64,000 nucleotides of DNA, from the NCBI RefSeq assembly GCF_014066305.1, contig NW_023501039.1, forward strand, positions 558,001 through 622,000, read 5' to 3'. This document shows, piece by piece, positions 1 to 64,000 of the stretch (position 1 is the stretch's first letter; each line of letters starts with the position of its first letter). Origin of the DNA: Letharia columbiana (taxonomy: Eukaryota > Ascomycota > Lecanoromycetes > Lecanorales > Parmeliaceae). Under the pieces are notes generated by a model. It made no database searches. It was not told the DNA's origin and was given only the letters and a program-made list of their open reading frames with translations. The translations under genes were made by a program, and so were the position numbers.

Positions 1-46
1 AGTCAAGGCAAGCGGTATCAACGACAACACCCGATGCAAACCTCGA

Positions 47-2767
47 TCAAACCATTGCCTGCGTGATCAACCCCACATACCCATCTAAGCCAGCACTTCC
101 TGGCTCTCTTTGCTCAGGCTGATTCGTCAAGCTGGGTCCACCTCCAGGCGTGACCAACACCTGAGTCCCCATCTCAATCCACTCTTGCGAAGTCACAAAT
201 TCGAATGTTATTTCGGTTTGCTGATTACCCGAGCTCTGGGACAATGCAGTGCTGCTGTGGTTGTTGCTGTTGTCGTCAAAATCAAAAATATCCTCAGTGG
301 TAGGAGTTGCTCCTAGTGCCCTAACTTCTATAATTTTCGCAGATGCCCGAATGCTCGCGATGTAGACAATGACCAGTACTGCAGGCCAGGCGGGGAGACT
401 GGGTTGTGGGAAGACTGCAGTGAAGCGACTGTACGCCGGAGATAGTGCACTCTTAAAATTCATTGGGGCGGAGACCATAACCATACCTCTTCTCAACGGC
501 GGATTTGCGATTGGAGAGGAGCTATTGCTCTTGGAATGTAGTCCTTCTTGGAAAGTGATGGCAACAGTACCCACTTGGCCAGCTGATAATCTCTGCACAG
601 GTAGCCGCAGATTGCGGAGACCGGTAACGCGTATCTCTTGCCAAATCTGAAGATCCGTGATGGAGATGTCAGCATCACCCGTTATGCCGGTGAAGTCACC
701 AGAAGAGGGTCTTTGCCGGTCATGAGACATTGCGACCACTCGTGGTGATCCTTTGACCAGGCCAGGATAAGATCTAGCTCTGTGAATGTCAGGACTCTCG
801 GCCAATTCTGCAGCGATGCCTGGGTTGCACGGCCCAATAAGCATTGTATCACCCACTTCTAGCACCCCGTAGCGTAGATAGCCACTCAGCACGAAGCCTG
901 GTGCAGACCTTTCCGCGTTCGCAGAGTAAGGATGTGCGGGCATGGTAAAAACCTCATCCACATGGAACAAGCTCTGCGGTTTTGCACTATCTTGACCAGC
1001 GAAATTTGCGTGCTTGGCCATCGCACCCGGATTTGCTGGGAGCTGGTGTAGAAGGGCATGGAGTCGGCCAATGCCGCTCCCAGTCACAGCACTAGTAAGT
1101 ACAATTGGCACTAACAGATGACATTCGGCAGGAGGTGTCGAAGCAATTGTTCGTTTTGCCGCATCCTCCTCGTCTTTGGCGACTGATTGAAGCTGAAGCT
1201 CGCCACTCTGATCCGAAGACGAAGACAATATGGCAGGCTTACGACCAGCAGCCTTCAAGGTGGTCAAGATCTTGGTAAGAGTATTTCGCAAGCCAGCTTT
1301 GGACGCGATGTCCAGCTTTGTAATGACAATGACCAACGGCAAGTTGAGCTTGAGGCATAACTCGAGATGTGCTTTGGACAGATCAACACCGACACCCGCA
1401 GAGCCGAGAATCTCACTCGAAGATGCGGTTGCGCCTACCCTGCCAGTGCTGTCCTCTCCGTCGTCTGCAGCCACGCAGCACAGAGTCCAATGGGGCGCCC
1501 AGGAGACGAGGCCTCGGACCGTGGTACGCCTGTACCGTGGATGTCCAGCTGAGTCAGTCACGAAGACTAGACGGCCCTCTTCAGAAGCAGCGTGTATATC
1601 GTTCCAAGAAGAGACATTGCCAGAAGCATAATTGATGACATTGGTATTGGAAGCAATTGCCTTTTTTACCGTTGCCACTTCCTGGTATCCAATTAGCTCC
1701 TGCGCCAGAGAGCTGGTTACACCAGAGACTATCTCGTGTCGATGCTTTAATAGACTGAGCCTGCTTTTTCCGCGGCCATTGTCCAGCGTAGAAGTCGATA
1801 GAGTACCAAGTAAAGATGACTTTCCCGAGGTAGTACTTCCCGTCAGAGATACGCGAAGCTGCTCACTCTGCGATTCAATCTCGCCTGTTTTGTGATCAGT
1901 AGCATCAATTTCAGCAGCTGTGGAAGCCAACTTATCCCGCTGTTGGGCTGCCAGATCGATTGATGGCTTCGAAGGGCCCAAGTGGGGAGCTACTAGCACT
2001 TCTGCAACCAAGAGCTTTTCCTTCCTCTGCCTGATCTCTGATTTATTTTTTGGCTGGGATTCTTCGGTCCATTGGCAGTCACCTACAACAATCACACGAA
2101 GTATTTGAACATCGCAACCCAAACTGAAAGCCATTGCACGAAGAACAGTCAAGCTCTCCTCTAGCTCGTCTCTGGTGAGGCCAACGAATGTTCCATCATC
2201 GCTAACACCAATCTCATACAGAGCGCCACTGCTCTCTTCGAGTCCTGGGATCAGCCTCCCAGGGCCTTTCGAGGAAGAGAGTTCGACGTCGGCTTCTGGC
2301 AGAATTGGCAGCACAAGACTTGACTTCGAAGAAGAATGATAAGGAGAAGACTGTTGAAGACGCCATAGCAATTGCGTAGTTAGGTGTTGCAGCCTATGTT
2401 GTCTTGACTGGCTGCTAGGCGCCAAGGCCGGTGTAGGCATTGGCTTCATTTCCGCCTCCACAATTGGCTGCGATGCGCGAGACTTGGACAAGTATGAACC
2501 AGATACATGCTGGACAGTCGACGTAGAAGAAAAGCTTCTTCGCGGTCGAAGCAACAGGTGCAGCTTGTATTCTGTAGGACCCTCTTGTGGCTCCGCCTCC
2601 AACTTTTTGATCCCACAATCGGCCAAAGGTATTGCTGACGGCATTTTCATGCCTGCCAGCATTAAGTGCCCATCTCCAGAGTTGGCATTTGGCCCCTCGG
2701 CTCTTGCTCCTGGCCACGGCGAAGATACCCTGGGTGGCTCAGGTTCGAAGGTGAAGATTGAAGCCAT
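47..2767 (-). CDS. GTPBP1/2-like translational GTPase
   Basis: One uninterrupted 906-residue frame starting at an ATG. G motifs are in order: P-loop GSTTSGKSS near residue 310, DSAGH near 405 (G3), TKLD near 483 (G4) and SAVTG near 560 (G5). A beta-barrel-like EF-Tu domain II region follows (about 610-770). The order and the GSTTSGKS loop match the GTPBP1/GP-1 branch of the EF-Tu superfamily, linked in animals to mRNA surveillance and ribosome-associated functions; the fungal role is less clear. The first 300 residues are Ser/Pro-rich and probably poorly ordered apart from a conserved stretch at about 180-260. The lack of introns is unusual for this neighbourhood. The assignment to the GTPase branch is firm; the cellular role is inferred. 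Confidence 0.88.
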   Translation of the reverse strand: MASIFTFEPEPPRVSSPWPGARAEGPNANSGDGHLMLAGMKMPSAIPLADCGIKKLEAEPQEGPTEYKLHLLLRPRRSFSSTSTVQHVSGSYLSKSRASQPIVEAEMKPMPTPALAPSSQSRQHRLQHLTTQLLWRLQQSSPYHSSSKSSLVLPILPEADVELSSSKGPGRLIPGLEESSGALYEIGVSDDGTFVGLTRDELEESLTVLRAMAFSLGCDVQILRVIVVGDCQWTEESQPKNKSEIRQRKEKLLVAEVLVAPHLGPSKPSIDLAAQQRDKLASTAAEIDATDHKTGEIESQSEQLRVSLTGSTTSGKSSLLGTLSTSTLDNGRGKSRLSLLKHRHEIVSGVTSSLAQELIGYQEVATVKKAIASNTNVINYASGNVSSWNDIHAASEEGRLVFVTDSAGHPRYRRTTVRGLVSWAPHWTLCCVAADDGEDSTGRVGATASSSEILGSAGVGVDLSKAHLELCLKLNLPLVIVITKLDIASKAGLRNTLTKILTTLKAAGRKPAILSSSSDQSGELQLQSVAKDEEDAAKRTIASTPPAECHLLVPIVLTSAVTGSGIGRLHALLHQLPANPGAMAKHANFAGQDSAKPQSLFHVDEVFTMPAHPYSANAERSAPGFVLSGYLRYGVLEVGDTMLIGPCNPGIAAELAESPDIHRARSYPGLVKGSPRVVAMSHDRQRPSSGDFTGITGDADISITDLQIWQEIRVTGLRNLRLPVQRLSAGQVGTVAITFQEGLHSKSNSSSPIANPPLRRGMVMVSAPMNFKSALSPAYSRFTAVFPQPSLPAWPAVLVIVYIASIRASAKIIEVRALGATPTTEDIFDFDDNSNNHSSTALSQSSGNQQTEITFEFVTSQEWIEMGTQVLVTPGGGPSLTNQPEQREPGSAGLDGYVGLITQAMV

Positions 2768-3832
2768 ATCTTTCCACCTAGCCTCTATTTCTTGTGCCGA
2801 GGAGACACCTTTGCGTGAAATATTGTTCTTTCCAATTGGACTCTATATGCACACCCTATGCCGCTGTATTGCTCTATGGTGTAGCGTTCGTAAAGACCTA
2901 GTGTTCGTGTGAGAATGGTGGATGCGGAACAGCTGTGACAACGGAGGAAGCATCTTGACGGCCTCAAGTGTTTCTTATAGATAGGTTTGCAGGCTTTGCT
3001 GTGGTTGAAGCTACCAGAGTAGACTGGAAGCCTCAAGAAGAGGGGTCCTTGAGGGACATCTTGGCAAGATCCTGCGATGTGATCTGGAGGCTAGGCTGTG
3101 ATTGCCGTTTGGGGCGAGGGTGCGGATCCTAGGATAAGCGGTAGATGTGAGTAGGACATATGTACGATGATCCAACAAGTGTTTTGTTGGAGTCAGAGCC
3201 TGAGGCAGGAGTTACAGTGTGACTAGTAATCGCGTTTGCCGCGCTTGCTCGATGGATCCGAAATCCCACGTCGCCAACTCGACCACACCTTAGATATTTT
3301 ACAAGTACTTGAATGTACACTGCCTTCGAGGAGGCGAAGGCTCCAGCCTACAACATCTCGCAACGTTTTGCCTCTGTGTTTCAGCAACTGGTGTCTCAGA
3401 TGGCATGCAGTTGCATCTCCGACGTTGTAGAGCATCACCGGCTTTGGGGGCGGAGGCAGGGCTTGGCGGAAATATATGTCAAGGCGCAGGCCAAAGCCTC
3501 GATGTTGGCAATGGCGAAGACTCGAAACAACATATGCTTTCCAGCGCAAAGTTTCATATTGAATATCTGATAGCTGGAAACAACAGAACAAAAAACTCCG
3601 GTCCCATTTCTATGTTCCCAACGCCAAATGTATGCTGAACCCCGCTGTAAATGCCCGTCCCAATGTTTCATCTTAATACCGTAAGGGTCCTATCCACGGT
3701 ACCCCAGTATGAAATGTCGTAACCAGTGATCAACGCTGTAGAGTCCCAGACCCATTGCTATGCCGTAATTTCGCTCAAAGTACCTGCAAAAAATAATGGA
3801 AAGAGGCAAATCGAAGTCGCGTGAGAGTCGAC
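2768..3832. other. intergenic, no gene seen
   Basis: About 1.06 kb between the start of the GTPase gene and the 3' end of the C2H2 gene. Short open frames on both strands lack splice continuity or family resemblance. It should hold the GTPase promoter on the minus strand and the 3' UTR of the C2H2 gene. Confidence 0.6.
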
Positions 3833-5275
3833 TCAACGATCCGACGAGGATCTCGCCTTGCACTTGTCGTGCGCCAAATGTCCGTCTCTGGCTGTCTTCC
3901 TCGTGAATTCTGCACCGCAGCGAGGACAGACGGACTTTGATGACGTGCCGGACTTCTCCCGTTGGTGCCTGAGGAGATTGCTAAACGTAGAGAATTGACG
4001 GCCATTGCAGCCGTGATCCCAGCATTGAGGTTTCTTTGGAGTCTCAATCACGACTGGCTCCATATTCGATGGTACACCAGAGCCTCGCCTATCGCCGCGG
4101 TAGCCATATATGGCACTGGACGTGGTAGGAAGACTTGGGTTTTGAGAGCTTCTGTGGAGGTTAGCGTAGGTTCGAAATAGTTCTGTGTCATAACTCGACT
4201 TACGAAGAGTACATCGTGTGCGAGCCAACGCCGCTTGTACCGTATGCTGTTGTGTAAGGATTATCGTAAGGGGAACTGCACGGCGAGAGTCAGCAATGGG
4301 AGGTTTGTCAGCAAAGAATGTTTGCACCCACGATGAGACGCCTGTCAAGTAAGACCCTTGAGCTGAGGAAGTCGAAGGGGTTCGACCGTAAGCGCTGTGG
4401 CTATCGTATGATGATCCGGAATGAGCTAAAAGATAGTCAATCGAACCGCTCTCAGTATCTGCCTCGCCCGGCCTAGCGTATGGGGTGCTCGGCAGCATAG
4501 TCCTCCGTAAAAGGAGCTTCGACTGACGGCGAGACTCATGGAGCTTTCGCTGCCGCTGCCGAGCAACCTCACGCTCTAAACCTCTAAATCCACCATAGGC
4601 CGAGCTTGGCAGTATGCTAGGACCGGAGGGACCAGACATACTGCGTGATAAAGAAGCTTCCGTGCTCGGGTTGGTATAGCCTGAATGTTTTAATTCATGA
4701 AATGGAATGCTTTCGATCAAATGATCAGTGACTTACCTCGCTGAGAAGGTGACCTTGATGGGCCATAAGAGCTCGTGTCGCGGTAGCTTGTCATTGTGTC
4801 TGATGGATACGGGTAACTACTGGAAGCTGTTAGAGTTGATCTCATGAGATGATAGACTCTCAATTTACCCCATGTCCGTCCGGCCAAGTACGCTTGTTGA
4901 GAATGGGCTTGCACGAGTGCTAAAGGTTCCAGTGTCGGAGAAAAGCTGGTAATCTGAAGGATCTAGCAAAGTTGTTCCGAACGAGGTGGAGTTCTCTAGA
5001 GCCGAGAAGGAAGCCGGTGATGCAGCTCGGGTATAGCTGCTGGATACGTAATCGGGCTGGAGGTAACCTGAACTGAGTTCGCTTCGAGGATACGACGGTC
5101 GTCGACTTCGCTGGTCGGGCAAAAGATACGAAGAAGGGCCGGACTGATATTGAGCTCCAGCGGTCTCGTTCAGCCCAAGGTTTTGGAAGCTGGCTTCGGT
5201 AACGGCAAGGTTTCGGTCAATACGGGGACTGCTTCCACGTGAGTAGTCTGAAGGACGGCGATGAGAACGAGACAT
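3833..5275 (-). CDS. C2H2 zinc-finger protein, five exons
   Basis: Exons, reading leftward: 5275-4869, 4819-4737, 4680-4332, 4275-4204 and 4151-3833, giving 409 aa. The two introns at 4276-4331 (56 bp) and 4152-4203 (52 bp) each break the frame and together restore it; the small exon between them reads as a Ser/Tyr/Gly-rich segment like its surroundings, and both introns have good branch sites (TGCTGAC, GCTAAC). The N-terminal 300 residues are Ser/Tyr/Arg-rich and look disordered. The C-terminus holds two zinc-finger-like units: CWDHGC with a lone clear His, then a better one (CPRC, HLAH). Likely a nuclear DNA-binding regulator with unknown target. A start at 5311 is possible, but MSRSHRR is preferred because disordered Ser/Arg-rich sequence begins there. 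Confidence 0.8.
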
Positions 5276-8271
5276 TTTGAACGTTATGGATGTAATGAAA
5301 TGGAGAAACAAACAGGATCTTTCAATGTGGATGTGGTTTTACATCCAGCTCGCTAGAACAAGAACAATTGTGAAGTATATATCTGATTTCAAAAATAAAC
5401 GTACGTGGTGTGAAGTCTTTAGATGGATCGTGCAACGATCTTGGAGAGTAGTTGTTGCTAGATCCCAACGAGGCAATGGCTCTGAATATAAATCGCAGGA
5501 TCGCTAAGCCTGGTGTATGGTGAGTGGCCAGTGCCAGATGTTTGACGGATTCTGGAGGATGGAGACCCCTGTTAACTTTGACGGGGTTGCCCACGCCGCT
5601 GAATCCTGATTCGGGTACGGTGCAACCAACAGGTTAGGGCCAGTATTTGACGACTTATCTTGAATGCAGTCACCGAAAGAAAACAAAGGTTGAAAATCCA
5701 CTGTTTCAACCGAAAGGCTGAGCAGGGGAAAAGATTTTAGGAAAGAAGGTGCCTGGAAGGAGGAAGGAGGAAGAGAAGGACCCTAAGTATGAAAGAGACT
5801 TCTGACATTCACCGCACCGCACTTACTTGATTAATTATCTCCATGAACCCCGTGATGACAGCTTATTGCGTCGTTTGGGAACTCCTGGCTTTGGGTGGGT
5901 CAAGCCGTTGCCTTGGCGAATCGCAAGCCATTAAACGCTTGGGGTTGTCACGGATCTAGATGGAAGATGCGCAATCAACATTGGAGATGAGCTACTCGAA
6001 ACCGAGAGCATGTGGCGCAGGGGTGGGTTGGATTCTCCCGCAGCCGTGCAGTTGGGATCCTTCGTTTCAAAAAGTCACAGCCCTACGGACGTTTAGTACT
6101 GATGACAGTCGGTCGAATATAAGCACATGATGCTAGGCAGTAACGGTTGCCCCGAGCTGACATTTTGGAGTAGCATTCTTCTGGCTAGACCACGTCGGAA
6201 TAGAGGCGTACTTGTTTCATGGGCGGTCAAGAAAGCGTGTCCTTGGGGGCACTTGGAACGCAGAGGAACGGCATGGAAACTGGAATGAACGGTTCAGGGG
6301 AAGAGCATGACCAGCCTCGAATCCTTTCAAAGGCGTGAATGGCTTGCTTGGTATGCCTCTCTTGATGCCTCTTGATGCTTCTTCGAGGCACGGGGGCGCT
6401 TATTCCTCGTCTGCCAATGGGTCGCCGGATGGGAGATTGCGACGTAGTTTTCCAGGTCAGAGACAGAGCTGAAAAGCTAGAAGATAGTCTGTTCGGCATC
6501 TCCAGGAAGCCTACCTCGATTGATTGATAAATGGGAAGAAGGAAAATGGGACGAAGCTGTTTTGTGGTTAGCATCATTCTTTGCTTTGGCATGATTGGGG
6601 GCATGCTGGGCATTCTAGGCATTTTGGGCCCATTGCTATTATTGGGCGAGAACAGGCAGCCGAGGCATAAAGGAGGCAGCTTGCATGTGTTGCTTATCCT
6701 GCCCTGGGAATAGTGGTATGATCTGCAGAGTCTAGTCACATTGTCAGAGTTGAAGGGCCGATCATTCATTATTTGATGACAACGAGAAGTGTCGCAAAGA
6801 GAATGATGGAAATCGTTCCGTCCGCTGCCAGGCGGTGAAGAGGCGAAAGGTGGTAGTGGGGAGGCTCAGACTAGGCTTAGTCGACAGGTAAAAACGGTAA
6901 AACAGTAAAACTTGCGCGCAGCTAAAAAGAACGCGAAAGCCCCCCCCCCCTCCTTCTATGGTGCCCCTCTCGCTGAATTCCTTCTACCTTTTATTCTTCC
7001 TCTTCTTTCTTTGTTTCTTTTTTCTTTTTTCTTCCTTACCTGGGTAGGGACCATCTTATGCTTCAATCCATTCTTGGGTGTCATACAGCGAGGGGAACCA
7101 CATCAACAAGGGGATCATTACTTCATTTGAAGTAGTCTCGATTCTTGGTAGATAATTGGGCGGTTAATCGTTTGTTGTAGAGACTAGGTAGCTCTGTCTA
7201 CAGGAGCTCTGGCAAAGTAAATTCACACCAACGGGCCAAACAACTTCCCGGACAAGCCCCCCGCATCGAAGGTTGCGGTTCCCTTAAACCCTACCCTTCC
7301 TGACTCTTGACTCCTCAACAGATGCACAACAATGAAATCTCGTCATTTAACTAAAACAAAGTAAAAGTACTGAGGTTCGCTTCATTCTTCTACTCCCAAC
7401 CACTTCTGCTTCTTCTGCTGCTTCTGCTGCTGCTGCTTCTTCTCCTCCCATATTCTATCATCTTGGAGGCCTAGTCGGGGTCGCCGAGATATTGCTCAAG
7501 CTTTACTCGATGATTAGACTTTGTCCTCTGAATGGTGACATTGAAGCTGAAAAGCAGTTACCGTGCCGTGTCCACTGACGGCTTGTCCCCATTCCCCAAC
7601 GATAGATAGCATTGAAACGTGGAGAATGGAGGTTGATCAATGCGAAACATTCGTGTCCTATCTCATAGCCCCCAATCTTGACTCGTGTATGCCAGGGATC
7701 ATGAATGCCACATGTCCAGCCCTATTTCTTCCTTCCTTCGTTCGCCAGGGCTGAAGCACACTGCATCTCGGCTATGCAGATCATCCTAGCAGCAGAGGCT
7801 GATGGCCTGAATGTGCTGCCCCTTTGAGTTAACGTAGGATTGCTGACCGCTTCAATTTGTCATCCTCATCCGGCGTCTTATATCCGATTCGCTGGCATAC
7901 CGCATCATCCGATTCTAGAGCATACAAGCTTATGAACATGAGTTCGAGATTAATGAACAATCCTTCAAGAACCGCAAAAGCTTTTGTCCACTCCAGATTC
8001 TAGTATGCAACCCGTCGACCGCCTGGAATCGTGGGGAGCGTATGCGTCCCCTTCGGCGTGTAGTTGCAGCGCCTCGGTCGCCGGGCAGGTAGATGCCAAA
8101 TTCCGAGCTTCGCATCGAAACCTTAACACTCCGGCAATGTGATACTCTTTCAACAGCCCACAGTTACATCAGCATTGATAGCGCTGTGGTTTATTTCAGT
8201 CCAGGAACTTACGATGGCAATTCGATCCCTGCTTCGACGTCATGAAACAAGTTTCAGGACGCTTCGCCCTC
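5276..8271. promoter_or_regulatory. 3 kb leader region, no convincing gene
   Basis: Upstream of the C2H2 gene, bounded right by the 3' end of the sugar porter. It holds pyrimidine-rich stretches (about 6940-7035 and 7380-7450), a C-run near 6940-6951 and CTT/CTG microrepeats near 7405-7445. The longest open frame (6227-6769, minus) has no recognisable domain or codon pattern. Long upstream regions are common for fungal regulator genes, so I read it as promoter plus a possible long 5' leader. Confidence 0.5.
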
Positions 8272-10518
8272 TTACCGGGTCATCGAATCCGCACTGCCGA
8301 TAATTTCGCTCTCTATAGCGTTTCTTCGTGCTTCCTCCTGCTCGCTGATTATGTCCTTGAAGACGCTGAATTGAGTCTCGCAGTCAGTATTGCCTTTAGA
8401 AGGGGTCATGTCGAGTCTTGGGACTTGTTTTGAAGAGTAAACAACCTCAAGACTTGTCTCAAGATTCAGGGTTTGGTTCAGCAAAGAAGGTATGGACTCA
8501 GAAAACACGTACTGGTCCATGGCTTCTAGTGTTCTGCCGCTCGTCTCAGGGACAAAATAGAACGTCCAAATCAGTGATAGCAAGCAGAAAACGGCGAAGA
8601 AAGTATAAGCCCCAAATCCAGTGTTGATCACGAGAGGTGGCGTGATGAGACCGATGATGAAGTTGTTTAGCCAGTTCGAGCACGTCGCTAATGCCACTCC
8701 CTTTGCTCTAAGAGAGGAGGGAAATATCTCGGATGGCATTGCCCAGGGCACCTGCGCAGATTTCGGAGTCAGCATTGCTTATTCAGGAACCAAGGTCAAG
8801 AAGCTGAGCAGTAAGACAGGTCTGGGGAGTGAAAGGTACATTCTGTTCCCCAGACCTGTCTTGAGACTAGACCTAGGTTCAAATAAGCAGAAATTACCAC
8901 GGAAAATACGTACTGGTCCCCATGAAGCTCCGAAGCTCAGCATGTAAAACAACAGAAATGCAACACTAACCCAGCCGGCTGCACGGTGGCCTGGCCAGTC
9001 ACTGGAGAACTTACCCACGAGAACGGCGATGATCAAATGCGACAGCGTCATGAGAAAGCTGCCCCAGAGCAATAGGGGCCGTCGTCCAAACCTGTCCATT
9101 GTCCAAAGACTAGTGATTACCCCCACGAGCTGAGTGACATTTAGGACGCCGGACATGATGAGTTGGAGGCTATAGTCCAAACCCATGGTCTTGAACAAGG
9201 TAGGTGAGTAGTAGATCAGTGCGTTGATGCCAACGAATTGCTGAAAAAACATCAGGCCTACTCCAATATGCGTCCTCCGCCAGCAACCCCGCTTGAAGCA
9301 ATCGGTCCAAGAGACGATCTCGAGCTTTATGCGGCTCATCACGCTACGGTCCTGGAGCGCCGGGTGCCTCAAAGCGCTATTTTCCTTGTGAAAGGCTACC
9401 TCAGCCCGGATGTCAAACCATTCTTGCTGGATTCGGGTATCGGTCGTCGGCAATTGCCTCAATTTGGCCAGAGCCTGCAATGCTTCTACATCCCTACCCT
9501 TTGACGCAAGCCAACGGGGCCTGTGAGTGCGCACGGTCAGCGACTTCTCTTACGGACAGCGCTTATAGATTCATTTAGAAGACTCACGAGAATGGAAGGA
9601 ACAAGATTCCTAATCCAAGCACAAGACCGGGAACGAGTTGCAGCAAGAATGGTAGTCGCCAGGCCCATTCTCCGGCGATGTATCTTGTGCCGTATGTGAT
9701 CCAGAACGCCACAACAATTCCCGTGACGATACTCAACTCCTCGAGGACTAGTAACGCGCCTCGAATCTCCGGCGGCGAGATTTCGGAGATGTACAAGGGT
9801 GCAACCATGCTCAACATACCAATGCCGATGCCACCAATAAGTCTGGCAGTAACCAGCATCGCATAGCTGATCGACGCTGTTTGTAGGACCGAACCTATAG
9901 TAAAAATCGTTACGGCGACGACAATTGAATACTTCCTAGAGATCTTGTCGGCAACCCACTTGAAGCCCGCGGTGTCAGCATTCTCCTCTGGAATGAGACT
10001 TGAGGCACAAGATATGTTCAGGGATAAATCAAACCCGAACCGTGGCTTACGACTCAGATTGTGCTACGGAATAGGAAGAAAAAACCACAAAAGCAAACTC
10101 ACGCCTTGATTTATGGCTCCAATCAGCGCACCCAACTCTATCAGGATGTCAGTTTATTGTTACCTCTATCCAAATCGATATCCACAGGATTACCTATCAT
10201 CGCTGTCAACAGACCCTTCCAGAACCCTGCGCCACTCGCAGTATCCGATACCCTGGTGAAGTGCGCCAGGAACTGGGGCATAACAAGTACGATAGAAACA
10301 ACGCCTTGATCATATCCGAAGATCATGCCCCCAATTGCAGCGAACGCTGCGCAGAGCGCCGCATAATAATTAGTGAAGACACCTTTGAATCCTGGAGGTC
10401 CGTAAGTATCTCGATGTTCCCACACCGCCTCAGAATGATGTATGAAGATGTCGCCAGTGTTCTGTGTGGGTATGTCCCCTTCCTGTGTGTTATTTTTCAT
10501 GGCCATAGCTGAAGACAT
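8272..10518 (-). CDS. MFS sugar porter, six exons
   Basis: Exons leftward: 10518-10194, 10137-10103, 9958-9588, 9520-8914, 8751-8513 and 8365-8272, giving 556 aa. Sugar-porter signatures are all present: GYDQGVV after TM1, LIGGIGIGML and YISEISPPEIRGAL in the middle, QQFVGINALIYYSP, DRFGRRPLL, WAMPSEIFPSSLRAKG and PETSGRTLE after TM12. It should be a twelve-pass plasma-membrane hexose or related sugar transporter; the substrate cannot be read. Three introns are unusually long (9959-10102, 8752-8913, 8366-8512). The last two are related to each other and to an intron at 17.1 kb. Splicing the last one replaces a read-through tail with VFKD, the usual ending of the family. The start was chosen at MSSAMAMKNN; two further Met codons follow within seven residues. 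Confidence 0.9.
8366..8512 (-). repeat. introner-like intron, copy 1
   Basis: 147 bp intron of the sugar-porter gene. It begins GTACGTGTTTTC, has a quasi-palindromic core around TTGAGACAAGTCTTGAGG, and ends with GGCAATACTGACTGCGA shortly before the acceptor. It aligns nearly end to end with the 147 bp intron at 17146-17292 in an unrelated gene. Confidence 0.75.
8752..8913 (-). repeat. introner-like intron, copy 2
   Basis: 162 bp intron of the same gene. It begins GTACGTATTTTC, contains a perfect 15-bp inverted repeat (8813-8827 with 8848-8862) at the position of the core of copy 1, and ends with AAGCAATGCTGACTCCGA before the acceptor. The exon bases before both donors are identical (GGACCA). 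Confidence 0.75.
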
Positions 10519-11261
10519 TTTCGCAAATGAAGCAAAATGATGAAGAACAAGTTGAAGATGACCGTGCTGGAATATCAAGAAGATATGGAAGCGTTGTACA
10601 AATTTGAAAACACGAGTTAGTCACGCGCCTTCGCTAAAGTATGCTGTTTCCCCACTTCTTAGAGTCTGTAGCAGCATAGTGATCTAGTAATATGATCCCG
10701 AGAAACGGAGTGACCTTTGGTCCAGCTACTCCACAGCATCATGTACTCTGACAACTAATATCAACATGTCTTGGGAGCATTCAAAGCTGGACGTAAGCGG
10801 AAGATTTTGGCACCGATTGGATCAGTTTCGTTATATACTGCGTAGGGCTGAGTGGGTAGAGTAAGGTAAAAGTACCTTACCTTAGCTCTTGCCTTATCGA
10901 TTGGCGCTTGGCAACATGACCGCCAGGTCACGAATCAACACGTCTCCAGGCCACAACTTCTCGCATATACACGTGTCAAAGTACATCTCTTTCCACCTAT
11001 TGTCAATATAGATCAGTCCATTGCTCACCATTCGGTCCTTCAATCAAGCAGCTTCCCGATATCTCACGGAAATACTCATAGATTAGAAGTCGAGACGCAC
11101 TCACTCTCTACCATCCAAAGCAGATCGCGAAGGATCTCGTCGAGAATTTGAATGTACTACGAATCAGCGTGCTGATCCTCCGTGACAATCCTCCGTGACG
11201 CTGTCCTTAAAAATCTAAGACCTCCTCGACAGGATCGGAACTGCTCCTTCCCGTCTCCATC
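10519..11261. promoter_or_regulatory. shared upstream region, sugar porter / PKR1
   Basis: Intergenic DNA between divergently transcribed genes; no open frame of note. It probably carries both promoters. A run AAGGTAAAAGTACCTTACCTTA near 10860-10885 is partly self-complementary. Confidence 0.5.
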
Positions 11262-11765
11262 ATGGCAACCTTCTTCACCGACCTCATCTCCTCCATCTTC
11301 ACACCTGGCCCAACCCCATCTATAATAGTTGCAACCAACGCCTCCTTCGCGGCCCTCCAAGTCGTGTTCCTCGTCCTCCTCATCCTCACATACAGCGTCC
11401 ACTTCGTTGTCCTCTCGTTTCTATGCGCCGGACTGTGGTGGGCAATCAACTGGTTCGTTACAGAGCTAGAAGCTGCAAACAAACAAGAGAGAGACATGAA
11501 GCAATCGAGGGAGATGAAAAGAGGGCAGGGGCAGGAGGGGATGGGAGTGGAGGATAGTGGGACCGAGACGGAAGGTGGGGGTACTCAGAGCGAGGGGGGA
11601 GTCTCGGGCAGCATGTCAGAGAGGAAGACAGAAAGACTCTTGAGACCGGAGGATGCACAAGGTGTTCTGCGCAAGCGAATGAGTTCAGGGGAGGCCTCGT
11701 CTGGAGATCTGAGTACGGATTCTGACTGGGACAAGGTTTCGGAGGCAGAGGAAGTGGATAGGTAG
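11262..11765 (+). CDS. PKR1: Pkr1-like ER V-ATPase assembly factor
   Basis: 167 aa without introns. It opens MATFFTDLISSIFTPGPTPS, the typical Pkr1 N-terminus, followed by two hydrophobic segments (about residues 21-46 and 48-66), then an acidic, Ser/Gly-rich hydrophilic tail. Yeast Pkr1 is a small ER membrane protein needed for assembly of the V-ATPase Vo sector; fungal homologues keep the two-helix head and vary in the tail, as here. The head makes the family call fairly secure; function is taken from yeast. Confidence 0.82.
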   Translation: MATFFTDLISSIFTPGPTPSIIVATNASFAALQVVFLVLLILTYSVHFVVLSFLCAGLWWAINWFVTELEAANKQERDMKQSREMKRGQGQEGMGVEDSGTETEGGGTQSEGGVSGSMSERKTERLLRPEDAQGVLRKRMSSGEASSGDLSTDSDWDKVSEAEEVDR

Positions 11766-11768
11766 GAG

Positions 11769-12209
11769 GGCACGAAGAACCCTCGTGGTTTCTTACAGCA
11801 TGTTTTGAATGCGTTCTAGAATTTTGAAAGACGCGTCACATGGCATATGGTGGTGGACATCACTGCGCGCCAAGCAGCTTTTCCGGGAACTACTTTGGCA
11901 TTGACAGTTACACAGTCTAGCTTGAAACACTTCTATGTAAGACTGAAGGCTCTCAACATCCCTCAAGTCATCCTTATATCCAAGAGTCATGGCAATTCCG
12001 AAATCAAGTGCCAAAATCCAGTGGAGGTCTTGATATGCGTCCCAATTAAGTTTAGCGCCGCCAAGCCAAAATCAACCGCCCAAAACTGAATGCCAGTGCT
12101 TTTGAAGACACTCATCGCTAGCGACAATACAACATTTCCGACACCGACACTGGCCGTTTTCCACCCACGCAAAGCCTTGAAGGCCCTACCAGAAGACTAG
12201 CAAGGCACG
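11769..12209. other. intergenic, no gene seen
   Basis: About 440 bp between PKR1 and SMD1 on the same strand. Short overlapping frames only; taken as 3' UTR plus the SMD1 promoter. Confidence 0.5.
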
Positions 12210-12768
12210 ATGAAGCTCGTCAGGTAAGCCTCATACCGTGCTCTTCTGCAGACATAGATTTCCAAGCTGAGCTCCAACTTCAAGGCTCGCCTTTTCGCAG
12301 CAGCGCTGACCACCTGCTAGATTCCTGATGAAATGTGCTAATGAAACTGTCACGATTGAGCTCAAGAATGGTACCATCCTCTCGAGCCGATCGCATTCTG
12401 ACTTCAGCTACTGCTAACGCTTCTTTACAGGCACCATCCTCCACGGCACCATCACCTCCGTCTCCCCCCAGATGAACACCGCTCTCCGCGCCGTCAAAAT
12501 GACACCCAAAGGCCGCGACCCGATTTCTCTCGACACCATCAATATCCGTGGTTCAACGATCAGATATTACATCCTGCCTGACTCGCTGCCGTTGGATACG
12601 CTGTTGATCGATGATGCGCCGAAGCCAAAGAATAAGGCTAGGAAGGAGGTTGCTGATAGGGGTGGGCGTGGAGGGAGGGGGGGACCGAGGGGCAGAGGCA
12701 GAGGTGGTGGTGGTGGTGGTGGTGGGTTCAGGGGTGGGAGGGGAAGGGGTGGTGGGAGAGGTTTCTAG
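12210..12768 (+). CDS. SMD1: small nuclear ribonucleoprotein Sm D1
   Basis: Exons 12210-12223, 12321-12370 and 12431-12768, giving 133 aa. The first exon is only 14 bp (MKLVR). The Sm fold is clear: [19 protein letters not shown], then [20 protein letters not shown] (Sm1), then [19 protein letters not shown] (Sm2). The C-terminus is a Gly/Arg-rich tail, the site of symmetric arginine methylation in other SmD1 proteins. It is a core ring subunit of the U1, U2, U4 and U5 snRNPs. Intron 2 starts GTACCATCCTC, nearly the same as the first bases of the following exon (GCACCATCCTC). Confidence 0.95.
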
Positions 12769-13066
12769 GAATAGCATGCAGACGAAGAGAGAAGGCAGGG
12801 ATGTGGGTCCGAGCAGTCGCATGGGGCTGTCAGAGGGCATGGAATTTGACTCTCCCAAAAGTAATTTGAATCTCTCCTGATAGAGACGGCAGGCATGAAA
12901 AATGCCTGAGGCTACGGAGCCTAGTATTTACTTGGTAACAGACTCATTATGATTGACTCGGACAATCTCGATTGGACATTCTTCACAAGGAGTTGATCAA
13001 TGCGCGTTCCATTGTTGGACCAGTACCTCATTAATCAGCTTACGTCTAGAATTTGTTAGATACCCC

Positions 13067-13867
13067 CTAGCCACGCCAGATTCTGATGATCTGGAGCTTC
13101 TCCCACCCAGCTTTCTTCCCTGAATGACCCACAGCAGCAACCGACCATGCGTCGCCCCACCCCCTTACACGTTGCATAATTTCTCCGGGTTTATTTTGTG
13201 CGCAGAGTAATATGTAAGCTGTGCCTCTCGCAAGGTTCAACAAATCGGGAAGCCGCTCCAGAAGCCTGTTGGTGACCTCAATGCCATCCACACCTCCATC
13301 ATACGACAATTGTAGCAGGTGCGAGTCCTCCTCAAATGTCCGTGAAGTGCATTCGGTATCAGTGATCCCTGTGCCCGGTTTGAAATATTTAAGCTCGGGC
13401 ACGGCGGGGGAGGGCACGTATGGCGGGTTGAAGATTAGCAAATCGGTTATTCCGTCTCGTATCGGACTGGCCAAGTCTGCGCTCAATGTTGCGAGCAAAA
13501 TGCCCGCGCCATCGACATCTTCTTCCTTGGTCGCCTGACACGCTTGCGTCACTGTCTGCTTGGTAGCCTCGCAGGCAAAGGTGTTCACGTCAGTGCCTAG
13601 GGCGATGACATCAGCACGGCCGAATATTGCGTGGGCGTGAGCAGTAACGAAGGCGAGGACTACGCCAGAGCCTGAACCGACTTCGAGGACTAGCGGTGAG
13701 GGATGTGAATCATCATAATGTCCTGTCGGTTGATGACCGGCAAATCGCTGCGTGAGAAATCGCGTCTCTGCTTCTGAGGAGAGCGTATCCAACAGAAGGA
13801 AAGAGTCTTCTGCTGGCTCATATATGCGGTTTGTGTCCACGTGAGATGTTGACGGCGTAGGCAGCAT
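13067..13867 (-). CDS. MTQ2: eRF1 glutamine methyltransferase, catalytic subunit
   Basis: 266 aa, no introns. It has the N-terminal YEPAEDSFLLLD of the HemK2/Mtq2 group, the SAM-binding LEVGSGSGVV (motif I) and the catalytic NPPYVPSP motif. The family methylates the Gln of the GGQ loop in eRF1, together with the zinc-finger partner Trm112. Its length is typical or slightly long because of an insertion after GHQPTG. It is transcribed divergently from SDH7, with 139 bp between the start codons, so the two probably share a promoter region. SMD1 lies convergently downstream. Confidence 0.93.
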   Translation of the reverse strand: MLPTPSTSHVDTNRIYEPAEDSFLLLDTLSSEAETRFLTQRFAGHQPTGHYDDSHPSPLVLEVGSGSGVVLAFVTAHAHAIFGRADVIALGTDVNTFACEATKQTVTQACQATKEEDVDGAGILLATLSADLASPIRDGITDLLIFNPPYVPSPAVPELKYFKPGTGITDTECTSRTFEEDSHLLQLSYDGGVDGIEVTNRLLERLPDLLNLARGTAYILLCAQNKPGEIMQRVRGWGDAWSVAAVGHSGKKAGWEKLQIIRIWRG

Positions 13868-14006
13868 TACCTGAACAAGGATTGGATTGAGAGGTTGAGA
13901 CTTGAGAAGGTGGCAGGAATGATCTGCGGGGTGATGTCAACTCCGAAATCGACACCCTGGATTTCCAGCAATTCTGCGAACTTCCGAAATAACACAAATA
14001 CCAGCC

Positions 14007-14527
14007 ATGAGAGTATCGGTACGACTACTGGCGAAGCCTACAGCTATTGGCTCAACCAATGGACTAAAGCCAGCTCCATTGGCTTTGCTGCCACCGATCC
14101 CACTGTACAGACGGCTGCTGCGAGCACACCGGAAATACTTGGACCCGCAGATGCGTCTGCTCGGAGACGAGTACATCAAGAGCGAGTATCGATCTCACCG
14201 CAATGTCGAAAATCCTATGCATATTGTAAGCTCCGCTTTGTGTTATTATTGGCAACTTCGAGAACCCCTTCTGGGAGCTAATAACACCGACAGATTGGAT
14301 TCTTGACCGAATGGCAGATGTACGCCCAAAATATCGAAGGCGGCTCTTGGAAGGGGGAGAAGATAGACAAAGGCAAGATCGACAAGATGAGTGGTATAAC
14401 ACTTCTATTCTAAGCATTGAGGGTTTAGCTAACGCGGGTACGTGCAGACCAGCAGCTTGGGCAGCTCTATGAACTCATGCAGGCCATACAGAAGCAAGCA
14501 CATGAGGATGGCGGTAATGGATCATGA
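14007..14527 (+). CDS. SDH7: succinate dehydrogenase assembly factor 3 (ACN9/Sdh7)
   Basis: Exons 14007-14225, 14294-14390 and 14448-14527, giving 131 aa. The LYR motif is in PLYRRLLRAHRKYL, followed by MRLLGDEYIKSEYRSHRNV and IGFLTEWQMYAQNIEGGSW, all typical of ACN9/SDHAF3. The N-terminus is Arg-rich and free of acidic residues, consistent with mitochondrial import. The family protects the iron-sulphur subunit Sdh2 during assembly of complex II. All exon junctions keep frame and use GT-AG. Confidence 0.93.
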
Positions 14528-14906
14528 GGCCTATGCGCCAAGCTACGTTTCATGAAGCCTGGTGACTCGTTGGGTGTTGTTCCACTACAGCCACTCATGT
14601 CGAGAGGCGATGGTTTCGGATGCGTCTCTGGAACATTGACAGACACCCCCCTGCGTCATGGAGAAGCTGAATCTCTACTTTACCGACTCAACCTTCCAAC
14701 CTTTGCGAGCATACACAATCTCGCCAGCAACGTGTGAATTGGCTTTTAGACAAGAATATCCGAATTTATCAAAAGCCTCCCAGCATCATCAAAGTGTGAG
14801 GCCAGCCCCAAAAACATTCAAAACCACTCTCTACGCACCCACTCCAGTGCCCCTCCGGTACCAACCCTGCGCTCTACGACAGACGGATCTCCCTTCGATA
14901 TCAACA
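14528..14906. other. intergenic, no gene seen
   Basis: Short gap between SDH7 and the small Cys-containing gene, both on the plus strand. An open frame runs through it into the next gene but has no features before the Met at 14907. Confidence 0.45.
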
Positions 14907-15420
14907 ATGTGCATCACCAAGTTATCAAAACACTCGGATTGCGGACACTGGTCGTGCGAGATCAAAGAGCCTTGCAAAGAAGGTCGCGATTTCTCCAACT
15001 GCGCATCCTTCACGAATGGCGTAGCTCGGAATGCAGCAAAGTATCCACAAGAGTTAGCAAAGGAGAAGACTTGTCCCAAGTGCGACAAGAACGACGAATA
15101 TGATGGGAAGAAGATTAGGATGGTCAAAGCGACGGTACATGCCACAAAGTTCGGCTTTGGACCGAACGTGAGTCATCATCTCCGAGCCAACTCTTCCCGT
15201 TTTGTACTGCATTTTGAGCTGCGAGGCTTGTCGTAGCAATAATGCCTTTTTTGGGACCTGTTTAGCGATTCACACATTGTTCCAAAAGTGATATTCTAAC
15301 TCAGAAAGCAATTAGAGGTCGGACTGTGGGATTAATCTCGGGAAGAAGACGCGGAAGTATGGGCCGAAGAAGGAACCAAGTACGATGTTGCTGGCAGAGG
15401 GAGGCTGCGTTGTGATGTGA
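14907..15420 (+). CDS. small Cys-containing protein, unknown
   Basis: Proposed exons 14907-15167 and 15316-15420, giving 121 aa. It starts MCITKLSKHSDCGHWSCE and carries spaced Cys pairs, including CPKC, suggesting a small metal-binding or Cys-stabilised domain. There is no obvious signal peptide. The 148 bp intron has a CTAAC branch site 15 bp before the acceptor. An acceptor at 15305 is also possible but gives a less protein-like tail. The splice choice and function are uncertain. Confidence 0.5.
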
Positions 15421-16232
15421 GACTTGGGAGGGGTTTGAGTATGGGTGGACATGGGCTTTTGGACGGATGTCTGTTACTTGCGTACGAAATTTGAAATGTA
15501 TCATCCAATCTGTCATGATTATTGGTCGAAGCCTTTATGAATTTGAAAATACGGCATTGTCAGAAAAAGTATTGGTAGCGGTAGGAGTGAAGCCGCTCAT
15601 TGATGATGCATCATGAGGAAGCCAAAAAGACGCCTCAACCCTGTCATTGGTCCCCACAATCTGCCCTTAAAGCAGCCTAGAGAGCGGAAGCACGGTCTCG
15701 GCTTCCAGTGGGGACTACATTAGCTCCGGGGGCTGCAGCTATAATCGTTGCTGGGTCAAGCTTGAGCTGGACCGAATATAGCCTGTTGTCGATTCGACCT
15801 GTCTCTATTTCCAATTGCGACATAACTTCCTCCCCGGAACATCTACACACCTCCAGTTCAAAAGCCATTGCCTTTCTACACACAAGTTGGTCCTTGCCAT
15901 GGCATTTGTGGGTGAGAAAGAATTGAACTTTTACTACTAAGGAAGGCTGCGAAAGAATCCCACCAAGCGATTTCCAAGTTAACGGGCAACCTCGTCCCCT
16001 CAACAAGTCGACCTTCTCGAGACCTCTGCTTGCGGCTACTGGTCGGGACTCGAAGGCACCATAGATGATGGCACGAGCTCTTCCCTGAAAAAGTCTTCAA
16101 GATATCCTCATCTAGCAAAGTCTTCGTTCAAGACAATACACAGTGCAGTCTGGTGAGAGGTCTCGCTTGAAGTCAACACACCTTGAAGAAAATCAACAGT
16201 ACATCAATTATTTCGGGTGTTGAGAGCCAATT
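15421..16232. other. intergenic, no gene seen
   Basis: About 0.8 kb upstream of the F-box gene. Open frames on the minus strand (15677-16006, 15876-16118) overlap in different frames and show no domain. Taken as promoter and leader. Confidence 0.5.
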
Positions 16233-19200
16233 ATGGAGTCTGAGGAATCGCTTTTGAGACCTTGCAAGTCGTTACCGCCTCTCTTCAAGGACCATGATGC
16301 TCTGCAAAACCGAATAAGCCCATATCTAGGTAGCGTTTCCTCTACGCAGGGCGAGATGGGTCAAGGGGTCAGTAGTCCCGCAAAGGAGAACGAGGGAAGC
16401 TATGTGACGCAAGAAGATGATGTGATAACGCAAGAAGACAAGGGTTTCAGGTCTCATGAGCGCAAAGAAACAGAGTCGGCGGCGAATGTCAGGAGGGAAG
16501 GTCCTCTAAACCTTCTCGACTTGCCCTTGGACATACTGAAGGATATCTTGAAGGAGGTTAGTATATACAAAGGGGATACCTAAGAGACTATGTGCTAACA
16601 GCACCTCAAGGTGACACACACGAGCGATTTGTGTAGTCTTGCCGCCTCGAACTCTGCCCTACATTCTGTCGCTATCCCTCTCATCTATAGCAGATTCGAT
16701 ATAGTATGGCCAGAGACCCACAATTCTATCGAGCCCCGTATAGGCGTCGATGCATTGACGTACGGCCTCGCCACGCTTGTGATGAGAGAAGACTTATTCG
16801 AACATGACATGCTTTCCAACAGTCCTACTTGTGGAGCATCCTGCCAGAGATACACATGCACACAGTGCGGCGCTGTGAACCTCTTGAACCAAACCTCAAA
16901 CATTCCCGTCAAGCCCCGAAGATTACGACGAGGCAACTACTTTTCCCAATTCACTAAGAAATTCTCTCTTGGGAATGGCCCCGCCGATTTGGTCGCGGAC
17001 TATCTTGTGACAAAAGAAAGTGGGAAATTGCTAGGAACGCTGGTCGCATTGAGCGTTGCTCGAATGCCAAACTTGGTAGGAAGTTCCCAAACTTCAACAT
17101 TCAGCGGTGTCTCCGCTAACACAATATGACAACCAGGAGTCCTTCGTGCGTATTCTCGGAGCCCGCATTCTCTCTTTTGGAGCAAATCTTGAGTCTTGAG
17201 ACATGTCTCGGGAGTCTTTACTCTCGAAACATGTTCCGAGGCTCGATATACCTCCTCAATTAGGCAATACTGACGGCGAAATTGTGATCTAGGTGTGGGA
17301 TATGCCTACCGGAATTTTGAGAGACATATGGATAGCTCTGTCATCTCTAGGCGACTATCAGTCACCTAAATTAGAGAAGCTTTGGGTGCGCATGCACGAC
17401 AACAGAGCGGCTCTGTCAGAAGCTGAAGTCACTCAAACGAATACTGCTTCACAACCTGCTCAAGACGCACCTAGCCAGGCACCTACGTTAGCACCCGCAC
17501 AGGGGACGCCATATCAGAACTTCGATCTGGGAGGTGTCCCAAGGTTGGTGTTAGCAAAAAATCATCGGGAGGAGCCTAATTTCTCCATCATGCCTCCCCT
17601 ACGTTCGCTAACGGTCCTTGATATTGACGAGATAGCGTATGTAGAGGAGTTGAGCGTACTTCTGCGGCGTTCATTGGGCAAATTGCGGGAATTGCGCATC
17701 GGCTTTGGTCCAGTTCTCCATAGTTCATACAACGATCGCGAACAACCACCCTTGAGACATGTAGCTACAGGTGGTCCACTACCATTACTGATGAGCAAGA
17801 TATACGACTACTTAGGAGATCTCGACAGGATGACACTGCTGCCCGAATATGATACTGAAAGCGGACAGTTGATAAATCGTCCAGATGATGCAACGAACGA
17901 AGACACAAAATCTCCACCTCCGACGTCCATTGCCTTCATTTTAGGTCCACCCATGAATGGAGCAGAAGTTACGTCTAACGACATGAATCATGAACCAATT
18001 TCTGGTCTGCCAGAATCCAAAGTACCTAGGATGAACTTGGATGCTATTGACCCGGCGTTATTAGAGGGAGCTGCATCCCATGAAGGCGGAGAGATGCCAG
18101 GGCCACAATCAGTACCAGAGAGGAGCCCTGTCGGGATGTCACAAGGTCCGGTGGAGCGGCTTGAGGCGAAAGAAAAGTCAACAAGCGATCAAAGGTCGCT
18201 CATTCAAGGAGGACTGCAGCAAACCGGTACAGCGGGCTCCAGAACTTCCTACAATGGTCTGAAGCCCACACAGAGACTGCAACTCGAGACCCTTGAAATC
18301 GAAAAAGTTACTCTGCATGTGATCACATTGTATGAAACGCTAGACTGGACAATACTTACGAGTTTGACTTTACTGAATTGTGGAGGCACCGAGAATTTGT
18401 GGTCTTGCCTCCAGGAAAAATTCCCGCCTCGAAAGACATTGGTCGTTTCAATACCCGTGCACTCCACCAAAAAGCGTGGAAGCCAACCTCGTCTCCGCCG
18501 CATGCCTTCTTCGGAAGCCTTATCAAAGACATCGGAGTACCCTCTCAGTCTAAAACGAATCCATACCGACCACGTCACATCCACCCTCATTTCGTTCCTC
18601 AAGCACGCACTCGCTCCGAATAGCCTCGAATGGCTGTTCCTCCAGGACACTAGCATGCATGGATCGTTAGTACCCCTCGACGCCATTTATCGCGGCGCTC
18701 TACGCCGCCACCGCTCTAGCCTCACGAAGGTCATGATTGACAGCGCCATTGTTTCTCAAGGAAGCCGTATGCGCGGCGTAACCGCTAAAAAGTGGATGCT
18801 CACCCGTGAAGTCCTCACATTCATAAGTAGTGGAAAGATGAGTCGACTCAGGGAGCTTGCGATGACTATCCAGTACAAAGACTGGCACTTCTTCCTGCAG
18901 AGACTACCTCAGATACCTCACCTCCGCTCGCTGTACGTACCCTATATCGCCGACCATCCCTACGGAGGTTCGTTGAACGTGAAGGATTTCGCCTTGAGCG
19001 CCATAGATGTTGTTGCTTTGAGGCCAGAGGTGGAGCTTTGCTATTTGGGCATCAAAGACAAGTGCTTCGAGATTCTGGAGACGAAAGATAGTAAGTATGG
19101 CATTTCTCGGAGTCATCCCTTCCTATTCGAGACTGCTTTAATGGTCGCGAGACATATTGGAGGAACAAGTCTACCATTTCACAACTTTTCTACCGCCCAA

Positions 19201-19577
19201 ACATGTCTAATTATTAATCAAATATTCATCAATGAGTGGGATTGCTGACTCCGCTAGGGAAGTCAAAGGACGGAGCTGGCTCCGCCTCATCGACTGCAGG
19301 AGGCGGTGAATCTGACAATGATGAGGATGCTGAGGTTCACCATGACCATGACGATGACGACGATGATGACAGCGAGGACGAAGACCCAGCGCCCGTGACT
19401 CCGGCAACACAGACGCAGACGCAGGCACAGGGTACGGACTCGGACATCGATCCCGTCACCGATGACGACGAGCGGGACCCTGCCGGCAGTGGGGCTAGTG
19501 TCAAGCTGAAGCTGAGAGAGATCTTGTTCTATGACGACCGGATATCGATCTTCAAGGCAAGACACAGACGGCTTTAG
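16233..19577 (+). CDS. large F-box protein, five exons
   Basis: Exons 16233-16556, 16611-17075, 17137-17145, 17293-19090 and 19258-19577, giving 971 aa. An F-box-like segment lies at about residues 95-145 (LLDLPLDILKDILKEV, then LCSLAASNSALHSVAIPLIY). A long region follows with Leu-rich stretches but no clear LRR register, then a very acidic tail with His/Asp runs. F-box proteins usually tether substrates to SCF ubiquitin ligases; the substrate is unknown. Exon 3 is only 9 bp (Glu-Ser-Phe) and is followed by a 147 bp introner-like intron. The last intron (167 bp) hides an in-frame read-through that would end early. All phases add up. A protein-level homologue is needed to confirm the micro-exon. 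Confidence 0.75.
17146..17292 (+). repeat. introner-like intron, copy 3
   Basis: 147 bp intron in the F-box gene. It begins GTGCGTATTCTC, has the core TTGAGACATGTCTCGGGAGT with a second quasi-palindrome (CTCTCGAAACATGTTCCGAG), and ends with AGGCAATACTGACGGCGA before the acceptor. It matches copy 1 over almost its full length with small gaps. Confidence 0.75.
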
Positions 19578-19902
19578 ACGATTCTTGGTTTTGGCTTTCG
19601 GATAGAGGCCGGTATGAACATGAATGATTACCTTAGCTCGATCCCATCAGTAATACAAGAGAATATAGCAAAAGTCGTGCATAGAGAGAAGCTCAAGGTT
19701 CCACATCTGCAGAGACAAACTGTCAGAAACAGTGACGGTCCTAAGAGCTCGAATCTTTTTGGTTTTGCGTACTTTAATGGGTATCAAACTTAATGAACTG
19801 ACTGTCTATATCAACTCAGAAGATTCTGGGATCTTCGCTCCTGGGGCGCTCCTCCCCCTTTATACATGATTCTCCGCCTCATCCTCTTTACACCACGTCG
19901 TG
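19578..19902. other. intergenic, convergent 3' ends
   Basis: 325 bp between the convergent F-box and lectin genes. Nothing beyond expected 3' UTR sequence. Confidence 0.5.
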
Positions 19903-21782
19903 TCATCTCCCGATACCTGACCTCTTCCAACCACGGCGCAAAGCGTCGTATACCGACAAGATCCGACCCGCACTGCCGCGATCCTCGGGACTTCCGGAGA
20001 CGTCTCGCCCCAGAGCTGCCTCCGATGGGCTCACATCCCGACTCCGCGGCAACTGCGCCAGAACATCGACCTCATGGATACTCCAATCCTGCAAATCCCT
20101 CTTGCCGATCAGACTCTCCGTCGCCCAAGTATTCTCGTACCACGGGCTTTGGCTGATATCGCTCCCGTTCTGTTGGTTGAAGACGTAGAGGTACGTCCCG
20201 TTCGTGCTGACATCCGTATCCGTCCCGATCGGCAACGCGGCAGCAGCGAGCGTGCCGCCGGTCATGGCGGTGTCGATGCTGTTCGTACCGCTGTCGACGA
20301 CTGCGCCCCAGGAGCCTACGCCGGAGGGACCGGCTGTGAGGGGGGGTATGGCTTCGACATCGGAGTTTGGTTGCTGGTAGACGAGGAGACCGAGGGCGTA
20401 GGTTAGGGATGAGTTCGTGAGGACGTTTACGGGGGCGGTGGAGATGCCTGAGTGTTGCCACGTTAGATCGTTTGGGAATCGAGGGGAGGGGATACGAACC
20501 TTCAGCCCACTGGCCGTACGCTATGTTGGCCGGAGTTTGGTCGTTTTGGTTCGTTGTATTGTAGATGTAGTACCAGAGTTTGAGCTCATTGCTCGTATCC
20601 AATGTCCACAGTTGAGCCGTTGCGTTGGATTCCAGCCAATCCGAGGTCATTCCAGCATTGCCGTTGGTATTACTGTCGAAAGTGGATGATGCAATCCACG
20701 ATGAAGAGCTGCCTAGGCTGAAACTGAGCTCGTGGATGCAGTTGTCAGGTGCTCCGTAGTACAGCCGTATGCCTGCACTTTTGCCCGCGGTCTTCCCAAG
20801 CCATGATCCGCTGTAGAATGCTGTCATGGCTGTAGAGGCCTCTGATGCCTCGAATTTGGAGTCGCCAAGGGGACCATCTGTCCAAGTAGTCATGTTGTCT
20901 GTACTGATCTTCTCTTGCAATAAGTTTGCCGAGTCGACATAGAACACATGCGCCTAGAATTACCACTGTCAATGGTGGTAACAGGGACGAGAGGAGATGG
21001 CGCCTTACGGTAAGGTTCCCATTGCTCGTGTAGTTTACAGCCGCCAAAGGGGTTGCAGCTCTTGCGTCGGTAGTGATGTTGCTGTCACCTCCAGTCCAGC
21101 TCCCTCCAGGCGCCCTCACCGCATGTTGAACGTTCCCAGTGTAATTCTGATAGAAAAGATGGAGTAACGGTTCCGTACTGATATTCTCCGTCAAAGTTGC
21201 AAGGCCAGTGCCATTGAATGCGCCTTCTGTAGACGCGATTCTCGTGGCCTTAGGCGTGGAGCCCGAGTTCGAGTTGCCGGATGAAGTACTGCCCGAGGAA
21301 GTATTGCCGGAGGGTTTATTGGTTGAGGAAGAGTTGGTACTTCAAGAGGAGGCATTGGTCAGCCATATCTGTAAAGTCGGTTTCATTGCGGAATTGTAAG
21401 TTTACCTGCTGTGATGCCGTACACTCAACGGTACCGCGATAGCAACCACAAGAATTATAACCAGAAGCGCAGCCAGCAAGGCCCAGAGCTTCCATCTCCT
21501 CTTCAACGTTGACTGCTTTTCAGGCTCCTGTGACTCGTCCGGCAAGATTATTTCCTTATCAGCGTCGTTCCATGCTTCCTTCTCTGGGGCTGCAAAATTT
21601 GTCTGCGGTATAGCTCCTTTCTGATACTCTGCTGGAACAGCCTCGAGACCTGCGGTATCCTGCACCGTTCGCAGTCCATCTTGGGTATGATCGACTTCGA
21701 GTCCAGTCTGATGGTTGACTTCCTTTTCTGCATAGGGAACTCTAGACACTGGGCTATAGGGATCGTCACTCGGGTCCACCAT
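19903..21782 (-). CDS. membrane-anchored fucose-specific-lectin-like protein
   Basis: Exons leftward: 21782-21406, 21339-21009, 20953-20500 and 20447-19903, giving 568 aa. A hydrophilic N-terminal segment of about 95 residues precedes one membrane helix (LWALLAALLVIILVVAIAV), then a Ser/Thr/Asn/Gly stalk, then repeated blades with motifs such as LHLFYQN, VHVFYVDSANLLQEK, IRLYYGAPDNCIHEL and LKLWYYIYNT. These match the Aleuria aurantia-type fucose-binding six-bladed propeller family (fungal fucose-specific lectin). The topology looks type II, with the propeller outside or in the secretory lumen. The C-terminus is extended beyond the propeller. The ATG at 21782 is the first in frame. Sugar specificity is inferred from family only. 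Confidence 0.82.
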
Positions 21783-23090
21783 TTCTGCCACCTTCTCAAG
21801 CGGTCACATTATGTAGAACGAGGTCCAGCAAGAGATATCAACATTCAAGTATGGAAGCCCAAAAACGGCGGGTGCCCACTAATGTTTTGCGCTCGCATTG
21901 ATATGGTTTGGATCCAGCGCTAAATGATCGTAGGGGGCTGAAGGATTTGCATCGCTGCTGCCACCAAGTGCCGCAGGCTGGCGAGGCAGTGCTGAATAGC
22001 AAACACTCCCCCAACTCCACACTCCTCAACCCCATGGCAATCGATGCTGAAACTATTATTGCGATCCGGAATTAGTGTAGGAACTGTCGTGGAATGATGG
22101 TTTCCTCGCTAAGCCTTGCAGCTGAATGTTTCCAATTAAAGACAATTTACGTACGTGTAAATCAGTAGGTTGAAAGTATAGAGCAATGAATGGCAACTTG
22201 ATCTTGTTGATGTGAATTATCTTCTAATAACAATCATAATAACTGAGTACCCCGGACCAGACCCAGAACCTCCCTCGTCTTGCTTGTAGACTTCCCATCT
22301 ACCTTCCGAATCATGCGCAGCTTCTCACGACTTGCCCAAATTCCCATGGCGGTGAAAATTGCAGTCTTGATCAGAAGTGCCTGTTCCCTCGAGCTCCCGC
22401 AATTGCTCTCCATCCAGATCCAAGCACTCCTCATACGGAAGTGCTGCCATCTGAGCCCCTTCAGAGCGAAGCTTGTTGTGAGATACAACCGCAAATGTTA
22501 CATTGGTAGCATACGATATGGCCTCGCAAGTGCAGTGACTTTATCCGCATAAAGACATAAGGCCTCTGCCGTCCAGAGCAGAAGGCTCCTTTACTCCACC
22601 AGAATTGTCTTATTACTCAGATGAAATGCTATCTTTCGACAGCGAAAGGATCCTTCTACTTTTCATACGTTTCTCGTCCCTTGAATTATTACCTAAAAGG
22701 AACATACATTTTGAGGTACATACATCCTTCCTGTATGGTAGCGATTCGGCGTCACAAGCCATCTCTCGAGCAGAAAGCTCCTTCGCTCTCTAGAAATGTC
22801 TTTTTCTCGAGGCGAAATGCCATCTTTCGGCAGCAGAAAACTTCCTCACTCTCCAGGACTGTCTTTTCATTTGGATGAAACGCCGTATTGCAGCAGCGAA
22901 AGTATTCTTCTGCTCTTTGAATTTGTCTGGTCTCGGCTTTTCACTGAAAAGGAGCGACGCCAACTCCAAATCTGCGTACCTTAAGCTTGGTCATCACGGA
23001 TACCGGATGAGTAGTCGAATGCTACTTTATAAGCTGGGCGCCTCTAGCACGAAGCCGTACATACAAGACAATCGAAGAAGGCTTCTCTCA
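21783..23090. other. intergenic, contains a degenerate tandem repeat
   Basis: 1.3 kb between the lectin start and the 3' end of DUG2. No gene is supported. The left part should hold the lectin promoter; the right part is the tandem repeat annotated separately. Confidence 0.5.
22575..22955. repeat. degenerate ~62-65 bp tandem repeat, about five units
   Basis: Units begin near 22575, 22640, 22766, 22831 and 22892. They share CAG(C/A)G(A)AAAG-like starts, a CTCC/CTTC-rich stretch, GAAnTGTCT and GATGAAATGCCATCTTTCG-like ends. Units 2 and 5 share AGCGAAAG...CTTCT and a final AAAAGGA. An unrelated stretch separates units 2 and 3. Copies differ at many sites, so the array is old. Confidence 0.65.
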
Positions 23091-26000
23091 TCATCGCAAT
23101 GGCAATTCCTGGAAAACTTTTTTGAATATTTTTCGGCTGTTGTAGAGATTCAGTAGCCGCAGTCTCTCGTTGTCAAGATGAGCACTATCGCTGGCTTGAC
23201 CACAGGGTAAATGCGCCGCCGGAGCATTGAACTCCTGCTCGAGAAAACGGATGGCAGGAATGGACCCACCTTCGCGAATGTAGAGGGGTCTTTGCGAAGG
23301 GCGCTGTTTCTGCGATTTAGTGTCGTCCTTGCTTCTTGCCATGTCGGTGTGGGAGAGTCCGCCACCACCGCTTGAAAGCGTTGAAGATGTCGCTGGTGGA
23401 AGCTTGGGGCTTTTTAGCCCGTTCGAGAGATCCTTCGACGCCCGCTTTTTTGCTGGGCTGGATATTCTTCTTTCATGGCCCTTGGAACCCCATACCTCCA
23501 TCACTGCCTTCTCGAGTGTTTGGAAGATCTCGTTCTTGGGATCCCCCAGCCAGGGTTCAGCCTGGTGTTCTATCTTGATCGTGAGCTCGTTTGAGGAGTT
23601 CAAATGGTCAAAGGCAACTTCTAATGCTTTCAGCAGCTTTCTTTTGACCTCCGCAGTGGTCTGGTTTGGCACCAAGCGGAGAGAAAGGTCCGCTTTCGCA
23701 ACGCGAGATATGATGGTGGAATTTGCAGGGCCAGAATTATCAACACGATGAATGGTAAGCGAAGGCTCTCTCCATCTTGCTTTAAATGATGCGGTGAGAC
23801 TCTCAGCGTCGCCAAGGTCGGGATTGTTGCGAAGTAACGTCCTGCTGATGGCTTCGTACATGGCGTCCTCTTCTCGTGTCATAGCTGGTATATTTTCATA
23901 GAAACCAGGGATGTTGACTTCGCCGTTGGGGCCCGTCAGCCTTGCGAGCAATGCGATGACGTCTTTCAAAGCCTCGTTGATGAGTTGGCTACCGTCGACA
24001 CCACTATGCAGGTCAGGGCGCTCGCTTGCCACTTCGATCGTGGCTCGAATGACCCCTCTGAGGCCGTACGTCAGACAAGGAATATCATCATTGAGCCAGT
24101 AGCTGTTCGCTAGCAAAATCCAGTCGACATCCCCAATGATCTGTTTGTTCTCTTTAATGGCTTCTTGGAAACCTCTTGATCCGGATTCTTCCTCACCCTC
24201 TACCAGGAAAACTATGTCAGAATTGAGCTGTTGTTCGGCGGCTATGTCTGCAGCTGCGTAAAGAGCCGCCAATATTGGACCTTTGTTGTCTGATACACCT
24301 CGCCCATAAAGATAGCCATTGACACCTTGCATCTCGAAAGGATTGGCATACCATGTCTCTTCCCTATTCTCTGCTGCGACTACATCGTAGTGCCCGTAAA
24401 ACATAATGGTCTTGCCGATCGCCAGCCCCTTATTCTTGCCTCTGAATCGGGCGAAGACCACAGGATTCCTGGAATCCTTGGTGCTAAATAGCTCCGTCCG
24501 GGCACCCAACTGCTTGAAGAGATTCCTCAAGTAAGATGCTCCACGCCGGCAGTCCTGGGCATAATCAGGTTTCGAAGATACCGTACGGTACGAAACAAGC
24601 TTTTCAAGAGATAAAACGAGTTGTTCTATGCATATGGGTAAGCTGTAATTATAGAGAGAGTCACTGTCACACTTACCATCGCTAATTCTAGACCCTCTCC
24701 CGGGCCTATTGACGCACTCACTGATGTCCCAAATCGCAATGCACCCGTCATTGCCACCTGTCACATATATCTCATTGCTCTTAAATGATGCAACAGCGGA
24801 AGCGAGGATGAGATGATCATGGGCCCTCCATCTGTTGATGTCCTCGTGGCGCGAATTGAATATCTCGTTGAGGTCAGTCTTTGTTGTTCAAACACAGAAT
24901 TTAGTGGGAACATTACCTTTGTGATGCCATTAGATCCTCCACTGAAAAGGAGACCGTAGCCAACAGCCAGAGCAAGGACGTCGGCGTTGTGGGCTTTCAC
25001 AGTCCGAATCAATTGTCGAGTATCGAGGTCCCAAACATTGACGTCTCCTTCTAAGCGCCCAGTATAGAGCACCGTACCATCGAGTGCCATAGAAAGTACA
25101 GAGCCATCTCCATTCTCTAGTGAGATCTCCTCACTCAAGGCGCCGCTTTCACCGCTGTCCAGGGACCACAGCTTGACTATGCCATCACCACCTCCAGATA
25201 TCAATGTCTCCGCATCGGCGTTATCGGCGTCTAGACCCCTCGACAGCAACATACAGTAGACATAGCCGTAATGCGCATATTGGATTATGTGTTCTCTGTC
25301 TATTTCAAGATCTTGGCCGCCAAAAGCTCGTGTCTCGGATGCGGAGAGAGGGCGTGGTGTGGAGACGCCAGTTGGACCTTTGGAGTCAAAGAAGCGATGA
25401 TTTCGATAGGACGGGTGCAATTTCGGGTCTGGTGGAGGTCTGATGTCCTTCTGTGATAGGTCATACCACTAGGGAGGGTTAGCATGGTGAAGATAAGAAT
25501 CGACAGATATATGAGTGGGGATGTCACTTGTATGCTTGTATTTTGAGCTCCTAGATAGACAGTCTGCAGATCTTGCGAGTAGACGACTGAGAAGACGTCC
25601 CCAACGTCATACGCGGAGTATATCGAGTAAAGTCGATCGAGAGTCTTTGTGCACCAAACCTGAGCACGTCAGTAGGCTTCAAGACGGTTGGTATGTGACT
25701 ACCATACATTGACAATGGCATCTCCAGCGCTTGAAAAGAGGATGGTCTTGTCGATGGACAAGCAGAGACATAGCACACTGCCTCTATGCGCATTGACTGT
25801 CGAAAGCAGCTCGTATGTCTCGAGAGACCACACCTTCCTCTTGTCAGCGACCTTCCCATTGTGTCCTAGTTTCACTGAATAGCATACCAGCAAGTCTCCG
25901 TTCTGCGTACCTGCATACAATTTGAAGTCGGATACCAAGATGGCAAGGATCGACGGCTGGTTCTGGATCTTGTGAAATATCGTCGGAGTGGTGGCATTCA

Positions 26001-26112
26001 AGGAGGTTGGAGGAGCACCTCCATGGCCTTCAAAATCAGTTGCGGCGTCAGACTCGTCATTGTCACTACCACTCTTACCATCAAGCGTCAATGTTGGGAG
26101 TAGATGGGCCAT
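23091..26112 (-). CDS. DUG2: Dug2-type WD40 + M20 peptidase, glutathione degradation
   Basis: Exons leftward: 26112-25888, 25833-25708, 25659-25528, 25468-24917, 24863-24677 and 24625-23091, giving 918 aa. The N-terminal half holds WD40 repeats (VWSLETYELLSTV, GIVKLWSLDSG, VNVWDLDTRQLI, GCIAIWDIS). The C-terminal half is an M20 metallopeptidase: FYGHYDVV, GRGVSDNKGP, VEGEEESGS, DLHSGVDGS and a terminal CGQASDSAHLDNE. This is the Dug2 layout; with the amidotransferase Dug3 it opens the gamma-glutamyl bond of glutathione in the cytosol. The introns at 25834-25887 and 24626-24676 are multiples of three and could be read through, but splicing them gives the conserved WD40 and M20 sequence. Confidence 0.92.
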
Positions 26113-26506
26113 GAGAAAGGTTAGAGACCGGAGCTAGTAGACGTTGCCTTAGCTTAGCCCCGAACGTTTAACGGAAGAGACCCCTAAACGTACCTAGAGA
26201 TCTGGCCCAGTGGGGTAAGCAAAGACGCCGAGGGACCTCCTTGATAGAAGTCACATGCAAGAAGCAATCAACAGCAGTCTCGATTCAACAAGCCTTTTAA
26301 ACTATTTTCAAAGGTCTTCTAACTGAGAAGCAAACTTCATCTTTAAAGGAATATTGTCAGAGCACGCAATACGGGACCCTGCCGCTGTTATTGACCCGAG
26401 GGACCGCTATTGATACCATCAATCTGTTCGATCAATACCACCTGAACGACTGAGCGGTGTTGCTTGCGCATTGGCCCTCTTGGAATAATTGCCAATTTGA
26501 TAGGGG
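26113..26506. promoter_or_regulatory. bidirectional promoter DUG2 / TASP1-like
   Basis: 394 bp between divergent start codons; no open frame. The two peptide-processing genes could be co-regulated from here, which is inference only. Confidence 0.5.
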
Positions 26507-28400
26507 ATGTCTTCTTCGACGCTCAAGCCGCGCCTCATCATCCATGGCGGTGCCGGCAATTACACGAGGGAAAACCTGTATCCACACGCCTGGGAAGTAT
26601 ACTCTTCCACCTTACTGACTATCCATCGATCTACTTCTGCACTCCTTTCTCATGGTGCAACTGCGTTGGATGCTGCCACACATGCTGTGACCTTGTTTGA
26701 GGATTCTCCGCTGTTCAATTGCGGGAAAGGTGCCGTAAGTGAAATGACATTCTGTCCAAAAATTTGTATTGAGATTCATATTCAGGTCTTCACGAGAGAT
26801 GGCACTATCGAATTGGAGGCTTCAGTGAGCAAGTCTCCTTCTTGTAATTCTCTTCGTCTACTATCGTGAAGGATTATGAACAAGTCTGCACATCAATGTT
26901 TCCACTTCTTTGGTTCCCGGACGTCCAAAGCCTGCTCTATGCATCAAAATCCAAATCATTTCAAGGGAGGTGGACAGTAATGACTGTGGCCAGGTCATGG
27001 TGACTCGAGACTTTCGCAAACGAGGTTGTGCTGTCGTTCTTGTCAATAAAGTCAAAAACCCCATCAAAGTAGCACGCGAGATGCTTGTCCGTGGCGAGAA
27101 AGACGATTCAGGAAGCGGCGGCCTAAGCGGAGGGGGTGGAGGGGCGCAGGGTCATTGCTGTCTTGGTGGAGAGACAGTCGAAAAGTTGGCTAAAAGTTGG
27201 GGCTTGGAGATGGTAGACGAAAGTTATTTCTGGACAAGAAGAAGATGGGATGAGCATAAGAGAGGCTTGCATGAGTCTAGAGACGAGAGAGCTTTGAGAC
27301 AAATGGATGTCTGGCCCTACAGTGTTGACTCACATACATTGCTGATAGGACTTGCTATCCTCCAAGCTCCCAGCTCTCGGGCCACTGTCTCAGAAATCGG
27401 TGACTGGCTATCTAAGAAAGCAGCGTGGCGGGTTGGCCCTCAACATATATGGCAAACCCGTGTTCCTAGCGAGCTCAAGCGAGAAAGCGAGTCGCACCAC
27501 GTACTGCATCAATACCTAGGAAAGGCCAGATATTTCACGGAGCAGCAACCCCAAGAGAACGAGATCCGTGGCTCGGAGCCATATTGGACTATTGCTCCTG
27601 AGAAGGTGGCACATTTTGTCAAAGCGAGAGACGAAGGATATGCTTTACACAACAAGTATGAAGAGCACCAAGAGGACAAGTGTCGTTGGCCATTATTTCC
27701 GGAGCAGGACAGCGGATGGGATGGTCAAGCCTATCTCCCACAGGGCACCGTCGGCTGTGTCGCATTGGATCAGTATGGTACAATGTGCGTGGCAACTAGT
27801 ACAGGCGGCGTCACAAATAAGCTTTCAGGTCGAATTGGAGACACGCCTACGATAGGGGCTGGTTTCTGGGCTGAGGAATGGAGCCAGTCGTCTCTCGAGA
27901 GAAGAACGAGACCACCACAAGATCTGTCGTCACGAATTCCCGCAGTTTTGAACGGTCTTTCGGACGGACTGCGCAATGTTATGGGAGACTGCATCCCCAA
28001 CTTCTCAGGCTATCAAGAAGTCCCATCCTTCCAGGAGATGGGACTGGAAAAAGCAGAGAGTATGAGCAGTATCAGAGCCGTGGCTATGTCTGGAACCGGT
28101 AATGGCGACTCTTTTCTCCGTCTCGCAGCCGCCCGTACTGCAGGTGCTATAGTCCGTTTCTCGCCTAACCGCTCTCTTGCGTCGGCAATCAACCAGGTGG
28201 CGGGTTCGGGAGGAGAGCTAGAACGGTCGGCTGGAGACCGCTGGGGTGAGACTGGCGAAGGGGAGGGAGGCATCATCGGTATAGAGCTGGTCGGTGGGAA
28301 GGGAAAGATAGCGTTCGACTTCAATTGCGGCGGCATGTTCAGGTGCTGGGTGGATGATCATGGCAAAGAAAAGGTCATGGTTTTCAAGGACGAGTACTGA
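26507..28400 (+). CDS. TASP1: threonine aspartase / asparaginase-type Ntn hydrolase
   Basis: Exons 26507-26734, 26786-26824 and 26994-28400, giving 557 aa. The opening ([10 protein letters not shown]) and [20 protein letters not shown] are classic for the type-2 asparaginase/taspase fold. The cleavage site [22 protein letters not shown] contains the catalytic Thr that becomes the new N-terminus after autoproteolysis; [17 protein letters not shown] follows. Long insertions before the Thr and the [15 protein letters not shown] segment resemble Taspase 1 more than plain isoaspartyl peptidase. Intron 2 (169 bp) is long and removes an in-frame stop. The substrate is unknown in fungi. Confidence 0.83.
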
Positions 28401-28798
28401 GTCCAAAGATTAGACCCATCAAGACGTCAGAAGGTAGAACCCCCCAAAGCGCGTTTTGTTTGACTCTGGCGATTCTTGAGGACTCTGAACCGTACACTGG
28501 CATCTCCCGGCCAGTCTCTCCGTTCATCTCGCCCTGCCAAACAAGACGAGATCCTCGCGACTCCATCTCGGACTAGGTTATCGTTCATTCGATAAGATGT
28601 ACGAAGAAGGTGTATCACCTGTTGCAATGTTCGTCATGCTAGGCTGACATCTGCTTGACATGTTCCCGTTAGGAAGTTTGCCCGCTCTCCCGACACATGG
28701 TCTACAAGAGGTAAAATAGCATATCGCCTTCTCTCAATTTCCACGAGGCTATTGCCCGTTCCTGTAGCGTATTACTACTCTCTCTCGCACTGTGGGTA
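28401..28798. other. intergenic, no gene seen
   Basis: About 400 bp between two plus-strand genes; only short chance frames. Confidence 0.45.
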
Positions 28799-29506
28799 AT
28801 GTCTTCCCATTCGCTTCCAGGCCTGCCTACTGAGCTCATCGTTCGGATTTTTGAATTGCTCCCAAATTGTTGTGCTGTCGTTGCCCTCCCTGCATCGCCC
28901 TTCGCGCAAACTCTACCAAAATCCGGCAATCTAACGCGGCCGCAATATCGGACGCTGTTCTCCCTCGAGCCATCGAACGTTACACTGACGCTGAAGAATT
29001 GGTCCGATTTCAAACAGCACAGGAACAGGGAATATAAGGCGGCGGAAGAATCGAAAACCGACGAACCGGAAACCGATGAAGCGGATGATGCTCACCACAA
29101 CGTTCTAAAACGCAACGAATATATCGCCGTCAATGCCTCCATCGTCTCAAAGGAGTGTGCAGATTTGCAAACCGAAGCTATAAGCGACTCTTACCAAAAT
29201 CTGCACGGGTCTGAAACTGAGGGACTCCGCCGCACTGGATTCCGAGGCTTGAAGCGCATAAGATACCGCATCCATTGCATAGCTGCTCTGTCCTCGCACC
29301 GAGCCGCCCAAGACGGGTATCTGGAAGCGACGAGCTTGGATGACCTGAAAGGTATGCGGGATGATAGTGCTGGAACCACGCCGAGGCACTACTATATTGA
29401 CATTGATTATTTTCGCATTCATATCAAGACTTCATGGGCCCGGAATGCTTTTGATTCGATTGAGGAGGTGTACCGTGATGAATGTTGTCGCAAGTACTTG
29501 AACTAG
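28799..29506 (+). CDS. short F-box-like protein
   Basis: 235 aa in one exon. The N-terminus LPGLPTELIVRIFELLPNCC matches the first two helices of an F-box, but the third helix is hard to see and the text after residue 30 is low in hydrophobic order. It could be a full-length small F-box protein, or one whose early part has drifted or hides a small intron or frameshift. The rest is charged, with no recognised domain. The substrate adaptor role is inferred only from the F-box. Confidence 0.6.
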   Translation: MSSHSLPGLPTELIVRIFELLPNCCAVVALPASPFAQTLPKSGNLTRPQYRTLFSLEPSNVTLTLKNWSDFKQHRNREYKAAEESKTDEPETDEADDAHHNVLKRNEYIAVNASIVSKECADLQTEAISDSYQNLHGSETEGLRRTGFRGLKRIRYRIHCIAALSSHRAAQDGYLEATSLDDLKGMRDDSAGTTPRHYYIDIDYFRIHIKTSWARNAFDSIEEVYRDECCRKYLN

Positions 29507-29890
29507 ATGAGTTCATGATAACACAAGAGAGGAAAGATGGTAGGATAGACAACTATCTCTCTCGCGGTCAGAGGACAGGCAAGGCAGTTATTTGCCCTGA
29601 TGAGAACACGATGCGCACTGGGCGCGAGAATCGAAACTATGCAGTCATCACATGCAGTATATACCGCAACTGGTCTGAATCGATATCAGCCTAGGCTTAG
29701 ATTTGGATTGAAAGTCTCCTCACCGTGTCAGAGCTTTCCGTGAGACTCCATGATGCGCGCAACCTCTCCGTGTGTCTAGCGGGCCCAACACCCTCAGCCT
29801 GATGCGTGCGTGTAGACCTCAGATGCGCCGTAACGTAGCACGGCACCGCAGCAAATCCGCTCTCAATGTCTTCGACCTGCTATCCACAGC
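29507..29890. other. intergenic, convergent 3' ends
   Basis: About 380 bp between the F-box and ALB1-like stop codons; nothing supported. Confidence 0.45.
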
Positions 29891-30232
29891 TCACTCCACC
29901 CCATCCACCTCCATATCCGCATCGCTTCTCCTTTCCCCCACCGCCGTGTCCGATCTCCCAACCTTCCCATCAAACCCCGCGACATCCTTCATCTCCACCT
30001 CCCCCGCCTCCTCCATTGCCCTCTTCTTCGCATATCCAACTTTCTTCTCCACCTTTTTGGCCTTCTTTCTCGACAACGGCGCTGCTTTCCTGATTGCTTG
30101 GCTCGTGCGCGGTGTGGGCTTTGTGATTTTGTTTTTGGCGAGGCGCTGGGTCTGCTGCCGCTTACTTTTGAGGGTGCGCGCTGTTTTGGGCTTGAGGGAG
30201 GTGGGTGTGTTGGGATTGGAGCGGGAGGGCAT
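29891..30232 (-). CDS. ALB1: Alb1-like ribosome biogenesis factor
   Basis: 113 aa, Lys/Arg-rich, no introns. It begins MPSRSNPNTP and contains LSRKKAKKVEKKVGYAKKR, followed by an acidic EVEMKD segment. This matches the MPS start and the SKKRAKKIERNLKYA core of yeast Alb1, the Arx1 partner on pre-60S particles. The upstream Met at 30433 adds a low-complexity Thr/His/Pro segment and is less likely. The opposite strand carries a long open frame that I treat as a shadow. The family call rests on one motif and overall composition. Confidence 0.65.
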   Translation of the reverse strand: MPSRSNPNTPTSLKPKTARTLKSKRQQTQRLAKNKITKPTPRTSQAIRKAAPLSRKKAKKVEKKVGYAKKRAMEEAGEVEMKDVAGFDGKVGRSDTAVGERRSDADMEVDGVE

Positions 30233-30849
30233 TGTGGGGGGTGGTTTCGAGGCGGACAGGACGGGTGTCTGGTTGATTGTGGGGGAGGTGGCTGCTCGAT
30301 GATTGTGATTCAGATGCAAAGACTTGAATATCGTTTTTGGTGAGGAAGAGGTTGTGTCAGTGTGCAAAGTGTTCGCAGGTTGTTTACGTGTATGGTGGTA
30401 AGAGAAAATGGGTTTGACATGTCGGCACACCAAATTTTGCCGGATTGTAAAATTACGTCCCCCATTTTGTACAGCATTTTATCTTTTGTATTTGTTATTT
30501 GTTTTGGATTGTAAAATTACGTCCCCCATTTTGGATACAGGAATTTTACGCTAGTCATGCAGATCTTGTATAGAACTTTAGAGGGCTGTCGTACAAGCTT
30601 CAACATTGCAGAAAGTATTATTTCTCGTTACAAAGGTCTGCTTACATCTTCTGCAACCTTCGACCTTCTCCTTGAGGTTCACGAACCCGTCTTTCCTCAA
30701 GATTTGATGAAGCTCACCACCAATAATGATGTTTACAGATGAAGTCTCACGTCACTTAGAGGAACGCACTGATTTAATGTAATTGCACTGAGGCTGGAGT
30801 GAAATCCGACTTCTTTCGAATGTTGTAATTCTGGGTACCTCGCTGGAAC
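30233..30849. other. intergenic with a 28-bp direct repeat
   Basis: Region upstream of the ALB1-like gene and downstream of the metalloprotease. Two perfect 28-bp copies lie at 30442-30469 and 30506-30533. Otherwise AT-rich with no gene. Confidence 0.5.
30442..30533. repeat. two perfect 28-bp direct repeats, 64-bp period
   Basis: The same 28 bases, containing AAAATTACGTCCCCCATTTT, occur at 30442-30469 and 30506-30533, about 210 and 275 bp upstream of the ALB1-like start. They may be a duplicated regulatory element or the remnant of a small duplication. Confidence 0.85.
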
Positions 30850-32878
30850 TCACATGAAGGCCGAACACGGGACTTGGCAGTCGATCTGATTTTCCTATTG
30901 GGATAAGTCATTAGCCCCTGCAAAGCTGAGCGACTACCAGATGTAGCGCAGGAACATACCGCGTTCTGATCCCCGTACCGTTCAGCACAGATTGGACCAT
31001 CCCTAGGGTCCCACCCTCCATTTTTACAAGTGGCACAGATTGGACCATCCCTAGGGTCCCACCCTCCATTTTTACAAGTGGCAACTCCTGTCGTGGTCCT
31101 ACTCGTCCAAGACAACGACCCTAGAGTAAATTGAATATAGTCACCAGCATGCTCTCCCGTGATCATTAACGCGGTAGATGCGAGCTCGTTGAATGAGAAA
31201 GCATATGTATCTCCGACGTTGATCGGCATTCCCAAAGGATAGGTATCATTGACCGTCGTTTCGCCGAGGACATTGCCGTCGCTGTCCTTCACGGTTACTA
31301 AGGCAAACAAGTTGGAAGACATGTCTGCACAGTCTTGAAACTCATCGACATGAATAGCGCACATTTCCGTAGGAACCGGTATTGGTGCTTTTCCTTCAAA
31401 AGCAGTCCAAAGCTTCGGATCGGGTGCAGCGTTTGGATCATTAGGATCACTTGGATCGACGAAACTGGCCGGAAAAGATTCCTCAGTTGCATTGGAATCG
31501 TCATAGGTAAAGGTGATTCCAGAGTACGAAGATGTGAAACCGCTTCGTTGCTCGTACACGTTCCTAGGAAGGGGAGCCGTGGCCAACCTGAAGAGATCCC
31601 ATAAGTATATAGCTGACAGGGCACAGCTGTCAGTATCTGAATTCGCGTCTGGACTTGACAATTGGAACCGTTCTGCCAGTAAGGCAAGAAACAGGTGTAT
31701 TAGAGGGAGGATGATTCCGCTCCACGTAGACAGGGGTGCAGACCGCATAACTCACCCAAGTTGGAACAGACGTAAGAGTCGGCTAGAAGAATGTGGTCAA
31801 TGAATGGCTCACTTTTCTAGCGTACTCAGACTGCCGAGGTACTAACCATTGAGCGATGTCCAGTATGCGCCTTTCGTTGCAGCCAAATCCCAGGAACCCT
31901 GGGGCCAATAGCCTGGATTATAATCCTCGATCATTGGATTGGAAATCGTGTACCGCATGTGCCAGGTCTCGTGATACTGGAGATGTGGGATTAGCAGTCT
32001 TCCCGTTGAAATTACTTATAGTCTCAACCGGCTACTTTGTACGGGAACAATTTTAGAGAGAGTCAGGCACAGAAGGAGGAACCGGGCATCAGTAAGCATC
32101 ATTCAAATCACAGTGCAGGGGATAAACTTATTTGATACTCTTGAAGATTGCTCACCATTGACGCAGCGCTGGTATAGTAAAAGGGTTCCAGGATGTTCTT
32201 CTCCTTCGCTGAGTCTGGCAATTTGGTAACCTCGTTGATAACCTGTCCGATCGTGGGTGTCCTGAAAAACAGCGGGCACCAGGTTATATAATGATTGTAC
32301 CACCACAATCCTGCCTTAGTATTTGAATAGCCTACTCTACCCGGGGGGCAGTTGTTTCTCCAATCGTAGCAGTAATAGTAGAGGTAGGCGTTTGAGGGAG
32401 CATTGTCAGTCTCGAGAGCATGCCGCCTATTCAGGTTGTCTCCAATGATTTTCCGATAATTTTGATCCCAGGGCAACCAGCTACCAGTGTCTGCAACGTT
32501 TGCTCCAAAATGGTTGATATACGCGGTGGAAAATGCGCCATTCGGTACATATTTCGTTGAGGCATCGTCAAGCAAACTTGCTTCGTACCATGCATTCTCG
32601 ATAATGGCCTGCTGTTGGGGCGTGCAACGACTGTCTACGAACTTTCTTGAGAGCGCAGTATTTGCAACGGGTTCGTCATCAGTACCTGATAAATCTTCAG
32701 GCGGTGCGATGGTACTTGTTGGCGACGGCTGAAGTGTGGTTTCTGAGGCGGGTGTCCAAGTGGGATTAGGTGGAGGCGCATAGAGAGACTCTAGGTCGCC
32801 TTGAGGAACAGGTGTAGCACAAGCTCGTCGTCCAATGATCAAGAATACATAGACGGATAGAAATTTGGTGTAAGCCAT
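30850..32878 (-). CDS. secreted M35-like zinc metalloprotease
   Basis: Exons leftward: 32878-32156, 31976-31847, 31782-31756, 31672-30960 and 30894-30850, giving 545 aa. A signal peptide is clear (MAYTKFLSVYVFLIIGRRAC). The zinc motif HETWH sits near residue 243, right after the first intron, and ADSY near 286 resembles the region around the third zinc ligand in aspzincins (deuterolysin / peptidyl-Lys endopeptidase). This makes an extracellular M35-type protease likely, though family placement is by motif only. The C-terminal region is Cys-containing and carries a perfect 16-residue tandem duplication (CKNGGWDPRDGPICAT) from 48 bp of DNA. Splicing the last intron gives a short Cys-containing end instead of a Lys/Arg-rich read-through. 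Confidence 0.75.
30985..31080. repeat. perfect 48-bp tandem duplication inside a CDS
   Basis: 30985-31032 and 31033-31080 are identical base for base. The repeat is in frame and adds one 16-residue Cys/Gly/Asp-rich unit to the metalloprotease tail. No substitutions separate the copies. Confidence 0.95.
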
Positions 32879-34822
32879 GATACCAATCACGCAAAATAAT
32901 TTAAAATTGTCTTCTGGGACAAAGTCGCAGAATCACTCTATGAAAAAAGGACATATGGTGGTACATATAATGGTAAAGAAGTACATAGGAGATTCCAAGG
33001 GAAGCATGCTCTGTTCACACCTTTGTACTTAAGCATCTAACGCTTAAACGTTACTATGGAAAGAGTTTCAATCTACTTGTCCAAGAATCAGCCTCATTTT
33101 GGGGCGTCGGCTCGAGTACGATTGGTTTGTTTGGTCCCTACTGGAGCTTCACTGTTGGTCTCATTCGTGAAACTTGTTGGAGAAGAATGGCAAGGAAGGA
33201 AGAGGAGTACAAGGTATCCCGAGGCGAGAAAGAGACTTTTTAACGTTTCGAATAACATCACCCCAACAGCAGGCTATCAAAATGCTAAAGGGCGCAAGAC
33301 TTGGCAAGCAAAAAAAGACAGAAATCTGCCCTAAGCTCCGAGTCCAACACCAGAGCGGCCCATCCGTATGCATTCTCGAGTGGGCTTTTAAAGCTAAAAG
33401 CTGTGGCTGCAATCGTAGCAAGCGACTTTCATGTTTTTCGGCGCACGTAGTTCAATAATGCGTGTAGCTACATCACGATCGAGCCTTTGTTGATCCCAGC
33501 GCAATACTCGAATGAAGAGATCGCGATCCTCTTCGCCATATGATATATCGATGTCACCACTTAGGAACGATTCGATCAGGGATATTCTGGCCGCTCGTAC
33601 TCGAGAGCGAAGGAATTAATGAGTGCGTAGGTGGGTGGCAGCGGAGCTAATTGACAGGCGGTGCTTTCCGAGGCCACAAGACTCGGTATAGCTTTTCTGC
33701 GCTGACTCTGAGGAGCTCCTCGACTTCCTGCCCTTCCCACTCGTACGTCACTGTTAGCGTTGTTCGTTCGTAGCCATTAGCGGAGCGCGTCGGCAAGGCA
33801 TACTCAGGGCCTAAACCCTCAACAGAGCTTGTCTTGCGATCTGTGGTGAGTTTGTCAGAGGGGACTGGGCGTCTTCTGGATGGCCTGAAGCCATATCTCT
33901 GTCTGAGGTTGAGACAAAGTGACTGATTGACGTCAGCGTGCGATGTGCTCGGGAGGAGGAAGTAGAAGTGCAAGTTTTGCTACTCATTTGAGAAGAAGGA
34001 CTACAGGGTTGGATCAAGTCAGACTGCCATAAAGAGAATGCTCAAAAGGAGGATTCTGAGACCATCCATGCCGTTGCGTCGAAGCCAGAATCGCTCTCTC
34101 TAACAAATGTATAAACATGAGTAGGTATCGAATTCCGATTTCATGACTTCTGAGCCTCCTATTTAACGAGTCGAAGCAGCGAAGTTAGATCGCAAAGCCA
34201 ATTCATGGAAACCCTATGGCATGCTCCAGAAACGGTACGTGCCTAGATTGATCCTCACTAAAAGCCTGGTACGCATTTAGCTACATGGATGATATGGGTG
34301 GGTGGAAATATGTTGTATTGATAAAAACCAAAACATGACACCCAAACATAAAATGTCGTTACTCGTTACGAGCTTACTTTAGGGACGGAGCCCGGGGACG
34401 GGGGATTAAATTGTTGGCCGATAGCGTCGGGGCAAGAATTTGCCGACCTTCCGTCCCGTTCGCGTGACGTTGAAGGCAACCACAAAATTAAGGTAGGTAC
34501 GAGAGTACTTACTTTATAATTGATGGGTGTCTTCTTCCTTTCTTACAACATTTGGCTTTGCTTTTTTGCAATCCGAATATATCATCTTATAATCTTATAG
34601 CGTAGCCATCCTTACTCTGCATCAGACACTTGTGATTGGTGACTTTCTTTCGGCATGTCTGAGTTGCGGTAGCTTGCTTGATCTCTGATATCAAAGATCG
34701 TTATTGATGCACTTTTCCATCACCAACACCTTACGTAACGTCTTATATAAGGTAATTGGTCTTGATCCTGATCACCAACCCTGGTTGACACTCAATACTC
34801 TCGATCTTTCGAAACTTATACA
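32879..34822. other. gene-poor stretch, possible gene remnant
   Basis: 1.9 kb between the metalloprotease start and the P450. Minus-strand open frames at 33647-33973 and about 33414-33614 read like protein, but they are in different frames, lack a good start or join, and show no domain. Plus-strand DNA near 34380-34490 is GC-rich (CGGAGCCCGGGGACGG) within AT-richer surroundings and may be P450 promoter. Confidence 0.4.
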
Positions 34823-36565
34823 ATGGATTTGCCTTGGTTGCCAATCGGTCTGAGCTCTGTCGCAGGCTCATTCGTCCTCGTACACAATGCGCCTCAATAC
34901 TCCATCTCCGCATCTTATGTCAAGACTTTTCTGGTTCTAGAGACAATACAAATCCTACTTGGCTTATTATGGGAAGCTATCCTATACCCGAAGCTGTTCA
35001 GTCCAATCAGGCATTTGCCTCAGCCCAAAGTGGGTGCCCATCCACACCCTCATGATGTCCCCAGCTGAGATTGGATTGCAGGGTGGCTCGTTTTTCAATG
35101 GACAACTCAAGAGAATATCAGCAGAGCCGACTGGCGAGCCACATAGGGATTGGATCAAAAATGTTCCCAACGAAGGATTGATATATTACACAACTATTCT
35201 CAATCAAGGAAGGCTGCTCCTAACAAGCCCCCAAGCATTGAGCGAAGTTCTCACGACCAAGAGTTACGACTTCATCAAACCGCAACAACTGAGGAATGGT
35301 TTGGGCAGAGTATTGGGCATTGGTCTTCTCCTAGCTGAAGGCGACGAGCACAAGGTAGGGCGTTTTCGCGTAGCTTAGCCGACAGTGCTGATATCTTGAC
35401 ACAGAGACAACGCAAAAATCTCATGCCAGCTTTTGCCTACCGTCATGTCAAGGATTTGTACCCAGTCTTTTGGGAGAAGTCCATTAAGCTAGTCAACGGG
35501 TTGATGTCAGTGGCACGAAAAGAGGGCAAAGAGTCAGTCAAAAGCATCGACAACGCCGCCATGGTTGATATTTCAGGCTGGTTCAGCCGTGCGACCCTCG
35601 ACATTATTGGCGTTGCTGGAATGGGCCATGATTTCGATGCAATTGACAACCCGGACACCAAAATTAATGTTACATACCGGAGCGTCTTCTCACCGAGCCG
35701 CCAGCAGCGGACAATGGCTCTCTTGGGTCTGTTCCTACCTCAATGGTTTCTGCGTGCTTTGCCAGTGGCGCACAACAACAAAATAGTAGAGTCATCCAAC
35801 ACAATCAAGGAAGTCTGCCGTGAGCTTATTCGCGAAAAGAAAGAAAAGCTTGACCAGAAACAGAAACGAGTTGATGCCGACATCCTTTCCGTAGCTCTCG
35901 AATCTGGTGGTTTCACCGAGGAAGACCTCGTCAACCAAATGATGACTTTCCTTGCTGCCGGCCACGAAACAACAGCCTCGGCGATGACCTGGGCCTTCTA
36001 CCTGCTGTGTCTACACCCCGAAGTCCAAACACGTCTCCGTGAGGAGATACGAGCCAATTTGCCACCCATTGACGACACAGAGACCGTCACTGCTGCTTCT
36101 CTAGATCAATGCCACTACCTCCACGCCGTCTGCAACGAGGTCTTGAGAGTCTACTCTCCTGTGCCAGGCACCATTCGAGAAGCCGGTCGCGACACCAGTA
36201 TCCTTGGCCAATACGTTCCCAAAGGAACTAAGATCCTGTTATCGCCATGGGCCGTCAATACGGCTACTTCGCTTTGGGGTCCCGACGCCGACAAATTCAA
36301 CCCGGACCGATGGATGGGCCCCGGCAAAGCCAACTCAGGCGGCGCGGAGAGCAACTACGCTTTTTTGACGTTTTTGCATGGACCCAGGAGCTGCATCGGA
36401 CAAGCTTTTGCCAAAGCGGAGTTTGCATGTCTTATGGCTGCCGTGGTGGGAAGGTTTGAGGTTAAGATTGCAGATGAAGATTTCAAGCTTGTGATAAAGG
36501 GATCGATCACGGCAAAACCCAAGAACGGCCTGACCGTGAGGATCAAGCCGATTGAAGGGTGGTGA
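34823..36565 (+). CDS. cytochrome P450
   Basis: Exons 34823-35029, 35082-35354 and 35405-36565, giving 546 aa. The N-terminus has hydrophobic segments for ER anchoring. The I-helix AGHETTASAMTWA, K-helix EVLRVYSP (ExxR), FNPDRW and the heme loop FLHGPRSCIGQAFAKAE (Cys ligand) are all intact, so the enzyme should be active. It is microsomal and needs a P450 reductase. The substrate is unknown. The only metabolic neighbour is the flavin oxidoreductase 350 bp downstream on the opposite strand, with no backbone synthase, so a secondary-metabolite cluster is not supported. Confidence 0.93.
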
Positions 36566-36911
36566 GAAATCTGCTTTTCGCTTCGCTGAGGTCTTCCTCA
36601 TTGCTGGGATGGAATTGCTGAGGGGCTCCTTTGATCACTTGTATACGCTATGTGGTACGATGCTTGATAGAGGTTCATGGTTTGGCATTTCCCTGTCTGG
36701 TCTTGTCGGTACTCGTATATACGCTAGTTTTCATATCATGTACATGAATTAACGGCACATACATATGCAGCATATCATGTCCTAACCAGATTGAACGGAG
36801 TCAGTCCTGTTTCAAGCTGCCTGGTTCATTATACTTCTATCCAAAAATCATCGATATTTATATGCATCGTGACATTCGTCGCTCATATACAGCTCCGCAC
36901 CACCACATTGT
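36566..36911. other. intergenic, convergent 3' ends
   Basis: 346 bp between P450 and flavin oxidoreductase stop codons; nothing beyond 3' UTR sequence. Confidence 0.5.
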
Positions 36912-38599
<1,688 letters not shown>

Positions 38600-39410
38600 T
38601 CACCTTTTGGAAGGTATTTCCTCTTCTGCTTTCCCCCACCCCCCACCTTTCGTGGCAAAATCAGTCCTATGAAGTCCACGCAGCGCCACACTTGTAGTCC
38701 CGATAAGCCAAAGAACATTCCTCTCTCGTTGGCTCCCGTTCATAGTATAACAACCAAGGGCAGTCTCGCCAGCTGTTGTGCTCGCATTGAACTGGTCCAG
38801 GAAAGTATAGTATCCATCAGCCTAGTGTGCGTCAGCAATTGTGGCGCCCTCCTCTCACCGCCTCACAAGCAAGGTGATTTACCCACCTCACTCCCATTCC
38901 CACTCAACGCGAATGCACAATCATATAGCCCATTTGCACTGAAGCCAAAACCCTTCCAAACTACCGAGCCATTGGGCGCCAGATAAGTCCCGCCTGTCAG
39001 CATCGCGCCTTTCTCATTGTATGGTGATTGTCCGGAGTCAGCGCTTTGGGCGAGCACTGGGATGATCCTCCAGTCATTGAGCTCGAAGCTCTTGATTTCC
39101 AAGTCACAGAACGTAATCGTCTCATTGAAGTTCGAGCCGTAGACACCTTGGAATGAGCGAATTGTCTGAGTCGTAAAGTTGTGGTAATCGGATGTATTCG
39201 GCATCGGACATCCTGAGGAATTTTTGAGTATTCGAAAGGACTGTCTGGACCTTTACTCCAGTAATAGAGATGCGCTAACCTGGCCAAGAACGTGGACGAC
39301 GAACCCGAGCGTCAATGGCTAAGGATGTCAAAAGGGTGAATCTGCGTGAGGAGTGAAAGGAGTCATACCGTGAGAGAGAACAGCATTGCTTTATGAAATG
39401 TTGAATTCAT
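38600..39410 (-). CDS. putative secreted orphan protein
   Basis: Proposed exons leftward: 39410-39369, 39318-39280, 39240-38887 and 38821-38600, giving 218 aa, all phase 0. The first 27 residues (MNSTFHKAMLFSL, then PLTLGFVVHVLG) look like a signal peptide. The body has several N-glycosylation sequons (NFT, NET, NGS) and scattered Cys, which fits a secreted or wall glycoprotein. No family was recognised. The intron at 39241-39279 is only 39 bp, so that junction is weak; the body exon is better supported. The C-terminal exon is hydrophobic then basic and may be read differently. Confidence 0.5.
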
Positions 39411-40259
39411 TGATCATATTATTGCTTGCCTTTATGTAGGCAATCACAAATAGATGATGCAAACGAGTCCGCCGCTGCCATTGCTTAGTAAAGATTTGAA
39501 AGCTGGAAGTCCTCGGCCGCGAGTTCGAGAATGGTTAGCAGAGAGCTGCATCTTGAGATCCAAAATGAAACCTCACGACGCTGCGTCCAGCTAGACCTGA
39601 CATTGGATCTAGCAGCTTTTGGTGCTCGAGGACCTTCTAAACGCTGTGGAGTCAAGACGATGGCAGTAAGCAAAGATGAGAAATCACACTCTAAGAGAGA
39701 GGACAGTCAAGAGACCAACAGTAATAGAATCAAAGAATTCACTGTAATGTGGTACGACAGTCACGCGAATCCATGTTTTTGACTTTGTGAGAAAGGTAAA
39801 ATCATTCGATTTCTGTATTTGTGCATTCTTGGTAAATGATAATGATATGAACGACTATGCTTTTCAACTGACTTTCTTCGATGAGTTTTGATGCGATGGA
39901 TTACCTACCAGAGGAAGGTTCTAGTACCTGTGCAGACCCGCTTGAAGGTAACCTTACCTGTAGACCCGCAAGGATGACGGAGTGGTTAGGGCACATTAGG
40001 GCAGATTGAGGCAAGCTGCCGCTTCTCTAACGGGCCCCCGAAACGACGATCCGGTGATGGTGATTTCGAAGGCCCAACGTCACACCACCTTTCACCTTTC
40101 ACCCCCACCCCCACCCCCAGGCCACCTCTCTTCCATCTGCCGTTAGCAATAGAATTCAAACTTTATCCTTTGACTCAAAGCTTCCGACTCTTTACTCGTA
40201 TTTAAGAGACCTTCATCAAAAGGCAGTCAGTACAACGGCTTGCCTTGAAGAGCTCGTTG
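39411..40259. other. intergenic, no gene seen
   Basis: About 850 bp with a CCACCCC-rich run near 40095-40122 and a CT-rich stretch before the BTB start, typical of fungal promoters. A partial tRNA A-box-like string near 39970 has no matching B-box. Confidence 0.5.
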
Positions 40260-43239
40260 ATGAGAGATCCAAGTATGCAGCCTGGAGAGTCAGCAGATGA
40301 GGGAGATATCCCGTCACATGCCCTCCATGGCCTCCTCGCTGATCTAAACATTTCCTCCCCTTCCAACCGCCTCTCTCATGCTCAACTCCCTACCTGGACA
40401 TTCCCAGCATCTCCACCTACCAGGAACACACCTTCACCTCGCCCAGCTGACGGATCCATCTTCTCTCCACGCCCTCCACCAAGATATCACCCCAATTCCG
40501 CTCCGGAACTGGATCTTGCATCTCCAACACATGTCACCAATCCCACCCACGTCGTTACCCCCACGCCTTCAATTAATCAGCCCTCGTTGTTCAATACGCC
40601 CAATCGATCAATCTTCTCCTCAGGGCCTCCGACCTCGTCTGTATCTGCCAATACAGCACAAGCGTCCATGAGCTCCCCATCGCCGGTCCACCCTACCCAT
40701 CCATTGTCAACCCTCACTGTTCCTACTTCTGGCTCAAGCAGGAGGTCGGTTCATTATCAGAATGAGAACCTACCGACAGCTATAAAGAGCAGAATCCCAA
40801 GAGCAGAGAAGGATGTGGATGACCCTTCTGTCCAAGTCGAGGGTACTACATCGGCTGAGAGGAGGGGGACAAGTACGCCTACAGCATTGACACGTCTCTT
40901 CGCTGCGCCCGAGGTCACTCCGATAGTATCAAGACATTCCTCGTACATAAGAACAGCTAGTGGAACCGCATACACCAGAGCATCTTCTGCTGAGACAGCC
41001 CCTTTGCCGAACCACCTCTACAATCGGGGTTTGCTAGGTGGGAAACACTCAGATATTGCAATTCATGCTTTTGGTACTCGATATGCTCTACACCGGCTAC
41101 TGCTCGATCGGGCACCCTTTTTTTCATCCGCTCTCTCAGAGCCATGGTTTGAAAGCTCGTCAAAAGAGATAGCCCTCCACCCTGATGATATCGATTCTAA
41201 CATTACGCAAGCTGCCTTCGAGCTGGCGCTGAAAAGACTCTATGGCTGCAATGTTGCTATGGAAGAGGACAAGGAGGCCGTTGGCCTGTTTGCTACTGGT
41301 TGTTGGTTAGAAATGGCTGACTTGGTCGACGCCAGCGTCACGTCGATCTTGCGTCAGATGTCACCGGCTAAGATAGGTTCTTTAATCAAATTGGTCACCA
41401 ACAACTATTATGGCAAAAATGGAGATCGAATCTTGGCCACAGCCAAAGCCATGCTTTGCCGCGAAGGCTGGGAGATGCCAGTGAGGTATTGGGATGGAGT
41501 TTCTGGTGAGATCGCAAGAGAGATTATTGGTGGCGACGGCTTCTTCGTACCTGGAGAATGGGAACGGTGGGTGCTTGCAAAGAGAGTCCTGGATCGAAAA
41601 TTGAAGTTACGAGCTATTGAAGCAGGCCTTATTGAGCCCAATGGAACCCACAAACGTGCACCACCCGATACTATGAGCTTCTCAGCTATCCGGTTCGACA
41701 CTGTGTATCGCAAAAACTCAGCCGTTGCTAGCAGGCATATCCCTGAGGCCTATGATTCATGGCTTGCGCTTTACACCAATCCGGATATCGCCGCTTTGCT
41801 GGTCCTCCTTGACGAAGGTATCCATTACGTGCATTTGAGCTTCGAACAATTGCAGAAAATTCGTAGTCAGCGAGATGTCCTTGGATTGCCGCTTATGCCT
41901 GAAAAGGTGATCAACGATGCTTTATGGATGCAGATGGAACTTCGACAGAGGATCGTCAACGCGCCTGAGCTCGATGAGGTACTGGGATTGAGCAAAGAAT
42001 CCGAGGAAGTTCAGGAGGCCGCCCATCTGCAAGGAGACGCTAGTGAGGCCACTAATGGGAAAGGCAAGGAGCGCGATACTGATTTTTACGATGACCAAGA
42101 GGATGATGATGAAATGGAGTCAGGTAGCTGGGACGGCAATGGAAGACCTCGAAAGTTCTGGATTCCTAACGTCGACTCGACTTCCGTAACGGGCGCGAAT
42201 CCAGATACTTCGCTGTATGCAACGCCAAGCACTAATCGGCCTTATATCTCACGACTCTCCGCCTCCATTGACCCAGTGGATGTGCAGTGGGCATCAGACT
42301 TCACAGCATCAGCAAACGAGCGCCCAACAACAGCTGACCGAAATGAACCAATCCCTCCAATCTCTTACACCAACTACCCACCCTTCCGCTTCGCAGCCGA
42401 GTTTCCCAATCCCCGCAATCTCAAGGAAAAGAAACGTGTTTACTCTCGCACAGTCTGGTATGCTGGCAGTCTCTGGAATGTGTACATCCAAAAAGTCGAA
42501 ACCACAAAGAACACTCAGCTTGGCGTCTACCTGCACCGCGCTAAGGAAAAGGAAGGCTCCGAAGATATCCATCACCGTCATACGAACAGCGTGGACGAAC
42601 GCATCGGACAAGTCGAGATGCTAATGCGCCGCAACCGCAATCGCCGTCGTTCACGAGGCGAATCACTGGATGAGGACGCCAGTAATTCAGGTACCGATCC
42701 GGACAGCACTTTGGTCGCGCCCGGACAACCTTCGCGAGCGGCGACACTTAGCAATCTGCTCCGTGGTGGCAGCCGCGATGACTCTTCTGTTACCAAGTCC
42801 TCACAGACGCCTAGTCCTCTCAGTTTGTCTTTACCATACAACAGCGCTCCAAACCTGAACGATTCCGACGACAATGACGAAGCTGCTGGCAACAGGGAAG
42901 CTTGCAATACTAACCACAGTGTCCCAACTCTGCCGACATACGTCGATGGTCGCTCAACGATTAAGACGTATTTCAAGATCTACAGCCCAAGTAAGGGTGG
43001 TAGGATGTTGAGTGTATACGAGAGCGCCCCAGATTCATTCAATTTCAGTCAGAGCTGGGGTTGGAAGAGTTCCACTATGGTGTTAGACGATGCGTTATGT
43101 GGGTATGATGGCGGTGGAGATAGCGGTGGGAACGGCAAGGGGGGAAGGGATGGACGGCTCCGGTTCATGGTTGTGATTGGTATGTTGTGAAAGAAGCATT
43201 CATCATGCGCTTTGCTGATTTTGATTAGGTAATGTTTGA
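40260..43239 (+). CDS. BTB/POZ-domain protein
   Basis: Exons 40260-43179 and 43229-43239, giving 976 aa. After about 255 Ser/Pro-rich residues, a BTB fold begins: HSDIAIHAFGTRYALHRLLL, then RAPFFSSALSEPWFES, then ATGCWLEMADLVD. A BACK-like helical region follows, then an acidic patch and a conserved C-terminal domain (PPFRFAAEFPN, TVWYAGSLWNVYIQK, KTYFKIYSPSKGGRML). This resembles fungal germ-cell-less-type BTB proteins, possible Cul3 adaptors; that role is inferred. A small last intron with donor GTATGT changes only the final residues (GNV instead of GML). The in-frame TTG at 40245 is not a credible start. Confidence 0.85.
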
Positions 43240-43797
43240 ATGTTTCAATGAGTGGTGTGCGTATGTGGCACGTGTGGTACATGTTTCCTCCCTGGTGTTT
43301 CACTGGCTTTGCATCTATCTGTCGCTGTCCGCTAGCGTAGAATTAGAGCATTTACCACTGTTCCTGTTCCACAATTGACATGAGCGACTTCCTTCCTACC
43401 TTCCAATATACACCCTGGAAGCCCCGTGTTTGAGCCATCTGAGATCCGAAATGCAGTCGATAATGGCTCAGATCGTCACTCGGCGATGGAGCGGGTTGTG
43501 GCACCCTTGAAGGCGTCCGACCAGATCCTCCAAACGCGTATCTTTTCGCGGTATTAAACCCAGATCTCAAGTCCCCAGTTTAGCGACAAGGCCACCGAAG
43601 TTGCAAACGATGACGATGATGCTTTTGAGGATGGATAGATCTCTAGCTTCCGACGTCAAAGTCTGCACAGTCACGGCTCGATACCGGAATGCGGCGGCTG
43701 ACAGTCGGAGCAACTGCCCCCGAAACAGGGGGACACTGGAGGGTAGTCGAGGTTATATTTACGAGACCGTCTCAAATTGCGAATATATACGTTGGCG
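43240..43797. other. intergenic, convergent 3' ends
   Basis: About 560 bp; only short chance frames. Confidence 0.45.
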
Positions 43798-44851
43798 TTA
43801 TCGTGCCGGATCCGCTTCCAACTCTCCAGCGGTCTGCCTCCTTGCGATGGGGAAACCGTCCTTTTCTTCCTGCAAGTTTCTTCCATCCATTTCCGAAGGT
43901 ATATGGTTGCCGTCCACTTCGCTGGCATAAGTTCCAGCATATTCTTGCTTTTGCGATTTTGGAGGCGGAATCTGTCGCTGCTTCCTGCGTGCTCGCGCCC
44001 AGAGGAGCAGGCCAGCTGATATGAGCGCGAGGACGCCCAGGGAAACTCCGACACCTATGCCTGCTTTTGCCCCGCTGCTGAGACCGTTGTTTGGCTGCGG
44101 GCTGGCTGACTTGCCCGTTGCTGTTGCAGCTGCCGCACTTGGTGTTCCTGACGACGAAGAGGATGTGGAAGCTGATATTGTAGTGGGTGTCGATGTCGAT
44201 GTCGATATGGAGGAGGATGTGGTAGCTGCCGCGATTGACGTCGACCATGTAGTTGCCGAACGATCAGATCTGCGGTAGTTCCAAGTCAGCATATACCCTT
44301 TGAAGCAGTCACTTGTCTTGCAAACTCAGGCTCTGTTAGGCGTTGAAAACGGGGGAGGGGGGGTCTGAAAAGACGCACTGCACGTTGACGAGAAAATTTC
44401 CACTATTGGAGCTATTGGCGGTGCCCATGAGGGGCCCGTTTGTCTCATTCAGATTCAGGTGACATCCTGAGTCGGTGTCCTGCACCGAATTGAGGGGGAT
44501 TGCATAGGATCCGTTCGGCAGTACAGGTATGGGGGATTCGAAGTCTTGCTTCTTCAGCCATGGTAATGAGAATGGGAGTGTTAGGCTTTAGGACAAGTGA
44601 GCTTGAAAAGACGACTTACTGATAGAAAAATCGCCGTCATTACCGGTCTGGCAGAACATGACGAGCACGGGCGCCACGAACTCGCTCGTCCAAGATGCAT
44701 CCATTGTGTCTTGGCTTTCCAACGTGATCGGAGGGGCATTTTGCACATAAGCTGGGAACAGCCAGTTTGCCGTATCAGCAGAAGCTGTGGATGGTAGGAG
44801 AGAGGTGGTTGCGAGGAAGAAGAGAAGGTGGCCGGCTAGTTGTGGCAGCAT
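43798..44851 (-). CDS. Mid2-like single-pass cell-wall sensor, frame problem
   Basis: Exons leftward, about 44851-44620, 44551-44379 and 44269-43798; roughly 290 aa. A signal peptide (LLFFLATTSLLPSTASA) leads to a small ectodomain with NGSYAIPLNSVQDTDSGCHL, a long Ser/Thr stalk, one TM helix (AGIGVGVSLGVLALISAGLL) and a short cytosolic tail with basic start. This is the layout of Mid2/Wsc-like wall-stress sensors. The junction of exon 1 to exon 2 is off by one base: exon 1 ends in phase 1, but exon 2 reads only from phase 0. A T-run in exon 1 (GATTTTTC, plus-strand 44626-44630 region) could carry a one-base error or a real frameshift. Confidence 0.65.
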
Positions 44852-46318
44852 CGGTAGGGTGTAGAGAACAGAAACAGCCAACGGCAGATGAAAGGGAAAT
44901 CAAGATATGTCCGATTCCCTCACGCGATTGCACGAGAGTGTGTAGAAGTGGGAGACAATAAAGAGATCATTGTAAGCAGGCGCACTTGGACGAAAATTAG
45001 AATGTGAAACAAGGGCTGAGATGCCTGAGAAGCACTCTTTGGGTGCAAAGAGGCGAAGCATGGCGATTTGATGCTGCGGACTGCCCGAAGGATTTTAGCA
45101 CATGGGACCAATATCAGAGCGGCAACGCGGATGAAGGGGCTTGGAATTAGGTGAAAATAGAATGTTCAAGAAGCAACGCGGTCATACTGCAACCGAGAAT
45201 GCCTTCTGCAATATCGTCTTTCTCTGAAGATGGAGAGATATTCCAGCAAAAAGGACGAAGGCAATTGAGTACAAGACGGACATGCACTGTAATCTGTAGA
45301 CTGTAGATACCTGTAGACTGAACCCGATACCAGGCTAATCTCCAAAGCTTCTACCCGATATTTAGAAGTTTAGGTGCTTTATGAGCGAGGGAACATCCCT
45401 GAAAAGTCTCAAACCTTCCTTTGGGAAGTGGTGTGGTTGGGGTATTTAGTTCGTATTAGGTTCGTTCCTTGCCTGGTACTGTGTTGCGGTGCTTTTTATT
45501 TCTGCGGTAAAAAGCCCTAACTAATCTAAAATTTGCCAACGAAAGGTCCTATCAGAAGATTTTGCTCTGGAATTACAGATATTGTATAAAGAACAGCTCT
45601 TATGGCAAGTATTAGCTTTGAAGAGGGTATTGAGGTTTATTTCGTTGGTAGAGGTGAAGGATTGCTTGGCGTGTGCGGCTTTTTCTTTCCCGCTTCCTTT
45701 GGGAAGTAGGCACCTACTCCGTATCGGTCAAAACAGTTAAAGCAGAGCAAAGTAATGACAGTTGCTCAGCGCTCTGCTACTCCACGCAGGAAGAGGAGCA
45801 CTCGCGAGTGTTATCCCTGTGATGAAAGGGACAATTTGTGCTTTGTCTAGGAATAGAAGCTCGCCGTGACAGGGGAACAGAGAGCTGTCTAACATACACA
45901 GCGTTCCTTCCATGCAACGAAATCGTCCAGGGAATTGCTACAGATAGGTGTAGCTAAGACGTGAGAAAGACAGGCAGGAGTTATTGCTATAAACAGCATC
46001 TAAATGCTTGGAGATCATCAACTTCGACAGCCTCAGGCTTCTTCTCATCATCTCTCTGAGTCGATTCTTACCTCTACCTCAGAGTGTCTCCCTTTCGCCT
46101 TGAGTTATCCTGCCCTCCTTCTTTATCTTTATAGAGACGTTGACCCAGTCGTGGCGTTTCTACGCCACGGTTGGCCAACCTTATGGCGTAAGCATGCATG
46201 AAGCTTGCGTGCATCCCCCCACCACTACTACATTTCGGTAGCCTTGTCAGAACGACATGCGTCATAGTCAATCTTTCCTACAACGTCTCGACAATGGTCA
46301 AGAAACAATCTGTAAACA
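44852..46318. other. 1.5 kb intergenic, no gene seen
   Basis: No supported gene. Holds two copies of a 15-bp string (45415-45429 and 45693-45707) and CTGTAGACT repeats near 45295-45320. Probably promoter sequence for the divergent genes on either side. Confidence 0.5.
45415..45707. repeat. two copies of a 15-bp near-palindrome
   Basis: CTTCCTTTGGGAAGT occurs at 45415-45429 and 45693-45707. Its arms CTTCC/GGAAG are complementary. It could be a protein-binding site in the shared upstream region. Confidence 0.6.
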
Positions 46319-48366
46319 ATGCCTATCACATTTGGCTCCGTCGGTGACATAGTCTCGGTCAGCTGCCTCATCAAAGACCTCGTCAAGTGTCTCGACGAGA
46401 GCCGTGGGTCACCGGCGGAATACCAGGCTGTCATACGCGAGCTATGGAGCCTGGACCATGCGTTGCTGGAAGTCGAATTGCTGCTTCAGTCTTGCGCGCA
46501 GTCGATGGAATTGAGTGGCCTACGCAAGGACGCGAAAAGCTGCGCGGAGCAGTGCCGCAAATGCATCGAAGACTTTCAGAATAGGATGAAGAGATATCAG
46601 AGATCCTTGCGTAAAGGAGGCACGGGAAACCTGTTCAGGGACACCACTGCGAAGTTCCGGTGGCATGTCTCGGAAAAGGATGACTTGGCGAAGTTCAGGG
46701 CAGAGGTCACTGCGCATTACTTGTCGCTAAACATGCTCTTGGCTACAGCTGGCACGTGAGTGGATTTAGGCACTCCCTAAGTCTTGCGTTCCCCGAGCTG
46801 ATGAGAACAGTAAGCTTACGATGTTGAACGATGAGGGCATGCATAAGCGACTGAAGCAATCTGATCTAGCTCATGCGAGCTCTTCAGCAACGCAAACCTC
46901 GCTCCTCGTGGATATAAACACCCGCTTGCAGGAAAACAATACTCTAATACAAGCAGCAGCGTTGGAGTCTAAGGCGCTGGGTTCAAGAATCGACGTGTAT
47001 GCGAAATCTTGAATCAGGTAGCTTGCAGTTCATTAATCCGTGGCTACAGCGACTACTTCAGGAATCTGGGGACTGAACTTCTGTGAGTCTAGATACTAAG
47101 TTGCTTCACTCATACCAAAATGGACGGGCTTGACCCTAGAAACTATTCATAGGAGAATCAATTCGATGACCTGCAACGCAATTGTATCTCTACAAGCCTG
47201 TATTCCAGCTCAATTGAACCGAACTTGGACACAAGACCCCGTCATGCTTGAAGATGCTCTTGGTCGAGTCACGCCGTTCCATTTGGAGTTCATTGACTCT
47301 TGGGAGGTTGGTCACGTGAAGTTGCGGTATATGGCATATCGAGCTGACCTTCAAGGTTTTGGAGTCCGTTCTCGAAGCACGCTTTCGACAACTTCCGGGG
47401 CATCGTAAGATCAAGCGGAAGGAATACGTTCTGCGGGCAAATTTCAGCAACAAGGATGTCGACAGCAGCTTCATTGCTTTCAATCGCTGCTTTCTCCCGG
47501 GCCAGCATTATGACATGAGCATGGAATTCAATGCCGCACGCGCACAGAATTCCTGCCCAGCCTGTTTGCTTGATACTGGGGAGGCGTCTGACGCACGAGT
47601 GAAGTGGTGAGGCGTCTACCTAGGACTGTGACTCCGGGTGCTTACTGCCAGTAGCAATGGGTGTGGTCTCTGGTATCAGCGGATAGTAGAGACCATCGCA
47701 GATGTGGCTCCTGTTGTACCAAAGACCGATTTACCAATCAAACGGCCATGTCTGAAGAGACGGCGAGAAGAAGAGCCCGAGAGTGATGACGAGCCGAGAC
47801 AGTTTCGCCGGGTTCGTATCAGATGTCGCCAACGAGCAGAAAACCAGGATAGCCAAGGCGAAGCAGAATTTGAGGCCCTAAGATCTGGAGAGGAAATGAT
47901 AAGATGTATTTGCGGGACGCACGATGACTTGGGGCTGCTTGGAAACAACCTGCATTATGCACCTTCCGCAAGAAAAATCAGAGCGTGGCTTATACAGTGT
48001 GGTGATTGCAAAGCCTGGCAACACCGAAGCTGTGTTGGGACTGCGAACGGCAACAACCCGCCGGGAGGCTTCTACTGTGAACAGTGTTCGTGGGTGGAGC
48101 CAGTTGACGGCCTCTTGAATGAAAATGTCGAGGGGTACACCATCAAGTGTATATGTGACTCTGATGGGGATGACGGCAATACAGTATACTGCGACCGCTG
48201 CAGCACCTGGCAGCATGTAACATGTTTCCATTCCAACATCAGCACGGCCGAGCCAGAATCTCTCGATCACTTGTGCGTCAATTGGGATCTTGGCGAAGAT
48301 CTCACCTGGCACGGTACGCCACACGCCCATAAGTGCAATGATCCCCAACATGCTGACGCTTCCTAG
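46319..48366 (+). CDS. STAND-type N-terminus + ubiquitin-like domain + two PHD fingers
   Basis: Exons about 46319-46755, 46811-46996, 47029-47082, 47153-47306, 47356-47606 and 47655-48366, about 597 aa. Residues 1-150 match the helical N-terminal domain common in fungal STAND/NLR-like and related proteins (MPITFGSVGDIVSVSCLIKD). The middle (ALGRVTPFHLEFIDSWEVLES, then FNRCFLPGQHYDMSMEF) matches the ubiquitin-like domain family that usually ends in a CPxC...CxGCGxW(F/Y) zinc motif; here CPAC...CNGCGLWYQR. Instead of stopping, the frame runs on through a basic linker (KRPCLKRRREEE) into two PHD fingers (CICG...CGDC...WQHRSC...CEQC and CICD...CDRC...WQHVTC). The junction near 46997-47028 is uncertain: the intron is 32 bp in this reading, or 65 bp with a later acceptor at 47062. 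Confidence 0.72.
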
Positions 48367-49111
48367 ATGCAATACTGAGAATTGATGAGGGTCTGAAAGA
48401 TTCTCGCAGGCGGAGAACGCTAACAAGCGAGTAGTGATGACCCCTATCGCAACCAGTGCCGCCACCACCGACGTACGGTCACAGTCCGATGGGAACACCA
48501 ACCGCGAGACACGACCTTCCTCCGCCTCCACTTCCGCCCCCAGCTCACACTGAGAACATGACTGCCGGTAGTGATTCGGGTTGGGCTTAGGGGAATGATC
48601 TGTTTGGGGTCATTGTTTGGGGGGCGGGGGGGGGAAGGCAGGAGGGTGGCAGGCCAACGCCGTATTCCTCGAAGACCCGGGGCTGCTCGGCCAGTGGAGA
48701 CGCCAGATGGCCACCACGGGAAGGGTCGGCCCTCCAAAGTACCAGCGCCTGTTGCGTGCTAGACATGAAGGCTCTGCTGTGACACGATCAACTATGCAGC
48801 ACCGCTGGTGATGGACAGGCGATACCCTTGGTATGATTGCTTCGCATGGCTTCGATCTCGCAAAAGTGCACTCGTTCTGGGTCTCTGTGTTTCCGGCCAT
48901 GTCCCATGGTGGAATGTTGGTGTGATTATGTTTGGACCTTCCGCTTCGTCCTCGAAGCTCTTGGGGAGCTTACTTACGGAACTACGGTGAAAGCCTTCCG
49001 GGTTGTAATGTACAAGTGCAATGCTTCGCTTTTCCGTGTGCCTAGCAACCATGCAGTCCAGTAGAAACACCAGCCATCTACAAGATTGTTCTTTTTAGCA
49101 AATCCTGGAGC
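48367..49111. other. intergenic with G-rich tract
   Basis: About 745 bp between convergent genes. G-runs at about 48605-48650 (several of 4-9 G). No gene supported. Confidence 0.5.
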
Positions 49112-51467
49112 TCAGTGCCCATTGCCCAACAACGGCGTATCCTCATTATCCACGCTTCCACCCTTCCTCGTCTTCCTCCGCCGTTTCTTTTTCTTTGACT
49201 CGGCAGCCGGGGTATTCTCTTTCCTGCCATCAGGTACATCCGACGGCTCGTCTCCTTGGACCTGAGCGCCCCCCTCTCCGCTATCAGAACTACTCGTCAT
49301 CTCCAGCACCGTCTTTTTAATCCCCCCTGCGTCAACAATTTGTTCGGTGATACTACCCGAGCGTGCAGCGCCTCTCTTTGTTTTCGGCGGTGACTTCGTC
49401 CCCGAATGCATTGACCCGAGTGTGCTTTCCGAATTGACTCGGGATCTGTGCTTCGATCCTGTTCTGTTTTCGCCCGGGCTATCTTCTTCACGCTCACGAT
49501 CGCCGTTTTCAGCAAGGGCAGCTAAGCCTCTGCGGGACTTGTTGGGACTTGGTGGGGATGCTCCAAGGGGGATGCTGCCGTAGCCGGCAGCTACAGCGAG
49601 AACGCCGTCCTTCGCATCTTTACCAGCAGAGCTGAGTAGGCCGGCGCCAACCGCTCCCTGAGCGGCTATGGAATTACGAGGGGTGGTATCGGAATTGTCT
49701 GAGGCTTTGGACATGGCGTCGCCGAGCGTGCCAGATCCTGGCTTGATCTTTACCGTGTTGTATCGAGTCTGTCTAGGCCGGCTGGCAAGATTGGAGGGGC
49801 CCAAATGCTTCAAGTGGTCGCGTATTTGAGGCTTTGGTTTCTTCTGGCCACCTTCTCGATCAGATGTATAGGCTGTACTTGAGTGACGTCGTAGATCCTC
49901 GGGACGCCCATTGGCTTCGTGAGCGTGAGTATCGGAGCTTGTTGCATGGCGACGCATGGCTTGGTGCGGGTCTTTCTTGTCCTCACCGAGGTCGATCAGG
50001 GCCTCCTCACGGTCGGCCAAGTTGTCCTCCACATCAGTGATGACTTGGCCCTTAGGCACTCTCGATTTGGGTGCTGGGTTCATACGACGGAGGCCTTTTT
50101 GCACGTCAATATAAACGTCAGACTCATCGATAATTTCTCTGTATGTCGGTCAGTAGTGGACTCAGGTAATCGAAGGATAATGCACATACTCGCCAATAAG
50201 CTCCTCAATGACATCTTCTAGTGTCACAACACCTAAGGCGCCATGGTCCTCTCCGGGAAATTCCGAGACAAGAACCATGTGCGATTTTCCCTCTTGAAAG
50301 AAATTGACAATGTCCAAGCAGCTCGTCTCGGCCCTTGTTTCCGGCAGCGTAGCCAAAGCAAAGTCCCTCACGAGTTTCGCATCTTCAGGATCATAAGTGA
50401 TGAGTATCTTAACCAGGAGCATTCCGACGAAGTTCTTTTGATTGTCCGGTGCGTGGATGGGGATTCTAGAGAAACCAGCACCAAGGATGAATTCCATGGT
50501 CTTCTCGTTGAGAACGGTATCTGCAGACAGCGTGAACGTGTCCTCCATCGGGGTCATGATACTGCCGACGGACTTCGCCTTGAGATCCAGAACCGCGCTG
50601 ATGATGGTGACCTCGTCCGAGTTGAGTTGCTCGCCGTCCGCGCCAAGACTCTTATGCAGAGTCACGAGTGTCTTTAGTCCAGCCTTTTTATACGTCGTAC
50701 CGTGATCCTCTCCCAAGAGTCTGTCAAGGAGCTTCGCTGTAGGCCATGCAACGGGCGATAGAATGTACATCAGTATGAGCACTAGAGGTGACATCCATGC
50801 TCCTATCGGGAGACCGTAGCGGACGCAGATCGATTGAGGGATGACCTCGCCGAAGATGACTATGAGCCTGTCAGGTATAATCCAGAGAAGCTATCTTTAG
50901 CACTCCTCACCAATAAGGACCGTACTGCCCAACACAGCAGGCCATCCACCACCAAGGGAGCGATCCAGCACAATAGGCAGAGTCTCGTTTGTGATGACAT
51001 TGCCCAGCAGAAGTGTCACCAGAACCCAATGTTTCCCTCTCTCCAGCAACCGTAGTACCTTGGCAGCATGGTTCCTTTCAGACCCTTCGCCAGACGTCTT
51101 GATGACCTGTAGGTATATTTCATCCTGCACTTGATCAGCTGTTGCACCCTTCTGCCTAGTCCGCTATAGCATTGTAACTTACCTGACCCATCAATGCAAT
51201 GGTGAGACCTGCAAAGGCTCCGCCGAGAAGCACTAAAGCAATAGCAACAGCGAGATAGATCCATAGAGTAGGCTTGTCTGGTGACATAGGAGGTTCCTCA
51301 TCTTCTGCAAACACGGTAAAAGGGCCCCTTCGCTGAGGAGCAGCGCGTAGGAGTGGCAAGAAGCCCAGCATGAAGAGCTTCGCCAGAGAGAGAAACAGAG
51401 GTCTCGCGGCCGTGTAGCCATGTGTGACGCGTGGGCCAGATCCCTGAGGGGGCTGGTTGTTCGACAT
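49112..51467 (-). CDS. MAM3: CNNM/Mam3-type membrane protein (DUF21 + CBS)
   Basis: Exons leftward: 51467-51183, 51124-50911, 50859-50190 and 50138-49112, giving 731 aa. The DUF21 membrane region carries [38 protein letters not shown] and [21 protein letters not shown] pair follows ([32 protein letters not shown], and [36 protein letters not shown]). This is the yeast Mam3/CNNM layout, vacuolar or plasma-membrane metal-ion homeostasis, with the CBS pair sensing Mg-ATP in relatives. The C-terminal third is hydrophilic, Ser-rich and ends in a Lys/Arg cluster, typical of fungal versions. Confidence 0.93.
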
Positions 51468-51984
51468 GTTCGGAGAGTATTTGGGGGGGGGGAGAAAGGG
51501 CCGGTGTCAAGAGAAGACAGCGGTGAGTGGGTTATACTTATGCATATTTGGTGTTTGGTGGGTGTAGAGTCCGAGGATGAGCGTTGAAAGTGAAGTTACC
51601 GTCGCTGTCTTAATTTTAGCGCCTTCGCGCCTTCCCCAGAATTGCCAAGAAAAGGGTGGGCGTGAAAGATGCAGCTGCCAAGTGATTGTGTAAGGTACTA
51701 GGTGTACTCGATAGCATCTTTGATTTGATTCACAGATGAACCTGCATTAATTCTATCTATAGGAATGCTAGATAGTGTGCGAGTTACGTTGAAAGCCTTG
51801 AAGCCATATGCTGACTAGGTAAGTATGCTACCAGGACCTTCAAAATAGATGCTGCAGTTGATGATGATAATAACTCCATTCTTCATTAATGACATCACAT
51901 ATATCCCCAATCCTAATTCCCATCGACTCCCAAATTTCCTGCTCGGACCGTTCTGGATCACTCAAGGCTGCCCCAATCAATGAA
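51468..51984. other. intergenic, no gene seen
   Basis: About 500 bp upstream of MAM3 and downstream of the four-pass protein. A G-run precedes the MAM3 start (51482-51490). No gene. Confidence 0.45.
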
Positions 51985-53004
51985 TCAAGCATATTTGACC
52001 GCACTCCGATGTTCATCATGGAAAGGGTTGCTCTCCGCACTGGCTTCCGCATCCTTGAAAGGATTGTCCTCCTCGCTGACAGCTGAGACTGGCATCCTCG
52101 CGCTTCCTTTTGCGGATGGCGTATAAGCTGGTGGCTGTGATTCCCGATGCTCTTCAGGAGTCCGGTTGTACTGCAACTCGATATTGCGTCTTTCGGCAGC
52201 AGTAAGCTTCTTTGCTTTGCGCCATTTGTGGGTCGCAATGCAGGCGTAGACGAAGAGGGTGAAATGGATGATTCTAATACCATGTTTGTTAGCGAGTGAT
52301 GGCCAAGCGTAGCAGCTCACAACCAATCAGCTATAGACCGAACAACTTACAGAATGAGTGCCAGAAACACATTTGCTGCGATCTCAATCCGTCCCAATGT
52401 GTAGATCAGCGGGTTACAGATCTGACTCCAGTAATTATACTCGTCGCATGGCACCATGCCATCGAATTCAACGAGGACGGGCTGCCAGTACCAGAACCAG
52501 CCGTCACCAACAGAGAAGACAAGAGAAGGTATAGCAAGGCCCCAGACAAGGAAATCAACTCCGACATTCCAGCCAGGGTGGATTGGCCGGCCGTGGCGCT
52601 GGAAAAGAGTGAGGAAGAGGACAAGAGGGTCATAGAAGAGGGCGAGGAGGACCTGCGGATACCAAGGTCAGTTGAACGGCCAAGTAAAGGGTCAAGGCGC
52701 TAGCGTTGGATGTCGAATATGGCTCTGCTATCGACGTTTCGAAAGGCGCATGTTTGAGGAGGATTGTGGCGGATGTGCAGAATAGCCGCAAGGATTTCCA
52801 ACTTACAGGAGCAAGAGGTAGACCATCAGTCCAGTCATTACCACCGTAGTTCATTTTCGATACCGAGGTGGTCACGGCGAAAAGGATCATAGCGATGAAG
52901 GCGAGAGGAACGGCGAGGGCGCGCAAGCCGAGCTTGATTGGCCAGCGACGATCATGGCCGTTGAGCTGTCGCCGTGTCTCGGCGGAGATTGACATACGCG
53001 CCAT
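51985..53004 (-). CDS. four-pass membrane protein, unknown
   Basis: Exons leftward: 53004-52807, 52652-52351 and 52273-51985, giving 262 aa. Four hydrophobic segments are visible: LGLRALAVPLAFIAMILFAV, VLLALFYDPLVLFLTLF, VGVDFLVWGLAIPSLVFSV and IAANVFLALILIIHFTLFVY. A Cys-containing loop sits between TM3 and TM4, and the cytosolic tail is hydrophilic with repeated NPF(K/H)D. The layout resembles MARVEL-like or Sur7-like fungal membrane proteins, but I recognise no defining motif. The first intron (154 bp) is long for this window and its centre (CTTTCGAAACGTCGAT) faintly recalls the introner core. Confidence 0.72.
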
Positions 53005-53613
53005 GACGGAGCTGAGGAGGTAGAGGATGAAGGTAGAGTCGAGATGGAGTGATGGCAGCAGCGATGTTGAGGAAGTTGAGTGGGTTTACTGGGAGAAGAT
53101 GTCATGTGTTCTCCGGGGCAAATTAGTGTTGGTGTTGTCGTAAGCTTGCCTCCCACCCTCCTTGGATTGGAAAATAGTGACGCATACCCCGGGTTGCCCC
53201 ACGGCCAGATTCGGCAGTCGGCCAGGCTCATCCATTCATTCTAATCATTCATTCATTTACATGCGGGGCTGGTGGGGGCTCATGTATTAAGTACGATCAA
53301 GGATGTTCGGATGGCATTCAAACAATTGCATGCTCGGGCATGCATGTCAGTCCATAAGTCGATCTAAGCATAAAGCAACTCTAACATACGAGGTCCCACA
53401 TCAACCGGTCTGTCTGTCAGCACCTTATGGTTAATGCTGCCAAGCTTCAGAACTTCAGTCTCAAGTCATGGTCACGATGGTGATGGAAAGCCGCCACCGC
53501 AATCAAGCATTTCTTAGCCCCGGAGTGAACGAAGATCCCTTGGATCGAAAGCTCTCTCGGCTTTTCAAAAGTAAAGAGACAACCGTAAATACAATCCGAA
53601 AATACCTGCAAGA
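53005..53613. promoter_or_regulatory. shared upstream region of two divergent genes
   Basis: About 600 bp between divergent start codons (four-pass protein and NIF3-domain gene); no supported gene. Repeats of ATTCATTC near 53230-53255 and a GCATGC-rich segment near 53325-53350. Confidence 0.45.
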
Positions 53614-54205
53614 ATGTCCACCCCCACCCTGGAGCCGCGTTACAAGCTCATCTTCACCGTCCCTCACTCATCCCTCGAAGCCTGTAAATCCGCCGTATTC
53701 GCAAAAGGTGAGCATCCCGCATATTCTCGTGCCAGTAAAAAAAAAAAAAGAGTACCCCGCCATTCACCTTTTCCTCCCATCTTTCTTTTGCCATATTCGA
53801 TACCGTATTCCTTTGCTCATGGGACCGACCCAGGAGCTGGCAGCTACCCCGGCGGCAAGTATTCCATGGTCTGCTTCGAGGTACCGGGCACGGGCCAATT
53901 TCTGCCCGGCGAGGGTGCGGTCCCGAATATTGGCGCGGTGGGCAAGTTGGAGAGGGTACCCGAGACGAGGGTGGAGGTGCTGTGCGTGGGAAAGGACGTG
54001 ATGACCGGAGCGGTGGATTCGTTGAAGAGGTAAGCACTGACCCCGTTTCCGGAACGGTGATCAACGCCGTGGGTAGACAAGTTGATCCTGTCCCTCCTCT
54101 TCACCGTCGCAACCGTGTACTCGCAGGCAATAACCTGTATGTGACCGCAGAGCCCATCCGTACGAGGAAGTTTCCTATGAGGTGTATCAGATGGAAAATG
54201 TTTGA
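53614..54205 (+). CDS. NIF3/YqfO C-terminal-domain protein
   Basis: Exons 53614-53707, 53834-54029 and 54151-54205, giving 114 aa. YKLIFTVPHSSLEACKSAVF, GTGQFLPGEGAVPNIGAVGK and RAHPYEEVSYEVYQ are the signature of the CutA-like domain inserted in bacterial YqfO/NIF3 proteins, which fungi often encode alone. Its biochemical role is unclear; NIF3 family members bind metals or interact with transcription factors. Both introns are long (126 and 121 bp); the first holds a 13-A run near 53742-53754. Splicing rejoins KGAGSYPGGKY and RAHPYEEV exactly. Confidence 0.88.
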
Positions 54206-54632
54206 TAATCCGAACTGTGGGCCAATGCGCTTGTGGCTTGCAGCAACGCAATCGGGTTGGCAGGCGAACAGCCAGAGAGAACCGGCAATCATGGCGGCTG
54301 CGAGTCCAAGAATACAGGACATATTCAACGCTGAACAGGAGATCTCCAACACGTTCATCTGGTCTATTGCCAATGTATTGGTACACAGCGAAATCTGCTA
54401 GCGTTAACAAAAAGCAGTCACAAGGAAAGGTAGCCCCTAAACATTGACACTAGTTTCATACCCATGGATTGTCGGAAATAATGCTTCGCGCACTGCACTG
54501 TGCATACGTTTTGTAGACTAGAGTAACATTCTGTTACGCACTACTAGTCCACCAGGATACCACTGTAATTACACTGAAAGTATGATACAAGAACCCCCTG
54601 CAGCCTTCGGAGGAGTGTTCTTAAAGCCTTGA
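54206..54632. other. intergenic, convergent 3' ends
   Basis: About 430 bp; overlapping short frames in both directions have no features. Confidence 0.5.
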
Positions 54633-57433
54633 TCATACCTCAAATGCCTCCGCAATCCAGTCCATCTGTACCGCACTCACGCCTTTTGCGTAGCTGCGAT
54701 TTGTGAAGACGAACTCATTGAACATGATCGCTTCTACTTTCTTGCCAAACAAGCTGCTGGAAGGGTGTATGGCCACCACTTGATTTCCGACCATGGTCTT
54801 GTAGCTGCCGTCTGGACACAGTCGGGCCGTTTTGGTTGCAAAACCTTTCAGGAAGCATTTCAATATGGAATTTGCAAGCTCGGGCGTGATTGCTGAGGTT
54901 GCTTGGTTTTGTATTAGCTTTAGCAATTTCAATTGCTGGCACTGAGCCCGCAGCTGCTTTCGAACATCCATGGCCGCTTTCATGGCTCTATGCGATGCAA
55001 AATGTTTCTCCGCCCAGGCTTTCCTATCCGTATTCTCTGCTGCGTATGCTTGGACTGCTGTTAATAAGGTCAAGTGATCTCCTTCTCTTTTGTAGAGTTC
55101 GCGTCGAGCCACTTCAGCTTCCTTTTTCTTTTCCTCGGACGCCAGGTTGAGGAACAAATCCTCCACACTCAAGCACGAGATAATGTCAATAACCTCGGGT
55201 ACGCAATTTAGCGATGGTTCAGCCGCTGCAATGAGAGCTCTTCCGAGAGACACAGTGACCGGAAGCTTAGCAATCTGCAGACCAATGTCGCTTATTCCTC
55301 CAGAGTCAGTCAGCGCTCCGAGCAGATAAAGCTGCAGCAAAGCCTTTTCCAACGCAGTTCGCGGCGGAGGATCAAGGAACGAGAAATTAACAACATCCTT
55401 GATGCCTCTTGCTTTCATAGTCAAAATTGCATGGCTTAGATCGCATCTTAAAACCTCCGGCGTGTTGGATTGTTGCATGGTAGAATAGTCCGATTCTGTA
55501 TACAGCCTATAGCACTGTCCTAACGCTTCGCGACCAGCACGCCCCTGGCGCTGAATGGCCGAACTTTGCGAGATCGGTTTCACGAGCAACGATTCCATCC
55601 CAATGCTCGTCCGAAATTGCTTGATCTTTGCTTTTCCACTGTCTATGACAAATCGGACCCCTGGGACTGTCACTGAGGTTTCAGCGATGTTCGTTGCGAT
55701 GATTATTTTCCGCGTATTTGGAGGAGCAGGCTGAAATACTCGCTCCTGTGCAGCTTGCGATAGGGCGGCGAAGAGTGGTAGGACTAGAAGCTTCGGTAGC
55801 TCGGGCCCCATGTCGTGGGCATACTCTTTCACGAGGCTCTCGAGGGACTCGATAACGTTCCGTCCATGGAAGAACACAAGCACATCCCCTGGCATGGGTT
55901 CTTGACGGTGGATCTGGAAGATCATTCGAAGAGACGCCTCGACGATGTCCTGGACTGGCTCTGCTGTATACTTAAGATCGACAGGGTACTGGCGACCTTT
56001 GATATAGCAAGTTGCTACACGGTCTGAAGTCTTCAATTGCGGCTTCTTGACCTCGTGATGGGAACCTTTCACGGTTCCATTGCTGTGGATTGCAGTGTCA
56101 CCTTCTTCATCAGAGGAGGAGATGCCGGACCATTCAGACCCTGACTCGTCTTGATGTTCAAGCCCATCGGTACCATTCCCATGATCCTTTCTATCTCCAT
56201 GGACTCCATTCCCTGCCTCTCGCCCATATCCCTCCTCAAAGAATGCCCTCAAAGTCTCCGTCTCGGCGGTTGCGCTCATGATGATAACCTTATCAAAGAA
56301 TCAGCGTCCCTTTTCCAAAACGTAGGGCTAACTCTTAAAACAATCTTGGTGAGCACAAGTGGGGTAAGTGATCTGTTTCACGACAGAAAGTCGAACGCGG
56401 TAAATAAGTATTTAGGAGCACAGCGTGTAAAGAAGACCAGCCCGGCCCCAGGACAAGTCTCGAAACCCAGACTGGAGTCTCGGACAGAAAGGAGTAACTC
56501 GGAAATACGATGTACCTTCAACGGTATCCCCCCTCTTCCCTTATTTTTCCCTGCGACCATGTCCCTCAGAAAACCCAACAGTAAATCGACATTGACCCCC
56601 CTCTCATGGACCTCATCCACGAACACAGCACTGTAAGCTTTCAACCATGGATCTCTCAACATCTCTTGCAATAGTGTCCCCTCCGTAACGAACTTGATCC
56701 TCGTATTCGGACTGGTAGACTGATCAAACCTCACACTGTAACCAACTGTGCTTTTCGGACTAGATGAACCAAGCGGAGTGCCCATTTCCTCTGCTACTCG
56801 TCTAGCTAAGGTAGTAGCCGCCACCCTTCTCGGCTCTGTGATGGCAATACAGCCGCCGATTGTAACAGTCTGAGGGGAGCGGTCCATTGGAATGGTGACC
56901 GACTGGGATTTACACCATGGCTCATTCACAAGCATCTGAGGCACTTGCGTACTTTTCCCACTACCAGTCTCACCAACCAAGATGATGACATCCTGGCCGA
57001 GAAGAGCCTCGCGAATTTCCCTAACATGGGACCAGACCGGAAGGCTTTTGCGGGAAGATTCCAGCCTTTTGGCTCTGTCTCTCAGATTGTGGCTGCCATT
57101 TGATGGTCGAACGAAGTCCTCTGATAGGCCTTTTGATTTGGGTTTTGCCAAAGTGGCGAGCTGCAAGCGATCAGAACCGTTCGATTGCGGGCGCTGGTCG
57201 TGGTTGCCCTCGACATGACTTATTAATCTAGTGTTTCTATGTGTAGGCAGGCTCCTGCGAGCAGGTTCTAGCGATATGGCACGTTCTCCGAGGTGAGTCC
57301 GATCCACATGCTCTCGTTTCCGTTTCTTACTCTTCGACGATTTATCCTCGGTCAATAATGGGGCACTTTTCCCAACCGCGGTCTCCAAGGGCACAGATCC
57401 TCCATCGAGGTGTTTATGCACCCGCTCGGGCAT
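54633..57433 (-). CDS. DHR2: DEAH-box RNA helicase, Dhr2-like
   Basis: Exons leftward: 57433-56516 and 56288-54633, giving 857 aa. Helicase motifs: I GETGSGKST (near residue 155), Ia ITEPRRVAA, II FVDEVHERG, III MSATAET (opens exon 2), V TNIAETSVTVPGVRFVIDSG and VI QRQGRAGREALG, then the winged-helix/ratchet and OB regions (LYLLGALTD, MVGNQVVAIHPSS). Most similar in layout to yeast Dhr2, a nucleolar helicase for 18S pre-rRNA processing. Motif II reads DEVH instead of DEAH. The single 227 bp intron splits motif II from motif III and has an introner-like core. Confidence 0.9.
56289..56515 (-). repeat. possible introner-like intron, diverged
   Basis: 227 bp intron of DHR2 beginning GTACATCGTATTTCC. 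The core GAGACTTGTCCTGGGG matches 12 of 16 bases of the core at 17.2 kb, next to a small palindrome AGACTCCAGTCT. No match to the 3' end of the clear copies was seen. Confidence 0.35.
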
Positions 57434-57761
57434 CTTTGCATCGAGTTCAGAAATTAGATATCACAAGATGCATCTTGACCCAATTGCAAAAATAATTCTA
57501 GTGTCTGAGAAAAAGTGACTTTAAGGACTTTCCACGCCCCGAAACAAAAGAACGCTGCGTCCTTCGGCCCGTCCCTAAGATTACTCTAAGCCTGCAGCGT
57601 GGGGGTCGGAACTTCTTCCTTCCTTCTAATCCTGCCACCCAGATGAATATCAAACCCGGTTTTGCACACCCAGACGCATCTACTTTACCTCTCCCCCCTA
57701 CTAACAGCCTCTACCCTCTCCAAAGTCCAGACCCCCTTTTACCCGTCCTTTAACAAATCCA
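57434..57761. promoter_or_regulatory. bidirectional promoter DHR2 / FMN1
   Basis: 328 bp between divergent start codons; pyrimidine-rich on the plus strand just before FMN1. No open frame. Confidence 0.5.
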
Positions 57762-58470
57762 ATGCGCCCCTCTGCCCCGCGCCCCCTCGTCGCCGGTCCT
57801 TCAACCGGCCCCGAACGACCCTTCCCGATCCGCCTCTCAGGACCCATAGTAAAGGGCTTCGGACGTGGTAGCGCAGATCTAGGGATACCGACGGCGAATA
57901 TACCGTTGGCGGGGCTGAGCGTTGGGGGAAATGAGGATGTCGAGAGCGGAGTTTATTACGGGTGGGCGGGTGTGGACATTGATGATACAGGGTTGAGGAA
58001 GGAGAGGGGGGGGAAAGGAGAGGGAGGAGGATCAGGAGGAGGAGTGTGGGAAATGGTGATGAGTATTGGGTGGAATCCTTACTATAAGAATGAGGTTAGG
58101 AGTGTGGTATGTACCTCCTGGCTACGTATTTTTCCACGCATGCTCTGCTGTAGAAAGAAAGAAAGAAAGAAAGAAAACGGTTGAAGCTGATGGAGGGCAT
58201 CATGCTGATCTGTTATGGTAATCCAAGGAAGTCCACATCATGCACGCTTTCCACCATGACTTCTACGGCGCGCGGATGAATCTGCTGATTTGTGGGTTTA
58301 TACGGCCAGAGTATGATTATGTGAGTAAGGAGAGTTTAATAGAGGATATCAATGTGGATATTGAAGTTGCAAAGAGAAGTCTGGAGAGGGAGCTTTATCT
58401 AAAGTTAAAAGGGGAGAAGTATCTGTTGGAGTTTGGGGTTGAAGGGCATGAGAATGCGGTGGCGAGCTGA
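57762..58470 (+). CDS. FMN1: riboflavin kinase
   Basis: Exons 57762-58106 and 58228-58470, giving 195 aa. Conserved flavokinase segments: [24 protein letters not shown] (with the PTAN nucleotide-binding motif), [45 protein letters not shown] and [11 protein letters not shown]. It phosphorylates riboflavin to FMN. A Gly/Lys/Arg-rich insertion (about residues 82-98) is common in fungal versions. The 121 bp intron contains an AAAG microsatellite near 58152-58172. Confidence 0.95.
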
Positions 58471-58804
58471 GTGATGTATGGATGTTGGGTTTTTGAGTGT
58501 GGGTACAGACACATTGGAAGATTCATGAAGCGTGGTGTCAAGCTGGGTAGTCGCACGAAGATATGGGATAGAGATAGAGGATAAAGCAACGGACGCGTGT
58601 ACTATGAAGGATATTCTGCTGTTCACAAAGACATTGTCAGGTGCGTTTCAGTATAAGTGAATGCGTTATTGACGTCTAATCTGTGGGATATGTACAGCTG
58701 TGCTGTCATAATTCATGCCAAAGTGCTAGCCAGCACCAAGCGATTGGGCGTCCATGCCATTCGATTTTCCCAATGGACAAAAGAAAGCAAACGTCGTAGT
58801 CTCA
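58471..58804. other. intergenic, convergent 3' ends
   Basis: 334 bp between the FMN1 and ERT1 stop codons; nothing supported. Confidence 0.5.
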
Positions 58805-60981
58805 TCATATGCAAGGAAGGACATTCATAACGAACAACATAGGAATACCGAAGACATCCCGCTTCACTGACCAGCAGAGCATGCATTCGACTTTGCCATC
58901 ATCATCTCCAATTTGGGTCATACCGGCATTCCCATCTTTTCCAGACCGTGTAGCATCCCTCTGCCGCTTCAGCCGTGATCCAGCTTCGCTGTCCAATGTC
59001 TTGTCAAGCTCAGCATCCCTCGCTGTCTTGTACTTCAAAAGCTTGCACGGTGTGGTCACGCTCCCCCTAGAATCTCCAAAAGCTAAATGAGAGTAGTCAT
59101 CAAAGAAATCGCACGCGCTCTCGTCATCCAACAATTCCACTATAGACACCGGGTTCTGCCGAGATTCGTCGAGGGCATCAGGTCTCGAACTATCTGACAC
59201 TCGAGGAGTGATGTTATCGCGAGAAATTGCAGTTCCCATACCGGAAGGACCAGAAGTGTCACCCCCCTTGTTCACGTTGAGGTTGGGCTCCCTGCCCAAG
59301 AGGACAGCTTTCCTCCAACCAGTAAGAACACTAAAACCTTCACCCACCGCTACCACTTCTCCAGTGCGTCGACAAATTATTGTGGGAGTGCCGGTTGCAC
59401 TCAAAAAATCGTCATATTCTAGTAGTGTTCGCTGAAGGCACTTTTCCATGAAGACTCGGTCATCGTCATCCAACTTCGTAAGAGATGAGATGAAAGAAGG
59501 ACGAATGGAAGCGAGTGCCTTGGCAATCCGAGCCGTCTTAGACGGGGAAAACCGCTTGCGGATCAATGCCATCAAATCGTGGAAAGCCTTGGTGTAAGAA
59601 TAAGGCTCCGTCACGGCATTGTAGATCATTGAGGGTTTCCGGTGGCGGCGATTGGAAGTCGAAGGCTGAGTTTGGATAGAAGAAGGTATCGTTGCCGTTT
59701 GGACAGTCGGCGTTGAGGGTGAGGCCTGAGAACTGTTCTGCTGTTGCTGCGAAGAGGTCATTGGCCGGAGTGTTTCTCGGAGCTGTGCCTGACGAGATGG
59801 GTTAATATTAGTGTACATACTCTTGACGGACGGACTCTCGTCGATACCCGCCGTCATACCTTGCGGACTGGACCCGGAAAATGATGGACTGGGATAGTTG
59901 TTATAGGCGCCAATCGGGTAGCCAGTAGGCTCTTCCTGCTTTACCAACCCATCCAGTGAGTCCTCGTCTTGTCCCCTCAAGTTGAAAGGATCGGCTTCTT
60001 CTCGTGAGCTAGGTCGAGAATTGTGTATGACCTGGTCTTGAGGGTAGCCGTAGGGTTGGGCGGCCGATCCGTAGCCTGGGGTATTAACACCTGGCACAAA
60101 GTTGGCGTCATCACTAGGATTGAGAGTCCCCGTGCTTTCGCTTGGAGGAGTGTCTGCCATACCAGAAGTGAGGTGAGTTATGTATGCTAACTCCCCATAC
60201 CCGTATTGATTCGCAAAAGAGTTTTCCTCTGTGTTCGGATTGGGATAGAATTCACCGACAGAGAGGTCTTGATTCGGATTGGAGAAACCGAGGGTGTTTG
60301 GCTGCTGCACAGTACGACTGTAATCTGGCAAGATCGGTTGTTGATGAGGGCCGAGAGGATATGATTGTCCCATTGACATCTGCTGGCTAGAGTAGGGTTG
60401 GAAAGGCATCTGGTTCTGCTGACCGTGCGTTACGAACAATGGGTAGGTTGGGTTTTGGCTGGCATAGAGGCTACCTACTCCCGGACTGGGGAAACTTGAC
60501 CTGGGAAATGGCGGGCCACCATGCCAGTCATTAGGAAAGTTGGCAAAGTGACTGTCTTTGACTTGATCCTGGCCTGGAGTTAGATCCTCGTCTGGAGCAT
60601 CTGCCAAGTACTTTGCCTTCTTCCTCTTTCCGTCCTTGCAAATCTTCTTGTCGCCACACCTCTCGCAAGGCCGCTTGTCACCTGTCAAGCATAAGCGTCA
60701 AAGTCGAGGACCATGGTGGCAAGTGGTAGAAGGGACTTACTGCAGGTCAGATGAGCACGTTGACAATTCTCGCAGGCCCGACGAGCTTTTTTCCTCTTGA
60801 CCCTGTTGGGATCTTTGCTGGCAGCCTTTTTCACCTTGTCATCGTTCGGCTTACGGGCTGACAAATCGCCTTTAGAATCGGTGGTAGGTGTGCGCATGTC
60901 GTCTGAGTCTTGACTGTCACTATCGTCTGATGACTCCGACTGCGATCTTGAGGAAGCATTCTCATCTCGGTCCAAGGCCAT
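58805..60981 (-). CDS. ERT1: Zn2Cys6 + PAS regulator, AcuK/Ert1 family
   Basis: Exons leftward: 60981-60741 and 60681-58805, giving 705 aa. The zinc cluster ACENCQRAHLTCSDKRPCERC is split by the 59 bp intron between its third and fourth Cys. A long Gln/Ser/Pro-rich region follows, then YNAVTEPYSYTKAFHDLM and a PAS-like domain (IICRRTGEVVAVGEGFSVLTGW), and the invariant C-terminus GIPMLFVMNVLPCI. This is the AcuK/Ert1 layout: a nuclear activator of gluconeogenic genes and respiratory metabolism. The usual partner AcuM is not in this window. A 1.5 kb region upstream without genes fits a regulator under its own complex control. Confidence 0.93.
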
Positions 60982-62517
60982 GATATATAGCTAGCTCACG
61001 CGGCTACCAAAAGGCGCCAATGCGGTACGATGCCAGAGGTCCAGATAGCCTGGTTCATGCATGCAAGTCTAATGCTATTTCCCGTGCAAGTGGAGCCTGG
61101 CTGTGCAATAACCCAACGCCCTCCTCTACCTTCACCAATAGCACGACGAGAACAAGTCTTCCTGCGGCCTAGTCACCCTTTCCAAGCTGCAGAGTCCCAA
61201 GAAGCCAATCAGTTCCTGACGACTTGCGTAATACCGTGCACCGTTGACGGCGCACGTGAGAGAGAAAACAGTGTCCACGTAGCCTACTACCGCAGGAGGC
61301 AGTGCAGATTGGAAGAAGGAAGCTCTGCCGATATTTTCAACGAGATCTACTTGGGGTGCCTGGGGACAGCCTCAAATTCGAAATTGAGGGGATATCCCTT
61401 GTCCAGTTGCGAGAGAGCGAGCGACCGGATAGCTGCAGATACGTTGGGACGCCTTGTTTTGCTGGACCTTGGAGATTGGATGGACGGACGCAGGATTCCC
61501 TCTGATGCAAGGCTTGTCGTGTAAAGTTGTAGGACGACTTGATGTGCTGGATCGGATATTTGGAGCCGTATTTGATTTCTACGTCGGTGATGGTATCGTA
61601 GTAATTCGGATGAGAATCCTACGACTGAGATGGTGGACTGGGAGGGTAGTATTCTTATCGTCTCCGAATTGAAGTGGAATGATGATGATGATTAGGCTTA
61701 ATGTATTATTGTGATGGAGCAGGTCATCATGATCATAATTACCATCCCATGCAGCAAGGTGCTACTCTCATGTCATGTCATGTAGCAGCAGTAAGCGGTC
61801 AGTCTCTGATGAACTTGGGTTCACGGTGTTCATTGGGCAGGTGGCACTAAAACTGCTAAAGCGGCACCTAGGATTTGGTGGCCGCTTGCCCGCACGGAAA
61901 AATTGCTTTGTCCTCCCATCCATTGGCTCCCTTCGTCGTCATGCTTCATTATTCTCAATTTTGGAAATTCTAACTTGCGCACTATTGCAGGACGCTACTG
62001 CTAGTTACCTAAGCTCCTAAGGTACCCTCTTACCTCACCCACACCAAATCCCTGCTTTTTATTCTCTGGAAAACCCACAGCTCTGGTTCGCCAGCGTGCT
62101 TGCATGCCTTGGGTCAAAGGGCGATCATGCGCTGCAAAGAAATCAAAGCAACAACATGGCACAAGATGCGTCGTTGGCTCAAGCTAATGCACAGAAGCCT
62201 TCTTGAACAAATATTGCCAAGCTGATCTCATGACCTCGATGTGTCCGTACCCTCGTACTTTGAGCTTGAATGACGATCATGTACAGCTGGAACAAGGCTA
62301 CCAACCATCGGGTGTGGGTGATACGGCTCCTTGTTGGTCTGAGATTTGACAATTCCAGCTCGATACTCATACATCATGCAGGTATGCCTGGAAATACGGA
62401 GTAGGGCACTGGCTTTATCATTCCTTCCCACACGCCATCGTGATCATCGTTTTTAGCTATAATTAAAGACTAGAATCATGTACGGCTATCTCCCAGAAGC
62501 GAATCGCGAATTACCCC
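60982..62517. promoter_or_regulatory. 1.5 kb upstream region, no gene seen
   Basis: Between the ERT1 start and the 3' end of the drug transporter. An open frame at 61030-61524 (plus) has no features. Small repeats GATGATGAT (61680-61692) and CATGTCATGTCATGT (about 61770-61785). Confidence 0.45.
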
Positions 62518-64000
62518 CTAAGATGGGGGAATCAGTTTGACTCCTTTGAGGTAGAAAATTCAGGTAACAAAACAAGATTGGAAGCACTGTGAGTATGCTC
62601 CCGAGACATGTCTCGGGACTCAACCATGATATTGATTGGAAGGGAATTCCGAAAAGTGTACTCACGTATCCTTCGGCCGAACCTAAAAAACAGATATCTG
62701 GTTTGACCAATCAATATATGCCCAAGCCGCCAAGTAGAGAAAATGTGACAGCTGTTGCATCGACGTACGGGAAAGGTGCCATGATAACCGTAAGGCCCGC
62801 CAACAAGGTAGTTGCCCACTAACGTGAAGTTCGTCAGTGGAAAAGCTTTGGTCAGAACTGCTCCCTGCATTACCTGATACCCTAATTTGTTGTACACTAT
62901 CAAACATTTGTTAGCCTGTCACTGTCACACCTGGCGGATACCGCGTCAGACGTGGAACTCTAGATAATCTTACTTTGATCACCAAACAGTGGAAACGCTG
63001 CAGCGAAGCTCGAGCGAGCAAAGCTGTTTGCCGCCAAGGCAGAGGCGGCATATAGAGGATATGCATCCACCAGAAATGTGAAGATTCCTGAAAATGTAAG
63101 TAGCATGCTGATACTCGTTCAGTAGCTATTCATTGAAGTCAAGGACAATCCGCAGCGACTCACCCGGCTGCAAAGATAGCACTTCCTATGATCGGCACTG
63201 GGTAGAAGTTTAGCTTAGCTCAGGCAACTCCTCTTGTTCCTCCTCACCTATCCAATGTACGGAGGCATACGTGGTCCAGGCAAACCTGCACCGAGGTCAG
63301 CTCGCGATTTGCGATTTGAAATACGGCAATAGATGATGCGCACCAGAATAAGCCAATTGGCACGAGTATCCCTCCTGCAATCGCTGGTGGCAGACGGTAC
63401 TCGGGTTCTGAACCCCCAGACTCTCCATCTTCCTCTTCTTTTTTCCGGAGTAGCCTAAGATAATTGTTGTGCCACAGCGGGTCCGTTCCTATTGCAACCA
63501 ATTGGCCTACCAAAAGGCCCGTGAAACTCAGGCCGACTTGCCACAGCTCAAATCCATGATTGTTCGTGAATACGATTTCGAAAGCGCCAAAGAAGAGATA
63601 GAGGACCCCCAACAATATCGCGGAGAACAGGCAAAGATTCAGGACCATAGGCTCTAGGGTAAGCAACAAAAATGGCCGATAACAGGACCGCAAAATAGTC
63701 TGCAAGATCGAGCGTTGCATAATCTCGATTGGCGCTTTCCATCTCTCATCGCCAGTCTCTTTCCGTAGCTTCGCAGCCTTATGACGAAGAAGGACGGGAT
63801 GATAGGTCTCGGGCACACCTAATACGATCAAGCCAAGCATCAGCGCGGACCAGATGATGAGCACATAGAAAGTCCACCGCCTGATCTGTTAGCCTTTATT
63901 CTATAGTTTGCCTGTTTGACTCACCAGGTAGTGTACTGATTGATGAAGCCTGCGATAATGGGACCCACTGGCGGCCCGATGAACGGAGAGGCCGTGAAGA
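62518..64000 (-). CDS. DHA1-type MFS drug/polyamine transporter, partial
   Basis: Cut by the window edge; nine exons visible leftward: 64000-63925, 63880-63344, 63285-63248, 63197-63164, 63107-62974, 62896-62874, 62818-62769, 62697-62666 and 62543-62518. Splicing rebuilds DHA1 signatures: SPFIGPPVGPIIAGFINQY, VPETYHPVLLRHKA, GLFWFAWTTYASVHWIVP, GIFTFLVDAYPLYAASALAAN and ANSFARSSFAAAFPLFG, then MYNKLGYQWATTLLAGLTV. It should export drugs, polyamines or small toxins across the plasma membrane. Introns are many and exons small (23-50 bp) toward the end. The last intron is optional: reading through gives a 45-residue tail instead of the short VKLIPPS end. The acceptor at 63108 was chosen because it restores the frame. 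Confidence 0.82.
62544..62665 (-). repeat. intron with introner-like palindromic core
   Basis: 122 bp terminal intron of the transporter with a perfect 20-bp palindrome (62599-62618, TCCCGAGACATGTCTCGGGA). About 30 bases around it, starting TTGAGTC and ending GGGAG...ACTC, match the core of the intron at 17146-17292. The ends are different. Confidence 0.55.

Follow-up and report, generated by a model that had tools for sequence, protein, structure and literature searches.

An introner-like intron family in the lichen-forming ascomycete Letharia columbiana

We report a family of related introns in Letharia columbiana, the wolf lichen fungus, of which about two hundred copies were observed; the genome probably holds several hundred, an estimate that was not extrapolated from the window alone (the whole 64,000-nucleotide stretch of DNA analysed here). 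The copies are almost certainly introner-like elements, and an introner-like family of this lichen-forming ascomycete is very likely the best explanation of the evidence overall. From reading frame, protein homology and the proteins of relatives, the copies appear to be cut out exactly at their own ends. The origin of new spliceosomal introns is an old open question, and this family would extend a rare mode of intron creation to lichen-forming fungi.

Three related introns and their host genes

The preliminary description of the window had reported that two introns of a sugar porter gene (I1 and I2) and one of an F-box gene (I3) are related end to end (Table 1). Their coordinates proved correct to the base, and the length of 147 bp given for two of them is that of I1 and I3. 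In global alignments the pairs scored z 13.2 (I1-I3), 7.3 (I2-I3) and 5.6 (I1-I2), the observed score being reached by none of the 500 dinucleotide shuffles run per pair, against z 0.2 to 2.9 for the six pairs formed by four ordinary introns (54, 56, 61 and 67 bp). End-to-end kinship was thus borne out, and an identity no higher than between random introns, the outcome named beforehand as speaking against a family, is not what the alignments gave. What did not stand is the exact shared core, as I2 lacks TGAGACAWGTCT and has AAGACAGGTCT followed by TTTCACTC; kinship from donor to acceptor holds. In I1 we found donor GTACGTG, the block GGCAATACTGAC and acceptor TTCAG. Within the window BLAST aligned I1 with I3 (73%, E 9.8e-14) and gave no match between I2 and either of them. 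An A-family profile HMM from whose training I2 was absent matched I2 at E 2.1e-12, and we grouped I2 with B on the basis of its 3′ end. I1 and I3 form one subfamily (A), and I2 is of a different lineage.

Table 1. Genes, introners and candidate introners located in the window
Feature	Positions	Strand	Length	Description
Sugar porter gene (PF00083)	8272-10518	-	556 aa	5 introns, 3 of them introners
I1	8366-8512	-	147 bp	Subfamily A; sugar porter intron 5; GT..AG ends
I2	8752-8913	-	162 bp	Introner copy; sugar porter intron 4; GT..AG ends
Decayed introner	9959-10102	-	144 bp	Sugar porter intron 2; GTGAGT..TTCAAG
Candidate decayed introner	15177-15308	+		B HMM 24.8 bits; provisional boundaries
F-box protein gene	16233-19577	+		4 introns, 2 of them introners
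I3	17146-17292	+	147 bp	Subfamily A; F-box gene intron 3; GT..AG ends
Decayed introner	19091-19257	+		F-box gene intron 4; B HMM 34.8 bits, E 5e-10
Candidate partial introner	22702-22802	+		28.0 bits
Candidate introner	62527-62661	-		B HMM 34.6 bits, E 5.5e-10; core palindrome present

The profile HMM search gave eight matches inside the window, and beyond I1, I2 and I3 there are five more copies or candidates, two of which (9959-10102 and 19091-19257) lie in the same two genes. The former aligned with I2 at z 4.6 and has no hairpin above chance; removal of the latter yields ETKDRKSKDG, which matches the protein of a relative (P0001, whose source may not be RNA). GTGAGT occurs just upstream of the candidate at 15177-15308, and the stretch around 22702-22802 holds further weak partial matches, with nothing found by Tandem Repeats Finder in 22300-23300. 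Rfam returned no match at the gathering threshold in the window.

Copies, subfamilies and conserved signals

A first pattern search returned 94 matches (reversed control 0), one gapped pattern 138 copies (reversed control 1), and profile HMMs 122 non-overlapping matches in 249,338 bp (reversed control 0); with I3 as query there were 89 candidates, of which 40 were scored. The genome search proposed in the preliminary description thus brought many further copies to light. Our figures refer to 54 fitted copies, drawn from 68 BLAST clusters after leaving out 11 without settled ends and three duplicates; to 102 copies, which are the HMM matches less 20 without settled ends; or to 99 copies, which are those 102 less three that were short-flanked or duplicate. 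The mobile unit is about 147 to 160 nt long. Five subfamily consensuses were folded (A1, A2, B, C and D), and 24 of the 102 copies remain ungrouped at 30% when a subfamily must have at least three members.

Because the best pairwise identity among the fitted copies is 94.6% in A and 92.3% in B, and copies stand 5 to 29% from the family consensus, we regard the family as recent to old and not in mid-burst. The earlier suggestion of an active or recent family survives as to the family, which looks recent to old; current activity, whose mark is near-identical copies, finds no support in these identities. In the parts of the report drawn on here, best identity is 98% in Zymoseptoria and 99% in Fulvia, and decayed families of introner-like elements lack the near-identical copies that mark activity (PMC4457414).

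The branch motif CTGAC is strongly conserved, which supports constraint on it. Its letters depart from the consensus in 3 of 250 cases (A) and 7 of 305 (B), against 16 to 37% in other columns, as measured on 115 HMM matches without the end-finding rule and with a profile that itself rewards conserved columns. An apparent divergence of the splice signals at half the general speed (5.2 and 5.5%) was dropped as largely an artefact of that rule, because the columns it selects differ by 2.0 and 2.4%, and the unselected columns beside them by 7.7% (A) and 11.0% (B), with the rest at 11.2 and 11.4%.

All five consensuses are predicted to fold as strong hairpins (z -4.4 to -8.7), and among single copies, each set against 40 shuffles, 24 of 39 in A and 14 of 15 in B have a fold z below -2. 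The hairpin of I2 is strong (-61.8 kcal/mol, z -6.8); for I1 (z 0.0 and +0.2) and two decayed copies the fold is no better than chance. Stem pairs survive no more often than expected if their two sides decay independently, with 808 of 929 retained against 810.1 expected, and 492 of 568 against 495.7. RNAalifold on whole families predicted almost no structure and did no better than on column-shuffled alignments (-0.12 vs -0.28 in A, -3.31 vs -5.15 in B), and divergence showed no correlation with fold energy (Spearman 0.10 for A and -0.13 for B). Covariation between subfamilies was not clearly above the level within them: changes on both sides that still pair fill 59 of 97 cells between subfamilies and 21 of 38 within the five, the cells being non-independent. 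Near-terminal inverted repeats of 9, 10 and 12 nt are present in the B, A2 and D consensuses, respectively; A1 and C have no perfect one (5 and 4 nt), and repeats of at least 8 nt occur in 16 of the 102 copies.

Reading frame, protein joins and insertion sites

After the GT..AG join, the sense frame was open across 150 + 150 nt in 49 of the 99 copies, the other 50 not being open across the full length. When the joins were shifted by 1 or 2 nt, 19 and 19 were open, and in antisense 8; 1000 permutations gave a mean of 30.5 and a maximum of 41. A Pfam family above cut-off runs through the junction in 13 of 20 spliced flanks, and the hosts are unrelated (aldehyde dehydrogenase, CLN3, GH64, methyltransferase, amino acid permease, MgsA, sugar porter and others). 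By frame and hosts, then, the copies appear to be exact introns at non-orthologous positions, which is what had been proposed for testing. The sequence similarity spans the first donor G to the acceptor in families A and B, and, as a raw count, donor and acceptor motifs were both found close to the model ends in 104 of the 122 HMM matches. Of 48 neighbouring pairs within 1 kb of each other, 46 share a strand.

Intron removal in the sugar porter gives the 556-aa product with the joins SFGASWGP/VPWAMPSEIFP and RTLEAMD/HVF (junctions marked by a slash), and removal of I3 from the F-box gene gives NLESF/VWDMP. Proteins of relatives align without a gap at the I1, I2 and I3 joins. The I3 site is empty in P0005, P0006, P0007, P0012 and P0028, which read ESF/VWD uninterrupted (EAF/VWD in P0006). 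I3 is a gain absent from the orthologues, demonstrated at this one site only. I2 seems to be shared with a relative, as at that position P0161 seemingly has an introner resembling family D.

Target-site duplications of 3, 4 or 5 nt flank none of the 99 copies (0 of 99 for each length), around whose insertion sites there is a mild G excess. Neither an AG/G insertion rule nor a clear insertion motif was found among the 54 fitted copies. At the same 54 sites, displaced 4-nt repeats reached 2 against 0.2 expected in the best two of 64 cells, which we read as noise.

How the copies may have spread

The mobile unit would be the intron itself, with its own donor GTACGTA, branch block GCAATRCTGAC and acceptor; since these are carried along, an insertion into an exon would therefore be a clean intron at once. 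The boundaries, the reading frame and the one empty site are the observed support for insertion as an intron. As to the route, we lean slightly towards RNA-mediated insertion rather than DNA transposition. In the modelled fold, which takes in most of the length of the subfamily consensuses, donor and acceptor would be drawn together. Once excised, the folded intron RNA may return to exon DNA, at a break or through reverse splicing, and be copied into DNA without a target-site duplication. From then on the branch motif would stay constrained while the hairpin decays, leaving an ordinary-looking long intron.

It is rather unlikely that the copies are instead non-autonomous DNA transposons (MITE-like introners), with a transposase moving the inverted repeats and with antisense or intergenic copies selected away or unseen. 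The near-terminal inverted repeats of B, A2 and D are also compatible with a DNA element, the sense bias could come from selection, the candidate at 62527-62661 has no clearly coding flanks, and introner families outside the ascomycetes mostly bear marks of DNA transposition in the part of the survey used here (PMC9860276). However, the lack of 3-5 nt flanking duplications and of a clear insertion motif, the gapless protein alignments at the three joins and the sense bias of open frames (49 against 8 at ±150 nt) argue against such an element.

RNA-mediated spread can be set beside known systems. Like the introner-like elements of Dothideomycetes (Fulvia, Dothistroma, Zymoseptoria), a different fungal class compared here by description and not by sequence, the Letharia copies are multi-copy spliceosomal introns in unrelated genes, with several families per genome and decay to ordinary-looking introns, in what we draw from that report (PMC4457414). 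With the sister stwintrons and cropped sister introns of Hypoxylaceae and Xylariaceae, as portrayed in portions of two reports, they share seamless new exon sites without target-site duplication, the coding strand, inverted repeats and, in three of five consensuses, a near-terminal repeat of 9-12 nt whose 3′ arm lies at and after the branch motif and before the acceptor (PMC8469720, PMC12403724). Stwintrons have an internal intron that splits the donor of an outer one; the Letharia copies behave as single GT..AG introns, a single removal sufficing for the frame, and inside their terminal stem they have a central hairpin. In algae, dinoflagellates and other aquatic eukaryotes, introners also multiply as repeats, but target-site duplications are given for 49 of the 130 families scored, in the section of the survey used, and none were seen in Letharia (PMC9860276). 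Our literature search found no report of introner-like elements in Lecanoromycetes; the idea of a possibly new family holds at the family level for this class, within the literature searched, and not for the kind, which is already known.

More tentatively, and at clearly less than an even chance, several hundred introns gained by L. columbiana may stem from one self-copying lineage travelling as folded RNA, its near-terminal repeat and hairpin serving travel and not splicing, and its terminal architecture having arisen or been kept independently of the Xylariales stwintrons. If this is true, many long ordinary introns of the species would be worn introners. Fungal introners have been described as an outlier group without transposon marks, and Lecanoromycetes would be a further ascomycete class with sense-biased, seamless, hairpin-bearing introns, an independent system that comprises several subfamilies, with copies decayed to many different degrees. 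This hints at how the requirements of insertion (perhaps the fold) might be told apart from those of splicing (branch motif and ends), and in sister Letharia strains single gains could be dated and tested.

Secondary insertion of a repeat into pre-existing introns is very improbable: an exon of only 9 nt does separate I3 from an ordinary 61-bp intron, but the donor-to-acceptor likeness in A and B speaks against it, and the unbroken exon in five relatives refutes it for I3. Less probable still is sharing by descent through gene or segmental duplication; the contig pairs C68/C101 and C77/C109 are duplicated loci with the same flanks, and the three duplicates left out of the fitted set point the same way, but the host genes are unrelated, and this reading is refuted because the flanks are unrelated. 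Fungal introns in general share donor, branch site and acceptor, yet chance resemblance through these signals has next to no probability, being refuted by the alignment z values and by the 138 gapped-pattern copies against a single one in the reversed control.

Kinship and number of the copies

The preliminary description had related three introns from end to end, two of the sugar porter gene (I1 and I2) and one of the F-box gene (I3), and the ends it gave them are exact. Aligned against 500 dinucleotide shuffles for each pair, they reached z scores of 13.2 (I1-I3), 7.3 (I2-I3) and 5.6 (I1-I2), whereas six pairs of ordinary introns of 54 to 67 bp reached only 0.2 to 2.9, which excludes an identity no better than that of ordinary introns. 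The core TGAGACAWGTCT, described as common to all three, is absent from I2 in its exact form, so that this part of the description has to be amended: I1 and I3 make up one subfamily, and I2 stands in another lineage. The profile HMM of the A family, trained on a set that held I1 and I3, recovered I2 (placed in the B training set) at E 2.1e-12. The HMM search also found five additional copies or candidates in the window, which were in neither training set and included sugar porter intron 2 and F-box gene intron 4. Among named sequences, the F-box protein is closest to one from Alectoria fallacina (78%), and the genome is that of a lichen-forming ascomycete of the Parmeliaceae.

The further copies that the description anticipated were found when we searched the 52,243,142 bases of the genome (161 contigs): the I3 query gave 40 scored copies among 89 candidates, and I2 and I1 gave 18 and 14 rows. 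The pattern GTACGTAN{98,128}CAATRCTGAC had 94 matches and none in the reversed control, and the looser GTAYGTN{99,129}MAATRCTGAC had 138, with one in the reversed control. In 249,338 bases, comprising the window and loci picked for containing copies, the two HMMs made 122 non-overlapping matches, with none in the reversed sequence. Since 51 of these also meet the loose pattern, about 200 distinct copies were seen (138 + 122 − 51, minus a few double entries or duplicated contigs). That pattern was present in 9 of 53 copies not targeted by any search. Computed from the 48 untargeted copies outside the window, the genome-wide estimate is 736; because this sample is small and gene-biased, we read the total as several hundred copies. 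Two pairs of near-identical loci with identical flanks, L016/L017 (contigs C101 and C68) and L042/L043 (C109 and C77), are either uncollapsed variants or a recent segmental duplication in the assembly.

Features in the window and at two further loci (contigs C34 and C2)
Feature	Position	Strand	Remark
I1	8366-8512	-	sugar porter gene
I2	8752-8913	-	sugar porter gene
9-nt exon (ESF)	17137-17145	+	wedged between an ordinary 61-bp intron and I3
I3	17146-17292	+	F-box gene
Predicted intron	19091-19257		predicted product found exactly in P0001, a relative's protein (ETKD joined to RKSKDG)
Seemingly non-coding run	22555-22883	+	perhaps introner-derived
Partial introner-core match	22576-22621	+	HMM
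Partial introner-core match	22631-22703	+	HMM
Partial introner-core match	22702-22802	+	HMM
Partial introner-core match	22809-22865	+	HMM
Introner-like sequence	62527-62661	-	flanks without obvious reading frame
Locus G000	C34:290641-291311		three same-strand pattern matches inside ~670 bp
Locus L005	C2:1061508-1061654		introner inside the gene for a C-5 cytosine-specific DNA methylase (PF00145)

Lichen rDNA contains spliceosomal introns. We found no report of introners, that is, self-multiplying spliceosomal introns, in lichens, Lecanoromycetes or Letharia in the open-access literature, judged mainly by titles; the main text of PMC9860276 mentions none of the three, and Letharia may stand in its species tables.

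Splicing and age of single copies

Joining the flanks at GT..AG left the reading frame open for 150 nt on each side in 49 of the 99 copies with settled ends (the full frame was not open in the other 50). Joins shifted by one or two bases were open in 19 and 19, antisense joins in eight, and re-paired flanks in a mean of 30.5, with a maximum of 41 over 1000 permutations. An earlier subset of 54 copies gave 29 open joins, 9 and 11 when shifted, 4 in antisense, and a mean of 15.8 (maximum 27) when re-paired. At least 25 aa were open on both flanks in 45 of 54 copies, and the 20 with the longest open flanks were compared with Pfam. In this set, whose frames were picked by openness and in which some genes recur, a family above the cut-off spanned the junction in one stretch in 13 copies, as with Aldedh, where residues 1-180 match profile positions 212-389, and with CLN3, where residues 38-180 match positions 231-374; four of the 13 (MgsA_C, Methyltransf_11, Usp and PNGase_A_C) cross by fewer than 10 residues on one side. 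Four of the remaining seven had no Pfam family and three had below-cut-off matches only. Neighbouring copies less than 1 kb apart share a strand in 46 of 48 cases. The copies sit in unrelated genes and, on this sequence evidence, behave as exact sense-strand introns.

Marking I3 as a gain, its site is empty, with nothing added or lost, in the reading frames of five relatives, which the source, as with P0161 and P0001, does not label as RNA or DNA: the residues across the junction, ESF|VWD, are continuous in P0005, P0007, P0012 and P0028, as is EAF|VWD in P0006. Judging by their extra residues, we read these frames as running through the ordinary intron just upstream, or through its last part, directly into the site. 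Another relative, P0161 (91 to 93% identical), terminates in VRTFHSYFSPICTKIQV exactly at the I2 site. This ending agrees with the translated starts of four family D copies at a mean of 9.0 of 17 residues; the means for families B, A and C are 5.7, 4.2 and 3.0, and a single copy belonging to none of the four likewise scores 10. As P0161 ends there in what resembles the start of a D introner, I2 is probably older.

Subfamily anatomy and decay

Average-linkage clustering of 102 copies at 30% distance, with subfamilies of three or more, gave A (43), B (26), C (5) and D (4) and left 24 ungrouped; A divides again at 27%. The consensuses have in common the donor GTACGT and a near-acceptor AATRCTGAC, and they fold at −47.0 (A1), −54.7 (A2), −64.8 (B), −47.8 (C) and −50.5 (D) kcal/mol, with z from −4.4 to −8.7, the fold of B beginning one base in from either end. 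A perfect near-terminal inverted repeat measures 9 nt in the B consensus, 10 nt in A2 and 12 nt in D, and is lacking in A1 and C (5 and 4 nt); at least 8 nt are retained in 16 of the 102 single copies. In B, A2 and D its 3′ arm runs over the end of the branch motif into the gap before the acceptor. This layout is similar to the one that PMC12403724 describes for the Xylariales sister stwintrons (NTIRE-9 and NTIRE-10), in which the 3′ arm sits after the branch point and before the acceptor. According to PMC9860276, ascomycete introner families have neither TIRs nor TSDs.

Decay was measured on close members (24 of A, 13 of B). Stem columns differ from the consensus by 10.5% in A and 11.2% in B, unpaired columns by 13.1% and 11.9%, and the surviving stem pairs number 808 of 929 (A) and 492 of 568 (B), against 810.1 and 495.7 expected under independent change. 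A slower divergence of the splice signals (5.2 and 5.5%) was discarded, being mostly made by the end-finding rule itself. CTGAC was recounted in 115 of the 122 HMM matches, taken without that rule: at high scores 1 of 230 letters mismatched in A and 0 of 185 in B, at low scores 2 of 20 and 7 of 120, and other columns differed by 16 to 37%, with a residual bias as the profile favours conserved columns. Since pairing survives as under independent change and CTGAC is kept, what resident copies retain is the branch motif rather than the hairpin, though each tested subfamily consensus has a hairpin; consensus building by itself restores part of any ancestral fold. We infer for the hairpin a role in movement rather than in splicing.

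Insertion, and possible copies outside coding sequence

Flanking duplications of 3, 4 or 5 nt were absent from all 99 copies, where chance expects 1.5, 0.4 and 0.1, and no AG|G insertion preference was visible in 54 copies. Together with the sense bias and the seamless joins, these observations are better suited by RNA-based insertion, in which intron RNA would be reverse-spliced or, once folded, joined at a break; such models are argued for fungal introners in PMC8469720 and PMC9860276. Insertion by a transposase fits less well than the RNA models, as a target-duplicating enzyme should mark nearly every young copy, and the strand bias and clean joins are less suited to it, but with the inverted repeats it is still a plausible route.

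The seemingly non-coding run in the window is perhaps a series of introner-derived segments; Tandem Repeats Finder reported no repeats in the stretch around it. The introner-like sequence near the end of the window keeps an intact core palindrome, GAGTCCCGAGACATGTCTCGGGAGC, and is a possible copy outside coding sequence.
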